Shown here in pieces: positions 1 to 59,379 of a stretch of 59,379 nt of DNA (positions within the stretch are counted from its first letter, which is position 1; the number at the start of each line of letters is the position of its first letter). The notes beneath the pieces were generated by a model. The model was not told where the DNA came from, made no database searches, and saw only the letters and a program-made list of their open reading frames with translations. Origin of the DNA: Pectobacterium versatile (GTDB lineage Bacteria > Pseudomonadota > Gammaproteobacteria > Enterobacterales > Enterobacteriaceae). The stretch is taken from NCBI RefSeq assembly GCF_020166435.1, contig NZ_JAINZP010000027.1, positions 1 through 59,379 on the forward strand, given 5' to 3'. The position numbers and the translations under genes are program-made.

Positions 1-90
1 GTTTTGCTTTATGGGTGCAGGCAAGATGAATGACTGTCCACGACGCTTTTTATGAAAGAAAGCGGCTTAACGGTCAACTCCCTTCATCAT

Positions 91-115
91 AAAACCCCGC
101 TTCGGTGGGTTTTTG
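91..115 (+). terminator. Rho-independent terminator of repeat copy 1
   Basis: An ACCC stem with a bulged C and a TTCG tetraloop closes on GTGGGT and runs into a T5 tract. It is the kind of terminator that ends the rnpB transcript and each downstream repeat. Confidence 0.7.
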
Positions 116-202
116 CTTTATGGGTGCAGGCAAGATGAATGACTGTCCACGACGCTTTTTATGAAAGAAAGCGGCTTAACGGTCAACTCCCTTCATCATG
201 AA

Positions 203-228
203 ACTGCCGCTTTGGCGGGAGGCTTTTT
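203..228 (+). terminator. Rho-independent terminator of repeat copy 2
   Basis: The stem CCGC/GCGG with a TTTG loop is extended by outer pairs and followed by CTTTTT. Its sequence differs from the terminator of copy 1 although the preceding bases are identical, so the tandem unit ends here. Confidence 0.65.
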
Positions 229-375
229 CCTTCATCCTGCCATGTAGGCCATACCTTTCAAATTAATTGATGTTCTCCATCACATAACTCTGACTTTTTC
301 TGTGCCATAAAGCGCGTAAAGTAAGGCCATCGCGTGTGACTGCACGCTCGCTGACATCTTTCAGAGGATATGACT

Positions 376-1161
376 ATGAACAACACTTCCCGGATGCCTG
401 CACTGTTCCTCGGCCACGGTAGCCCGATGAACGTGTTGGAAAGCAATGTGTATACTCAGGCATGGCAAACGCTGGGTGAGACGCTGCCGCGTCCGAAGGC
501 GATTATCGCGGTTTCCGCCCACTGGTATACCCGGGGCACGGCCGTGACGGCGATGGAAAACCCACGCACCATCCATGACTTTGGTGGTTTCCCGCAGGCG
601 CTGTTTGATACCCAGTATCCGGCACCCGGTTCGCCTGAGTTGGCGGCGAGAATCCAGCAGGTGCTGGCGCCGTATCCTGTTACTGCCGATCAAAGCCAAT
701 GGGGTTTGGATCACGGCTCTTGGGGCGTGCTGATCAAGATGTATCCCGATGCGGATATTCCCGTTGTGCAACTGAGTGTGGACGGTACGCAGCCTGCTGT
801 ATATCACTACGAATTAGGGCGCAAGCTGGCGGCACTGCGTGATGAAGGCTTCATGATTGTGGCCAGTGGTAACGTCGTGCATAACCTGCGGATGGTGAAA
901 TGGGATGGTGATGCAGAGCCGTATCCGTGGGCTATCTCATTCAATCAATTTGTGCGTGATAACCTGGCTTATCAGGGCGACGACCATCCGTTGGTTAATT
1001 TTATGCAGCATGATGGTGCCGCATTATCCAACCCGACGCCCGATCACTATTTCCCGCTGCTCTATGTACTGGGAAGCTGGGACGGCAAAGAAGCAATCAG
1101 CATTCCGGTCGATGGGCTTGAAATGGGATCGCTGAGTATGCTGTCGGTGCAGGTGGGTTAA
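376..1161 (+). CDS. ygiD: 4,5-DOPA extradiol dioxygenase family protein YgiD
   Basis: LigB-type extradiol dioxygenase of about 261 residues, the usual length for E. coli YgiD, which opens the aromatic ring of L-DOPA using a bound metal. Likely metal-ligand histidines lie in the N-terminal GHGSP motif, in SAHW about 35 residues later, in GNVVHN and in PDHYFPL near the C terminus. Two in-frame ATGs exist. The one at 370 is only one base from the AGAGGA Shine-Dalgarno, while the one at 376 has seven-base spacing, so I chose 376. It converges with ygiC across a shared terminator. Physiological substrate unknown. Confidence 0.9.
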   Translation: MNNTSRMPALFLGHGSPMNVLESNVYTQAWQTLGETLPRPKAIIAVSAHWYTRGTAVTAMENPRTIHDFGGFPQALFDTQYPAPGSPELAARIQQVLAPYPVTADQSQWGLDHGSWGVLIKMYPDADIPVVQLSVDGTQPAVYHYELGRKLAALRDEGFMIVASGNVVHNLRMVKWDGDAEPYPWAISFNQFVRDNLAYQGDDHPLVNFMQHDGAALSNPTPDHYFPLLYVLGSWDGKEAISIPVDGLEMGSLSMLSVQVG

Positions 1162-1186
1162 TTCGCTTTTTGCGGTAGAAATGAGA

Positions 1187-1210
1187 AAGGCACGATTTTC
1201 ATCGTGCCTT
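1187..1210. terminator. Bidirectional terminator between ygiD and ygiC
   Basis: A perfect 10-bp stem (AAGGCACGAT/ATCGTGCCTT) with a TTTC loop lies between the convergent stops of ygiD and ygiC, with T-rich flanks on either strand. Confidence 0.7.
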
Positions 1211-1229
1211 ATTACTTTCAATTTGATGC

Positions 1230-2390
1230 TTAATCCAGAATGGTATGCGGATAGAAGCGTGAGAGATCCTGCGTGATCAGGGCGCGATCTTCACGTACGC
1301 CGATACCACAAGGTTGATCGTTCACCAGCCAGCTACCAATCAGTGTATAGCTGTCGCCGAATTTCGGCAGTTGATGGTACTGCTGGACGATCATCCCTTC
1401 TTCGCCGTAAGGGCCGTCGGCTGACGCAATCTCTTTGCCATTTTCGACGATCTGGATGTTCGCCCCTTCGCGTGAAAACAGCGGCTTAATGACGTAGCTG
1501 TCCAGCTCAGGATGTTCATCTTCTGCGAAATAGGCAGGAAGCAGGTTGGGGTGGTTTGGGAACATTTCCCACAGCATCGGCAGCAGCGCTTTATTAGAAA
1601 TGATGCTTTTCCAGGCCGGTTCCAGCCAGCGCACGCCCGCATCTTCCAGCTTGGTGGAAAACATCTCGCGCAGCATGAACTCCCACGGATACAGCTTGAA
1701 CAGATTACCAATCACCTGATTTTCAGGATCGGTAAACTGGCCTTTCTCACCGAGGCCGATTTCCTCAATGTACAGAAACTCGCTCGGCAGACCCGCTTCC
1801 AGAGCGCAATCCTGAAGGTATTGCACCGTACCACGATCTTCTTCCGTATCCTGACAGCAGGCGAAATGCAGTAAGCCGAAGCCGTGATTGAGCTTTAGTT
1901 CTTCAAAGCGTTCGATCAGCTTTTCCTGAATGCTGTTGTACTGGTCAGAATTCTGCGGCAGATTTCCGGCGTTGATTTGATCTTCCAGCCAGAGCCACTG
2001 GAAAAAAGCTGCTTCGTACAGCGACGTCGGGGTATCGGCATTGTTCTCCAGCAGTTTTGCTGGGGATTTGCCGTCATATGCCAGATCGAGGCGTGAATAC
2101 AGCGAAGGCTGATTGGTGCGCCATGAATGTCTGACGAATTCCCAGGTGTGTTTGGGAATACGGAATTTAGCGAGCAGCGCGTCGCTGTTGACGACTTTTT
2201 CCACTACTTGCAGACACATCTGGTGCAGCTCTGCGGTGGCTTCTTCCAGCTCTTCGATCTGGGCAAGCGTGAACTGGTAGTAAGCCTCTTCGCTCCAGTA
2301 GGGCTCGCCGTACATGGTGTGGAAACGAAAACCAAACTCGGTGGCTTTTTCCTGCCAGTCAGGACGCGCTGTAATATCTATCCGCTTCAT
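1230..2390 (-). CDS. ygiC: Glutathionylspermidine synthase-like ATP-grasp protein YgiC
   Basis: 386 residues, equal to E. coli YgiC. The family shares the C-terminal ATP-grasp ligase fold of glutathionylspermidine synthetase (GSP_synth) but lacks the amidase half, so it probably ligates an unknown carboxylate and amine. The C-terminal part carries conserved stretches such as [14 protein letters not shown] and the final [17 protein letters not shown] region. It follows ygiB by 10 bases on the same strand and both are cotranscribed after tolC in E. coli, where the genes are linked to envelope stress. The name is secure; the reaction is not established. Confidence 0.88.
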
Positions 2391-2400
2391 TCAATACGCC

Positions 2401-3075
2401 TCAGCCGCCCATGCTACGGGAAGAGCTGGAACTTGAACTGGCGCTACTGCGCTGCATGCTGTTTTGCTTCGCGACGGTTTCACCAAATCCACCACGCGTG
2501 ATGGTCGAGGTGGTTGCAGGCTTCGGTGCCAATGCGGTTTTAGGCACGGTCATTGTGCGGCCTGTTGTCGCGTTACCGTAGTTTTTGCCGGTGGCATCAA
2601 CGAATTTGCCGTTAGCCGGGCTGGCCGGTGATTTTGAACTGAACAGCGGTTGCTGTGTGAAACCGGCTCCACCACTCATCATTCTGCCCATCATGTAACC
2701 GGCCATCAGCGGCATCCAGGACATACCGCCGCCCTGCTGCGATTCTGCTGCCATACCGGCCTGTGCCGGTGCAGGCGTTTGAGTACACTGCGCTTCGCCA
2801 AATTCCGCTACGCAGTCTTCTTTGGTGGCGTATTTCGGGGCCGTTTTTTCTGCTTCTTTTAACGCATTATTGTAAGCGGTGGTGCATTGGGCAGCCATTG
2901 ACGGGTTCGCTGACGAACAATCATCCGCATTCTGGTAGAGGGAGACGGTTTCATCAGTTTGTTCGCAGCCCGCGAGGAAAAATACGGCGCTGACGGCCAA
3001 AGCAACAGGTGCCAGACGGTAAGTCCGCCATTCCTTGCGGAACGTTTCCTGATTAATATTTTTTGTACGTTTCAT
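2401..3075 (-). CDS. ygiB: YgiB family envelope lipoprotein (DUF1190)
   Basis: 224 residues starting MKRTKNI. An N-terminal signal segment ends in a lipobox (VFFLAGC), so a lipidated outer or periplasmic protein is likely. The middle has the conserved [19 protein letters not shown] block with paired cysteines. A Gly/Met segment follows ([12 protein letters not shown]) and the tail is low-complexity Ser-rich, ending SRSMGG. A longer frame opens at 3114, but the E. coli homologue begins at MKRTK and GGGAT precedes this ATG, so I use 3075. It sits between tolC and ygiC in a tolC-ygiB-ygiC order. Function unknown. Confidence 0.88.
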
Positions 3076-3290
3076 CGTGTTTATCCCAGAGCAAAGCATC
3101 ACAGCCAATAACAAATAAGTGTGCCTAAGAATAGGGGAACGCTGCTTGAATTTAAAGCGGCAATAGGTGTAACTGAAGGCGTCTTTACGTTGCTATACAT
3201 TACGTTGTGCAACGTTTCGCTTTATGGCGAAAGCAGGCGGTTCCTGTGTTCTGGTGCCGTCGCGTTATTTTGTGGAAAAAGCGCGGGTAT

Positions 3291-3314
3291 AAAAAAGGGG
3301 AACCGTGGTTCCCC
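3291..3314 (-). terminator. Terminator downstream of tolC
   Basis: Read on the minus strand, GGGGAACC-AC-GGTTCCCC forms a perfect 8-bp stem followed by T6. It lies 30 bases after the tolC stop, so most tolC transcripts probably end before ygiBC and the downstream pair depends on read-through or its own promoter. Confidence 0.85.
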
Positions 3315-3345
3315 TGTATTTGATGCGTGTAAACGCAGCTACCGA

Positions 3346-4737
3346 TTAACGCTGCGCTGAGGCGGTAGTGGCCTGCGGAGCTGTATTGTCGGTTACGGCT
3401 GGCGTGGTTGAAACCGGCTGACCCAGTGACGCATTCAGCGTTTGCAGATCGGTTTCGCTCAACGTGCCTTGCGCGGACTTAATGTTTAACTGATTGATCA
3501 GGTAATCATAACGAGCGCTAGAGAGCTGCTGTTTGGCGTTATACAGCGTGGTGGTGGCATCCAGCACGTCAACGATGGTGCGCGTTCCTACCTGATAACC
3601 GGCTTCCATCGCATCCAGAGAGCTTTGTGCAGACACTTCAGCCTGTTTGTAAGCGTTGATGCTGCTGATGGACGCTGAAATATTGTTAAACGATGAACGT
3701 ACCGTCTGGATCACAGAACGGTGTGCGCTTTCCAGCAGTTCACTCGAGCTAACATAGCCGTGCTGCGCCTGCTTCACTTGAGAATTGGTGGCACCGCCGC
3801 TGTAGAGCGGCAGGGTGAAATTGATGCCAACTCTGTGCTGTCCTGCGTCGGTATCGCTAAAGTTGCCGCCATTCGTCCGTGAGCCGGAATAGCGGGTATC
3901 GCTCACACCCGTTGATGCGGTGAGATCCAACGTCGGCATATAGCCTGTCTCGGCGGAGCGAATTTGCTCGCGTGCCAAATCCTGACTCAAACGTGCGGAC
4001 AATAGGTTCAGGTTGCGGTTTTCGGCTTCTTTCAGCAGGTTGTTAACCGCTTCAGGTTTCTGGGTAGAGAAACGCTCGATATTCAGACCGGCCAACTGCG
4101 GGTAGAAATTGCCGGTAATCTGACGCAGTGATTCCAGCGCGTTATCCAGCGTATTACGCGTTAACACTTCATTTGCCAACACGCTGTCATACTGTGATCG
4201 GGCGTTCTGAACGTCAGTAATCGCCACAAGACCTACATTGAAGCGCTGCGTCGTTTGATCCAACTGACGATAAATTGCCTGTTTCTGCGCATTGATGTAG
4301 GACAGCGAGTCAATGGCGCGTAGCACGTTGAAATAAGCGGTTGCGGTGTTCAGCATCAGGTTTTGCTGCGCGGTCTGATAAGTGACGTCTTCAATACCCG
4401 CTTGTTTTTCCTGCAACGTCAGCGCACGCCATTTCGACATGTCGAACAGCGTCTGGGTTAGCTGCAATGCAGCGCTTTTCTCGTTGCTGTTGACGCCATT
4501 ACTGTCGCGGTAACCCTTGTTATAGGTATAACCTGCATTGATTCCCAACTGCGGCAGTAACGGGCTGCGTGATTCGTTGATTTTTTCAAACGCGGCGTCG
4601 CGGGTTGCCGCAGAGCTGCGTAAATCAGGGTTGGTGCTTTTTGCCTGCTGGTAGACCTGTAACAGGTTTTCCGCCTGACTCATGGCGCTAAAGCCGCCCA
4701 GGCTCAGACCAATAAGAAGAGGGAGCAATTTCTTCAT
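3346..4737 (-). CDS. tolC: Outer membrane efflux channel TolC
   Basis: 463-residue outer membrane channel that pairs with AcrAB-type pumps and type I secretion systems. A Sec signal (MKKLLPLLIGLSLGGFSAMSQA) is followed by the two tandem OEP repeats of the family, with long helices and an Asn/Gln-rich periplasmic barrel. The end is a variable Thr/Ala-rich tail, so the protein is somewhat shorter than E. coli TolC (493). The frame opens at 4743, but AAGGA abuts that ATG; the second ATG at 4737 has six-base spacing and the conserved MKKLLP start. It is divergent from nudF, as in other enterics. Confidence 0.95.
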   Translation of the reverse strand: MKKLLPLLIGLSLGGFSAMSQAENLLQVYQQAKSTNPDLRSSAATRDAAFEKINESRSPLLPQLGINAGYTYNKGYRDSNGVNSNEKSAALQLTQTLFDMSKWRALTLQEKQAGIEDVTYQTAQQNLMLNTATAYFNVLRAIDSLSYINAQKQAIYRQLDQTTQRFNVGLVAITDVQNARSQYDSVLANEVLTRNTLDNALESLRQITGNFYPQLAGLNIERFSTQKPEAVNNLLKEAENRNLNLLSARLSQDLAREQIRSAETGYMPTLDLTASTGVSDTRYSGSRTNGGNFSDTDAGQHRVGINFTLPLYSGGATNSQVKQAQHGYVSSSELLESAHRSVIQTVRSSFNNISASISSINAYKQAEVSAQSSLDAMEAGYQVGTRTIVDVLDATTTLYNAKQQLSSARYDYLINQLNIKSAQGTLSETDLQTLNASLGQPVSTTPAVTDNTAPQATTASAQR

Positions 4738-5073
4738 TTGCATTCCTTGTTGTGCAGCAATCTCGCTATGGTAGCGCTGTCTGTAGACGAATAATTGTCG
4801 ATTCTATCAGAATCTGCCAATAGGATAAGGTAGCTGAACGTGCCATCTTTCAGCGGAATATGCCCACAGGGTCAGGTAAATTGACCTGTTGGATGATTCA
4901 GTGCGGCGTTTTGCTGTTCAGTAAGGCACCGAAAAGTGGTGCGATGGGCGAGTATAGCCCCACTTCGCTGACGTAACGCCTAATAAACGTTCAAAAACAA
5001 TGATGAGTATAATGACAGCGGATTCCGCCATACAATACCGGATTCCATTAATACTTGTTACAGGAGTACAGCC

Positions 5074-5706
5074 ATGTCGTCTTCCGCATCCGGTCCGGTT
5101 ACTTTCACCAAAGATGATGTAGAAATTATTGCACGCGAAACGCTGTACGACGGTTTTTTTTCGCTGGAGCGTTACCGTTTCCGCCATCGCCTGTTTAATG
5201 GCGGCATGAGCGGTGAGGTCAGCCGTGAGATCTTCGAACGCGGCCATGCCGTGGTGTTGCTGCCTTACGATCCGGTGCGTGATGAAGTGGTATTAATAGA
5301 ACAGATTCGTATCGCTGCCTACGACACCAGCGCGTCTCCCTGGCTGTTTGAGCTGGTGGCTGGCATGATTGAGCCGGGAGAAAGCCACGAAGAGGTGGCG
5401 CGGCGCGAAGCAGAGGAAGAAGCCGGATTAAGGGTTGGCCGTTGTCGACCGATAATCAACTATCTTGCCAGCCCCGGCGGCACCAGTGAGCGTCTGGCGG
5501 TGATAGTGGGCGAAGTGGATACGCGTACGGCGAAAGGCATTCACGGCCTGGCGGAAGAGAATGAAGATATCCGTGTACATGTGGTGAGCCGTAAACAAAG
5601 TTATCAATGGGTTGAAGAAGGCATCGTTGATAACGCCGCGTCTGTCATTGCCTTGCAATGGTTGGCGTTGCACCATGAAGAACTGAAACGTGAGTGGGTG
5701 GATTGA
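5074..5706 (+). CDS. nudF: ADP-ribose pyrophosphatase NudF
   Basis: 210 residues, matching E. coli NudF (209). It hydrolyses ADP-ribose to AMP and ribose 5-phosphate. The Nudix box is intact at about residues 97-119: it starts GMIEPGE, contains REAEEEAG, and satisfies the GX5EX7REUXEEXGU pattern for metal binding. CAGGAG precedes the ATG. It is followed after four bases by yqiB, in the conserved nudF-yqiB-cpdA-yqiA-parE order. Confidence 0.95.
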
Positions 5707-5710
5707 ATTT

Positions 5711-6142
5711 ATGAAACGTTATACACCGGATTTCCCGGCCATGATGAGGCTATGTGAAACCAACTTCATGCAATTGCGGCGTTTGCTGCCAAAAATTGAT
5801 GAAGTCGGCGAAATCGCGGTTTATCACGTCAATAATGCGGTCTATCAACTGACAATTCTTGAGTCTACCCGCTATACCTCATTGGTGGAAATTAAGCAGA
5901 CAGCGCCCACTGTCAGCTATTGGAGCCTGCCAATGATGAGCGTTAGGTTGTATCATGATGCGTTGGTTGCGGAAGTGTGTGCCAGCCAGCAGATCTTTCG
6001 TTTCAAAGCACGTTATGATTATCCTAATAAGAAGTTACATCAACGTGACGAAAAGCATCAAATTAATCAGTTTCTTGCTGATTGGCTAAAGTATTGTTTG
6101 GCGTATGGTTCGATGTCGATACCGGTTTTTGATACCCAATAG
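5711..6142 (+). CDS. yqiB: DUF1249 protein YqiB
   Basis: 143 residues beginning [18 protein letters not shown], close to E. coli YqiB throughout (for example [20 protein letters not shown]). No enzymatic motif is evident and the function is unknown. The frame can be extended back to 5690 inside nudF, but the conserved start is the ATG at 5711, four bases after the nudF stop, consistent with translational coupling. Confidence 0.9.
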
Positions 6143-6190
6143 ATTTCAACACGCAGGAAAGTGGCTGGCGAGCCACCAAGGGAAACCAAC

Positions 6191-6328
6191 GTATACCCTA
6201 AATAATTCGAGTTGCAGGACAAAACATTATCGTTTTGAACAACGCAAGGCGTTGACCCGCTAGGGCGAGGCTCAGAGATGAGCCGAGTATTGCCAACGCA
6301 CATGCAGCTTGAAGTATGATGGGTATAT
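6191..6328. repeat. Dispersed palindromic intergenic element (ERIC/MITE-like)
   Basis: About 138 bases between yqiB and cpdA, starting GTATACCCTAAATAATTCGA and ending in GCAGCTTGAAGTATGATGGG plus TATA. The ends are imperfect inverted repeats sharing TATACCC and a TTGCAG/CTGCA core, so the element can fold into a long hairpin. The first 27 bases recur with few changes at 57318, which shows it is dispersed. I recall similar text in intergenic regions of Pectobacterium, Serratia and Yersinia. No coding potential. Confidence 0.75.
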
Positions 6329-6383
6329 TCTGCAATTTGAAAGATGACGGGTAGAGACAGATTTACGTAACCAAGGACACCAT

Positions 6384-7211
6384 TTGGAAAGCCTGTTGAC
6401 ACTGCCTGTGGCGAGTGGCGCCAGAGTCAGGATTTTACAAATAACAGATACCCATCTTTTTGCGGGCGAGCATGAAACCTTGCTGGGTATCAACACCTAT
6501 CGTAGCTATCACGCTGTGCTGAATGCCATCAAGGCTCGGCAGGATGCGTTTGATTTGATCGTCGCGACGGGCGATTTGGCACAGGATCACACGCTGCAAG
6601 CCTATCACCATTTCTCACGCGGGATTGCGCAGATCCCTGCACCTTGCGTATGGCTTCCGGGTAATCACGATTTCCAACCGGCGATGGTCGATGCGCTGGC
6701 TGACGCCGGTATTGCACCGTCCAAACATGTGCTGCTGGGCGACAAGTGGCAAATCATCTTGTTGGACAGTCAGGTATTTGGCGTCCCACACGGCGAGTTG
6801 AGCGAATACCAGCTTGAATGGCTGGAACGCAGCCTGAAAAGTCAGCCTGACCGCTTTACGCTGTTGCTGCTGCACCATCATCCGCATCCTTCCGGCTGTA
6901 CCTGGCTCGATCAGCATAGCCTGCGTAACGCGCACAATCTGTCTGCGGTGCTGGATCGCTATCCACAGGTGAACACCGTACTGTGCGGACATATTCATCA
7001 GGAGATGGATTTTGACTGGCATGGCCGCCGCTTGCTGGCCACGCCGTCGACCTGCGTACAGTTCAAACCACACTGCACTAACTTCACCATTGATGACGTG
7101 GCGCCGGGCTGGCGCTATCTGGACCTGCTGCCGGATGGCCGTCTGGAAACCGAGGTCTATCGTCTCTCAGGCAGTGAATTCCTGCCTGACATGGATTCGG
7201 ACGGTTACTAA
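6384..7211 (+). CDS. cpdA: 3',5'-cyclic-AMP phosphodiesterase CpdA
   Basis: 275 residues, same length as E. coli CpdA, which hydrolyses cAMP and tunes CRP signalling. Metallophosphoesterase motifs are in order: D-x-H (ITDTHLF), GD (VATGDLAQD), GNHD (LPGNHDFQP), the histidine run LLLHHHPHP and GHIHQE. The start codon is TTG at 6384, supported by an AAGGA Shine-Dalgarno seven bases upstream and by alignment with the conserved MESLLTLP start. Its TAA overlaps the yqiA ATG by one base, so the two are coupled. Confidence 0.93.
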
Positions 7212-7792
7212 TGCCAACGCTTCTTTATCTGCACGGCTTCAACAGTACGCCACAGTCGGCGAAAGCGACGGCCTTGCAAACGTGGCTGGCAGAGCGGCAC
7301 CCTGAAATTGACATGGTGATTCCCCAGCTTCCACCGTATCCGTCGGAAGCAGCTGAGATGATGGAATCGCTGATTATGGAGCGGGCCGGTCGTCCGGTGG
7401 GCATTGTTGGCTCTTCCCTCGGTGGTTATTATGCCACCTGGTTATCCCAGTGTTTTATGCTGCCTGCCGTGGTGGTGAATCCTGCGGTGAAGCCGTTTGA
7501 ACTGTTGCTGGACCATCTCGGCGAATATCAGAACCCCTACACCGGTGAACAATATGTGCTAGAGTCTCGGCACGTTTACGATCTGAAGGTCATGCAGGTT
7601 GACCGACTGGAATCGCCGGATTTGCTCTGGCTGCTGTTGCAGGCAGGGGATGAGGTTCTGGACTATCGTCAGGCAGTCGCGTATTACACGGCCTGCCGTC
7701 AAACTGTGGAGTCAGAGGGCAATCATGCCTTTGTCGGATTTGAGCGCTTTTTCACACCGATTGTGAATTTTTTAGGGCTCACGACAGACTGA
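7211..7792 (+). CDS. yqiA: Esterase YqiA
   Basis: 193-residue alpha/beta hydrolase. It starts [15 protein letters not shown] (oxyanion region) and carries the nucleophile elbow [14 protein letters not shown]-terminal [12 protein letters not shown] supplies the catalytic histidine and [12 protein letters not shown] the acid. The E. coli homologue hydrolyses short acyl esters; the natural substrate is unclear. The ATG overlaps the cpdA stop, and parE follows after 84 bases. Confidence 0.9.
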
Positions 7793-7840
7793 ATCGCCGC
7801 ATATGCATTGAAAAACGAATCGCTGAACGCGGTTCGTTAA

Positions 7841-9772
<1,932 letters not shown>

Positions 9773-9814
9773 CCGCCGCTCCCTGCAGTAATTAACATCA
9801 TAAAAAATGACACG

Positions 9815-9861
9815 CTGGCTGTATGATGAGCGAACAAGCCCATGATATAGCCAGTTTTCTT
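9815..9861 (+). terminator. Terminator after parE
   Basis: CTGGCTGTATGATG pairs with CATGATATAGCCAG (12 of 14 positions), followed by TTTTCTTT. It ends the nudF-to-parE transcript before the convergent TetR gene. Confidence 0.65.
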
Positions 9862-9898
9862 TACGCTGCGGGTTAATCACGGCGGCTCAACATTCCCC

Positions 9899-10546
9899 TC
9901 ATTTCACCTGCGCGTCCCATCCCAGCAGGGCGCATTGAACGATATTCTCAAGCTCTGTTCGGCTGGCACCATCGCGTGATTGCAACACCATTCCCCCCTG
10001 TACTGCGAGAATATAGCGCGCCAGTCCGTTAACGTTCAGCGCGGCATCCAGTTCCCCCTCGGAAACCGCTTGTGAAAAGCGCGCTTCTAGCTTGAGGAGA
10101 GCCTGTGCACGTGCGTCCCGCACAATATTGCCAAGCGCGGAATGACCTTCTTCACCGACGGCGGATAGCACCAGCATACAACCGGGCGGGTCGTCTGGGC
10201 CGTTCGCCCCGGTCAGTGCTGCGGCTGAATCCATTAGGTAGGCCCGAACGGCATCACGCGCTGTCCGAGCGCTATCGAAACCCGCCCAAACGCGTGGACC
10301 ACAGTGTTCAGCGTAGTAGCGAAGTGTTTCAGCATATAACGCTTCCTTCGACCCAAACGCGGCATACAGGCTGGGCGATCCGATCCCCATCGCGGCAGTG
10401 AGATCGGACATTGAGGTGGCTGAAAAGCCCTTGCGCCAGAAGAGAAGTGTCGCCTTTTCCAGCGCTTTTTCGCGATCGAACGCACGTGGCCGCCCTTTGG
10501 CGGGACGTTCCGTTGAGGCGTTTTTAGGAGTAAATGAATTCTGCAT
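9899..10546 (-). CDS. TetR/AcrR family repressor
   Basis: 215 residues. The N-terminal helix-turn-helix spans about residues 25-70 (ALEKATLLFWRKGFSATSMS followed by DLTAAMGIGSPSLYAAFGSK). The C-terminal ligand-binding part contains the PGCMLVLSAV segment seen in TetR members that control oxidoreductases. It is divergent from an SDR gene across 82 bases, so it probably represses that gene and itself. Ligand unknown. Confidence 0.85.
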   Translation of the reverse strand: MQNSFTPKNASTERPAKGRPRAFDREKALEKATLLFWRKGFSATSMSDLTAAMGIGSPSLYAAFGSKEALYAETLRYYAEHCGPRVWAGFDSARTARDAVRAYLMDSAAALTGANGPDDPPGCMLVLSAVGEEGHSALGNIVRDARAQALLKLEARFSQAVSEGELDAALNVNGLARYILAVQGGMVLQSRDGASRTELENIVQCALLGWDAQVK

Positions 10547-10628
10547 CGTTCGTTACATAAATGAATTGACGGTTACCCAGAGGGCGTTTATAACATTATA
10601 TATCAATCACTACAAAATAGGATGAACG

Positions 10629-11369
10629 ATGACTGAATTGACTGGTAAAAAAGCGCTGGTGACTGGCGCTTCCCGCGGCATTGGTGCGGCCATCGCCCTT
10701 GAGCTGGCGGAAAAAGGCGCAGATGTGGCGATCACCTACCAGAGCTCTGAGGAACGGGCATTGGACGTGGTTCGGGCGATTGAAGCAAAGGGCCGTCGTG
10801 CATTCGCGATAAAGGCTGATAGCGCGGATGCTGAAGCCGTTGTGCGTTCGGTGAATGAAGCAGCACAAGCGCTGGGCGGTCTGGATATTCTCGTCAATAA
10901 CGCGGGGATTGCTCGTGGCGGCATGTTGTCACAACTGAGCCTTGCGGATATTGACGACACGCTGAACGTGAATGTGCGTGCTGTGGTGCTAGCATCGCAA
11001 GCGGCGATCCCGCATTTAGGCCAGGGCGGTCGCATTATCTCAATAGGATCGAGTGTCGCTGAGCGCGTTTCCATGCCGGGATTGTCGGTCTACGCGATGT
11101 CCAAATCGGCGCTACTTTCTTTTACCCGCGGGTTGGCGCGCGAGCTGGGGCCGAATGGTATCACCGTGAATCTGGTGCATCCGGGGTCAACTGACACAGA
11201 CATGAATCCGGCTGATGGCGATTACGCAGAAGCGCAACGTGCGTCGATAGCACTCGGTCACTATGGCAAGCCCGAGGACATTGCTGCTGCGGTGGCTTTT
11301 CTGGCCAGCCCAGCAGCCCGACAGATTACGGGAACAGGGATCACCGTGGATGGCGGATCCAACGCCTAA
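10629..11369 (+). CDS. SDR family NAD(P)-dependent oxidoreductase
   Basis: 246-residue classical short-chain dehydrogenase/reductase. The cofactor motif TGASRGIGAA is near residue 13, NNAG near 90, a catalytic serine in ISIGSSV, and the Y-x3-K pair in YAMSKSALLSF. The C terminus TGTGITVDGGSNA is typical of FabG-like enzymes. It is close to 3-oxoacyl-ACP reductases but is isolated from fatty-acid genes and paired with a TetR regulator, so an accessory redox role is more likely. Substrate unknown. Confidence 0.85.
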   Translation: MTELTGKKALVTGASRGIGAAIALELAEKGADVAITYQSSEERALDVVRAIEAKGRRAFAIKADSADAEAVVRSVNEAAQALGGLDILVNNAGIARGGMLSQLSLADIDDTLNVNVRAVVLASQAAIPHLGQGGRIISIGSSVAERVSMPGLSVYAMSKSALLSFTRGLARELGPNGITVNLVHPGSTDTDMNPADGDYAEAQRASIALGHYGKPEDIAAAVAFLASPAARQITGTGITVDGGSNA

Positions 11370-11526
11370 CGCGATCTTTATCGCGGTTTCATCTTGCCGG
11401 AGCGGATAAGCGGCTTCGGCAGGATGATGTTCGGACGACGGCAGTCATTTATAAGTGGCTGCGGTATGATGCGAGTACACGATAACGTTTGGGTAAATAC
11501 CAAATCGATGGCAGGTGTACTCGTTT

Positions 11527-12423
11527 ATGAAAGTCACGCTTGAGGAACTTCAGGCTTTTGTGGTGGTGATCGACACCGGTTCGATCACGGCAGCCGCGGA
11601 ACAGCTTGGGCAAACCACGTCGGGCATTAGCCGGGCGCTGCGGCGCTTGGAGGATAAGCTGGGTACGACGTTGTTGCATCGTACGACGCGACGTCTCTCG
11701 CTTTCCGAAGAAGGCATGATGTTTCTTGAGCACGCCCGTGACGTGATTCACGCAGTGGAACATGCCGAAGAGCAGGTGCTGCTGCGCCATGAGCAACCGA
11801 GTGGACGGCTGCGGGTTAATTCGGGCTCGGCGTTTATGCAGCATGTGATTGTGCCTCTGGTGCCGGAGTTTCGCCGCCGCTATCCCAAGATCGTTCTTGA
11901 ACTCAATACCAATGATTTCATTATTGATTTGCTTGAGCAGCATACCGATATCGCCATTCGCATCGGCACGCTCAAAGACTCTACCATTCATGCTCGCCCG
12001 CTTGGCGCAAGCAAGCTGCACATCGTCGCCAGCCCTGACTACTTAGAACAGCATGGTACACCTGCGACGGTCGAGTCATTAGCCAGTCATCGTTGTCTGG
12101 GGTTTACTCAGTCGGAGTCGCTGAACCACTGGCCTCTGCGGCATGGCCTTCAGGATTTCTACCCCATCACGCCGGTGCTGTTGGCATCAAACGGTGAGAT
12201 ATTGCGTCAGCTTGCGCTGCAAGGCGAAGGGATTGTGCGCATGTCTCACTTCCTGATCCGTGACGACCTGGCGGCGGGGCGGCTGGTGCCGATCCTTACT
12301 GGGGAAACGCTGGAAGCCAGCCTGCCGGTTTACGCGGTGTATTATCGCAATAGCCAACTGGCGGCGCGTATTACCTGTTTTCTCGATTTTATGAGCGAAA
12401 AGCTCACGGAAAATCCGCTGTGA
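11527..12423 (+). CDS. LysR family transcriptional regulator
   Basis: 298 residues. The N-terminal winged helix covers about residues 3-62 (LEELQAFVVVIDTGSITAAA, then SRALRRLEDKLGTTLLHRTT) and the C-terminal part is the periplasmic-binding-like effector domain. An in-frame GTG at 11515 could add four residues; I use the ATG because MKVTLEELQ matches usual LysR starts. It converges on mdaB with a 40-base gap. Regulating a redox gene nearby is plausible but not shown. Confidence 0.85.
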   Translation: MKVTLEELQAFVVVIDTGSITAAAEQLGQTTSGISRALRRLEDKLGTTLLHRTTRRLSLSEEGMMFLEHARDVIHAVEHAEEQVLLRHEQPSGRLRVNSGSAFMQHVIVPLVPEFRRRYPKIVLELNTNDFIIDLLEQHTDIAIRIGTLKDSTIHARPLGASKLHIVASPDYLEQHGTPATVESLASHRCLGFTQSESLNHWPLRHGLQDFYPITPVLLASNGEILRQLALQGEGIVRMSHFLIRDDLAAGRLVPILTGETLEASLPVYAVYYRNSQLAARITCFLDFMSEKLTENPL

Positions 12424-12463
12424 GGCGTGACCCACAGCGGTAGAGAAGCGAGTAATACGCCGA

Positions 12464-13045
12464 TCAGGCAACGTGTTCATCCAGATGCTGGCGATAATTT
12501 GCAAGATAAGTGGGGACGTCCGGTGCTTTCATCACATCATTGCAGATGAAGGTCGGAAGCGGGGATAGCCCGATGAACTGGTTTGCTTTATGGAACGGCA
12601 GATACACGCCGTCCACCCCCACGCCGTGGAAGAACTGTTCAGGGTCATCGAAAGCCTCCAACGGCGCATTCCACGTTAGAGACAGCATGTATTTCCGGCC
12701 CTGTAACAATCCCCCAGAACCGTATTTCTTGCTGACATCCGAACGGCTGCGGCCATCGCTGGCGTAAAGCGAACCGTGGCCGGCGGTAAACACTTCATCG
12801 ATATATTTCTTCAGGATCCACGGCGTATCCATCCACCATCCCGGCATCTGGTAAATGATAGTATCTGCCCACAGGTAATTCTGAATTTCCTGTTCACTAT
12901 CATAGCCGTTGTCCACGACCGTCACGCGGACGTCGTGGCCTTTATCGCGCAGGAAACTGGCGGCGGCATCGGTAAGGGTATGGTTCAACTCACCTTTAGA
13001 GTGGGCGAATGACTTGCCTGCATTAATCAGCAAAATGTTCTGCAT
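12464..13045 (-). CDS. mdaB: NADPH:quinone reductase MdaB
   Basis: 193 residues, the size of E. coli MdaB, a flavodoxin-fold FAD enzyme that reduces quinones by two electrons and protects against oxidative stress. Conserved stretches include FAHSKGELNHTLTD, YQMPGWWMDTPWILKKYIDE, SKKYGSGGLLQGRKYMLSLT and GVYLPFHKANQF. The start MQNILLINAG fits the family's first strand. It appears monocistronic. Confidence 0.92.
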   Translation of the reverse strand: MQNILLINAGKSFAHSKGELNHTLTDAAASFLRDKGHDVRVTVVDNGYDSEQEIQNYLWADTIIYQMPGWWMDTPWILKKYIDEVFTAGHGSLYASDGRSRSDVSKKYGSGGLLQGRKYMLSLTWNAPLEAFDDPEQFFHGVGVDGVYLPFHKANQFIGLSPLPTFICNDVMKAPDVPTYLANYRQHLDEHVA

Positions 13046-13193
13046 AGGTCTGCTCTCGAATCGGTTATCAACGAAGATGTTGGGCGTAGTCTAGGGCAGA
13101 GAGCTGCGCAGAAAAATGTGCGCTAGCGCATAACACTGTTGACTGAATATCAATAATCAGAAGTGAGCGGATGTTATTTTGAAATAATGCTAC

Positions 13194-13270
13194 GGGGGAA
13201 ACACAGGGGGAGATTCTCGGTAGGGATGTCTCACCCCTGTGGTCACCCCGAGTATCTCGATGCCTAAACG
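13194..13270. repeat. Dispersed ~77-bp stem-loop repeat, copy A
   Basis: This intergenic block and 24599-24675 are the same element in opposite orientation. They share long blocks such as CACAGGGGTGAG, CTCCCCCTGTGTTT and a CGTTTA(A/G)GCATCGAGATAC end. Within each copy CACAGGGG pairs with CCCCTGTG across a loop of about 20 bases. The stem sequence is conserved between copies while the loop varies, suggesting that structure is retained. This copy lies between mdaB (starting 13045) and the TonB receptor. The rest of the 13046-13358 gap holds the mdaB promoter region and the stem-loop at 13306. Confidence 0.75.
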
Positions 13271-13305
13271 CTCGGCATTATGGTACGCATTCTTGCCTGA
13301 GTGGC

Positions 13306-13335
13306 GGCGATGCCTAAATGATGCATCGCCTTTTT
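13306..13335 (+). terminator. Stem-loop with T-tract upstream of the receptor stop
   Basis: GGCGATGC and GCATCGCC form a perfect 8-bp stem with a nine-base loop and T5 on the plus strand. No plus-strand gene ends here. On the minus strand it follows the receptor gene without a T-run, so it may serve as a weak end for that transcript. Confidence 0.45.
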
Positions 13336-13358
13336 CATTGAATCGTGAGTGATGCGGA

Positions 13359-15761
13359 TTAGAAATCTACATTCACACCCAGTTGGAAGGAACGGCCAGG
13401 CTGCACGGAGAGTGCGCGGTCATACTGTCCCTGCCGATCGTTGGTTTCAATCTGGCGACTGCTCAGATAATCCCAATATTTACGGTCAGTCAGGTTATAC
13501 ACGCCACCGTTAACTTTCACATTCTTGCTGATGCGATAGTAAGCCGTCAGGTCAACCATGCCATAGCCGGGAATCCGCATATACTCTGTGCTAGAAGTGG
13601 GGATCGCATTACCCGCATTGGTATAGCTTTCACGACTGGTATCCTTCGCTTGTTTCCCTTTCTGGAAGGTAGACGTCAGAGCGGCACCGTAGCGTTGGGA
13701 AGGATCGTCATAGGCGATACCTACCACGGCTTTCATTGGCGCAACGCTGTCGAGATCGACATAGCGGTCGCCGAGGTAGCGGGATTGAGATTGACCTTTA
13801 GTGTAGCCAAAGGCCAGCGTGGTGCTGAGACCATCAACAGCCGGGAACCAGGTGCCTAGCTGTATTTTGCTGCTGACTTCGCCACCGTAGATATAAGCCT
13901 TATCGCGGTTTTCCGCCTGATATATCGTGCTGATATTGCTTGGCACATTGGCAAATTTATCGGGGTTAGCGCTACGACGGTAGCGGGTGTTGGCGATAAA
14001 ATTCTTATACGTGTTGTAGAACAGCGCGGTACGGAAGGTGATTCCCTCCGTCGCTTCACCTTTTAAGCCCCATTCTACGTTGTTGCTGGTTTCCGTTTTG
14101 AGATCGCTATTGCCGATAAAGGCATACTGGAACGGCCCGGCATAGTTGGCGTCAAGGTTGGTGCTGCCATAAAGCTGGCTGGCATCCGGGAACTGCGCGC
14201 CGCGACGGTACTGCACATAGGTTGTCAGCGTCGGGGTGATGTCATAGAGGAAGCTCAGAGAAGGCAGAACTTGCGTATCGCTGTTGGCTTTGCCGTACAG
14301 TCTGTTGACATCGGATTCACTGATGACACTGCCGTCACCGCTCAGACGAACTGTATTGGTCGGTTTGGTACGTTGATGAATGGCGCGTACGGCAGGAAAA
14401 ACCGAGAAAGCGTGCCCCGCCAGATCCCACGTAACGGTATCCTGTACGAAGCCGCCAACGGTGTAGCTGTTGCTATCGGCTTCTGGCTGCATGATGTTAT
14501 TCGCACCCGTTTGGTTAGGCGATTGCCTGAACGGGCGCTCTGTTTTGCTTTGGCTGGCATTCAGACCCCAACTGAACTCGTGGCGATCCCAGCTTTTCAC
14601 CATATGGGTATCGAATCCGTAGGTGGTGACATTGTAGTCGGAATAGACCCGGTGGCTATCTGCCGCCGCCATCCCCGTGGTTGCTGGCAGCCAGGTATTG
14701 TCGTGTGATTCGCTGTTTTGGAAGTAAATACGGCTATCAACCAAATCGACCAGCGTGTTGTTGACGGGCGTCCAGCGATCTTTCAGGCTGGCGGTCCAGC
14801 GGCGTGTCTGGCTGCTCTGTTGCGCCGTGCCGTAAATGGTGTTGTTACCGCTTGGCAGATTACCCCAGTAGTCATAATGGGTGTGATTGGTTTTATGGTA
14901 ATAATCCAGCGTACCGGTGAGCTGATGTTCGTCGTTAGCCTGCCAAATGCTGGACGCCAAAATGGCGTTAGAGTGCCAGTTGGCAGGGTAAGCGGCGATC
15001 TCGTCGCTGTTATTACGCGTTTGCTGGCCGTCGCGGCGGCTGAGCACGACAATGCCGCGCAGTTCGTCATCACCGCCTGCGGCGGTGATGCCATTATGCC
15101 AACCATGGTTGGCGGAATCGTAGTCACTCTGGAAACCAAAGTAGTCCTGCTTGCCCGCTTTCAGATAATTATCGGCAGATTTTGGTCGAAAGGAGACGCT
15201 GCCTCCGAGTGCGTTGACAGTATTTTCTGCGGAGGTGACGCCTGACTCAATATCGACGCTGCTGTACAGATAAGGATCGATATAGTCGCGCCCCATCCCG
15301 AAGGTATTGAATCCGGCACGGCTGGCGTAGCTACGGCCTGTGGCATTGGGCAGGGCGATACCATCGGTATCGATCGCCACACGGTTGCTTTCAATGCCGC
15401 GAATATTGTAGCCCGTGTAACCGCCGCGGTCGAAGCCGCTTTTCCCTGTATTGCTGCCGCCGCTGGAACCTGTTGCGCTCACCAGAGGTTGATAACGCAT
15501 GATGGTGCCAAAATTGTTGCCGCCTTCTTTTTGCATGTCTGCGGCTGTTATCGTCGTACTTGAACCCGCTTTTTTCTCGATTTTCGGCGAGTTAACTATC
15601 ATCACGTCGTCGGTCTGTCCCGCTTTTGCCGCCGAACTGTCTGGATTCTTCCCGCTGAGTGCGTTGTTGCCCGTGGTGCTATCCGCTGCCATGCTGTTTA
15701 GCGCGACGCCAGTCAAGATGCCGGTGAGAAGAATTTTATTTAAATTCTTGTTAATTAACAT
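13359..15761 (-). CDS. TonB-dependent haem/haemoglobin-type outer membrane receptor
   Basis: 800 residues. A Sec signal (MLINKNLNKILLTG to SMAA) is followed by a plug domain (about 50-180), with the family landmark GYNIRGIESNRVAIDTDGI. A 22-strand-type barrel ends in aromatic VNVDF. The NLTDRKYWDYLSS segment near the C terminus is typical of the haemoglobin/transferrin/lactoferrin receptor family. It takes up an iron ligand at the cost of TonB-ExbBD energy; the ligand (haem, haemoprotein or siderophore) cannot be read from sequence alone. A perfect Fur box at 15882 predicts iron repression. It has no haem-transport genes beside it. Confidence 0.85.
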   Translation of the reverse strand: MLINKNLNKILLTGILTGVALNSMAADSTTGNNALSGKNPDSSAAKAGQTDDVMIVNSPKIEKKAGSSTTITAADMQKEGGNNFGTIMRYQPLVSATGSSGGSNTGKSGFDRGGYTGYNIRGIESNRVAIDTDGIALPNATGRSYASRAGFNTFGMGRDYIDPYLYSSVDIESGVTSAENTVNALGGSVSFRPKSADNYLKAGKQDYFGFQSDYDSANHGWHNGITAAGGDDELRGIVVLSRRDGQQTRNNSDEIAAYPANWHSNAILASSIWQANDEHQLTGTLDYYHKTNHTHYDYWGNLPSGNNTIYGTAQQSSQTRRWTASLKDRWTPVNNTLVDLVDSRIYFQNSESHDNTWLPATTGMAAADSHRVYSDYNVTTYGFDTHMVKSWDRHEFSWGLNASQSKTERPFRQSPNQTGANNIMQPEADSNSYTVGGFVQDTVTWDLAGHAFSVFPAVRAIHQRTKPTNTVRLSGDGSVISESDVNRLYGKANSDTQVLPSLSFLYDITPTLTTYVQYRRGAQFPDASQLYGSTNLDANYAGPFQYAFIGNSDLKTETSNNVEWGLKGEATEGITFRTALFYNTYKNFIANTRYRRSANPDKFANVPSNISTIYQAENRDKAYIYGGEVSSKIQLGTWFPAVDGLSTTLAFGYTKGQSQSRYLGDRYVDLDSVAPMKAVVGIAYDDPSQRYGAALTSTFQKGKQAKDTSRESYTNAGNAIPTSSTEYMRIPGYGMVDLTAYYRISKNVKVNGGVYNLTDRKYWDYLSSRQIETNDRQGQYDRALSVQPGRSFQLGVNVDF

Positions 15762-15878
15762 AATGATACTCTGCTATAAGGGTTGTTCTGGCCAGCGGCG
15801 TTGGGGAAACATGGCGTGCTGGTAGCTAACGTCTGCAAAGGAAATGCAAGGCGTCGAATAACATTAATCATCATGTGG

Positions 15879-15917
15879 AAATGATAATTATTATCAATAT
15901 GCTAAGCATTATCATTT
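15879..15917 (-). promoter_or_regulatory. Fur box upstream of the TonB receptor
   Basis: TGATAAT-T-ATTATCA at 15882-15896 matches the 7-1-7 Fur consensus at all 14 positions, and a second half-site (GCATTATCAT) follows at 15906. It lies about 120 bases before the receptor start, within a 250-base gap to the next gene. Iron repression is the inference. Confidence 0.85.
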
Positions 15918-16012
15918 GTTGTTGCAACGATGATGAATAATTCTTAATGAAACGGTATGTGTGCTATCAATACTGAGACGACGGTGTATGCGCGACGTAT
16001 CAATGAGGTGTA

Positions 16013-16348
16013 ATGAAACTGCCGACGTATGAAACCGATCGCTACGAGCTGGACGATGGCGAAGCGCTTAACCGCGAGTACCCGGACTCATTCTGGATTC
16101 CAGACAACGCGGTGCGTGAATCATTGGCACCCGACGATTTTGTTAAGTTGATCTTCCGTATGGAAAAAACCGCAGGCGCGGATGCGCTGTCGGTGGAAAG
16201 GATGTGGGTCAGAGTGACGAAAAAGCATCACGCGTTTTACGAGGGTGTTTTAGATAATGACCCCACGGGAAGTGACTGCGTGCGGTGCGGCCAGATTGTG
16301 ATGTTTCAGGCTCGTCACGTGATTGGCATTTATGGAAAAGATGGCTAG
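16013..16348 (+). CDS. Small DUF2314-like protein
   Basis: 111 residues starting MKLPTYETDRYELDDGEALN, with GAGGTG before the ATG. The C-terminal half (RMWVRVTKKHHAFYEGVLDN, then DPTG and CGQIVMFQARHVIGI) resembles the DUF2314 layout, a small beta domain with a 'G-x-L-x-N-x-P' turn and a final beta strand. Charged and soluble, no signal peptide. It opens a cluster of three small accessory genes between the Fur-regulated receptor and parC. Assignment to DUF2314 is tentative; function unknown. Confidence 0.6.
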   Translation: MKLPTYETDRYELDDGEALNREYPDSFWIPDNAVRESLAPDDFVKLIFRMEKTAGADALSVERMWVRVTKKHHAFYEGVLDNDPTGSDCVRCGQIVMFQARHVIGIYGKDG

Positions 16349-16397
16349 CCGCGTTGCTATCCGTGCGCTGTTCTGATGGTTGATAGGGTATTTGTCG

Positions 16398-17048
16398 ATG
16401 AAGATTGCTGCACTTAGGTCGAAGGCTCGGCGTAACACGCTGGAAGTCGAGCATATTCTTGCGGCGGCGAAAGCGCGCTTGCCGGGGTTACGCGATGAGC
16501 TTAATCGGCTATCCGCTGAGTTTAACTGGTCTCACTCACCGTACTTGCCCGACGGCACACACGTTGTTCCGTTAGCGAAATGGGCTGAAATTGCAGGCGC
16601 TTATGCTGAGGAAGGAATTGAAGCACTCGGCGTGCTGGCGGCTGAACCCGACAATGTCGCGTATGTGATTGGCCTACTGGAAGAGCTTCGGTCTCATGCC
16701 GCGGTGGATGCACTGATCGCTTTCTTTCCCGCAGTCATGCAGGTTCCTGAACAGGCACCCGAAACGGCGTGGCGCCTTACCACGGCCTATAACTTACTCC
16801 TGAGCATAAAAGGCAGTGTTGTGGCGACGGATGAGCAGGCAACCGCCGTTCGCACTTTCCTGATGCGGCTGTTACCGCTGGCGATGACGGAACATCACAC
16901 CTTACTGATATTCTGTGCGCTGCGTGGCGTGGGCGATTCATCCTCTCTGGATCTGCTGGCAAGCCAGAACGATCTGGCTCCGCCCAATAACACGATAAGG
17001 ATGAGTGCAATACGCGCTATTCGTCAGCGACTGCGAAATACACGCTGA
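16398..17048 (+). CDS. Hypothetical protein, helical repeat-like
   Basis: 216 residues, unrecognised. The sequence is rich in Ala/Leu helices with recurring units such as AEEGIEALGVLAAEPDNVAY, LEELRSHAAVDALIAFFP and LIFCALRGVGDSSSLDLLAS, suggesting an all-alpha HEAT-like scaffold. No signal or membrane segment. The frame can start at a TTG (16380), but the ATG at 16398 has AGGG nine bases upstream. It follows the previous gene by about 50 bases and precedes a SUKH-like gene by 35, so the three are probably one unit. Confidence 0.6.
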   Translation: MKIAALRSKARRNTLEVEHILAAAKARLPGLRDELNRLSAEFNWSHSPYLPDGTHVVPLAKWAEIAGAYAEEGIEALGVLAAEPDNVAYVIGLLEELRSHAAVDALIAFFPAVMQVPEQAPETAWRLTTAYNLLLSIKGSVVATDEQATAVRTFLMRLLPLAMTEHHTLLIFCALRGVGDSSSLDLLASQNDLAPPNNTIRMSAIRAIRQRLRNTR

Positions 17049-17083
17049 CTTTTTCCTTCGCTGCTACTGCGAGATGACTCACG

Positions 17084-17587
17084 ATGTCGATTGAAATACC
17101 CGCATCCGTTCTTCCACTTTTTCAGGCGGCAGGCTGGCCGCGTGCTGAAGCACAATCAATTCCGCCGTTTGTGCCGGAGAACCATCCGGCTTTCGCTATC
17201 CTGCGCGCGTTCAGTGGGCTGACGGTCGGGCAGTGCGGCACAGGAGAAGCGTGTGCCAGCGGCGACATCGCTTTTGGCGGCAGCGAAGATTTGCAGCAGG
17301 ATGAAACGCTGCTCGAGTGGCAAGGTATTCTGAACTCGACGTTGATTCTTGTCGGTGAAACCCACCATTCTCACGGGGCTTTACTGATGGATAATGCGGG
17401 AGCCTGCTACGGCATGAGCTTTATCCATGAGGCATTCTGGTTTGAAGGGGCGTCTTTTGGTGCCGCCGTTGAACGCATTCTGTTGGGCCGCAAGGGGCAA
17501 CCGATGCTGCGACCAGACCAGCCGTCAATTTCTATGTATGGCGAAACGATTACCGCAGATCATCCGAGCGTTCATCGCTACCGCTAG
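17084..17587 (+). CDS. SUKH-like (SUKH-3 type) immunity family protein
   Basis: 167 residues. The pattern GWPRAEAQ, then a Pro-rich turn, LRAFSGLTV, GETHHSHGALLMDNAGACYG and a final GAAVERILLGRK fits the SUKH superfamily, especially SUKH-3. Its members act as immunity proteins to contact-dependent or polymorphic toxins. No toxin gene is visible beside it, so it would be an orphan immunity gene, perhaps against toxins of sister cells. Family assignment is from pattern memory; a YwqJ-like or other alpha/beta family is the alternative. Confidence 0.55.
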   Translation: MSIEIPASVLPLFQAAGWPRAEAQSIPPFVPENHPAFAILRAFSGLTVGQCGTGEACASGDIAFGGSEDLQQDETLLEWQGILNSTLILVGETHHSHGALLMDNAGACYGMSFIHEAFWFEGASFGAAVERILLGRKGQPMLRPDQPSISMYGETITADHPSVHRYR

Positions 17588-17786
17588 CCACCTTCTCCGG
17601 CAACTGTCGGATCCACACCAGTGAGGATTTTCTGAGATGACAGCGTTCTCTGTGGCGTGATTTCCTGTGAATGGTTCTCTGTGACATCACCTCATCAGAT
17701 AAGGTACTATTCCCGCCAAACATACCGCCGCTATGGCGTGCCGGAAAGCGTAACCATCGCGCCGCGATGTGAGGGAAGTGAGATAA

Positions 17787-20057
17787 ATGAGTGAGATGAC
17801 TCATGACGGCGCAGAAAGCCTTGCGCTGCGCACGTTTACCGAAAATGCATACCTAAATTATTCCATGTACGTCATCATGGACAGGGCATTGCCGTTCATT
17901 GGCGATGGCCTGAAGCCTGTGCAGCGTCGCATTGTGTATGCGATGTCCGAGCTGGGACTGAATTCCAGCGCCAAGTTTAAAAAATCTGCCCGTACCGTGG
18001 GTGACGTGCTGGGTAAATACCATCCGCACGGCGACAGCGCCTGCTATGAAGCGATGGTGCTGATGGCGCAGCCGTTCTCTTACCGCTATCCGCTGGTGGA
18101 TGGTCAGGGGAACTGGGGGGCACCGGACGATCCGAAATCGTTCGCCGCCATGCGTTATACCGAATCGCGGTTGTCCAAATATGCAGAACTGCTGCTGTCC
18201 GAGCTCGGACAGGGTACTGTCGATTACACCCCGAACTTTGATGGCACGATGCAAGAGCCGAAGATGCTGCCTGCGCGTCTGCCTAATATTCTGCTGAACG
18301 GCACCACCGGGATTGCCGTTGGGATGGCGACGGACATACCACCGCACAACGTGCGTGAAGTCGCCGCCGCCGCCGTGATGCTGCTGGAAAACCCAAAGGC
18401 CTCGCTGGAAGAGTTGTTGCAGCATGTTCAAGGGCCGGATTTCCCGACGGAAGCCGAAATCATCACGCCACGCGATGAAGTGCGCAAACTCTACCAGAAT
18501 GGCCGTGGTTCCGTGCGTATGCGCGCGGTGTGGAAAAAAGAAGACGGTGATGTCGTGATTACCGCGCTGCCGCATCAGGTTTCCGGTGCCAAAGTGCTGG
18601 AGCAGATTGCCAGCCAGATGCGCGCGAAGAAGCTGCCGATGGTCGAAGACCTGCGTGATGAATCCGATCACGAGAATCCAACTCGTCTAGTGCTAGTGCC
18701 GCGCTCGAACCGGATCGATATGGACCAGGTGATGAACCACCTGTTCGCCACGACCGATCTGGAAAAGAGCTATCGCGTTAACATGAACATGATCGGTCTG
18801 GATGGTCGCCCTAGTGTGAAAGGGCTGGTCGAGATCCTGAGCGAATGGCTGGTCTTCCGTCGTGACACCGTGTGCCGCCGTCTAAACTACCGCCTGGAAA
18901 AAGTGCTCAAGCGCCTGCATATCCTTGAAGGCTTGCTGATCGCGTTCCTGAATATTGACGAAGTGATTCATATCATCCGCACGGAAGATGAGCCGAAGCC
19001 CGTTCTGATGCGCCAGTTCAGCCTGAGTGAAACACAGGCTGAAGCGATCCTGGAGCTGAAATTACGTCATTTGGCCAAGCTGGAAGAGGTGAAAATCCGT
19101 GGTGAGCAGGGCGATCTGGCAAAAGAACGCGATCAACTTCAAGCACTGTTGGCATCCGATCGTAAGCTCAGCAACCTGATTAAGAAAGAAATTCAGTTCG
19201 ATGCGCAAGCCTATGGTGACGATCGTCGTTCGCCGCTGCGTGAACGTGGCGAAGCGAAAGCGATGAGCGAGCACGACTTTGTGCCGTCCGAACCGGTTAC
19301 CATTGTGCTGTCAGAAATGGGCTGGGTACGTAGCGCGAAAGGGCATGACATCGATCCTACTGGGCTGAGCTATAAAGCGGGCGATAGCTTCCGCGCCGTG
19401 GCGAAAGGTAAGAGCAATCAGCCTGTGGTGTTCATTGACTCCACTGGCCGCAGCTATGCGCTGGATCCGATCACGCTGCCTTCTGCACGAGGTCAGGGTG
19501 AGCCGCTGACGGGCAAACTCACGCCGCCGCCGGGCGCGACGATTGAACAGGTGCTGATGGCTGCAGACGATCAGCCGCTGCTGATGGCATCGGATGCGGG
19601 CTACGGCTTTGTCTGTACCTTCAACGATCTGGTGGCGCGTAACCGCGCGGGTAAAGCGATTATTACGCTGCCGGATAACGCGAAGGCGCTGGCACCGATC
19701 GAGATTAAAGGCGACGATAACCTGCTGATGGCGATCACCGCCGCAGGCAGAATGCTGTTGTTCCCTGTCTCCGACTTACCACAGCTGTCGAAGGGCAAGG
19801 GCAACAAGATTGTGTCCATCTCTTCGGCTGATTTTGCGGAAGGCAAAGACCGTCTGACCTGGCTGTATCTGCTGCCACCACAGGCTTCAGTCACGCTGTA
19901 CTTCGGTAAGCGTAAGCTGGTGCTGCGTCCAAACGAGCTTCAGAAGTATCAGGGCGAGCGCGGGCGGAAAGGCACATTGCTGCGTGGGCTACAGCGCATC
20001 GACCGGATTGAGGTGGATGCACCGCAGCAAATTAGCACCGGCAGCAGCGAAGAATAA
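17787..20057 (+). CDS. parC: DNA topoisomerase IV subunit A
   Basis: 756 residues (E. coli ParC 752). It is the DNA-breakage subunit of topoisomerase IV and partner of parE at 7877. The active-site tyrosine is in [15 protein letters not shown] and the conserved [15 protein letters not shown] loop is intact. Ser84 and Glu88 here align with E. coli Ser80/Glu84, the usual quinolone-resistance positions, and are wild type. The C-terminal pinwheel domain follows from about residue 500. GAGGGAAG precedes the ATG; a terminator follows at 20086. Confidence 0.97.
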
Positions 20058-20085
20058 CGCCTCCGTATTGTCATGTGCATGTTGA

Positions 20086-20118
20086 GAAAGGCGGTGTCAT
20101 ACCGCCTTTCTTTAGTTT
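20086..20118 (+). terminator. Terminator after parC
   Basis: GAAAGGCGGT and ACCGCCTTTC form a perfect 10-bp stem with a five-base loop, followed by TTTAGTTT. plsC, 98 bases further, therefore needs its own promoter or read-through. Confidence 0.85.
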
Positions 20119-20207
20119 CCGGTTGCCATCCCGTCGCAAATTGAATCACCGTGTGTTTTAGCGCGAAATCGCTATACTAGCGGCGGCTGTCGGCTCATGA
20201 GGTTGCT

Positions 20208-20945
20208 ATGTTATCCATTTTGCGTTTTTTTATTGTCGTTATATTTTCGATTTTGATCTGTATTTTTGGCTTGTTTTACTGCCTGTTCAGCCCTCGAAAT
20301 CCCCGCCATGTAGCGACCTTCGGCCATCTTTTTGGTCGCTTGTCCGTCGTGTTTGGCCTGAAAGTAGAAATGCGGATACCGGAAGAAGCAGCGCATTACG
20401 GCAACTGCATCTATATCGCGAATCATCAGAACAACTACGATATGGTCACGGTATCCAGCGCAGTTCAGCCTCGTACTGTTACCGTGGGCAAGAAAAGCCT
20501 GCTGTGGATCCCGTTCTTCGGGCCGCTTTATTGGCTGACGGGTAACTTGCTGATTGACCGTGAAAACCGCGCTAAAGCGCATGGCACTATTGCCCAGGTC
20601 GTGAAGCATATTAAAGAGCGCAACACCTCTATCTGGATGTTCCCCGAAGGTACACGCAGCCGTGGACGCGGCCTGCTGCCATTCAAAACTGGTGCCTTTC
20701 ATGCCGCGATTAGCGCAGAAGTGCCGATTGTGCCGATTTGCGTTTCCACGACCAGCAATAAGGTGAAGTTGAACCGCTGGAATAACGGACTCGTTATTGT
20801 AGAAATGTTGCCACCCATTGATACCCGCGCATATACCAAAGAGCAGGTTCGCGAACTGGCGACACACTGCCATGATGTGATGGCTGCCAAGATAGCGGAG
20901 CTGGATGCGGAAGTGGCGGCGCGCGAAGCAGCAAACAAAAAATAA
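20208..20945 (+). CDS. plsC: 1-acyl-sn-glycerol-3-phosphate acyltransferase
   Basis: 245 residues, same as E. coli PlsC, which makes phosphatidic acid from lysophosphatidic acid at the inner membrane. An N-terminal hydrophobic segment (about 1-27) anchors it. Catalytic HX4D is NHQNNYD and the glycerophosphate site is FPEGTRSRG, with VPIVPICVS as the last conserved block. It lies between parC and ftsP as in E. coli. Confidence 0.95.
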   Translation: MLSILRFFIVVIFSILICIFGLFYCLFSPRNPRHVATFGHLFGRLSVVFGLKVEMRIPEEAAHYGNCIYIANHQNNYDMVTVSSAVQPRTVTVGKKSLLWIPFFGPLYWLTGNLLIDRENRAKAHGTIAQVVKHIKERNTSIWMFPEGTRSRGRGLLPFKTGAFHAAISAEVPIVPICVSTTSNKVKLNRWNNGLVIVEMLPPIDTRAYTKEQVRELATHCHDVMAAKIAELDAEVAAREAANKK

Positions 20946-20972
20946 GTTTCCCCTCGGGTTACGCGATTATTT

Positions 20973-21005
20973 CTTCCGATTGTCTATTCAAGAACGAATC
21001 GGAAG
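20973..21005. terminator. Hairpin between plsC and ftsP
   Basis: CTTCCGATT and AATCGGAAG form a perfect 9-bp stem with a 15-base loop. The following bases (TTAAACTTT) are only moderately T-rich, so it may be an attenuator instead of a full terminator. Confidence 0.5.
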
Positions 21006-21044
21006 TTAAACTTTGCTTACGGTTAATGGATTTACGGAGTCATT

Positions 21045-22460
21045 ATGTCACTCAGCCGACGTCAGTTTATTCAGGCATCGGGCCTTGCGTTATGTGCGGG
21101 TATGACGCCACTGGCAGCCAAAGCCAGTGGGAACCCCGCCGCATTGCCGATACCGCCATTACTGGAGTCGCGCCGAGGCCAGCCGCTTTTTCTGACCATG
21201 CAGCGTGCCCATTGGGCATTCTCCGGTGACCGCAAGACCTCCATTTGGGGAATCAACGGCCATTATCTGGGGCCGACGGTGCGGGTGTATGACGGCGACG
21301 ACGTTAAGCTGATTTACAGTAACCGCCTGAATGAGCCTGTCGCGATGACGATCGGTGGGTTGCAGGTGCCGGGGCCGCTGATGGGCGGCGCGGCTCGCAT
21401 CATCTCTCCCGGAACTGACTGGTCACCGGTATTGCCTGTTCGTCAGCCAGCGGCGACCTGCTGGTATCATGCCAATACGCCGAACCGCATGGCCCCGCAT
21501 ATCTATAACGGGCTGGCTGGGTTATGGCTGGTGGAAGACAGCGTCAGTAAATCCCTGCCGCTTCCCAATCACTACGGTGTTGATGATTTCCCATTGATTA
21601 TTCAGGATAAACGACTGGATAACTTTGGTGTCCCTCTCTATAACCCGCCTTCTAACGGCGGATTTGTGGGGGATTCACTGCTCGTCAACGGCGTGCAAAA
21701 TCCCTTTATTGAAGTGTCCCGTGGCTGGGTTCGCCTGAGATTGCTGAACGCGTCGAACTCCCGGCGTTATGTGATGCGGCTGAGCGATGGCCGGGCGATG
21801 CATGTGATCGCCAGCGATCAAGGGTTATTACCGGCACCAATGGCGGTGAACCAGCTTTCTCTCGCGCCCGGCGAACGACGCGAAATTCTGGTCGACATGT
21901 CGCAAGGCGAAGAAGTCACGCTGACGGCAGGCGAGTCAGCCGGAATTATGGATCGTCTGCGCGGGCTGTTCGAGCCTTCCAGTATCCTGATTTCGACGCA
22001 AATACTCACGCTGAAGCCGACGGGGCTGTTGCCATTAGTCACGGACAACCTGCCAATGCGCTTGCTGGCCGACAACATCATTGAAGGCAGCATCAGCCGC
22101 ACGCGCGAATTCCGTCTGGGTGACAGTCTGCCCGGCATCAACGGCGCGATGTGGGACATGACGCGGGCCGATGTACAAACCCAGCTTGGCCGCTGTGAGC
22201 GCTGGATTATCCACGCCGACACGCCGCAGGCTTTCCACATTCAGGGCGTCAAATTTCTGGTGCGCAGCGCGAGTGGTCGTCCGCCAGCGGTGGAAGACAG
22301 CGGCTGGAAAGATACGGTGTGGGTAGATAGTGATGTCGAGCTACTGGTTTATTTCACGCAGCCTTCCTCAATGGCGTTCCCCTTCCTGTATTACAGCCAG
22401 ACGCTGGAACTGGCCGATCGCGGCTCGACGGGGCAGCTCATCGTACAATCTGCGATGTAA
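21045..22460 (+). CDS. ftsP: Cell division protein FtsP (SufI)
   Basis: 471 residues (E. coli 470). A Tat signal (SLSRRQFIQASGLALCAG) exports it folded to the periplasm, where it protects the divisome under stress. It has three cupredoxin domains of the multicopper oxidase fold, with family blocks such as PNRMAPHIYNGLAGLWLVED. The C terminus lacks the HCHxxxH copper cluster, as in SufI, so no oxidase activity is expected. parC-plsC-ftsP order is conserved. Confidence 0.93.
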   Translation: MSLSRRQFIQASGLALCAGMTPLAAKASGNPAALPIPPLLESRRGQPLFLTMQRAHWAFSGDRKTSIWGINGHYLGPTVRVYDGDDVKLIYSNRLNEPVAMTIGGLQVPGPLMGGAARIISPGTDWSPVLPVRQPAATCWYHANTPNRMAPHIYNGLAGLWLVEDSVSKSLPLPNHYGVDDFPLIIQDKRLDNFGVPLYNPPSNGGFVGDSLLVNGVQNPFIEVSRGWVRLRLLNASNSRRYVMRLSDGRAMHVIASDQGLLPAPMAVNQLSLAPGERREILVDMSQGEEVTLTAGESAGIMDRLRGLFEPSSILISTQILTLKPTGLLPLVTDNLPMRLLADNIIEGSISRTREFRLGDSLPGINGAMWDMTRADVQTQLGRCERWIIHADTPQAFHIQGVKFLVRSASGRPPAVEDSGWKDTVWVDSDVELLVYFTQPSSMAFPFLYYSQTLELADRGSTGQLIVQSAM

Positions 22461-22800
22461 ACCGACCCATAGCCTGCCAACTTCTCCGCGTTACCCTCCG
22501 CCGTGACAAATGTGACGGCGATGCTTATCTGTTTCTTAATGTGATCCACCTCTATTCAGACAAACCAAAATTAAAGATGCGAAGGCGTGCGGACGATACC
22601 TTATATATTGATGTTGCTATTAATTAAGGGTGAATGGCGTTTTGCGTCGCGTACTGTTCCGGGTCTGATTGGTGCTAAAAGAACATTTTTTATTACAACA
22701 ATGTCAGAGTCAGAGCGTTTCGTTTCGCTATGAAATCAGGTTCACTTTCTGTTTTAACCTGTACGCAGCCAGAACGCTGCGTCACTAAAAGGGCTGCACT
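22461..22800. other. 340-base gap between ftsP and the GntR gene
   Basis: Apart from a short imperfect palindrome at 22499-22520 (arms CGCCGT/ACGGCG, with inner GACA/TGTG) just after ftsP, I see only AT-rich sequence. It presumably holds the promoter of the GntR-family gene. No small gene with a convincing ribosome site is visible. Confidence 0.5.
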
Positions 22801-23538
22801 ATGCGGGAACTACTGCTTTGGGTCAGGGATCAGCTGGCTGGAGCGCCGTCGGCGCCTCGCTATATGCAGCTCGCGTCGTTGCTTGAATCAGAAATCGGCC
22901 GCCGTAAGACGTTATCCGGCCAGTTCTTACCCGCCGAAAGACTGATTGCGCAGCAGTTGGGATTGTCGCGCGTAACGGTTTCCCGTTCCCTGTCTCTGCT
23001 GGAAGAGAAAGGGCTGATTGTGCGCCAGCAAGGGGTGGGAACCCGCGTGGCTCAACGGCTTAACTATGCGTTGAGCGCCGATGATGAAGGGTTCACCGCG
23101 CTGATATTGAAACAAGGCGGCGTTGCTGGCAGCCTCTGGTTAGAAAAGGCAATACAGGTTCCGCCTGCTGCCATCGCCGCAAAAATGTCTCTGCCGGAAG
23201 GCGAGGCCGCCACTTATTTGCGACGCGTCCGGCTCAGCAATGGTGAGCCCGTTTCGCTGGAAACGACCTGGATACCGCAAAAATTCCTACCCGACCCGGA
23301 AGCGCTTGAGCAGTCTCTCTATCAATATTGGGTGACGCGTGGCATCACGCCGGACAAAAAACGCTATCGTTTCAAAGCGATTGCCTGTAAGGCAGAGATC
23401 GCCACGCTTCTTGGTATTGCGGCGGAGGCACCAGCGCTGTACTGCCAACTGCATGTTTATAACGAACGAGGTGAACTGCTGGAATACAGCGAAGCACATT
23501 GCCGTAGCGATGTGTATGAGATTCAGTTTGCCGATTAG
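22801..23538 (+). CDS. GntR/HutC family transcriptional regulator
   Basis: 245 residues. The N-terminal winged helix covers about 20-85 (LPAERLIAQQLGLSRVTVSR then SLSLLEEKGLIVRQQGVGTR) and a UTRA effector domain about 105-240 (LRRVRLSNGEPVSLETTWIP, ending LEYSEAHCRSDVYEIQF). Such regulators usually sense sugars, sugar phosphates or histidine-related ligands. No obvious target operon adjoins it: ftsP is upstream and dkgA converges from the other side after 42 bases. Ligand and targets unknown. Confidence 0.85.
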   Translation: MRELLLWVRDQLAGAPSAPRYMQLASLLESEIGRRKTLSGQFLPAERLIAQQLGLSRVTVSRSLSLLEEKGLIVRQQGVGTRVAQRLNYALSADDEGFTALILKQGGVAGSLWLEKAIQVPPAAIAAKMSLPEGEAATYLRRVRLSNGEPVSLETTWIPQKFLPDPEALEQSLYQYWVTRGITPDKKRYRFKAIACKAEIATLLGIAAEAPALYCQLHVYNERGELLEYSEAHCRSDVYEIQFAD

Positions 23539-23580
23539 AAGAACAATGCCAGCCCAGTGAAGGCTGGCATCGACGGTGGA

Positions 23581-24408
23581 TTAGTCGTTTCTCGGCTCAT
23601 CAGGGTCCGAGCCCAGACGCTTCCCGCTGTCCAGCTTGGCAATTTCCCCCAGTTCGTCTTTATCCAGACGGAAATCAAACACCTCGAAGTTTTCCTTGAT
23701 GCGCGCAGGCGTCACCGATTTAGGAATCACCACCAGCCCGCTGTCCAGATGCCAGCGGATCACGATCTGTGCTGGCGTTTTTCCGTATTTGCTCGCCAGT
23801 TTACGGATAATGGGATGGTCGAAGACGCCTTCGCCACCCTGCGCCAGCGGGCTCCAGGATTCTGTCTGGATATGGTGCGTGGCGTTCCAGGAATGAAGTT
23901 GCTTTTGCTGGAGAAGAGGATGCAGCTCGACCTGATCGATGACCGGCAAAACGCCCGTTTCTTCTTTTAGCCGCTGTAAGTGGTGAATGTGGAAATTACT
24001 GACGCCGATACTTTTCGCCAGACCTTGTTCCTGGAGTTTGATGAGCCCGCGCCAGGCATCCACGAAGGTATTCTGTTGTGGGAGCGGCCAGTGAATCAGG
24101 TAGAGATCGATATAATCTAACCGAAGTTTTCTCAGACTCTCTTCCAGTGCTTTTTGGGGATCGGTGTGATCGCCATTCCAGAGCTTGGTGGTGATGAACA
24201 CCTCTTCACGCGGCAGGTTCGCGGAACTCAGTGCCTGACCAACGGCCTCCTCGTTCTTATAAATCGCGGCGGTATCGATCGCCCGATAACCGATGGACAA
24301 AGCCTCAGTCACGGCGATCACCGTGTCCTCACTGCTTGCTCGCCAGACACCAAGGCCCAACTGGGGCATGATATTGCCGTCCGCCAGCTTAACTTTCGGT
24401 TGCGTCAT
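23581..24408 (-). CDS. dkgA: 2,5-diketo-D-gluconate reductase A (aldo-keto reductase)
   Basis: 275 residues, matching E. coli DkgA (YqhE), an NADPH aldo-keto reductase acting on 2,5-diketogluconate, methylglyoxal and furfurals. Catalytic residues are visible: Asp/Tyr in IDTAAIYKNEE, Lys in ITTKLWNGDH, His in LIHWPLPQ. The NADPH site is IPKSVTPARIKENFEVFDF. In E. coli dkgA follows yqhD in one operon. Here yqhD lies upstream on the same strand, but 406 bases and a dispersed repeat separate them. Confidence 0.93.
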   Translation of the reverse strand: MTQPKVKLADGNIMPQLGLGVWRASSEDTVIAVTEALSIGYRAIDTAAIYKNEEAVGQALSSANLPREEVFITTKLWNGDHTDPQKALEESLRKLRLDYIDLYLIHWPLPQQNTFVDAWRGLIKLQEQGLAKSIGVSNFHIHHLQRLKEETGVLPVIDQVELHPLLQQKQLHSWNATHHIQTESWSPLAQGGEGVFDHPIIRKLASKYGKTPAQIVIRWHLDSGLVVIPKSVTPARIKENFEVFDFRLDKDELGEIAKLDSGKRLGSDPDEPRND

Positions 24409-24598
24409 CTCATTCTCCTTTTATATCCGTTAATCCATAAACTTATCATAGGGTTAACTGGATGGGCGACCTGTTCATATCACGGACATAGCGGAACGTG
24501 ATCCCTAGCAGGAACAGGCATATGATTTCATTCTAGTAGAAAAATTCGTCGGCTATACATTGCCTGATGATAAAGGGAGCCGATTGACTTAATGCCGA

Positions 24599-24675
24599 TC
24601 GTTTAAGCATCGAGATACACGGGGCGACCACAGGGGTGAGGCGTCCCTGCGGGAACCTCCCCCTGTGTTTCCCCT
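24599..24675. repeat. Dispersed ~77-bp stem-loop repeat, copy B
   Basis: This is the inverted copy of 13194-13270, with CACAGGGG/CCCCTGTG arms and a GCATCGAGATAC end. It sits in the 406-base gap between yqhD and dkgA. The rest of the gap (24409-24814) holds the dkgA promoter region and a small palindrome at 24740-24755 (TATATC-GCGT-GATATA), with no gene I can support. Confidence 0.75.
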
Positions 24676-24814
24676 AATAACGGGCTTAAGTGACCAATAT
24701 TAGCCGAGCGGCTCCCCTTAACAGACACAGCATTGAGGGTATATCGCGTGATATAGGCGTGGTTTAAACGATAGCGTTTTCTCCTGTCACTCGAATGATT
24801 GGGATTAGAGGGGC

Positions 24815-25978
24815 TTAACGTGCTGCCTCATAAATCTTCTGGCTTTCTTCCAGCGTGATGTCGCGGTGTTCGCCTAGCGCAGTCAGGCCGTGCTCGCTGA
24901 GTTTGGCGACCAGTGTTGGAATGGAGCTGCCATCCAACTGATAGTCAGACATGCGAGTCGGCACGCCCATTTTCTCGAAGAAGTCACGCGTGGCGGCAAT
25001 CGCGCCGTCGATGCGCTGATCTTCGCTACCGTCACGCAGGTTCCAGACGCGCTCGGCGTATTGCAGCAGTTTGTCGCGCTTCTGGGCTTTTCTTGCCGCC
25101 AGCATGGCCGGCAGAACGATAGCCAGCGTCTGGGCATGGTCAAGACCGTGCAGCGCCGTTAATTCGTGTCCCAACATGTGGGTTGACCAGTCCTGCGGCA
25201 CGCCTGCGCCAATCAGGCCGTTCAACGCCATGGTAGCGCTCCACATCACATTGGCTCTGACCTTGTAGTTCTCCGGTTCAGCCAGCGCGCGCGGGCCTTC
25301 TTCAACCAGCGTCAGCAGTAAACCTTCCGCAAAACGATCCTGTACTTTGGCATCGACGGAATAGGTCAGGTACTGTTCAACCGTGTGAACGAAGGCATCG
25401 ACTACGCCGTTCGCGATCTGGCGAGCGGGCAGGGTGTACGTCACGACCGGGTCGAGCACCGCGAAAAGCGGCTGCGTGTGGCGTGAGCGGAAAGCGAGTT
25501 TATCGTTGGTCGATTTACGAGTGATGACCGCGCCGTTGTTGGATTCCGAACCGGTCGCAGGCAGGGTGAGCACGGCCGCCAGCGCGACGCCGCGATCGAT
25601 TTCCGCCCCACCGGTTTGCAGAATATGCCACGGGTCTTGCGCCGCCTGATAGTCTGCGGCGGCAGCGATAAATTTCGTGCCATCAACCACAGAGCCACCG
25701 CCAACCGCCAGCAGGAAGTCAATCTTCTCCGCCCGGACAACCTCAACGGCTTTCATCAGCGTTTCGTAAGTCGGGTTGGGCTCAATGCCGGCAAACTCGC
25801 GTACGTTGCGGCCTTCTAAGGCGCGATAGACCTGATCCAGCACGCCATTGTGCTTCACGCTGCCGCCGCCGTAGGTGATGAGGATACGGGCATCGGCAGG
25901 AATTTCTTTGCCTAATTCAGCAATCTGGCCTTCGCCAAACAAAATCTTGGTAGGGGTATGGAGTGTGAAATTTAGCAT
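24815..25978 (-). CDS. yqhD: NADPH-dependent aldehyde reductase YqhD
   Basis: 387 residues (E. coli 387), an iron/zinc-type alcohol dehydrogenase of the group III family that reduces short-chain aldehydes and lipid-peroxidation products. Cofactor loops are YGGGSVKHNGV and AVGGGSVVDGTKF. Metal ligands lie in NGVVDAFVHTVEQYL and in THMLGHELTALHGLDHAQTL. It starts three bases after the stop of a nitroreductase gene, so both probably form one operon, divergent from the AraC-type activator gene (yqhC-like). Confidence 0.95.
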   Translation of the reverse strand: MLNFTLHTPTKILFGEGQIAELGKEIPADARILITYGGGSVKHNGVLDQVYRALEGRNVREFAGIEPNPTYETLMKAVEVVRAEKIDFLLAVGGGSVVDGTKFIAAAADYQAAQDPWHILQTGGAEIDRGVALAAVLTLPATGSESNNGAVITRKSTNDKLAFRSRHTQPLFAVLDPVVTYTLPARQIANGVVDAFVHTVEQYLTYSVDAKVQDRFAEGLLLTLVEEGPRALAEPENYKVRANVMWSATMALNGLIGAGVPQDWSTHMLGHELTALHGLDHAQTLAIVLPAMLAARKAQKRDKLLQYAERVWNLRDGSEDQRIDGAIAATRDFFEKMGVPTRMSDYQLDGSSIPTLVAKLSEHGLTALGEHRDITLEESQKIYEAAR

Positions 25979-25981
25979 AGG

Positions 25982-26722
25982 TTATTTGTCCAGTTTAAAG
26001 CCCTGTTGGAGGATCGCGGGCAAGACTTTCGGGAAGTAGATGTGTTGATAGTAACTGGCGGTGTTGTCACCCCAGTTGTCGCCGTCTGTGCGGCTGGTTT
26101 GCTGCCAGTGTGCCACCAGCGTTTGGTTATATTGCTCAATCGCCGCAGGCAGAACGTCCTGATGATAGGTTTCATCATGGCGGAATGAATTCAGCGGCAG
26201 GCGCGGTTTCTGATGCGCCGGGGTATCGACATAGCCGATAGCGACGCCTGCAACAGGGAACGTCAGTTCAGGAAGTTCCAGAAAGTCGATCATCGCCTGT
26301 GGGTCGCGACGAATGCCGCCAATCGGGACAATGCCCAGCCCAAATGAACGTGCGGCGGCCATTAGCGTGCCGAGCGCGATGCCGACATCCGTTGTGCCGG
26401 AAATCAGGCTTTCAAGGCTTTCATGCGCGTGCTGCTGCTTGTCGCTCATGGCAATCCCGACCTGCGTTTTATGCATATCCAGCACCACGGTAATGAAGAC
26501 GGGTGCTTGGGCAATCCACGGCTGGCCGCCAGCCAATTCGGCAATGCGTGCTTTGCGTTCTGGGTCGCGGGTGACGATGAGCGAGACCTGCTGAGAGTTT
26601 ACGGACGTCGGTGCCAGATGGGCGGACTGAATAATGGCATCCAGCACGTCATCGGGAATCGCTTTATCAAGATAGCTACGTTCACTGCGGTGTGAGGTGA
26701 ACAGCTCAATCGTTTTATTCAT
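25982..26722 (-). CDS. NADPH-dependent nitroreductase (NfsA/FRP-like)
   Basis: 246 residues of the flavin nitroreductase fold. The N-terminal FTSHRSERSYLDKAIPDDVL matches the phosphate-binding R-S-x-R motif, SAHLAPTSVNSQQVS is the FMN site and GLGIVPIGGIRR the second FMN contact. The long C-terminal extension is typical of NfsA-like NADPH enzymes. The frame opens at 26791, but the conserved MNKTIELF start at 26722 fits the family. It precedes yqhD by three bases, an arrangement absent from E. coli, suggesting a combined aldehyde and nitro/quinone stress response. Confidence 0.87.
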   Translation of the reverse strand: MNKTIELFTSHRSERSYLDKAIPDDVLDAIIQSAHLAPTSVNSQQVSLIVTRDPERKARIAELAGGQPWIAQAPVFITVVLDMHKTQVGIAMSDKQQHAHESLESLISGTTDVGIALGTLMAAARSFGLGIVPIGGIRRDPQAMIDFLELPELTFPVAGVAIGYVDTPAHQKPRLPLNSFRHDETYHQDVLPAAIEQYNQTLVAHWQQTSRTDGDNWGDNTASYYQHIYFPKVLPAILQQGFKLDK

Positions 26723-26936
26723 GTCTTTTCCCGTGGGATGAGAGGATGGCGGTATGCTCAATATTGTCATCAACCCACGTAAGACGTTCAATGCACATTT
26801 CTGTTTGGTTATTGCCTATTTCTACAAAATGTAGGAGAAAAGGGTGATAGTAATTCGCAGGTATGTCATTTTGTTTCTTCTGTCAGGAGAGAGGCTTCGG
26901 GCAGGAAAAGTGAACCCGTAGCGAGAGAACACCATT

Positions 26937-27929
26937 TTGACGCAGACCCCATACATGTCGACAGAAAGCCAATGCGAGCGGCTTGTTCAGAAACAGCCAG
27001 AACTGCAACAGATTGAGCTGCAACAGACGGTACGGCAGCGTATCGTGCAGCAGGCAATACGCTGTTCAACCAAAAGCTGGGCTACGCCGTCGCTCGTGCC
27101 GCAGGTCAGGATTCTTTATACGGAACAGCATCATCCGCGTGTGCCAGTGATGTATGAACCGACGATTGTCATCATTTTTCAGGGCCAAAAGATTGGCTAT
27201 CTGGGTGGAAAAACCTTCCAGTATGACCCGGAAAATTACCTGTTGATGACCGTGCCGCTGCCGTTCGAATGTGAAACGATAGCCAGCGTTGAACACCCGC
27301 TGGTGGGGATGGCGATCCGTATCGATATCCAGATGCTTCAGGATTTGCTGATCGACATCGGTGATGACGACAGCGCGATCCGCCCCTGTTCCTGCACGTG
27401 TGGGGTGAACAGCGCGCCGCTGACCGATGAGATTCTGTGTGCCGTTGAACGGCTGCTGGATGCGATGAATAATCCGCGTGATGCCCGCGTGCTGGGCCCG
27501 GCGATTGTGCGCGAGATTATCTATCATATGCTCTGCGGCGAACGCGGTGCGGCGTTACAGGCGTTGGTGAATCGACACACGCATTTCAGCCAGATAGCCA
27601 AGTCTCTGCGGCGTATTGAAAACCACTATGCCGATAGCCTGAATGTGGAACAGCTGGCGTCTGAAGTGAACATGAGCGTCTCGGCGTTTCATCATAACTT
27701 TAAGGCCGTCACCAACACATCGCCGTTGCAGTACCTGAAATCCTACCGCTTGCATAAAGCGCGCGTGATGATGATCAACGAAGGGCTGAGAGCGGGCGTT
27801 GCGGCCGCCCGCGTCGGGTATGAGAGCGTGTCGCAGTTTAGCCGGGAATTTAAGCGCTATTTCGGTGCGACGCCGAGCGATGAAGTCACGAGAGTAAAAG
27901 CCAGTAACATGGCGGTTGAGGAAAGCTGA
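26937..27929 (+). CDS. yqhC: AraC family regulator, YqhC-like
   Basis: 330 residues. An AraC_N ligand-binding domain covers about 55-210 (VMYEPTIVIIFQGQKIGYLG is characteristic of this subfamily). The double helix-turn-helix covers about 235-320 (LNVEQLASEVNMSVSAFHHN and YESVSQFSREFKRYFGATPS). YqhC activates yqhD in response to aldehydes in E. coli, and this gene is divergent from the nitroreductase-yqhD operon. The start is uncertain: TTG at 26937 has a GAGAG about ten bases upstream, while the ATG at 26955 lacks a clear ribosome site. Confidence 0.85.
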   Translation: MTQTPYMSTESQCERLVQKQPELQQIELQQTVRQRIVQQAIRCSTKSWATPSLVPQVRILYTEQHHPRVPVMYEPTIVIIFQGQKIGYLGGKTFQYDPENYLLMTVPLPFECETIASVEHPLVGMAIRIDIQMLQDLLIDIGDDDSAIRPCSCTCGVNSAPLTDEILCAVERLLDAMNNPRDARVLGPAIVREIIYHMLCGERGAALQALVNRHTHFSQIAKSLRRIENHYADSLNVEQLASEVNMSVSAFHHNFKAVTNTSPLQYLKSYRLHKARVMMINEGLRAGVAAARVGYESVSQFSREFKRYFGATPSDEVTRVKASNMAVEES

Positions 27930-27959
27930 AGACGTTAAGAAAGCGTGCCGTTGCCCGAT

Positions 27960-28619
27960 TTAGGCGACCGCACGTTTTTTGCGCCACACCACGATAGCCA
28001 TGCCGATCAGGCCGCTCACCAGCAAAATAATCGGGAGCAGGATCAGCGCGGTCATCACCTGATCTTCATAGCGTTTGACCAGCGGAATGTGGCTGAGCGC
28101 GTAGCCGAGCGTGACAATCCCCCCGACCCACAGCAGCCCGCTGAGCCAGTTGAAAATCTGAAAGCGCGTATTGTTTAACCCCGAAATCCCCGCCATCGTT
28201 GGCAGCAGCGTGCGGATAAACGCTAAAAAGCGGCCAACCAACAGCGCCGCCAGACCATGCTGGTGGAACAGATGATAAGCGCGCTGGTGGTAATGCGCGG
28301 GAAGCTGTAACAGCCAGCCTTTTACCAACCGGGTATCGCTCAGCCAGCGCCCTTGAAGGTAGCTGAGCCAACAGCCAAGGCTGGCGGCGATGGTGAGGAG
28401 AATCATCGTAGGGAAAAAGCTCATCACGCCTTTGGCAATCATGGCGCCTGTGAGCAACAGCAAGCTATCGCCGGGTAGAAAAGAAGCAGGCAGCAGGCCG
28501 TTTTCCAGAAACAGCGTCGTGAATAAAATGCCGTAAATCACCCAGATGACGTGGGGATCGGCCAGAGCACTAAAATCCTGCTGCCAGAGCGCCTGAATAA
28601 TGTCGTGAACCACACTCAT
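27960..28619 (-). CDS. yghB: DedA family membrane protein YghB
   Basis: 219 residues, same as E. coli YghB, an inner membrane DedA (VTT) protein linked to undecaprenyl phosphate or lipid flipping, proton balance and cell division. Family signatures are [20 protein letters not shown] and [20 protein letters not shown]. Several hydrophobic segments precede a Lys/Arg-rich C terminus ([10 protein letters not shown]). It lies between yqhC (convergent) and metC, as in E. coli. Confidence 0.93.
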
Positions 28620-28697
28620 ATTACTTCCCGCCAGTGACGATATTCACTATCTCTCAGGCTGCGGCAATGAAACGCTGGGTTACCTGAAATCTACTGC

Positions 28698-28729
28698 CTA
28701 TCAAGCCTTAAAACTATCAAGCCCTAAAA
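28698..28729. repeat. Two tandem 16-bp repeats upstream of yghB
   Basis: CTATCAAGCC(T/C)TAAAA occurs twice head to tail, about 80 bases before the yghB start, within the 339-base gap between metC and yghB (28620-28958). It could be a regulator site or chance slippage. I see no gene in the rest of the gap, only AT-rich promoter-like sequence. Confidence 0.5.
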
Positions 28730-28958
28730 TCGGTATGGGGCCAAATGCCTTGCCGCATTGTGAGAATACGACAGGGCTTAATGCTAAATTTTGGTTAAAG
28801 TAACGCGTTTTTTTGGTCAACGTTGACTCATGATTATCATAACGCATTACCCACCGCGCCGCAGGAGAAATCAAGGCACGGCGGCTTTATGGCCGTCACA
28901 CTTTCTCTATTTTGTTTCCTGCTGGTCGTTTGGCTACGTTGAGTCTGCTGACGACGTG

Positions 28959-30149
28959 CTAGGTTCTCAGTCTGCTGAAGCCCGCGGCCAGATCGTCGAT
29001 CAGATCGTCACTGTCTTCAAGTCCAATATGTAACCGAATAAGTGTGCCGGTAAAATCCACGCCGCTCACAGGACGAATGGCCACCAGTTCTTCCGGTTGA
29101 TTCGCCAGAATCAGTGACTCGAAGCCACCCCACGAATACGCCATACTAAAGTGTTCAAAATGGTCCAGATAGTGCGCCAACGCTTCTTTGCTCAATTTCT
29201 CTTTCAACACAAAAGAGAACAAACCGTTGCAGCCGTTAAAATCGCGTTCGTAGAATTCGTGCCCTTTGCATCCCGGCAACGCGGGATGATTAACGACCGC
29301 GACTTCTGGCCGCTCCGCCAGCCACTTCGCAATGCGTATGCTACTTTCCTGATGCTGCTTGAGCCTGATGCCCAGTGTGCGCAGGCCACGGCTGGCGACA
29401 TAGGCGGTGTCGGCATCGACCATTTGGCCCATCAGGTAAGAGTGTTCACGCAACTGTGCCCAGCAGCGCTCGTTAGCGACTGCGGTGCCTAGCATGGCAT
29501 CAGAATGGCCGACGATATATTTCGTACCGGCCTGAATAGAGATATCAATATCGAAGTCGAGCGCCTTGAATAAAATGCCTGCCGCCCAGGTATTATCAAT
29601 CATGATGACGATCTCGGGATTGATACGGCGTACGGCTTGGACGATGGCTGGCACATCGTGTACTTCCATAGTGATGGAGCCCGGTGATTCGAGAAAGACG
29701 ACTTTGGTGTTGGGTTGGATCAGTTCGGCAATATCCGCACCGATGAGCGGATCAAAATAGGTGGTGCTGACATTCAGCTTGTGGAGCACTTTCGTGCAGA
29801 AATCCTGTGTGGGCTCATAGGCTGATCCTGTCACCAGGATGTGATCGCCTGCCGCGACGAAAGAGAGGATCGCGTTAGAAACGGCGGCTGCGCCGCAGGG
29901 GTATAAGGCACAGCCTGCGCCGCCCTCCAGCTCCACCATGGCTTCCTGAAACGAGAAATGGGTCAGCGTGCCACGGCGACCATAGAACAGCGCACCCTTG
30001 GCGCGGTTAATGGTGGCGTGCTTTTTGTCCTGCACGGTATCAAATACCAGAGAAGAAGCGCGCTGAATTACGGGGTTGACGGAGCCGTGGGTGAACTTCT
30101 TGCTGCGTCCTGCGGCGACTAAGGCGGTTGCCGTTTTTTTGCTTGTCAT
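28959..30149 (-). CDS. metC: Cystathionine beta-lyase MetC
   Basis: About 396 residues of the PLP-dependent Cys/Met metabolism family. It cleaves cystathionine to homocysteine, pyruvate and ammonia in methionine synthesis. The PLP lysine is in [14 protein letters not shown], the substrate-binding tyrosine in [12 protein letters not shown], and [14 protein letters not shown] and MIDNTWAAG are conserved. An in-frame GTG at 30155 lies five bases after AAAAGG and could be the real start, adding two residues. I see no MetJ box directly upstream. Confidence 0.95.
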
Positions 30150-30410
30150 AACCACTATTACCTTTTCTATTCAATCCTGCCGGATGACCCAATGCGCCAG
30201 ATATTCCCGATAGTGAGGGTGTGGGGAAATGAAGAGGCGTTATTCGATGTATTTGTCTTACGTTATCACGGCTTGGGCGGTGTGTGGGCAGGTTTTGTCG
30301 TCACGGAAAAATGGTCAGAGAGGTTGATTTTCCCGCGTAGAAAGGGACTTTCTGTCAATTTTTCTGGGATAAGATAGCGGTAAGTGAAAATATTTCAGGT
30401 AAAAAACGCA

Positions 30411-30455
30411 AGGAAAGCGCCATGCTATTCCACATTGTGACGAATAACATGGCGC
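30411..30455 (-). terminator. Terminator after the TRAP operon
   Basis: On the minus strand GCGCCATG pairs with CATGGCGC, extended inward by ATTC/GAAT with one bulge, and TTTCCTT follows. It lies directly after the dctM stop. The rest of the 314-base gap (30150-30463) is the metC upstream region with no gene that I can support. Confidence 0.75.
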
Positions 30456-30463
30456 ACTGAGCA

Positions 30464-31756
30464 TTAACCGGTATGAACGCCAAAGAATTTGGGCAGCCAG
30501 AGCGAGATGGCCGGAATATAGGTGACCAGCATCAGCACAAAGAAAAGTCCGCAGTAGAAAGGCAGCATCGCTTTAACGACCTGTTCTATCTTCTGCTTAC
30601 TCACCGCACTGGCGACAAAAAGTACCGATCCTACTGGTGGTGTGATCAGGCCGATCCCGAGGTTCACCAGCATGATCATACCGAAATGCACCGGATCGAT
30701 GCCGAGCGAGTGGGCGACAGGCAGCAGAACGGGCGTCAGGATCAAGATCAGCGGCGCCATGTCCATCAGCGTACCGACCAGCAGCAGCATGATGTTAATC
30801 CACATCAGGATGACGTACTTGTTATCCGAAATGGAGGTGAAAAATTCGGTAATGCGGCTCGGGAGCTGCATGTAAGTCATGATGGCACCGAATGCTGAGG
30901 CGAAACCGATTAGGATCATCACGATCGTGACGGTTTTTACCGTGCGGTACATCAGCTTAGGCAGTTCTGACCACTTATAATCTTTATAGATAAACATGGT
31001 CACGAAGAAGGACCACAGGCAGGCGATGGCCGCAGATTCGGTCGCGGTAAAAATGCCGGACAGAATTCCCCCCATGATGATGACCACAGTCATCAACCCC
31101 CACAGGGTATCGACAAAGATTTTCAGTGCCTGACGGAACGGTACGCGTTCGCCTTTGGGATAACCGCGCCGATGTGCGAAGCCGACGCACATCACCATCA
31201 GGGTGAGGCTGAGTAGCAGACCGGGCAGGATCCCTGCAATAAACAGCGAAGCAATGGAAACTGTACCGCCGGTTGCCAGCGAGTAGATCACAGAGTTGTG
31301 GCTCGGCGGCGTCAGAATCGCCTGCACGGAACCGCTGGCAGTGACGGCAGCAGAGAAATCACGCGGGTAACCTTTCTTCTCCATTTCTGGGATCATCACT
31401 GAACCGATAGAGGCGGTGTCCGCCACGGAGGAACCGGATATCGCGCCGAAAAACGTCGAGGCGACGATGTTAACCAGCGACAAGCCACCGCGAATAAAAC
31501 CGACAAAGATGTAAGCGAAGCTGACCAGCCGACGGGCGATGCCGCCTTCGGCCATAATGGCACCGGCCAGAATAAAGAAGGGGATTGCCAGCAGCGAAAA
31601 TTTGTTCACGCCGTTGGTAATCTGGATCATGACCGCCTCAAGCGGCAGATCGATCCAGAAGGCACCAACAATCGCGCTCAACCCTACCGCGTAGGCGACG
31701 GGAACGCCGACCGCCAACAGCACGGCCAGCGTGGCAACAAGAATAAATGCATCCAT
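30464..31756 (-). CDS. TRAP transporter large permease (DctM type)
   Basis: 430 residues with about 12 membrane segments, the main transport subunit of a tripartite ATP-independent periplasmic transporter. DctM landmarks are IPFFILAGAIMAEGGIARRL, FGAISGSSVADTASIGSVMI with the following PEM, and NLGIGLITPPVGSVLFVASA. It uses a sodium gradient to import an organic acid delivered by the DctP protein encoded upstream. The order on the minus strand is dctP-dctQ-dctM. Substrate cannot be named; C4-dicarboxylates or uronate-type acids are common in plant-associated enterics. Confidence 0.9.
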   Translation of the reverse strand: MDAFILVATLAVLLAVGVPVAYAVGLSAIVGAFWIDLPLEAVMIQITNGVNKFSLLAIPFFILAGAIMAEGGIARRLVSFAYIFVGFIRGGLSLVNIVASTFFGAISGSSVADTASIGSVMIPEMEKKGYPRDFSAAVTASGSVQAILTPPSHNSVIYSLATGGTVSIASLFIAGILPGLLLSLTLMVMCVGFAHRRGYPKGERVPFRQALKIFVDTLWGLMTVVIIMGGILSGIFTATESAAIACLWSFFVTMFIYKDYKWSELPKLMYRTVKTVTIVMILIGFASAFGAIMTYMQLPSRITEFFTSISDNKYVILMWINIMLLLVGTLMDMAPLILILTPVLLPVAHSLGIDPVHFGMIMLVNLGIGLITPPVGSVLFVASAVSKQKIEQVVKAMLPFYCGLFFVLMLVTYIPAISLWLPKFFGVHTG

Positions 31757-31771
31757 GGTATTGGCTCCGAA

Positions 31772-32278
31772 TTAAGAACTGCCAAGCATTACCACAGGGC
31801 GTTTATCCTGCGGGCCGAAAAACATTTTTTCGATGATAAAGAGCACGGTGATTAACGAACCGATAGGCAGTGGTAAATAACTTTCACCCGCGGTTAATAA
31901 TGGAAACTCCGCAACGGGCTGTTCCCATAATTCTATGCAGAGCACGGTACTGTAATAGAGAATAAACAGGCTGATTAAGAGCATCAGGAGATTCGACAGA
32001 TGCACGCAAATCTTCTTACCGGATTCTGATAGTCTGTCAGTCAACATACTGACGGCAATATGTGAATTGGAACGATAACTCACTGCCGCGCCGACAAAAG
32101 TAAATGTCACCATACAAATAATTGAGATGGGTTCTGGCCAGGATAATGCCGCATTTAAAACATAGCGTGCGAATATACCGATAGGAATTATTAGCGTCAT
32201 AATTAATAACGCCAGACCAGAAACCCACATGGCAAGGCGATAGAGTACATCCATGCTGGAAAGATAAGACTGTGCCAT
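31772..32278 (-). CDS. TRAP transporter small permease (DctQ type)
   Basis: 168 residues with four predicted membrane segments, the small integral subunit that pairs with DctM. The segment around ARYVLNAALSWPEPISIICM is the conserved DctQ block (R-Y-x-x-N...W-x-E). The frame opens at 32323, but AGGTGG sits five bases before the ATG at 32278, so that start is chosen. It ends 15 bases before the DctM start. Confidence 0.88.
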   Translation of the reverse strand: MAQSYLSSMDVLYRLAMWVSGLALLIMTLIIPIGIFARYVLNAALSWPEPISIICMVTFTFVGAAVSYRSNSHIAVSMLTDRLSESGKKICVHLSNLLMLLISLFILYYSTVLCIELWEQPVAEFPLLTAGESYLPLPIGSLITVLFIIEKMFFGPQDKRPVVMLGSS

Positions 32279-32348
32279 TTTTCCACCTATACTCACTTCG
32301 CTGGGTAATAAGCAAAGGATCATTGTTGATATCAGGCTATTAGTGGTG

Positions 32349-32376
32349 GCGGATAAATAGCAGGCTATTTATCCGC
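32349..32376. promoter_or_regulatory. Perfect intercistronic hairpin between dctP and dctQ
   Basis: GCGGATAAATAG and CTATTTATCCGC form a perfect 12-bp stem with a four-base loop and no T-tract. Such hairpins after a binding-protein gene commonly stabilise its mRNA and reduce expression of the permease genes downstream; that role is inferred here. Confidence 0.75.
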
Positions 32377-32392
32377 TGAGATGAGGTACTGA

Positions 32393-33370
32393 TTATTGGG
32401 CGTCAGCGACGGCTTTAATCAGCTCCTGATATTTGGCACCAAACTGATCGCGGACGGGCTGCGTGGCTTTGAAATAGTACTCGGTATCAATGTCATGGAA
32501 CTGAACGCCGCCGGCTTTCATTTTATCCAGAGATTGCTGGGTATATTCACTCCACAACACGCGCTGCTCTTGCTGCGCTTCTTTTGCCAGTTTTAGGATA
32601 AGATTCTGATCTTCTTTGGAAAGTTTGTCCCACTTGGTTTTGGAATACAGGAACAGCTCAGGAATGATGAAGTGACGACTCCAGGTGAAATTCTTGGCAA
32701 CAGGCATGTAGTTATGCGCAACATAGGTCGGCGGATTATTTTCGGTGCCGTCGATCACCCCAGTTTGCATGCCGCTGAAGACTTCGCTGACGCCCATGGC
32801 AATCGAGTTCGCCCCCATTGCTTTTAAGGTTGCCAGTGCGACTGGGCTACCCTGTACGCGAATTTTCATGCCTTTAAGGTCTTCGGGTTTCACTACTGGC
32901 TGCTTGGTAATCAAATTACGCGTTCCCGCGTCCATCCAACCGAGAAAAACCAATTTTGACTTACTGCTGTGGGTAATTTTGTCACCAATTTCCTGACCAA
33001 TTTTTCCATCCAGCACTTTATGCAGATGATCTTCATCACGGAAAATATAGGGCAGCGTGAAGACTTCTATTTCCGGTAAAATAGCGGCAACGGGCGTCAT
33101 TGATACACGGATAATATCAATCGCACCGAGCTGCGCCTGCTCAATCATTTGTTTTTCATCACCTAATACGCCGCCGGGAAAGGTTTTAATTTCCAGCCTG
33201 CCATTAGTAGCGGCTTTTAATTTCTCTCCCATTTTTTGTACGGCAACGACATTAGGGTAACCTTCAGGGTGGACATCGGAGGCTTTAATTTGTTGTGCCT
33301 GAATCGCTTGGCTCATCAGTAATGCAGTAGAACCCAGACAAACGCCGATCAATGTTCTCGACAGCTTCAT
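32393..33370 (-). CDS. TRAP transporter substrate-binding protein (DctP type)
   Basis: 325 residues. A Sec signal (MKLSRTLIGVCLGSTALLMS with cleavage after AIQA) is followed by the DctP fold. The conserved carboxylate-binding arginine is in LKGMKIRVQGSP, with the family blocks FPGGVLGDEKQMIEQ and SGMQTGVIDGTENNPPTYV. It captures a small organic acid in the periplasm and delivers it to DctQM. First gene of the operon, divergent from exbB across a long AT-rich gap. Confidence 0.92.
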   Translation of the reverse strand: MKLSRTLIGVCLGSTALLMSQAIQAQQIKASDVHPEGYPNVVAVQKMGEKLKAATNGRLEIKTFPGGVLGDEKQMIEQAQLGAIDIIRVSMTPVAAILPEIEVFTLPYIFRDEDHLHKVLDGKIGQEIGDKITHSSKSKLVFLGWMDAGTRNLITKQPVVKPEDLKGMKIRVQGSPVALATLKAMGANSIAMGVSEVFSGMQTGVIDGTENNPPTYVAHNYMPVAKNFTWSRHFIIPELFLYSKTKWDKLSKEDQNLILKLAKEAQQEQRVLWSEYTQQSLDKMKAGGVQFHDIDTEYYFKATQPVRDQFGAKYQELIKAVADAQ

Positions 33371-34058
33371 TGAATTATCTCCAGAGGTGGGGTGACATTA
33401 TCGATAATCAAATGGTGATTTAAAAATATAAACCCATGAAAAATAGCGTAATGAAAAGTGGGTTTAATGATGAGAAGACGACCGCCTATTACGTATTATT
33501 GTGGCGTGTGTCAGTATTCTCTGCGAGTTAAGCTAACCTATTATACAACTTCGTAGAATGACTCGTGTCACAAAAGAAAAAGCTAATATGAAATACTGTT
33601 TTATATGGACTTTATTCCTATTTGACTTATAGAAATATACGTAACTTGGTGTTTTTATTTATCTTATTATGTACATGTGTGTCTATTTATTTCAGTAAAC
33701 TTATCGCCAGTCATCATGAAATGGTGTGATAACTTAATGTTGATCACAAAAAGCCGATCGTAAAAATCTTGGCTATCGCACCGTGTTTTAGGGGGATCCC
33801 CCGCCTAATATATTCCTGAATGCTATTCTTCTTGTCGTTCTTATGCTTTTCCTTCCGATGTGCGAGCAATACCCTCTGAAATCCTGTCAAAACGCAAGGA
33901 AAGTGCGTTATCTGGTGTAAATAATAATGAGAACGACTATCAATTCGTTCAGGGTTTGGTATCATTTCAGGCTGCGTTATTGCAGCATTATACCGGCGGG
34001 TATGTGCGGATATTGTACAGAACAGATGATTGTACAGAATGAACGGTGGAGGCACAGC
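33371..34058. other. 688-base intergenic region between dctP and exbB
   Basis: Strongly AT-rich around 33540-33720, with a 12-bp palindrome GGGGGATCCCCC at 33791-33802 and a Fur-like box at 33928. It must contain the divergent promoters of the TRAP operon and exbBD. The reading frame of exbB extends back to 33927, but without a ribosome site there. I see no separate gene. Confidence 0.55.
33922..33944 (+). promoter_or_regulatory. Fur-like box upstream of exbB
   Basis: TGAGAAC-G-ACTATCA at 33928-33942 matches 11 of 14 positions of the 7-1-7 Fur consensus, about 115 bases before the exbB start. Iron repression of exbBD is usual in enterics. Confidence 0.65.
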
Positions 34059-35072
34059 GTGAAGACGGCTGTCAGTAATACAACTCAACAGGTGTTATCA
34101 ACCTGGCAAAAAAAACGTGGCGCGTTCAGCGCATTTTCCCGTAGCGTGCTGGTTATCCTGCTGTGTACGGCGGGACTAAGTGGAAATGCGTTTGCGGCTC
34201 CGGCAACGACGCCGTTATCGACGACAGAGAATTCAGCACCAGCCGCACAGCCTGCTGCTGCGTCGCCTTCCGCTCTTGTGACGACCGATGCACAAGCCCC
34301 GACATCAGCACTCACGCTGCCTGCCAGTGCGGCACCGGGCACCAATAACCTGATGAAAACCGATTTGTCCGTCTGGGGTATGTACCAGCACGCGGATGCC
34401 GTGGTGAAAACGGTAATGATCGGTTTGCTGCTGGCCTCTGTAATTACCTGGGCGATCTTCTTCAGTAAAAGCGTTGAGATGTCTGGCGCGAAACGTCGCC
34501 TGCGCCGTGAGTATCTGGCGTTGGAACAGGCGAAAACGTTGGACGACGCGCTGGAAACGGCGGACGCGTTCAAAGCAGGCAGCGTTGCACAGCAACTGCT
34601 GGTCGATGCGCAGAACGAACTGGAGCTTTCCGCACGTTCCGATGACAACAACGGAATTAAAGAGCGCACCGCGTTTCGTCTGGAACGTCGCGTGGCGGCT
34701 ACTGGGCGCCACATGGGGCGTGGCAACGGCTATCTGGCCACGGTCGGCGCGGTTGCACCGTTCGTGGGGTTGTTTGGTACGGTATGGGGCATCATGAACA
34801 GCTTCATCGGTATCGCACAGACGCAAACCACCAACTTGGCGGTGGTCGCACCGGGGATCGCAGAAGCTTTGCTGGCGACGGCGATTGGTCTGGTTGCTGC
34901 GATTCCTGCGGTGGTCATCTATAACGTCTTTGCGCGCTCGATTGCTGGCTACAAAGCGATGGTCGGCGATGTCGCTGCACAAGTACTGCTGCTGCAAAGT
35001 CGCGATCTCGATGTGGCTGCCAGCAACGATAACCGGGCGTCTTCAGCAGCGCATAAACTGCGGGTGGGTTAA
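34059..35072 (+). CDS. exbB: TonB-system energiser ExbB
   Basis: 337 residues: a long form of ExbB with an N-terminal hydrophobic signal-like segment (about 22-45, ending NAFAA). A Pro/Ala/Ser-rich linker and the three-helix MotA/TolQ/ExbB domain follow (FVGLFGTVWGIMNSFIGIAQ and GLVAAIPAVVIYNVFAR). The start is GTG at 34059, six bases after the very strong GGTGGAGG; upstream ATGs lack ribosome sites. It uses the proton gradient with ExbD to drive TonB receptors such as the one at 13359. exbD follows after two bases. Confidence 0.92.
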   Translation: MKTAVSNTTQQVLSTWQKKRGAFSAFSRSVLVILLCTAGLSGNAFAAPATTPLSTTENSAPAAQPAAASPSALVTTDAQAPTSALTLPASAAPGTNNLMKTDLSVWGMYQHADAVVKTVMIGLLLASVITWAIFFSKSVEMSGAKRRLRREYLALEQAKTLDDALETADAFKAGSVAQQLLVDAQNELELSARSDDNNGIKERTAFRLERRVAATGRHMGRGNGYLATVGAVAPFVGLFGTVWGIMNSFIGIAQTQTTNLAVVAPGIAEALLATAIGLVAAIPAVVIYNVFARSIAGYKAMVGDVAAQVLLLQSRDLDVAASNDNRASSAAHKLRVG

Positions 35073-35074
35073 TC

Positions 35075-35500
35075 ATGGCGATGCATTTGAAGGAGGACGT
35101 GAGTGATGACGGTGAAATGCATGACATTAACGTCACGCCGTTCATTGACGTCATGCTGGTTCTGCTGATTATCTTCATGGTAGCGGCCCCGCTGGCGACG
35201 GTGGACATTCGTGTCGATCTGCCCGCGTCATCGGCAGCACCGCAGCCGCGACCGGAAAAACCGCTCTATCTGACAGTAAAAGCGGATAAGCAAATGTTCC
35301 TGGGAGAAGAGGTGGTTAGTGAGCAGTCGCTAGCGCAGGTGCTGGATGCGAAAACCAGCGCCAACAAAGAAACGACCATCTTCTTTCAGGCCGATAAAAG
35401 CGTCGATTATGAAACCATCATGAGCGTGATGGATTCACTGCGTAAAGCGGGCTACCTTAAGGTGGGTCTGGTTGGTGCGGAAACCGCTGCCGCTAAATAA
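35075..35500 (+). CDS. exbD: TonB-system energiser ExbD
   Basis: 141 residues, same as E. coli ExbD. It has a single N-terminal membrane helix with the proton-carrying aspartate in NVTPFIDVMLVLLIIF, then a periplasmic domain ending in the conserved ADKSVDYETIMSVMDSLRKA. It starts two bases after exbB and ends at a strong terminator, so the two genes form an operon. Confidence 0.95.
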   Translation: MAMHLKEDVSDDGEMHDINVTPFIDVMLVLLIIFMVAAPLATVDIRVDLPASSAAPQPRPEKPLYLTVKADKQMFLGEEVVSEQSLAQVLDAKTSANKETTIFFQADKSVDYETIMSVMDSLRKAGYLKVGLVGAETAAAK

Positions 35501-35522
35501 CGGCTGGCGGTTGTGTTGTAAG

Positions 35523-35563
35523 AAGGAATGCGGGGTGAACGTTCAAACCGCGTTCCTTTTTTT
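35523..35563 (+). terminator. Terminator after exbD
   Basis: AAGGAATGCGG pairs with CCGCGTTCCTT (one G-T pair) and a T7 run follows. It separates exbBD from the convergent scrR gene. Confidence 0.88.
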
Positions 35564-35606
35564 ACGTCTACAGATTTACGTCCAGATGATGGCAGGGCGC
35601 TTTGGC

Positions 35607-36626
35607 CTACGCCCGTGACTCAGGATGGCGCCAGTGAATACGCGTAGGGATATAGCGTCGATCTTCTTCAAGTGGCTGCTGCGCAATTAAACTCGTAATC
35701 ATTTCAAAGCTGTTACGTGCCAGATTCTCACAATCCTGCGCCACGGTATCGATCTTCAGCGGTAAGCAATCAAACAGATAGTGATCGTCAAAACAGCACA
35801 GACGGATGCCGCTTTCCATCAGGTTATGCTGGTTCATATAACGCAGCACGCCTTCCATCAGGCCACAGGCGGCAACAAATAGCGCTTTTGGCGGACGACC
35901 CAGCGTTGCACACAGCTGGGCAAACATTTCATAACCCGCGCTGGGGTGATAGCTGCCGTGAAGAATCCACTCCGGCTTGCAGTCGATACCTGCACGTGCC
36001 AGCCCAAGTTGGAAACCTTCCAGACGGTGGCGCGTCGGGGAAATTCGCGGCTGGCCGCCGAGGAAATAGAACTCATCACGATGCTGGCGGGCAATACGCT
36101 CGACCATTTCCGCCGTGGATTCTACCGCTTCGGAAATGACCATCGGCAGTGTGGAGTCACCAATTACCCGGTCAAATTGTACGACGGGCAACTGCTGATT
36201 AATTTTCTGATATTCGATATCGCTTAACAGACTGGAAGCGACAATCAGGCCATCGACCTGACGCTGCACCAGACTGTTGACCGCCATCATCTCCTGACTG
36301 GCGTTTTCGTCTGTGCAGGCAATCAGCAGTTGTAGCCCCGCTTCACGGCACAGCATTTCCAACTCGCGGGAAATCACGGCAAAGCCGTAGTTGGTCATTT
36401 CTGGCACCACCAGCCCCAGCGTGTTGCTGCGTGAGGAACGCAGCGAACGGGCGTGAATACTGGGTTGATAACGTTGTTCGTGCGCGACGGCTAAAATGCG
36501 GTCGCGGGTTTCATCAGAAACGCGAAACTCTTTGCTACGTCCGTTGAGTACCAGACTGGCGGTGGATTTTGATACACCGGCCAGCGCGGCGATGTCACTG
36601 ATTGTTATGCGTTTAGTCGGTTTCAC
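35607..36626 (-). CDS. scrR: Sucrose operon repressor ScrR (LacI family)
   Basis: 339 residues. The N-terminal LacI helix-turn-helix is [20 protein letters not shown] with the [10 protein letters not shown] hinge entry, followed by a periplasmic-binding-like sensor domain. It follows scrB after 30 bases on the same strand, completing scrK-Y-A-B-R. ScrR represses the scr genes and is released by fructose or fructose 1-phosphate in enterics. Candidate operators with a shared GCTAAACCG core lie before scrY and scrK. Confidence 0.92.
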
Positions 36627-36656
36627 CGCGAGGTCTGCTATCAGAAAAAAGGAAAG

Positions 36657-38066
36657 TTATTCTATCACGCATGGCGCTAACAGCCAGTGCTGTAGTGTTA
36701 ATCGCCCAGAGCCGCTGAATGTCATGGTTGCTTCGCTTTCTGGGAAATAGCGTGCAGACATCACGGCTTCACCGTCGTTGATAAAAATTTCAACGCTGGA
36801 GCGATCGCACAGGATCTGCAATTGGCTCAGGTCACCGCGCCAGTAGCGATGTTCAGGCTCGCCTGTGCGGCGGTTACGTCGGCTCAGCGTCACGCGCTCA
36901 CCGTCCCAACAGAGAACCAGCTGGGAGGCGAGGTTGAACTGGAATTCCCCCTGCACGGTGATGAGGATTTCTGCACTGCTAGCGTGAAGTGGAGACGCGT
37001 AGTCTGCGGCACCCTGCCAGGTGTAATGCTGTCTGCGTAGTTGTTGAAGTTCGCGCGCAGGACGTTGATAAACGCGATCGCCATGCAGTGTGAGTTCACG
37101 CGGACAGGTCATGGTATGGATCCAGCCCTGTTCGATCGTGGGTTCAAAAAACTCATTGTCGTCAGGAATCGACATCCAGCCGAACAGCAGGCGTTGCCCG
37201 TCTTCACTCAATGTTGTTTGCGGTGCGTAAAACTCAAAGCCGAGATCCAATTCGTGGAAATCCTGATGCAGGTACGTGCCGTTTTCGTAATTGAGTGAGC
37301 CAATGAAATAGCCCGCCTGAAAGGTATTCAGGTAGCGTTCTTCTTCGGCGGGAACCCCCTGCGGGCAACAAATCAGGACGTCTTTGCCATCCAATGGGAA
37401 CAGGTCTGGGCACTCCCACATGTAGCCAAAATCACCAAGTCCGCCTAGACGGGAACCGGCGATCTCACGGATCTTCTCCCACGCCAGCAGATCGGCAGAA
37501 CGGTAGAGCAGCACCTTGCCCTGAAGAGCGAGATCCTGTGCGCCGAGTACCATGTACCAGTGGTCGTCATGACGCCACACTTTGGGGTCGCGGACGTGAC
37601 CGGTGTAGCCGTCGGGGAGCGTTAGGACTGCTCCCAGCTTGTCATATTCACCGTTAGGATTCTCACGGGCGAGGCACTGAAACGCGGTACGCGAACCGTT
37701 ATCGTATTTCACGTTACCGGTGTAGATCAGCATGATCGCCCCCTGATCTGCCACGGCAGAACCGGAGTAGCAGCCGTGGCTTTCATAGCTTTCGCTCGGC
37801 ACCAGTGCGACGGGTTCATGCATCCAGTTAACCAGATCGGCGGAACTCCAGTGCCCCCAGAATTTTGCTCCGTGGGCACAGGACAAAGGATTCCACTGAT
37901 AAAACAGATGGTAACGCCCATTGTGATGAATGAATCCATTCGGATCGTTAAGCAGACCAACGTTCGGGGACAGATGCCATTCCGGGCGATACGGGTCTTC
38001 CTGTTTCCGTGAATGGCCTGACATCAGGGCGTGGACCATGCGTTTTAGTAAGTGGACTTCCTTCAT
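36657..38066 (-). CDS. scrB: Sucrose-6-phosphate hydrolase ScrB (GH32)
   Basis: 469-residue intracellular invertase splitting sucrose 6-phosphate into glucose 6-phosphate and fructose. The nucleophile is in the sucrose box LLNDPNGF, the transition-state stabiliser in HVRDPKVW and the acid/base glutamate in WECPDLF; a C-terminal beta-sandwich follows. Its ATG overlaps the scrA TAA by one base, so translation is coupled. Confidence 0.96.
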   Translation of the reverse strand: MKEVHLLKRMVHALMSGHSRKQEDPYRPEWHLSPNVGLLNDPNGFIHHNGRYHLFYQWNPLSCAHGAKFWGHWSSADLVNWMHEPVALVPSESYESHGCYSGSAVADQGAIMLIYTGNVKYDNGSRTAFQCLARENPNGEYDKLGAVLTLPDGYTGHVRDPKVWRHDDHWYMVLGAQDLALQGKVLLYRSADLLAWEKIREIAGSRLGGLGDFGYMWECPDLFPLDGKDVLICCPQGVPAEEERYLNTFQAGYFIGSLNYENGTYLHQDFHELDLGFEFYAPQTTLSEDGQRLLFGWMSIPDDNEFFEPTIEQGWIHTMTCPRELTLHGDRVYQRPARELQQLRRQHYTWQGAADYASPLHASSAEILITVQGEFQFNLASQLVLCWDGERVTLSRRNRRTGEPEHRYWRGDLSQLQILCDRSSVEIFINDGEAVMSARYFPESEATMTFSGSGRLTLQHWLLAPCVIE

Positions 38067-39436
38067 TATTCGCTATCCGTTTTATATTTCAGCAGTAAGG
38101 AAAGGATAAAGGCAGCACCGAACGCAATTAACATCCCGATCAGGTAGTTAAGCATCGACCCCCCTTGCACAATAGCCAGCCCCGGAAAACCGGTTAGCCC
38201 GACGGCCGTCATATTGACGTGATTGAAGACCACCCACGCGCCACCGAGCGCACCGCCTGCCAGTGCTGCCAGGAACGGTTTAATGAAGCGCAGGTTGATA
38301 CCAAATATCGCGGCTTCCGTGATGCCCAGCAGGCAAGAAAGCCCGGCAGGAACGGCAATCGCTCGGGTTTTGGCATCACGCGTTTTGAAGTATACCGCCA
38401 GACATGCGCCGCCCTGCGCCACGTTCGCCATCGCCCAAATTGGCAGCAGGAAGTTGACGCCGATATTCGGGTTGCCAAGCAGTCCGGCTTCAATCGCATG
38501 GAAGCTGTGATGAACACCAGTGATGACGATGACGGAATAGAGGCCACCGAACAGCAAACCGGCCAACCAACCCGCGTGAGCAATCAATGTGCTGAGAACC
38601 AAAGAAATGCCATCGCCTAGCGCACGCCCAGCAGGCCCGATGAGCAGCATGGCGACAAAGCCGGAAATGATGACTGTCAGGAACGGCGTGACAATGATGT
38701 CCAGCGCGTCCGGTACGATTTTACGCAGGCGTTTTTCCACGATGCTCATGAACCAGACGGCGAGCAGGACCGGAAACACGGTGCCTTGATAGCCGATCAT
38801 GGCGATGTCCATGCCGAAGAAATGCATGGTCTGGAAACCCCCAGCGACGCCCCAGGCGTTGGTCAGCGCTGGGTGAGTCAGGATGCCGCCCAGCGTCGCG
38901 CCCAGATAAGGGTTACCGCCGAATTCCCGTGCGGCAGTAAAACCGATCAGGACAGGCAGGATAATAAATGCAGCGGAGCTGAACATATCCAGCATGACGA
39001 AGATCGCGCTGCTGGAATCGACCCAGCCGTAGGTCTTGATCATGCCGAGCAGCCCCATCAGCAGACCGGATGCGATAATGGCCGGCATGATGGGGACGAA
39101 GATGTTCGAAAGCAGGCGCGCCAGTCGTTGCAGCGGGTTCAGCTTTTTCGCCGCGATGGAGGCGGCTTCGGATTTGCTCGATTCACTGATGCCTGCCGCT
39201 TTGATGAATTCGGCATACACCTTGTTAACCAACCCGGTGCCGAAAATGATCTGCATCTGTCCGGCGTTCTGGAAACAGCCTTTAACACCGTCAACGTTCT
39301 CGATCGCTTTCTTGTCTGCTAGGCTGTCGTCATTCAGTACCAGACGCAGACGAGTCGCGCAGTGGGCAGCACTGGCTATATTCTCTTTCCCGCCGAGAAG
39401 GGGGATGAGTGCGGCGGCAGTAGCGTTGATATCCAT
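38066..39436 (-). CDS. scrA: PTS sucrose-specific EIIBC component ScrA
   Basis: 456 residues. The EIIB domain (about 1-85) carries the phosphorylated cysteine in SAAHCATRLRLVL, and the EIIC domain has about ten membrane segments (GGNPYLGATLGGILTHPALT, GVHHSFHAIEAGLLGNPNIG). It takes up sucrose and phosphorylates it at C6 using an unlinked EIIA (Crr). It lies between scrY and scrB. Confidence 0.96.
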   Translation of the reverse strand: MDINATAAALIPLLGGKENIASAAHCATRLRLVLNDDSLADKKAIENVDGVKGCFQNAGQMQIIFGTGLVNKVYAEFIKAAGISESSKSEAASIAAKKLNPLQRLARLLSNIFVPIMPAIIASGLLMGLLGMIKTYGWVDSSSAIFVMLDMFSSAAFIILPVLIGFTAAREFGGNPYLGATLGGILTHPALTNAWGVAGGFQTMHFFGMDIAMIGYQGTVFPVLLAVWFMSIVEKRLRKIVPDALDIIVTPFLTVIISGFVAMLLIGPAGRALGDGISLVLSTLIAHAGWLAGLLFGGLYSVIVITGVHHSFHAIEAGLLGNPNIGVNFLLPIWAMANVAQGGACLAVYFKTRDAKTRAIAVPAGLSCLLGITEAAIFGINLRFIKPFLAALAGGALGGAWVVFNHVNMTAVGLTGFPGLAIVQGGSMLNYLIGMLIAFGAAFILSLLLKYKTDSE

Positions 39437-39506
39437 GTTATTCCTCTCTATATGCGGTTTCTTCTGCGTCGATCACAGCGTAACCGACGCTAAGGCTGGC
39501 CAATGA

Positions 39507-41117
<1,611 letters not shown>

Positions 41118-41241
41118 TCATGGGGAAAATAAAAGCCAGCAGAAGGGTTAGCAAGAAATTTCACTCACCCGATTCTGTAACTGTGATCCTGACTACAAAA
41201 CCGGGCGGTAACCGTATTAAGCGAAGGGCTTTAGGGCTTGT

Positions 41242-42165
41242 TTACGGGAGGGCGTGCAGTTGCTGCGCATAGGGGAGTGCTGTCATCGCGCCTTTTGCTG
41301 TGGTGGCCAGCGCACCGCACCGCTGAGCCTGCGCGATAATCGGGTCCCAGCTAGGCGGCTGTGACAGGTCGTCATACTGCGCCAGGCAGTGCAGTAAACC
41401 GGCGACGAAGGCATCCCCTGCACCAGTCGTATCGACGGGGGTTACCAACGGCGCGGCAAAGTGCCGTAGCTGGTGGCGATCGTGCAGCCAAACGCCCTCG
41501 CTGCCCAGCGTCACTAGCAATAGCTGGGTGGGATAGCGCTGCATAAACTGCTGAATCCCCGCTTCAACATCCGGTGTTGAACAGAGAAAGCTCAGTTCTT
41601 CACGCGACAGCTTCACCACATCGGCCAGCATCAGCGCCTGTGTCAGGCAGTCGCGCAGTTCCTGCTCGCTTTGCCAGAGGTCGTCACGGATATTAGGGTC
41701 GAAACTGACCCGTCCCTGTGCGGCTTTTATCTGCCGTATGGCTTCAAATGCGGTACTGCGCGAAGGCTCCTGCGAAAGTGCGATAGAGCAAAGGTGCAGC
41801 CACTCTCTCTGGTTAAACACCGGCAGGTCTTCCGGCTGTAAAAACAGATCGGCACTCGGGCGCACCATGAACGTGAAGGTTCGTTCCCCTGTTTCATCGA
41901 GGCTCACGACCACGGTTGAGGTTCGATGGAGCCTGTCGTGCGCCATGTGGTGGGTATCGACGTTTTCTTCTTCCAGAACCGTTTTTAGAAAATGGCCAAA
42001 AACATCGTCACCAACACGACCGACAAAGGCGCTGTTTCCCCCTAGCCTAGCAATGCCAACAGCGACATTGGCTGGCGCACCGCCGGGGCATTTCAGATAG
42101 CGTTCTGCATCTTCTGGGATGAGATCGACAACCGCATCGCCCATAACCCAAATTCTGTTTGCCAT
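41242..42165 (-). CDS. scrK: Fructokinase ScrK (PfkB family)
   Basis: 307 residues that phosphorylate the fructose released by ScrB. PfkB signatures are CPGGAPANVAVGIARLGG near the N terminus and PVDTTGAGDAFVAGLL with the catalytic aspartate near residue 240. It is the first gene of the scrKYABR order, with its own operator-like site upstream at 42213, and 199 bases separate it from scrY. Confidence 0.94.
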   Translation of the reverse strand: MANRIWVMGDAVVDLIPEDAERYLKCPGGAPANVAVGIARLGGNSAFVGRVGDDVFGHFLKTVLEEENVDTHHMAHDRLHRTSTVVVSLDETGERTFTFMVRPSADLFLQPEDLPVFNQREWLHLCSIALSQEPSRSTAFEAIRQIKAAQGRVSFDPNIRDDLWQSEQELRDCLTQALMLADVVKLSREELSFLCSTPDVEAGIQQFMQRYPTQLLLVTLGSEGVWLHDRHQLRHFAAPLVTPVDTTGAGDAFVAGLLHCLAQYDDLSQPPSWDPIIAQAQRCGALATTAKGAMTALPYAQQLHALP

Positions 42166-42488
42166 AAAGTTACTCTTATCAACGATAGTTAGACTGTTTG
42201 CTAAAATAGAAGAATCGGTTTAGCTAAGCAATGTCATTATGAAAATGTCTGCGTAATTACCTACAACGAGGAAATAAGTAGAGGGAAAGGCGGTTAGTTA
42301 CAGGAATATATTAAGTGTTTGGATAATCATGTTTTTTTGACATAGCCGTGTAAAGAAAGGAAAGTGAACGAGAGCGGGTTTTTGAAATCGCGGGCTAAAT
42401 AAAATACATTCTTGCCCGATACTCTCTATGTCGTTTGGCAGTACAGTGTGACTGTCACCAAGGAAGATACCAAGAAGGAGAGAATGGC
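42166..42488. promoter_or_regulatory. Divergent promoter region of scrK and the bactofilin pair
   Basis: 323 bases without a gene. TCGGTTTAGCTAAG at 42213-42227 matches the ScrR-type core seen before scrY (GCTAAACCG on the minus strand), suggesting ScrR control of scrK. The side toward 42489 ends in an AAGAAGGAG ribosome site for the small gene. Confidence 0.6.
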
Positions 42489-42677
42489 ATGGCTCATAAA
42501 ATCTTGGATAACATGTTGGATGAATTAAAGACCGTGGTTAAACAGCACGTCGGCGATAGTGCTGATGTTCAGATCGACATACGCTATCTGGAAGGAGGAC
42601 GTAAAACACTTCGTATTACTATTCCTGATATTTCCACCCTGGAAATTGAATTTAATCGGCGTTCCGATCGTGCGTAA
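42489..42677 (+). CDS. Small conserved-looking protein upstream of bactofilin
   Basis: 62 residues (MAHKILDNMLDELKTVVKQH..., ending EFNRRSDRA), unrecognised. It is predicted to have a helix then a beta hairpin (VQIDIRYLEGG and LRITIPDISTLEIEF), no signal. A strong AAGGAG sits eight bases before the ATG, and its stop overlaps the GTG start of the bactofilin gene by eight bases. That coupling suggests a joint function, perhaps as a regulator or cofactor of filament assembly. Confidence 0.6.
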   Translation: MAHKILDNMLDELKTVVKQHVGDSADVQIDIRYLEGGRKTLRITIPDISTLEIEFNRRSDRA

Positions 42678-43398
42678 TTACAACCTGCTTTGGGGAATAT
42701 GGGCGATATGGGCTTTATTGGTTATCGCCTGGCTTGTTGATATTTATAGCGAAATTCCCCTTCTCTATTACGGTCAGGGAGTGGCTGCCATGCTGGCTGC
42801 AAGTGCCGTGATTGCATTTTTCTATACTGTTAAAAGGAATAACACAATGTTTTCATTTGATAAAAACAAGAAAGACGTAAAAGAGCCGCAAGGGCGCAGT
42901 GAAATAAACAGCTCTCCCTCTATTCCCCCATCAAACGAGTTGATTAATTCAGTGAACCCTGTACGTGTGAAAAAGGACACCTTCATTTCTCAGGGTGCGC
43001 GTATGACCGGCTCTCTGTCCGTTGAGGGCAACATCACCGTGGAAGGTCAGATAGAAGGTGATGTGCAGTGTGATAACACGATTAAGGTAGAACACACGGG
43101 TCAGGTAAACGGCGAAATGAAATCGCAGCAGATCGTCATCAATGGCCGTGTGGAAGGGCGTGTAGCCGCCAGCGTTGTGGCGATTCTGGCTCAGGGAAAA
43201 GTGTTCGGCGATATTTTCACCGATGAACTCTCTATCGAAAAAGGCGGTATCTTCACCGGCCAATCTCACCCGTTGCCCTCACCGACGCAGAGTCAGGAAA
43301 AACTGACCTACGTGGAAAAGAAAAAAGAGAAAACCAATAAAGCGCACGCAGAACAAGAGAATGTCGTCGCGTTAGCGGGCAATGCGCCAACGGTGTGA
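42670..43398 (+). CDS. Membrane-anchored bactofilin-like protein
   Basis: 242 residues if started at the GTG at 42670. Two N-terminal hydrophobic segments (NLLWGIWAIWALLVIAWLVD and YYGQGVAAMLAASAVIAFFY) are followed by a polar linker. A bactofilin (DUF583/CcmA) beta-helix covers about 105-205: FISQGARMTGSLSVEGNITV, GQIEGDV, GQVNGEMKSQQIVINGRVEG, GKVFGDIFTDELSIEKGGIF. The charged tail is Lys/Glu-rich. Bactofilins self-assemble into filaments linked to shape and envelope enzymes. The frame opens earlier at 42559, but that part overlaps the 62-residue gene and lacks a ribosome site. Confidence 0.8.
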   Translation: MRNYNLLWGIWAIWALLVIAWLVDIYSEIPLLYYGQGVAAMLAASAVIAFFYTVKRNNTMFSFDKNKKDVKEPQGRSEINSSPSIPPSNELINSVNPVRVKKDTFISQGARMTGSLSVEGNITVEGQIEGDVQCDNTIKVEHTGQVNGEMKSQQIVINGRVEGRVAASVVAILAQGKVFGDIFTDELSIEKGGIFTGQSHPLPSPTQSQEKLTYVEKKKEKTNKAHAEQENVVALAGNAPTV

Positions 43399-43429
43399 TG
43401 TCGTAAGGTCATTCTGACAGGTAAAGCCT

Positions 43430-46153
43430 ATGCACAAGGAAGACACCATCGACCGATGCTATTTCCAGTATTGGGGAAAAGCAAAAAGAGCCGCGGATGC
43501 GCTGGAGGGGGATGATTATCATCTGCTGCCTTATCACGGTTTGGATGTGGCGGCCTGCGGTTATTTCTTATTAAAGGGAAACTATTTTCAGGCTAATCAT
43601 GTGCTGCGTGAACTGGTATTTGGCGATGATGATGTCGCCGCATGGTTTGCGTATTTTCTGGCCTGGCACGATATCGGAAAATTCGCCCGTGGTTTTCAGG
43701 GCAAATATGCCAACCCTGATTCCCCGTTAGTCCAGCATTCGGGGCAGTCTGGGAGGGACAGGCATGACGATCTGGGCTTCTGGCTATGGACGATGCGTGA
43801 TGACATTCCCAATTTATTTCCTTTAGGGACGAAAAAGCCCACGTCGGTGGTGAAAAATACGCTGGAGATCTGGCTGAACATTGTTACCGGGCACCACGGC
43901 AAACCGGCGGCGGAATGCAAAGGCAGTCTGGCTTTTCATCGTGATGACTATCTGGCGGTAGAACATTACCTGCATGATCTGGAAACGTGTTTTCCTGACG
44001 CGTCTGGGTTCCCTGCCTGTTTCGCTGATAAAGGCTGGCGAAACAGGCTGAAGCAGCAAAGCTGGGCGCTGGCTGGCTTGACCGTGCTGGCGGATTGGCT
44101 GGGCTCGCGCCAGCAGGATTTCCGCTATTGCAGCACGCCAATGCCGCTTGAAACCTACTGGCGTGAACACGCGCTGCCGACGGCAGAAAAGGTTGTCTCG
44201 CGTTTGCCACGAACCCCATCTCCTGCTCCTTTCCATTCTATCCCACAGCTTTTTCCGTTTATCCAACGGCCAACGCCGCTGCAACAGCAGGCGCTGGAGG
44301 CTGATATTTCCGCTGACGGGCCGCAGCTTTTCATTTTAGAAGACGTGACCGGCGCGGGGAAAACAGAAGCGGCGATGATACTGGCGCATCGGCTGATGGC
44401 GCAGCAAAAAGCGAGCGGGATTTATGTCGGCCTGCCGACGATGGCGACGGCGAATGCTATGTACCTGCGGCTTGCTGAGGCCTACCGCGCATTATATTCA
44501 CCAGAACACAATCCTTCGCTGATGCTGGCACACGGGGCGCGGCAGATGTCGTCAGCCTTTATGCAATCGCTGTGGGAAGGCGACAGTCAGGGGCAGACGC
44601 AGTACGACAAGAAGGAAAACGCCGCCAGCAAGGACTGCAACATCTGGTTTGCGGACTCGCGTAAGAAAGCGCTACTGGCGGATATCGGCGTGGGCACGCT
44701 CGATCAGGCGCTGATGGCAGTGATGCCATTTCGCCACCAGTCGCTACGGGTGTTGGGGCTACAGAACAAGTTGCTGATTCTGGATGAAGTGCACGCGTAT
44801 GACGCCTATATGAGCAAGCTGACCGAGCTGTTGATTGGCTTTCATGCACAGCAGGGCGGCAGCGTGATTATTCTCACAGCGACGTTGCCGCTTACCCTGC
44901 GGGAAAAGCTGACATGGGCGTTCGCGCAGGGGATAGCGTGTGAGGCTGTACAACCTGACCCCTATGCGGCTTATCCGTGGATGACGCAGTTAACGCGTGA
45001 AGGACTACGGGAAACCGCGCTCGAAACGCGGGCGGAAGTGCGACGCGAGGTCAAGATTGGCTGGTTGACGGAACGGTTGCAGGGCATCGAACGTGTCAAG
45101 GCTGCCGTGGCGGCGGGGCAATCGATCTGTTGGATCAGGAATACGGTGGATGACGCCATCGCCGTGTATCGCCAGCTCATTGAGGCGGGTATTGCAGAGG
45201 AAAATATGTTGCTGTTCCATAGTCGTTTCGCCTTTTGCGATCGCATGGCGATTGAGGAACAGGCGCTGACGTGGTTTGGCAAAGACAGTACGCCGGAGCA
45301 GCGTGCTGGCAAGGTGCTGATTGCCACGCAGGTTGTCGAGCAATCGCTGGATATTGATGTTGATAACATGATTAGCGACCTTGCGCCGATCGATTTGCTG
45401 ATTCAGCGTGCAGGGCGACTGCAGCGGCATATCCGGTTTCTCGACGGGCGTCGTAAAACTGAAATGGACATTGCACCGCTAACGGATGAGCGCCCAGCGG
45501 CAGTGCTGCACATTATGGCACCGGTCTGGCAACCAGAAGCAGAAGCAGAAGCCGACTGGCTGGGTGATGAACTGCGCAGTAGCGGCTACGTTTATCCCGA
45601 TCATGCCGCGCTGTGGCGCACGCAGGTGATATTACGTGAATGCGGTGCGATAAAAATGCCAGAAGCGGCGCGACAGCTGATCAACAGCGTGTATGAAGAA
45701 CAGATCGCGGTGCCTCCGGCCTTGGAAGCGATAGCCAACAAGGTTCTGGGAGAACGATATGGCCAGCGTTCAGTGGCGGGTCAGTCATCGTTGGCGTTGG
45801 TACACGGTTACTGTGCTCAATCCAGCGACTCTGGCTGGAGCGATGCGGTGGATATCTCCACCCGCATAGGAGAGGAAACGCTGGATCTGTATCTGGCGTG
45901 GAAACCGGAAAATGATGGCGAACTCCCGCAGCCTTACGCTGCGTCGGAAACCTTCGCCTGGGAACAAAGCCGCGTGCAGGTAAGGTTAAGCTGGTGGCAG
46001 AAACGTAAAACTGGATTACCGATACTGGAAGGTGACGCGCTGGAGCGGTTTCGGCAGCAATTACACCGCCCACAGGCCGAAGTGCTGCTGCTGAATCGGG
46101 GTGAAACCCACGCGTTTTATAGCGGGCGGGTGGGGTTGATGCTCAGTCAATAA
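43430..46153 (+). CDS. cas3: CRISPR-associated helicase/nuclease Cas3 (type I-E)
   Basis: 907 residues, full length. The N-terminal HD nuclease has His36 (LLPYHGLD) and His80-Asp81 (AWHDIGKFARGFQ). The SF2 helicase has Walker A DVTGAGKTEAAMIL near residue 304, DEVH (LILDEVHAYDAYM) near 451, the SAT-type ILTATLPLTLR, and VVEQSLDIDVDNMISD plus LIQRAGRLQRH in the second RecA domain. It degrades DNA marked by Cascade. Usually it directly precedes cas8e; here 3.1 kb of opposite-strand genes intervene, and its last 11 bases overlap the convergent antitoxin gene. Confidence 0.97.
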   Translation: MHKEDTIDRCYFQYWGKAKRAADALEGDDYHLLPYHGLDVAACGYFLLKGNYFQANHVLRELVFGDDDVAAWFAYFLAWHDIGKFARGFQGKYANPDSPLVQHSGQSGRDRHDDLGFWLWTMRDDIPNLFPLGTKKPTSVVKNTLEIWLNIVTGHHGKPAAECKGSLAFHRDDYLAVEHYLHDLETCFPDASGFPACFADKGWRNRLKQQSWALAGLTVLADWLGSRQQDFRYCSTPMPLETYWREHALPTAEKVVSRLPRTPSPAPFHSIPQLFPFIQRPTPLQQQALEADISADGPQLFILEDVTGAGKTEAAMILAHRLMAQQKASGIYVGLPTMATANAMYLRLAEAYRALYSPEHNPSLMLAHGARQMSSAFMQSLWEGDSQGQTQYDKKENAASKDCNIWFADSRKKALLADIGVGTLDQALMAVMPFRHQSLRVLGLQNKLLILDEVHAYDAYMSKLTELLIGFHAQQGGSVIILTATLPLTLREKLTWAFAQGIACEAVQPDPYAAYPWMTQLTREGLRETALETRAEVRREVKIGWLTERLQGIERVKAAVAAGQSICWIRNTVDDAIAVYRQLIEAGIAEENMLLFHSRFAFCDRMAIEEQALTWFGKDSTPEQRAGKVLIATQVVEQSLDIDVDNMISDLAPIDLLIQRAGRLQRHIRFLDGRRKTEMDIAPLTDERPAAVLHIMAPVWQPEAEAEADWLGDELRSSGYVYPDHAALWRTQVILRECGAIKMPEAARQLINSVYEEQIAVPPALEAIANKVLGERYGQRSVAGQSSLALVHGYCAQSSDSGWSDAVDISTRIGEETLDLYLAWKPENDGELPQPYAASETFAWEQSRVQVRLSWWQKRKTGLPILEGDALERFRQQLHRPQAEVLLLNRGETHAFYSGRVGLMLSQ

Positions 46154-46616
46154 ATGTTTCAACAGGCACATTAAAGTAGCGAGAAAAATCCTTAACTTGC
46201 TGCAATGTCATGATTCGCTTACCGTTAATAATGTCAGAGATGACGCTTTGCGTTGCAATTTGCTTTAAATCTGATTGTTTCAGCCCTCTTTCTTCAATAA
46301 AAAAAGCTAAGGCTTCAGCCTGACTGACGTGGGGCACATCCCGATTTTTCTTTTCATATTCATAGACTCTGTCCGCGATGAGTTCTGCAAAAGTGGCTGG
46401 AATATCATTGATATCAGAAGAATAGAGGTAAAGTTGATTGATACACTCCATTCTTTCCTGAAGATCGTTATCGTCTTCAATAGGTTCCATACAGGCAGAG
46501 AGCAAAGCAGACAGGTTGTTAAGCTGCTCAGAGGATTCCTGAAGCAGAAGAGGTAAATTTTCGATGAGCCCACTGATTCCTACAGAACTGTTAGAACCCA
46601 GAGATGTATTTCGCAT
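46143..46616 (-). CDS. higA: HigA-type antitoxin (HTH), module 1
   Basis: 157 residues. The C-terminal Xre-type helix-turn-helix (about 100-157: FFIEERGLKQSDLKQIATQS, VISDIINGKRIMTLQQVKDF) ends PVETFID, the pattern of HigA antitoxins. The N-terminal half is an acidic helical region (LSACMEPIEDDNDLQERM), probably for toxin contact. It follows the toxin gene by three bases and its stop overlaps the end of cas3 by 11 bases on the opposite strand. It probably also binds the palindrome at 46999. Confidence 0.8.
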   Translation of the reverse strand: MRNTSLGSNSSVGISGLIENLPLLLQESSEQLNNLSALLSACMEPIEDDNDLQERMECINQLYLYSSDINDIPATFAELIADRVYEYEKKNRDVPHVSQAEALAFFIEERGLKQSDLKQIATQSVISDIINGKRIMTLQQVKDFSRYFNVPVETFID

Positions 46617-46619
46617 AAT

Positions 46620-46982
46620 TCACCTTTTTGTCTTCGTTTGAGCTTTCCACCACTCATCGTACTCTGCGTGAGAGCACACGTCTTTCACATACAAAGAACC
46701 CGTATTAGGGTTTAACCATGCTATGATTCTGCAATTGTTACCATTAATATCAAATGCATATATATCAAGTGGTCCTTTGCAGCTTTCGTTTTCTAGCAAT
46801 GCGAAAGGTATGCGATCGATATTCCAGCAAGATGTATTTCGCCATACATGACATAACTGTGCGTAGGACTCAAACCGCAGCGATGGCTTGTCAAAAACAT
46901 CCAGCCATAACTTCAAACCAACTTTCCATTTCGTATGCTTTTTCATCGCATTGGTGATGGACTTGGCTGAGATGACTCTCAT
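46620..46982 (-). CDS. higB: HigB-type toxin (RelE fold), module 1
   Basis: 120 residues. It starts MRVISAKSI and carries the HigB family core: YAFDINGNNCRIIAWLNPNT, then SLYVKDVCSHAEYDEWW. HigB toxins are ribosome-dependent mRNA interferases. It is shorter on charged residues than RelE but keeps the H-x-E-Y-D C-terminal motif. It is the first gene of its pair, as usual for higBA, with a 17-bp palindrome just upstream. Confidence 0.8.
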   Translation of the reverse strand: MRVISAKSITNAMKKHTKWKVGLKLWLDVFDKPSLRFESYAQLCHVWRNTSCWNIDRIPFALLENESCKGPLDIYAFDINGNNCRIIAWLNPNTGSLYVKDVCSHAEYDEWWKAQTKTKR

Positions 46983-46998
46983 TCTTGCTCCCTAATGA

Positions 46999-47015
46999 TA
47001 TCGCAAATTGCGATA
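46999..47015 (-). promoter_or_regulatory. Perfect 17-bp palindrome, candidate HigA operator
   Basis: TATCGCAA-A-TTGCGATA has 8-bp arms without mismatch and lies 17 bases before the higB start. HigA antitoxins bind such palindromes to repress their own promoter. Confidence 0.7.
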
Positions 47016-47214
47016 ATTGCAAAAATACGGCGCATTCAGTACCCACAGAGCGCACTGTTAACATACAAAATATCCCTTTTTTCGGAATGTCTTTTTCTGC
47101 TATTCCCTGTGTTTTTTGCCAATTAAATGACGTTTGATGAGCGAGTCTGACAGACGTTAAGCGATCGCGTGACGCTTTGAAGTCATTCGGATTCTCACGC
47201 CCGGTATAGCAAGA

Positions 47215-47973
47215 TTAAACGAGACCGAAGCCTATTTTTATGCGGTAAATGACATCACTAATAGAGCCAGATATACCCAAATTTCTTAAATTAACGTTTT
47301 CGTTGGGTAAAGCAGCTAAAAATATCTCCATGTGGATTCGAATGTCATCGGGTATTTCTATTGTGTTTTCAGTCAGTTGACCAGAAAGTCGAATGACATC
47401 GTTGCGATGTTTATTTATGGTTTTGGTATCGATGGTTTCACCTGCTTTTTTACGATTTGAAAGATCGAGCCAAGCATGCATTTTGAAGGGAATTAGTCGG
47501 TCTGCACCGATGTACGATAAGTGTTCAGTTTGTTGAAGACCATTCTTCAGAAAAGCGTAGTAATTGTCGTCGAGCAGAATAGCCGAAAGGCTAGAAATAT
47601 CCTCTCCCGTTGGTATGGGAATGATAGATGCATCTTTAGGTGGAGTTATACCTTCTGGTGAACGTGAAAAAATCTCTATTTGTACTGGATAAGTGCTGTC
47701 TTCAGGGTTCTTAAAACGATAGAAGATTGATTTTTCGCCACCACTTTGGCGATGTTCATAGCCTCCTGCTTTGATGAACTCCCAGAATTTATTCAAAAAC
47801 TCAGGGGTCAAGGTTTCAATGATCAAAACGATGTCTAAATCTTTAGTCGATCGGAATGGCTCCCCGACCTCATCGAGAGTAATCCAGGAGGCTACTCCGC
47901 CGATCAACACATATTGATCTTGATAATCCTTGAAATATTCACCAAAAAGGCCTAGTCCGCGAATTTCATCCAT
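47215..47973 (-). CDS. AbiEii-like nucleotidyltransferase toxin
   Basis: 252 residues. The nucleotidyltransferase motif is clear near residues 22-50: LIGGVASW, then STKDLDIVLII with the paired metal-binding aspartates, and QIEIFSR supplies a later acidic strand residue. A helical C-terminal half follows. This fits the AbiEii/MenT group, toxins of AbiE-like systems that modify tRNA or other targets and give phage resistance or stasis. Its start overlaps the end of the partner gene by 22 bases, tying the two in translation. AT-richer than the cas genes, consistent with transfer. Confidence 0.75.
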   Translation of the reverse strand: MDEIRGLGLFGEYFKDYQDQYVLIGGVASWITLDEVGEPFRSTKDLDIVLIIETLTPEFLNKFWEFIKAGGYEHRQSGGEKSIFYRFKNPEDSTYPVQIEIFSRSPEGITPPKDASIIPIPTGEDISSLSAILLDDNYYAFLKNGLQQTEHLSYIGADRLIPFKMHAWLDLSNRKKAGETIDTKTINKHRNDVIRLSGQLTENTIEIPDDIRIHMEIFLAALPNENVNLRNLGISGSISDVIYRIKIGFGLV

Positions 47974-48983
47974 GGGTAATTTTCCTTAATTTCATCGAGC
48001 GATAGTTGAATTCTTTCATCAGGATTATCCTTAAAAGCCAGATAAAGGGATACTTCATCAACGACATTAGTTGAAGATTTAGGGCTACGATAGCGCCAGA
48101 TCTCGATAGTGGCTTTTGCGCTGTCAATATCCGTCACCTCTTTAAACTGGCCGCTCTCCAAAAATGTTGTGTAGATTTTCTGCGTCATCGCGAATACAGG
48201 GTGTCGGCCTGATGAAAGTAGGGTGTATTTCGCCAGAGCAGTATCACCGCTATAACATACGTCTTTACCTAATTTTGGGATTTTGTTCACCATAACCGTT
48301 TTCTTAACAGGGCTACGCATCATCGGCAGGGCTTTTTTAAAGGTATCTTTTTGCGAATGGGTAAAAGTATAACGTTTGGTTGTAAATGCCTCTTCAGTAT
48401 CAGGAATGAGTATATCTGCGTTGATTAGTTCTGTAGTGACTTTGGAAAGCGTTACCCTGCTGTACTTATAAGGTGCCATGAGTTCATAAGCGTTGTAGGC
48501 TAAACCAGATTGGTTCCATCCGTCATAAAGTAACCGGATTAGTATGGCTTGGGTTGCGGGAGAAAATTCAGTGCCCCTTTCCTGATTCTGTTTCCTCATT
48601 CTGAATGCTTCGCGCAAATCCATAGCCAATTCAGGAATAAAGAATTGCCGGTCAATGGAGATGAAGTTAATTTTTTGTTCAATAAGGCTTTTTCTTTCTA
48701 CAAAGGAGAGCGTATCAGTAACGTAAACGACAACCCTTTCCGTTTTTTTCTCGATAACAGCGAGGCGTTTTTTTAGGGCAACAATACCTGGGTATTCTCC
48801 ATCGTGCTGGATGATGGCCAACAGAGGTATGAGTGCACCGTTTGGCAGGTAGATGTCTAATTCGAAGAACTGGAAAGCATCCTGGATGCTGAATGGGACA
48901 TTGAGCTTTGTTTTAGCAGCCTTAATTTTAAATCCTAATGCAGATTGAATATAGTTTTTCAACCCGGTTATTTTCATTGTCAT
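47952..48983 (-). CDS. AbiEi-like antitoxin/regulator
   Basis: 343 residues. The N-terminal part resembles a restriction-like alpha/beta domain (PLLAIIQHDGEYPGIVALKK, VVVYVTDTL). A middle winged helix (about 155-220, MAPYKYSRVTLSKVTTELIN) is typical of AbiEi/MarR-like antitoxins, and a C-terminal beta-rich domain follows. GGAG lies seven bases before the ATG. It precedes and overlaps the nucleotidyltransferase gene, and is divergent from cas8e across 297 bases containing inverted repeats it may bind. Longer than classical AbiEi (about 200-300), so it may be a distinct subfamily. Confidence 0.68.
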   Translation of the reverse strand: MTMKITGLKNYIQSALGFKIKAAKTKLNVPFSIQDAFQFFELDIYLPNGALIPLLAIIQHDGEYPGIVALKKRLAVIEKKTERVVVYVTDTLSFVERKSLIEQKINFISIDRQFFIPELAMDLREAFRMRKQNQERGTEFSPATQAILIRLLYDGWNQSGLAYNAYELMAPYKYSRVTLSKVTTELINADILIPDTEEAFTTKRYTFTHSQKDTFKKALPMMRSPVKKTVMVNKIPKLGKDVCYSGDTALAKYTLLSSGRHPVFAMTQKIYTTFLESGQFKEVTDIDSAKATIEIWRYRSPKSSTNVVDEVSLYLAFKDNPDERIQLSLDEIKENYPWMKFAD

Positions 48984-51483
<2,500 letters not shown>

Positions 51484-51486
51484 CTG

Positions 51487-52554
51487 ATGACCACTTTTAT
51501 CCAGCTTCATTTTTTAACCGCTTATCCGTCTTCCAACCTGAACCGTGATGACGCGGGACGTCCGAAAACTGCAATCGTTGGCGGCGTCGAGCGTTTGCGG
51601 GTGTCCTCACAAAGCCTGAAACGTGCATGGCGTACCTCTGAGGTGTTTGAATCTGCGATGGACGGCCATATCGGCACCCGCAGTCGTCGCATTGGGCGTG
51701 ATATCTATGCTGCGCTGATTGCCGGAGGCATGAGTGAAAAGCTGGCCGATGAAGCGGCGAAGAGCATTGCTGAACAGTTCGGTAAACCGAAGAAAGAAGA
51801 AAAAGGCAGTAAAGATCCGCTGGAAAAATATGATATCGAACAGCTTGCTCATTTCAGCGTGCGGGAAAGGGCGTTGATCGATCAACTGGTTGCTCGCCTG
51901 ATTGCAGAATCGCGTAAGCCGAATAGCGAAGAACTAAAACTGCTGCGTAAGGATGCCGCCAGCGTCGATATCGCGCTGTTTGGCCGGATGCTGGCCGCCG
52001 AACCAGAATTCAATGTCGAAGCAGCCTGTCAGGTGGCACACGCGCTGGGCGTGAGTGCTGTCACCATCGAAGATGACTTTTTCACGGCGGTGGATGATCT
52101 GAATACGTCAGCCGACAGCGGATCGGCGCATATGGGCGAACAGAGCTTTGCCTCGGCGCTGTTCTATCACTATGTCTGCATTAACCGCGATCTGCTGCTG
52201 GAAAATCTGAATAATGATGAAGCGCTGGTGGCACGGACCCTACGTGCGCTGACGGAAACGGTGCTGACCGTATCGCCGGGCGGCAAGCAGAACAGCTTTG
52301 CCAGTCGGGCGCTGGCAACCTATGCGTTGGCAGAAAAGAGCACCGATCAGCCGCGTACGTTGTCGGTCGCGTTTTTCAAACCCATCCGCAGTGACAACCA
52401 GGTCAATGACGCCATCGATCTGTTGCGTAAACAAAAAAACAAATTTGACCGGGTGTACGCCTCTGCGGGCAGCGTTCCTTCCTATGAACTGAACGTGGAA
52501 GCCGACAGCGAGGGCGGTTCGTTGCAAGGGGTACTGGATTTCATCAGCCAGTAG
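51487..52554 (+). CDS. casC: Cascade backbone subunit Cas7e (Cse4/CasC)
   Basis: 355 residues. The N-terminal FIQLHFLTAYPSSNLNRDDA and RVSSQSLKRAWRTS are the Cas7e signature and RNA-contact region, and the G-rich stretch VSPGGKQNSFASRALATYAL is conserved. Six copies line the crRNA in Cascade. Contains a Lys/Glu-rich insertion (KPKKEEKGSKDPLEK). Confidence 0.95.
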   Translation: MTTFIQLHFLTAYPSSNLNRDDAGRPKTAIVGGVERLRVSSQSLKRAWRTSEVFESAMDGHIGTRSRRIGRDIYAALIAGGMSEKLADEAAKSIAEQFGKPKKEEKGSKDPLEKYDIEQLAHFSVRERALIDQLVARLIAESRKPNSEELKLLRKDAASVDIALFGRMLAAEPEFNVEAACQVAHALGVSAVTIEDDFFTAVDDLNTSADSGSAHMGEQSFASALFYHYVCINRDLLLENLNNDEALVARTLRALTETVLTVSPGGKQNSFASRALATYALAEKSTDQPRTLSVAFFKPIRSDNQVNDAIDLLRKQKNKFDRVYASAGSVPSYELNVEADSEGGSLQGVLDFISQ

Positions 52555-52563
52555 GAGCGCACT

Positions 52564-53298
52564 ATGGATAACTATCTGGTCTTCCAGATCTATGCCCCGC
52601 TGGTGTCGTGGGGGGAAGTGGCGGTTGGTGAGGTACGCCACACCTCGACGGTACCCAGCCGCTCGGCGCTGCTGGGGTTGCTGGCTGCGGCGCTGGGGAT
52701 TCGGCGTGACGATCGAGCCGCGCTGACGGTTTTCAACCAGCATTACCATGTGGCGGTGCGGCCGCTTTCCGATCGTGAAACCTGGCTGAATGACTACCAC
52801 ACGGTGCAGATGCCGAAAGAAAACCGCAAGGTGCCGCGCTACACAAGGTGTGATGAATTGCGGCCGGAGGCAGGGCAATCGCTCGAAACCATGCTGACCT
52901 CACGCGAATACCGCTGTGATGCCTATTACCACATCGCTATTAGCGCCACGCCGGATGCACCTTACTCGTTAAGTGCGCTGCGGGATGCACTGTTATCACC
53001 GGTGTTTACGCTTTATTTCGGGCGTAAAAACTGTCCGCCTGCGCTGCCGCTGGCACCGCACCTGTTTGCTGGCACGCTGGCCGAGGTGTGGCAGTTAGCA
53101 AAGCAGACGCCTGCGCTGAACGATCTCGCGTTAGAGATGATCGGCCGTGCCGAGGGCGTGTGCTACTGGGAGCAGGAAACCGACACAGGGCTAACGGAGC
53201 AATATCGGGTCTCACGAAACGATCAGCCCGCCGATCGACGGCGCTGGCAGTTCACCTCCCGCGTGCAATATGTCGGCAGTGAAAAGGGAGATGAATGA
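52564..53298 (+). CDS. casD: Cascade subunit Cas5e (CasD)
   Basis: 244 residues. The N terminus LVFQIYAPLVSWGEVAVGEV plus RHTSTVPSRSALLGLLAAAL is the Cas5e RAMP start, and FYFGRKN-like YFGRKNCPPALPL is the later conserved block. It holds the crRNA 5' handle. It overlaps cas6e by four bases. Confidence 0.94.
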   Translation: MDNYLVFQIYAPLVSWGEVAVGEVRHTSTVPSRSALLGLLAAALGIRRDDRAALTVFNQHYHVAVRPLSDRETWLNDYHTVQMPKENRKVPRYTRCDELRPEAGQSLETMLTSREYRCDAYYHIAISATPDAPYSLSALRDALLSPVFTLYFGRKNCPPALPLAPHLFAGTLAEVWQLAKQTPALNDLALEMIGRAEGVCYWEQETDTGLTEQYRVSRNDQPADRRRWQFTSRVQYVGSEKGDE

Positions 53299-53945
53299 TG
53301 TATTTTTCCAGAATAACGCTGCAACTCAATGCGTTGCCGCGTGTGATGGCGGAAAAGCGGCTGCATGCAGGAGGCTATGCCAGCCACCAATGGCTCTGGC
53401 AGCTTTTCCCTGAACAGCTTCAGCGTTCGTTCCTGTTCCGTGAAGAGGCGCATGAAACCAAAAGCCTGTTTTACCTGCTTTCTGAACAGGCTCCACAGGC
53501 GGGTCACAATCTGTTTCAGGTGGAAACCAAGCCCTATCAACCGCAGTGGCATAACGGCATGACGCTGGCATTTTCGCTACGAGCTAATCCGGTGGTCACG
53601 CGAGACGGCAAGCGGAGCGATGTGCTGATGGATGCGCGTCATCAGGCGAAAGCGGCCGGGCTATCTAGCGTAGAACTGTGGCAGCACCAGCAACAGCGTG
53701 CGCATGACTGGCTGGTACGCCAAGGGGAAAATGCGGGCTTTGCGGTGTCGTCGTGTCGTGTCGATGGCTATCAACGCCATCGCCTGAGTAAGCCCGGCCA
53801 GTCGGCGGCGATTATGTTCAGCAGCGTGGATTATGACGGCGTACTTCACATTACGGATGCTGAACGCTTTGCGACGGCTGCCCGACAAGGATTAGGAAAA
53901 AGCAAAGCATTGGGGTGCGGCCTGCTGCTATTGAAACGGGCGTAG
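53295..53945 (+). CDS. casE: CRISPR RNA endonuclease Cas6e (CasE)
   Basis: 216 residues (215 if started at the next ATG). It cuts pre-crRNA at the base of the repeat hairpin. His31 in GGYASHQWLWQLFP aligns with the catalytic His20 of E. coli CasE, and the C-terminal glycine-rich motif GLGKSKALGCGLLLLK is intact. The repeats in the array keep the CCCCGC/GCGGGG stem it needs. Confidence 0.94.
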   Translation: MMYFSRITLQLNALPRVMAEKRLHAGGYASHQWLWQLFPEQLQRSFLFREEAHETKSLFYLLSEQAPQAGHNLFQVETKPYQPQWHNGMTLAFSLRANPVVTRDGKRSDVLMDARHQAKAAGLSSVELWQHQQQRAHDWLVRQGENAGFAVSSCRVDGYQRHRLSKPGQSAAIMFSSVDYDGVLHITDAERFATAARQGLGKSKALGCGLLLLKRA

Positions 53946-53971
53946 CCTGCCCATTACAGGGAGAGTTGACG

Positions 53972-54889
53972 ATGTATGTTCCGCTTAACCCGATCCCGCT
54001 CAAGGATCGGGTTTCACTCATTTTTCTGCAATACGGGCAGATTGATGTCATTGACGGTGCGTTTGTGCTGGTGGATAAAACCGGCGTGCGCACGCATATT
54101 CCCGTGGGGTCGGTTGCCTGCATCATGCTGGAGCCGGGCACGCGGGTTTCTCATGCGGCTGTGCGACTGGCGGCAACGGTCGGGACGCTGCTGGTGTGGG
54201 TCGGCGAAGCGGGCGTGCGGCTGTATGCGTCTGGCCAGCCCGGCGGTGCGCGGTCGGACAAATTGCTCTATCAGGCCAAGCTGGCGTTGGATGAGGAATT
54301 GCGCCTGAAAGTGGTGCGCAAAATGTTTGAGCTACGCTTTGGTGAACCTGCGCCAAGCCGCCGTTCGGTCGATCAGCTCAGGGGGATTGAAGGTGCCCGC
54401 GTGCGCCAAACGTATACGCTGTTGGCGCAGCAGTATGGCGTGAAATGGAATGGCCGACGTTACGATCCGAAAGACTGGGAGCGAGGCGACAAGGTTAACC
54501 AGTGCATTAGCGCGGCGACGTCCTGCCTGTACGGCATTACGGAAGCGGCCGTGCTGGCGGCGGGCTATGCGCCAGCAATCGGGTTTGTCCACAGTGGCAA
54601 ACCGCTTTCTTTTGTCTACGACATTGCCGACATCATTAAATTCGAGGGCGTGGTGGCGAAAGCCTTTGAAATTGCAGCCCGCAACCCTGCCGAGCCGGAT
54701 CGTGAAGTTCGGCTTGCCTGTCGTGATATTTTCCGCAGCCAGAAAACGCTGAGCAAATTGATTCCTTTGATTGAGGACGTCTTGTCTGCGGGTGGCATTA
54801 CGCCGCCGCTACCACCGGACGATGCACAGCCGCCTGCAATCCCAGAACCGAAACCGTTTGGTGACAGCGGCCACCGGGGGCAGGGTTAA
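53972..54889 (+). CDS. cas1: CRISPR adaptation integrase Cas1 (type I-E)
   Basis: 305 residues, equal to E. coli Cas1. It inserts new spacers together with Cas2. Active-site residues are visible: Glu in LRGIEGARVRQTY, His in GFVHSGKPLSFVYD and the following Asp of YDIADIIKFE. The frame opens at 53915 inside cas6e, but AGGGAGA lies seven bases before the ATG at 53972 and the length then matches the family. The Pro-rich tail resembles other I-E Cas1 proteins. Confidence 0.95.
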   Translation: MYVPLNPIPLKDRVSLIFLQYGQIDVIDGAFVLVDKTGVRTHIPVGSVACIMLEPGTRVSHAAVRLAATVGTLLVWVGEAGVRLYASGQPGGARSDKLLYQAKLALDEELRLKVVRKMFELRFGEPAPSRRSVDQLRGIEGARVRQTYTLLAQQYGVKWNGRRYDPKDWERGDKVNQCISAATSCLYGITEAAVLAAGYAPAIGFVHSGKPLSFVYDIADIIKFEGVVAKAFEIAARNPAEPDREVRLACRDIFRSQKTLSKLIPLIEDVLSAGGITPPLPPDDAQPPAIPEPKPFGDSGHRGQG

Positions 54890-55183
<294 letters not shown>

Positions 55184-55267
55184 GTTAGCGATCTTTAACA
55201 ACATGGAAAAATCGGTAGAATTTTTTATGCCGAAAAAAGTGTTATAAAACAACTCTCTACTTTTAGA
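55184..55267 (+). promoter_or_regulatory. CRISPR leader
   Basis: An 84-base AT-rich stretch between cas2 and the first repeat, the position and composition of a type I-E leader that carries the array promoter and spacer-acquisition signals. TTATAAAACA near 55241 could be a -10 region. I do not see a convincing IHF consensus. Confidence 0.75.
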
Positions 55268-55418
55268 GTGTTCCCCGCGCCAGCGGGGATAAACCGAACA
55301 CCATATAAGCGGATAGTCTTCAGTGGCTGTGTTCCCCGCGCCAGCGGGGATAAACCGTTTCTTGGTCAGAAAGTGGATAGCGGAGAAATGTGTTCCCCGC
55401 GCCAGCGGGGATAAACCG
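55268..55418 (+). CRISPR. Leader-proximal CRISPR array: 3 repeats, 2 spacers (type I-E)
   Basis: Three identical 29-nt repeats at 55268-55296, 55329-55357 and 55390-55418, starting GTGTTCCCCGCGCC and ending GGATAAACCG, with the CCCCGC/GCGGGG hairpin. The two spacers (55297-55328 and 55358-55389) are both exactly 32 nt. The third repeat is followed by unrelated DNA, although 55419-55450 could be the start of a cut third spacer. The array resumes at 57361, so this is the leader-side part of a split array. Confidence 0.97.
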
Positions 55419-55452
55419 AAGAATAGAGATGTAAATTATACCGGTTTCCATC

Positions 55453-55497
55453 TTGTCAACTCGTTCCGTTTACGGCATAGTGTTTCCAATTTGGAAA
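55453..55497 (+). promoter_or_regulatory. Promoter and palindromic operator of higBA module 2
   Basis: TTGTCA (55453-55458), 17 bases, then CATAGT (55476-55481) form a plausible sigma-70 promoter. It is followed by the perfect palindrome TTTCCAA-T-TTGGAAA (55483-55497), 19 bases before the toxin start. The palindrome is placed to block transcription start, as expected for HigA autoregulation. Confidence 0.65.
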
Positions 55498-55516
55498 TAA
55501 CAGGGAAGGCATCAGG

Positions 55517-55828
55517 ATGCATGTTATTTCGCGGGCACCTTTCGACACTGCAACCACTCAGTTTCCGAATCAGGCGGCAGCACTTGCTGATCTATATAGG
55601 GTGATCAAACGCGAAATGTATACAACGCCGGACGATATGAAAAAACGCTTCCCCAGCCTGGATAGGATGAAATATCGGGAAAAGTGGTGGGTTATTGATA
55701 TTGGTGGCGGGCATCTTCGAGTGATGTTTTTTGCTGATTTCGAGCGGGGGAAAATCTTCATCAAGCACATCACATCCCATGCAGAGTACGACAGGCTGAC
55801 AGAGTATTACCGGAGGAATAAAGAATGA
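55517..55828 (+). CDS. higB: HigB-type toxin, module 2 (inside the CRISPR array)
   Basis: 103 residues of the HigB family. The core WWVIDIGGGHLRVMFFADFE, then KIFIKHITSHAEYDRL, shows the typical basic strand and H-x-E-Y-D end. AGGGAAGG lies seven bases before the ATG. It is a different subfamily from the toxin at 46620, with similarity limited to the core. It begins about 100 bases after the third CRISPR repeat, so transcripts from the leader would run into it. Confidence 0.88.
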   Translation: MHVISRAPFDTATTQFPNQAAALADLYRVIKREMYTTPDDMKKRFPSLDRMKYREKWWVIDIGGGHLRVMFFADFERGKIFIKHITSHAEYDRLTEYYRRNKE

Positions 55829-56241
55829 TGTACGCAGACGCCATCAAGGCCGCTAACAACCTGACGAGTATCGTACCGTTCCTCGGGGGTAGCACTTCGC
55901 GTAAGGATTATGAGGATGCGCTGAAACTCACTGAATACCTGATCGAGAGTGAGCCTGATAGTCCGCTAATCGATATGCTGACTGCCAAAATTGACAAATA
56001 CGAAGATGATGCGCCGGAGTTTGCTGCCTTCAACGAACGTGTTAAAGCTCTGCCTGCTGGTATCGCTTTACTGCGTGTCCTCATGGATCAGCATCAGCTA
56101 ACGCAGAGTGATTTTGAAGCTGAGATCGGTAAAAAGTCACTGGTATCCCGCATTCTAAACGGTGAGCGCACTCTAACGCTTGATCACATGAGAGCGCTTG
56201 CTAAACGATTCGATATTCCTGTGAGTGCTTTTGTTGATTGA
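55825..56241 (+). CDS. higA: HigA-type antitoxin, module 2
   Basis: 138 residues. The C-terminal Xre helix-turn-helix (LRVLMDQHQLTQSDFEAEIG, KKSLVSRILNGERTLTLDHM) ends IPVSAFVD, and the N-terminal helical half (YEDALKLTEYLIESEPDSPL) is typical of HigA of the proteobacterial group. It overlaps the toxin stop by four bases (ATGA). It neutralises HigB and probably represses the promoter at 55453. Confidence 0.9.
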   Translation: MMYADAIKAANNLTSIVPFLGGSTSRKDYEDALKLTEYLIESEPDSPLIDMLTAKIDKYEDDAPEFAAFNERVKALPAGIALLRVLMDQHQLTQSDFEAEIGKKSLVSRILNGERTLTLDHMRALAKRFDIPVSAFVD

Positions 56242-56330
56242 CGCGACGGTTCAGAGATTCTTGCTAAGAGCGGCATTATGCATCTCGTAAGGAATAAGCA
56301 GCGGTATGACGCTATGGCTGGCTGTTGTCT

Positions 56331-56361
56331 GAGTATTCCCCGCGCTAGCAGGGAATACTCT
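56331..56361 (+). CRISPR. Degenerate CRISPR repeat turned into a long hairpin
   Basis: From 56333 the bases match the array repeat at 19 of the first 22 positions, then diverge. The outer bases extend the hairpin: GAGTATTCCC at 56331-56340 pairs fully with GGGAATACTC at 56351-56360, with GC/GC inside and a GCTA loop. It lies 90 bases after higA. It could be a decayed array unit now acting as an RNA hairpin; there is no T-tract for a classical terminator. Confidence 0.7.
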
Positions 56362-56451
56362 GTAAGAAGGAATTGAAAGAAATCGTCGATACGTTTTTCA
56401 GTATTGATATAAAGAATCGATGCTGTAATAAAATATAGGAAGTGTATTTGT

Positions 56452-56955
56452 CTACCTGTCTATTATATTATTTCTTAAATTAAATTTCCTTAGGGTTAGT
56501 TCTGCTTCTGACTTTTCCTTTTCTGCTGTCTTTTTATCTTCTTCTGCTATATCACTAACAACTTTTAAAACTGCGTCGAATCGAGCCGCTACTTCAGATG
56601 CGTTTAGTACTCCATTCATAGAAAGGAAGCATAAACTATTTAAAGAATAAACTAGAACATTAGTGGTGGTGTTTCTTTTTGCCAGATCCACTATAGCGGT
56701 TTTTAAGCTGGCATCAGTTGTAATACTACTTCCTAATTTATCAGTCAGCGCGGCAGCTATAGTACCATCAAAGGTCTTTGCCGTATCCGCTGGTGCATCG
56801 GGACAATATTTAGCATTGACACTATTTGGTATTAAGATGCCAACTCTCTGGCTTGAACTGCTTCTGACAAGCGTTGGTGAATCATTGTCAATGGTTTCTG
56901 TAACCATACACCCAGATAACAACATAGCGATAGATATAACAAGAATAACTCTCAT
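56452..56955 (-). CDS. Hypothetical lipoprotein
   Basis: 167 residues, unrecognised. The signal MRVILVISIAMLLSGC ends in a lipobox, so it is lipidated at Cys16. The mature part has Ser/Thr-rich and helical segments, with two later cysteines (KYCPD and SLCFL) and a Lys/Glu coiled tail (DIAEEDKKTAEKEKSEAELT). AGGTG lies six bases before the ATG at 56955; a GTG three codons upstream is the alternative. AT-rich and inside the interrupted array, so probably acquired. Confidence 0.65.
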   Translation of the reverse strand: MRVILVISIAMLLSGCMVTETIDNDSPTLVRSSSSQRVGILIPNSVNAKYCPDAPADTAKTFDGTIAAALTDKLGSSITTDASLKTAIVDLAKRNTTTNVLVYSLNSLCFLSMNGVLNASEVAARFDAVLKVVSDIAEEDKKTAEKEKSEAELTLRKFNLRNNIIDR

Positions 56956-57317
56956 TTTATTCACCTATATTTGCTGATAGTGGAGGGCGGTTATTAAATA
57001 AGGTTGTAAGTTTTTCTTTACTACTTAGTGCCGAGTTTCAATGGCACTTATTAAAGCTATAACACAAGTATGAAAATTTTCATTGTGGTTTTTATATTTA
57101 ATTAGGGTTTTTAATCATTTATATTCTCCTGCTAATTATTTACTTCGTTACTTCACGGTGAAGGATATGTATTGATTGTTTCCAATTTATGCCAATATGC
57201 TTGCAATTATTGTAAGTAGCGATTTTAAAAGTCATTGATTTTTACCGTTATATCTACCTTCGGTTGAGAACGCATATTTTTAACATGGGTTTTTTATCAC
57301 GAAATAAAAGCGTAGTG
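56956..57317. other. AT-rich gap between the lipoprotein and the array remnant
   Basis: About 360 bases of strongly AT-rich DNA holding the lipoprotein promoter. I see no gene, repeat or spacer of 32 nt here. Confidence 0.55.
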
Positions 57318-57360
57318 GTATACCTTAAATAATTCGAGTTACAGGAAGGCGGCAAGAGAG
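57318..57360 (+). repeat. Truncated copy of the dispersed palindromic element
   Basis: GTATACCTTAAATAATTCGA, then GTTACAGG, matches the start of the element at 6191 with two changes. It continues with AAGGCGGCAAGAGAG and breaks off exactly where the orphan CRISPR repeat begins at 57361. Only the first third of the element is present. Confidence 0.75.
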
Positions 57361-57450
57361 GTGTTCCCCGCGTCAGCGGGGATAAACCGTGCTTTGAGTG
57401 GATACCCCATCACTACTGATGGTGTTCCCTGTGCGCGGGCTATGGTCGCT
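57361..57450 (+). CRISPR. Leader-distal array remnant: one repeat, one spacer, decayed terminal repeat
   Basis: The repeat at 57361-57389 differs from the main repeat by one base (GCGTCAGC in place of GCGCCAGC). The spacer 57390-57421 is exactly 32 nt. The following 57422-57450 begins GTGTTCCCTGTGCG and then decays, as terminal repeats usually do. The unit has the same orientation as the main array, so it is the distal end of one formerly continuous array. Confidence 0.9.
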
Positions 57451-57466
57451 GAAGTTTATTCAGCAT

Positions 57467-58552
57467 TTATGCGTTTGTGCTAAGGGACGATGAAAATTGG
57501 TCTTTGTGCGCGATGACGTTGTAGTGTACTTCCTTGAGTGTTGCGTAGGCGGGCGAGTCAGGGTTTGTCTCAATCTGAAATATGTCATTGATATTTTTTC
57601 CAATGAAATCGGCAAAAATCTCAAGGAACGTTGACTCTTCACTATCAGGCGCTATTTTAATGTTGCTTATGGAAGAACTAATCCCCTCGGGTGAATACAG
57701 AGTAAAGTTACCCGAAGCGATGGTTTCCTGGTAAATAGATGAGGCAAAATTCTCATTTTCAAAAAATGCAGCAAGCTTCCGCGGTATGGACATTCCTGTT
57801 TTATCAACAAGCTGATAGGCATGTTTGATAGCGGTGAGTATGCTATCTCTTGGGATAGCCTCTGCGATTTCATCTTTAGAGGCATGCAGCCATTGAGTGT
57901 TGTTGTCCCTGAGCATTAACATAGCTCTGAATTGACAGGCGCCATCACTGGGGAGGGTATATTTCAGATAGTCATCTTTAGCAAGGATGTCATCAAACTT
58001 CACCTGCTCATCAAAGTAATGATTCTCTGATGCTTCAAACCAAGCAGGTTTAATCGTGGCATCATTCAAATTTTGAATTTCTTCTTGTACGGCGACAGGG
58101 ATGGTTTGCGCCATATCTTCATCGTCACTGAGTTTTTTACCTGCGGCAAAAACAATTTTAGGGTTTTCGTTCGCGTTGAAGCCAATATTCTTGCCGTTAA
58201 AATCTATAATGGCGTTTTGGCACCCCTCTCGTACTGTTCGTGCTGCCTCATAGGGCGCATCATCCTTTCTGGATACTATTTTACATAGCGATTGTTGCGT
58301 GTAAGAAGCCGTTTCCCCTTGCCCCATAGCGATATTCAGCAACAGTTCAATACTTTCTCTATGGTTGAGTTTTGCTAAGGCATACAATGCCTCTAAACTT
58401 TCGCGTACGGTACAACCATCTTTTAATCGATGATTTAACGTGCATTGGTCACTTACTGCATTCAATAAGCCGTCGATCGTGTTGCGTCCCTTTTCACTCG
58501 AAATGCTGTAGAGCGATTTATTCAAACCGATATGAGAGATCGCTGAGACCAT
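57467..58552 (-). CDS. OTU-type cysteine protease-like protein, candidate effector
   Basis: 361 residues. Asp203-Gly204-Ala205-Cys206 in LPSDGACQFRAMLML fits the OTU nucleophile motif (D-G-x-C-x-F-R), and His343-Tyr344-Asn345 in KEVHYNVIAHKD fits the C-terminal His motif, giving a complete triad about 140 residues apart. The N-terminal 190 residues are helical and unrecognised (SLEALYALAKLNHRESIELL). No Sec signal; Ser/Asn-rich, AT-rich DNA unlike the cas genes. OTU proteases remove ubiquitin in eukaryotes, and bacterial ones are mostly injected effectors. No hrp box was found upstream, so the export route is open. Confidence 0.65.
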   Translation of the reverse strand: MVSAISHIGLNKSLYSISSEKGRNTIDGLLNAVSDQCTLNHRLKDGCTVRESLEALYALAKLNHRESIELLLNIAMGQGETASYTQQSLCKIVSRKDDAPYEAARTVREGCQNAIIDFNGKNIGFNANENPKIVFAAGKKLSDDEDMAQTIPVAVQEEIQNLNDATIKPAWFEASENHYFDEQVKFDDILAKDDYLKYTLPSDGACQFRAMLMLRDNNTQWLHASKDEIAEAIPRDSILTAIKHAYQLVDKTGMSIPRKLAAFFENENFASSIYQETIASGNFTLYSPEGISSSISNIKIAPDSEESTFLEIFADFIGKNINDIFQIETNPDSPAYATLKEVHYNVIAHKDQFSSSLSTNA

Positions 58553-58862
58553 ATTTTTTACCTATTTATATTCGTTTCTCCAACTAATCAAATTTTAGTC
58601 TAACAAATTGTCACTTATAATTATTTTATAATTCGCTTGTCTGAATGCTGTTTGAAATACCTTTTTTAATCTTAAAAAGAGTAGGTTTGAAGCTGTTTAG
58701 TTGGCAGAATGGCCAATTACATGCCAAAATTAAAAGATGTAGCTAATAAGCGCGTTTTTACCCTTTTCCTTTATCCGTAGGCATAAAACCATATGCTACA
58801 GGCAGGAAAATTTTTAGCGTAATAGGCTGACAAGCCGTATTTTCTATTGTCCAGGAGAAGAT
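58553..58862. other. 310-base divergent gap, nothing recognised
   Basis: AT-rich upstream region shared by the OTU-like gene (minus) and the next gene (plus). I looked for a HrpL-type GGAACC...CCAC promoter in both directions and saw none. CAGGAGAAG before 58863 is the ribosome site of the following gene. Confidence 0.5.
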
Positions 58863-59327
58863 ATGAGAGTTGAATCCGCTGATATGTCCGTCTTTGCCAG
58901 CCAGCAGGTGATGGCGAAGCGTTCTACCGAGCATGCAGAGAAAGCGGCGCTGTCCGAACAGCTTCAGTCTTATCAGGCGGGCAGCGGTGCCGTTCCTGCT
59001 GGTCAGACGACACGGTATGATTTCACCCGCATTAGCCCTGCTGAACTGTATGAAACGGTTGAAGGCCTTGTCAGCAGTGGTCGGTTGGGACGTGAAGAAG
59101 GGTCCGCGCTGCTGGGTTTTGTCTCATCACCGAGAGCCGAAGGGGGAAGCATTCCGCCTTCCAATGTGTTCCAGCCGATTAATGTTTTCGACACCATTCA
59201 GCAAGGTGTCGCGGGCGCATCATCCCGCAGCGAAGTGCAAAATACCGAAAGCCTACAGCGTGCCGCCGAGGCGCTGAACCGCTTTCAGGGGCAGGCCTCC
59301 AGCTCCAGTATTAGCGTTTACGTCTAG
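58863..59327 (+). CDS. Hypothetical soluble protein
   Basis: 154 residues, unrecognised. A helical N terminus (VFASQQVMAKRSTEHAEKAA) is followed by a small conserved-looking block YDFTRISPAELYETVEGLVS and SGRLGREEGSALLGF. This resembles the 'DFTxxSPxEL...SGxLxxEE' segment found in many small proteobacterial proteins of unknown role. The second half is Ser/Asn/Gln-rich and probably disordered. No signal peptide or membrane segment. A strong CAGGAGAAG precedes the ATG. Divergent from the OTU-like gene. About 50 bases without features follow to the window end. Confidence 0.65.
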   Translation: MRVESADMSVFASQQVMAKRSTEHAEKAALSEQLQSYQAGSGAVPAGQTTRYDFTRISPAELYETVEGLVSSGRLGREEGSALLGFVSSPRAEGGSIPPSNVFQPINVFDTIQQGVAGASSRSEVQNTESLQRAAEALNRFQGQASSSSISVYV

Positions 59328-59379
59328 CGCATTTCGGCGCGCATAACTTGATGAAGTCCCTTTTTCTATCCCCGCGCTT

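Follow-up and report, generated by a model that had tools for sequence, protein, structure and literature searches.

We consider it probable that the end of the window (the whole stretch of DNA analysed, 59,379 nucleotides from Pectobacterium versatile) is a decayed two-array type I-E CRISPR locus, with an autonomous HigBA toxin–antitoxin (TA) pair lying between array 1 and a stub of array 2 devoid of its leader. HigBA appears to be a hitch-hiking addiction module and not a CRISPR-dependent guard, because several relatives keep the same pair without CRISPR immune genes. The type I-E assignment is based on matches to Cas3, Cas8e, Cas1 and Cas2 together with I-E repeats. The locus reads, in order, cas3 (43430), cas8e, cas1, cas2 (54890–55183), leader, array 1, higB, higA, hairpin, lipoprotein-like ORF, dispersed element, repeat, spacer and decayed repeat, and its features are the following:

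46143..46982, minus strand: second, divergent HigBA pair, between cas3 and cas8e (PF09907, E 1.2e-9; HTH_3, E 5.9e-6)
55184..55267, plus strand: leader of array 1, 84 bp, directly 3' of cas2
55268..55418, plus strand: array 1, three 29-nt repeats and two 32-nt spacers
55419..55516, plus strand: higBA promoter region, TTGTCA-17-CATAGT and the palindrome TTTCCAATTTGGAAA just before higB
55517..55828, plus strand: higB, 103 aa, predicted mRNA-interferase-type toxin (PF09907, E 2.7e-22)
55825..56241, plus strand: higA, 138 aa, predicted antitoxin (HTH_3, E 1.6e-8)
56333..56358, no strand given: repeat-like hairpin after higA, recognised by its local score against the repeat and by relatives
56452..56964, minus strand: lipoprotein-like ORF, 170 aa, with a lipoprotein-like N-terminus judged by eye
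57320..57360, no strand given: truncated dispersed element, abutting the repeat at 57361 in the place of the relatives' cas2 copy and leader 2
57361..57389, plus strand: distal repeat, one base unlike the array 1 repeat, read as an array 2 stub that has lost its leader
57390..57421, plus strand: last spacer, 32 nt
57422..57439, plus strand: decayed terminal repeat, covering only the first part of the repeat

The three repeats of array 1 (55268–55296, 55329–55357 and 55390–55418) are identical and enclose spacers of 32 nt each at 55297–55328 and 55358–55389. In the other 11 cas-positive genomes of the genus, its leader is 86.9–100% conserved, placed after cas2 or after a copied cas2 3' end. The decayed repeat starting at 57422 scores 23 against the first part of the repeat, a value reached by one of 4806 random 43-mers of the window, and the hairpin stretch 56326–56365 scores 32 against the repeat, which none of 4806 random window stretches attains. 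Coordinates, scores and profile matches confirm what the sequence-only reading had described here: perfect repeats with 32-nt spacers, higB and higA, a hairpin, a lipoprotein gene, and a distal repeat followed by a spacer and a decayed repeat. The truncated dispersed element that it had pointed out is borne out as well, since the core has 37 matches with at most two mismatches in the genome itself and full copies measure about 120 bp, of which the window copy retains roughly the first 40. The lipoprotein-like ORF gave no Pfam match. A search of the window against Rfam returned nothing at gathering scores, and no phage record matched any of the three window spacers at E ≤ 1. In relatives, the hairpin carries changes on both sides of its pairs, and such paired changes suggest that it may now be a terminator-like structure; an intact repeat stands at the position of the hairpin in G022. 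It likely began as a repeat in the window and in G010 and G018, while such an origin is uncertain for the other relatives. Two side observations may be added. Contig C68, elsewhere in the same genome (L040, 2199–2533), holds another array, with five variant-type repeats and most of an I-E leader. In the window, a 361-aa ORF (57467–58552) that resembles the ElaD/SseL family weakly, below cut-off, follows the array stub and precedes the conserved flank gene; no similar DNA turned up in the genus loci to which it was compared.

Toxins of the HigB family cleave mRNA at the ribosome, and HigA neutralises the toxin and binds an operator, repressing the operon. The higB product exceeds the PF09907 cut-off of 27 with 79.2 bits, which places a HigB-family toxin domain in the window, and it matches the solved HigB 5ifg_A (E 2.1e-16). 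The start of higA lies 4 nt before the end of higB, making it an overlapping downstream HTH antitoxin gene, and its product matches the solved HigA 5ifg_B (E 5.6e-38). Compared with the E. coli-type HigBA (PDB 5ifg), the sequence match extends over nearly the whole of both proteins and the toxin-then-antitoxin order is the same, the only difference being the placement beside CRISPR repeats in the window. By analogy, the window HigBA would most likely act as an ordinary type II pair, and we infer from this its toxin activity and addiction. The TTTCCAATTTGGAAA palindrome, recognised by eye, is likely a HigA operator; a promoter scan of the upstream region gave four sites against a shuffle mean of 5.7, that is, no excess. 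HigB also matches the PADLOC model PD-Lambda-2_A (E 2e-13), so that a phage-triggered role is possible. For HigB relatives outside Pectobacterium, all 18 loci are without I-E repeats or cas genes in their flanks (up to 10 kb, less in a few loci), and the 16 such flanks that were scored have no repeat-like end, the best score being 20 versus 58 and 32 in the window. The idea of HigBA as a CRISPR-borne module across bacteria was rejected on these 18 loci. The isolated relatives fit a mobile pair whose arrival in the Pectobacterium locus would have been a single event.

The site was compared in 25 Pectobacterium genomes, one per species, 12 of them cas-positive there with the window counted as one. 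In half of these 12 (G010, G012, G015, G018, G019 and G023), a separate leader precedes the array downstream of HigBA; it is a full 84 bp with 86.9–98.8% identity to leader 1, comes directly after a 62–153 bp copy of the cas2 3' end and is followed by 6 to 28 repeats. DNA homologous to the lipoprotein-like ORF is present in G010, G012, G018 and G019. The window aligns with the leader-2 genomes through the lipoprotein gene to about 57323, where the dispersed element begins; from there on it has the truncated element and the repeat at 57361, in place of the relatives' cas2 copy, second leader and second array. At sequence level, the comparison documents both the second leader of the relatives and its loss from the window. 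The sequence-only reading had taken the locus for one split array and had itself named a downstream array with its own leader in relatives as the contrary result, and this is what the six genomes display. A deletion appears to be the simplest reading of the window breakpoint. In the original layout, array 1 would have followed cas2, with HigBA beside repeats, then the lipoprotein-like gene and array 2; the deletion would have removed the cas2 copy and leader 2 along with the remainder of the element and the greater part of array 2, joining the truncated element to the repeat at 57361.

We call cas-less those genomes without a match to the I-E cas2 region (13 of 25), a term that covers type I-E only. 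The site could be located by its left flank in all 25 genomes and by its right flank in 22 (G003, G014 and G022 being the ones without). TA DNA lies beside a fossil repeat at this same site in eight of the 13 cas-less genomes, as seven intact pairs and one truncated: six hold intact higBA, with both genes open in every copy, G003 has a broken higB, G024 carries an intact ParE/HTH pair, and the other five have neither. In these five TA-free sites, about 170–176 bp separate the flanks, and a repeat relic scores above shuffles in four of them (G011 fails). Among the six cas-less copies, dN/dS is low, 0.035–0.174 for higB and 0.040–0.090 for higA (0.120 and 0.090, respectively, in the sister pair G006/G016), and values against the window are similar, with the higB of G019 as an outlier at 0.243 because its N-terminus differs. 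Cas-positive and cas-less copies are interleaved in the higBA tree, in which several nodes have support below 50, and the two kinds of genome are also mixed in the left-flank tree; the left flanks of G004, with cas, and G005, with neither cas nor TA, differ by about 1.2%. The cas-less genomes may descend from one old allele, since they have a common linker left of the relic that does not resemble what precedes cas3 in the cas-positive genomes. As an alternative direction of change, it is possible that cas genes were gained beside a resident HigBA. Judged from these sequences, HigBA is independent of Cascade and not CreTA-like: it would need no silencing by Cascade, because it encodes a protein antitoxin of its own and is retained where cas is missing. 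We think that HigBA would ride in the CRISPR locus, protecting its own stretch of DNA by addiction, and that the repeats around it would allow pieces of the locus to be lost by recombination, such losses yielding the sites of relatives with TA plus fossil repeat and those with a single repeat. We infer both the direction of change and a route through recombination.

Repeats at the TA ends were judged by local score against the repeat and compared with 200 shuffles at cas-less sites, cas-positive sites being likewise compared with shuffles. On the left side of higBA, or of what remains of it, the repeat or relic scores surpass every shuffle in 15 of 15 cases (8/8 cas-positive and 7/7 cas-less), and the cas-less figure becomes 8/8, above all 200 shuffles, when the ParE pair of G024 is included. 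On the right, repeat-like sequence exceeds shuffles in six of eight cas-positive genomes (G019 ties and G023 fails), in two of the six cas-less genomes with an intact pair, and in two of seven when all cas-less TA sites scored are taken. With the ParE/HTH pairs of seven genomes and the Gp49/HTH pair of G020, 8/8 pass on the left side and 7/8 in the right 300 bp. In seven genomes, ParE is followed by a repeat relic, a spacer-like stretch of 32–35 nt and a repeat or relic, and the spacer-like stretch is similar across G010, G018, G019, G023 and G015. At three places between ParE and HigBA (L042, 4567–4658; L043, 3874–3965; L045, 4506–4598), a relic, a conserved spacer-like stretch of 34–35 nt and a repeat make up a minimal array. 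In G020 (L051, 5215–6230), the Gp49/HTH pair is bordered on one side by a repeat with an altered 3' end and on the other by a perfect one, with no second leader detected.

These bordering repeats could mean that the Pectobacterium I-E locus is a TA docking site, in which repeats would serve as homology ends for the entry, swap and loss of unrelated pairs (HigBA, ParE/HTH and Gp49/HTH) at the array, like oversized spacers, and that cassettes outlive immunity, leaving TA-plus-repeat scars that mark a former CRISPR. This is, in our opinion, an unlikely generalisation. An origin of the 0.9-kb insert by Cas1-Cas2 was dropped as implausible, in view of the 33-bp size of acquired pieces.

The abundance of TA genes in these loci might also be explained by function. 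At least one complete type II TA pair is found in the I-E locus of all 12 cas-positive genomes of the genus. On the array side, complete pairs are present in 10 of the 12, and the genes there are HigBA (G000, G002, G012, G015, G019, G023), ParE/HTH (G004, G010, G015, G018, G019) and Gp49/HTH (G020). The ParE of G023 has two stops inside, and G010 and G018 miss higB and have higA intact; at L042 4694–5141 and L043 4002–4448, higB is reduced to its end and higA is whole, an orphan antitoxin beside a repeat. Between cas3 and cas8e, complete pairs occur in eight of 12: divergent HigBA in G000, G009 and G010, PemK/MazE in G013, G019 and G023, and HicAB in G004 and G020, with only the antitoxin whole in G002 and G012 and no pair in G015 and G018. 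Over the 25 genomes, 15 of 16 PF09907 matches above cut-off, and seven of eight close ParE copies (≥86% identity), fall at the I-E locus site. These genus counts are not independent events, as many pairs are shared by descent, and a better measure is given by the unrelated pair types, that is, HigBA twice, ParE, Gp49, PemK/MazE and HicAB. The same cas3–cas8e gap of the window contains two more minus-strand genes (47215–48983; 252 and 343 aa). They are 99% identical in G002 and G009, while cas3 there is 93–94% identical, and therefore a recent transfer seems likely. A candidate identity of these two genes as AbiE found no support, with no Pfam, NCBIfam or PADLOC match where scanned, and they are taken as uncharacterised.

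As a control, 119 genomes of the family were considered, one per genus, of which 22 have I-E Cas2, and 20 of the 21 non-window loci were fetched (G026 was left out). Small non-overlapping ORFs of 60–200 aa from 12 cas3–cas8e gaps and, in 18 loci, from the first 2 kb beyond the array, 42 proteins in all, were compared with Pfam. In this partial screen, restricted to such ORFs and such distances, one control locus of 20 has a TA pair: G138, whose PemK/MazE closely resembles the Pectobacterium one and occupies the same position. In L136, an 84-aa protein matches DUF6364 below cut-off. The contrast of 12/12 with 1/20, over several unrelated families, and the resemblance of HigB to PD-Lambda-2_A would suit a HigBA that works as a functional partner of type I-E, kept next to the immune genes by selection as a protein backup acting through abortive infection or addiction. 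However, TA pairs persist without cas, G010 and G018 lost higB and kept higA, the genomes are non-independent through shared ancestry, and all 18 HigB relatives outside Pectobacterium are without I-E repeats or cas in the fetched flanks. Hence we regard a functional partnership as quite unlikely.

The claim of one split array stands in part. G009 and G013 have a single array without TA there, in G002, G004 and G020 the TA is followed by at least one repeat with no second leader detected, and repeats border TA genes, the window itself having a repeat to the left of HigBA and the repeat-like hairpin to its right, and for these reasons the sequence-only interpretation is, overall, partly supported. 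The alignment with relatives that it had proposed as a check did yield uninterrupted arrays, namely those of G009 and G013, but no spacer in common with the window: none of its three spacers is among the 373 of 11 relatives, at species-level sampling, so that a direct join of the last spacer to the proximal array is seen in none of the strains. An insertion of HigBA that split one array, with the second leader of relatives arising later, would explain the same orientation of the distal repeat, its 32-nt spacer and the terminal decay, and it would also accommodate the relic, spacer-like stretch and repeat after ParE in seven genomes. It has against it the downstream leaders in 6/12 cas-positive genomes, the lack of common spacers, and a window breakpoint located exactly at the expected position of leader 2, and we hold it to be improbable. 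The single arrays of G009 and G013 could also be obtained by recombination between repeats of two arrays.

That HigBA might guard the CRISPR system, being silenced by Cascade with a crRNA-like antitoxin of the CreTA or CrePA type, is extremely improbable: the toxin gene does adjoin solitary and degenerate repeats, as in CreTA, and five relatives have a relic-spacer-repeat unit between ParE and HigBA, but the protein antitoxin is present and intact, six genomes without I-E cas2 DNA keep the intact pair, at odds with a tolerance that depends on Cascade, and no PAM-plus-seed match links the window spacers or repeat flanks to higBA (a weak test, with chance expectation near zero). The relic spacers of seven genomes likewise gave no PAM-plus-seed match to their own loci, in a test of low power with chance expectation near zero, and no CreA-like guide emerged from either of these two weak tests.

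Among the closest known systems, CreTA (PMC9458426) also adjoins degenerate ectopic CRISPR repeats, but both its toxin and its Cascade-dependent guide antitoxin are RNAs, whereas the window has two proteins for which cas is dispensable. CrePA, as summarised in a review (PMC12737573), likewise links a protein toxin to a CRISPR locus; in contrast, the window has a protein antitoxin, and no crRNA-like antitoxin was found by the low-power seed test. The hypothesis of immunity–suicide coupling (PMC3506569) predicts toxins near cas genes, but its abstract speaks of immunity systems without typical antitoxins, and the pairs here are complete. TA genes between Pectobacterium I-E arrays are already known: the accessible part of a 2019 survey (PMC6963963) reports RelE/ParE between CRISPR-1 and CRISPR-2 in type I-E loci, HigB additionally in P. 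parmentieri, and PemK and HicAB adjoining cas3. That part of its account mentions neither repeats bordering the TA genes, nor TA genes at sites without cas, nor the loss of a second leader, and our literature search, as far as the retrieved texts extend, found no description of repeats at TA ends or of TA remaining at cas-less sites. What the sequences analysed here add are the fossil repeats, the persistence of TA independently of cas and the lost second leader.

One chromosomal site in one genus thus offers strains with cas and TA, with TA but no cas, and with neither, which makes a claimed coupling between CRISPR and TA testable. A gene between repeats need not mean a split array, for a lost leader can mimic one. 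The pattern favours a view of the TA pairs as passengers stabilising the DNA that carries them, and we think that caution is advisable against reading every cas-adjacent TA as a guard.
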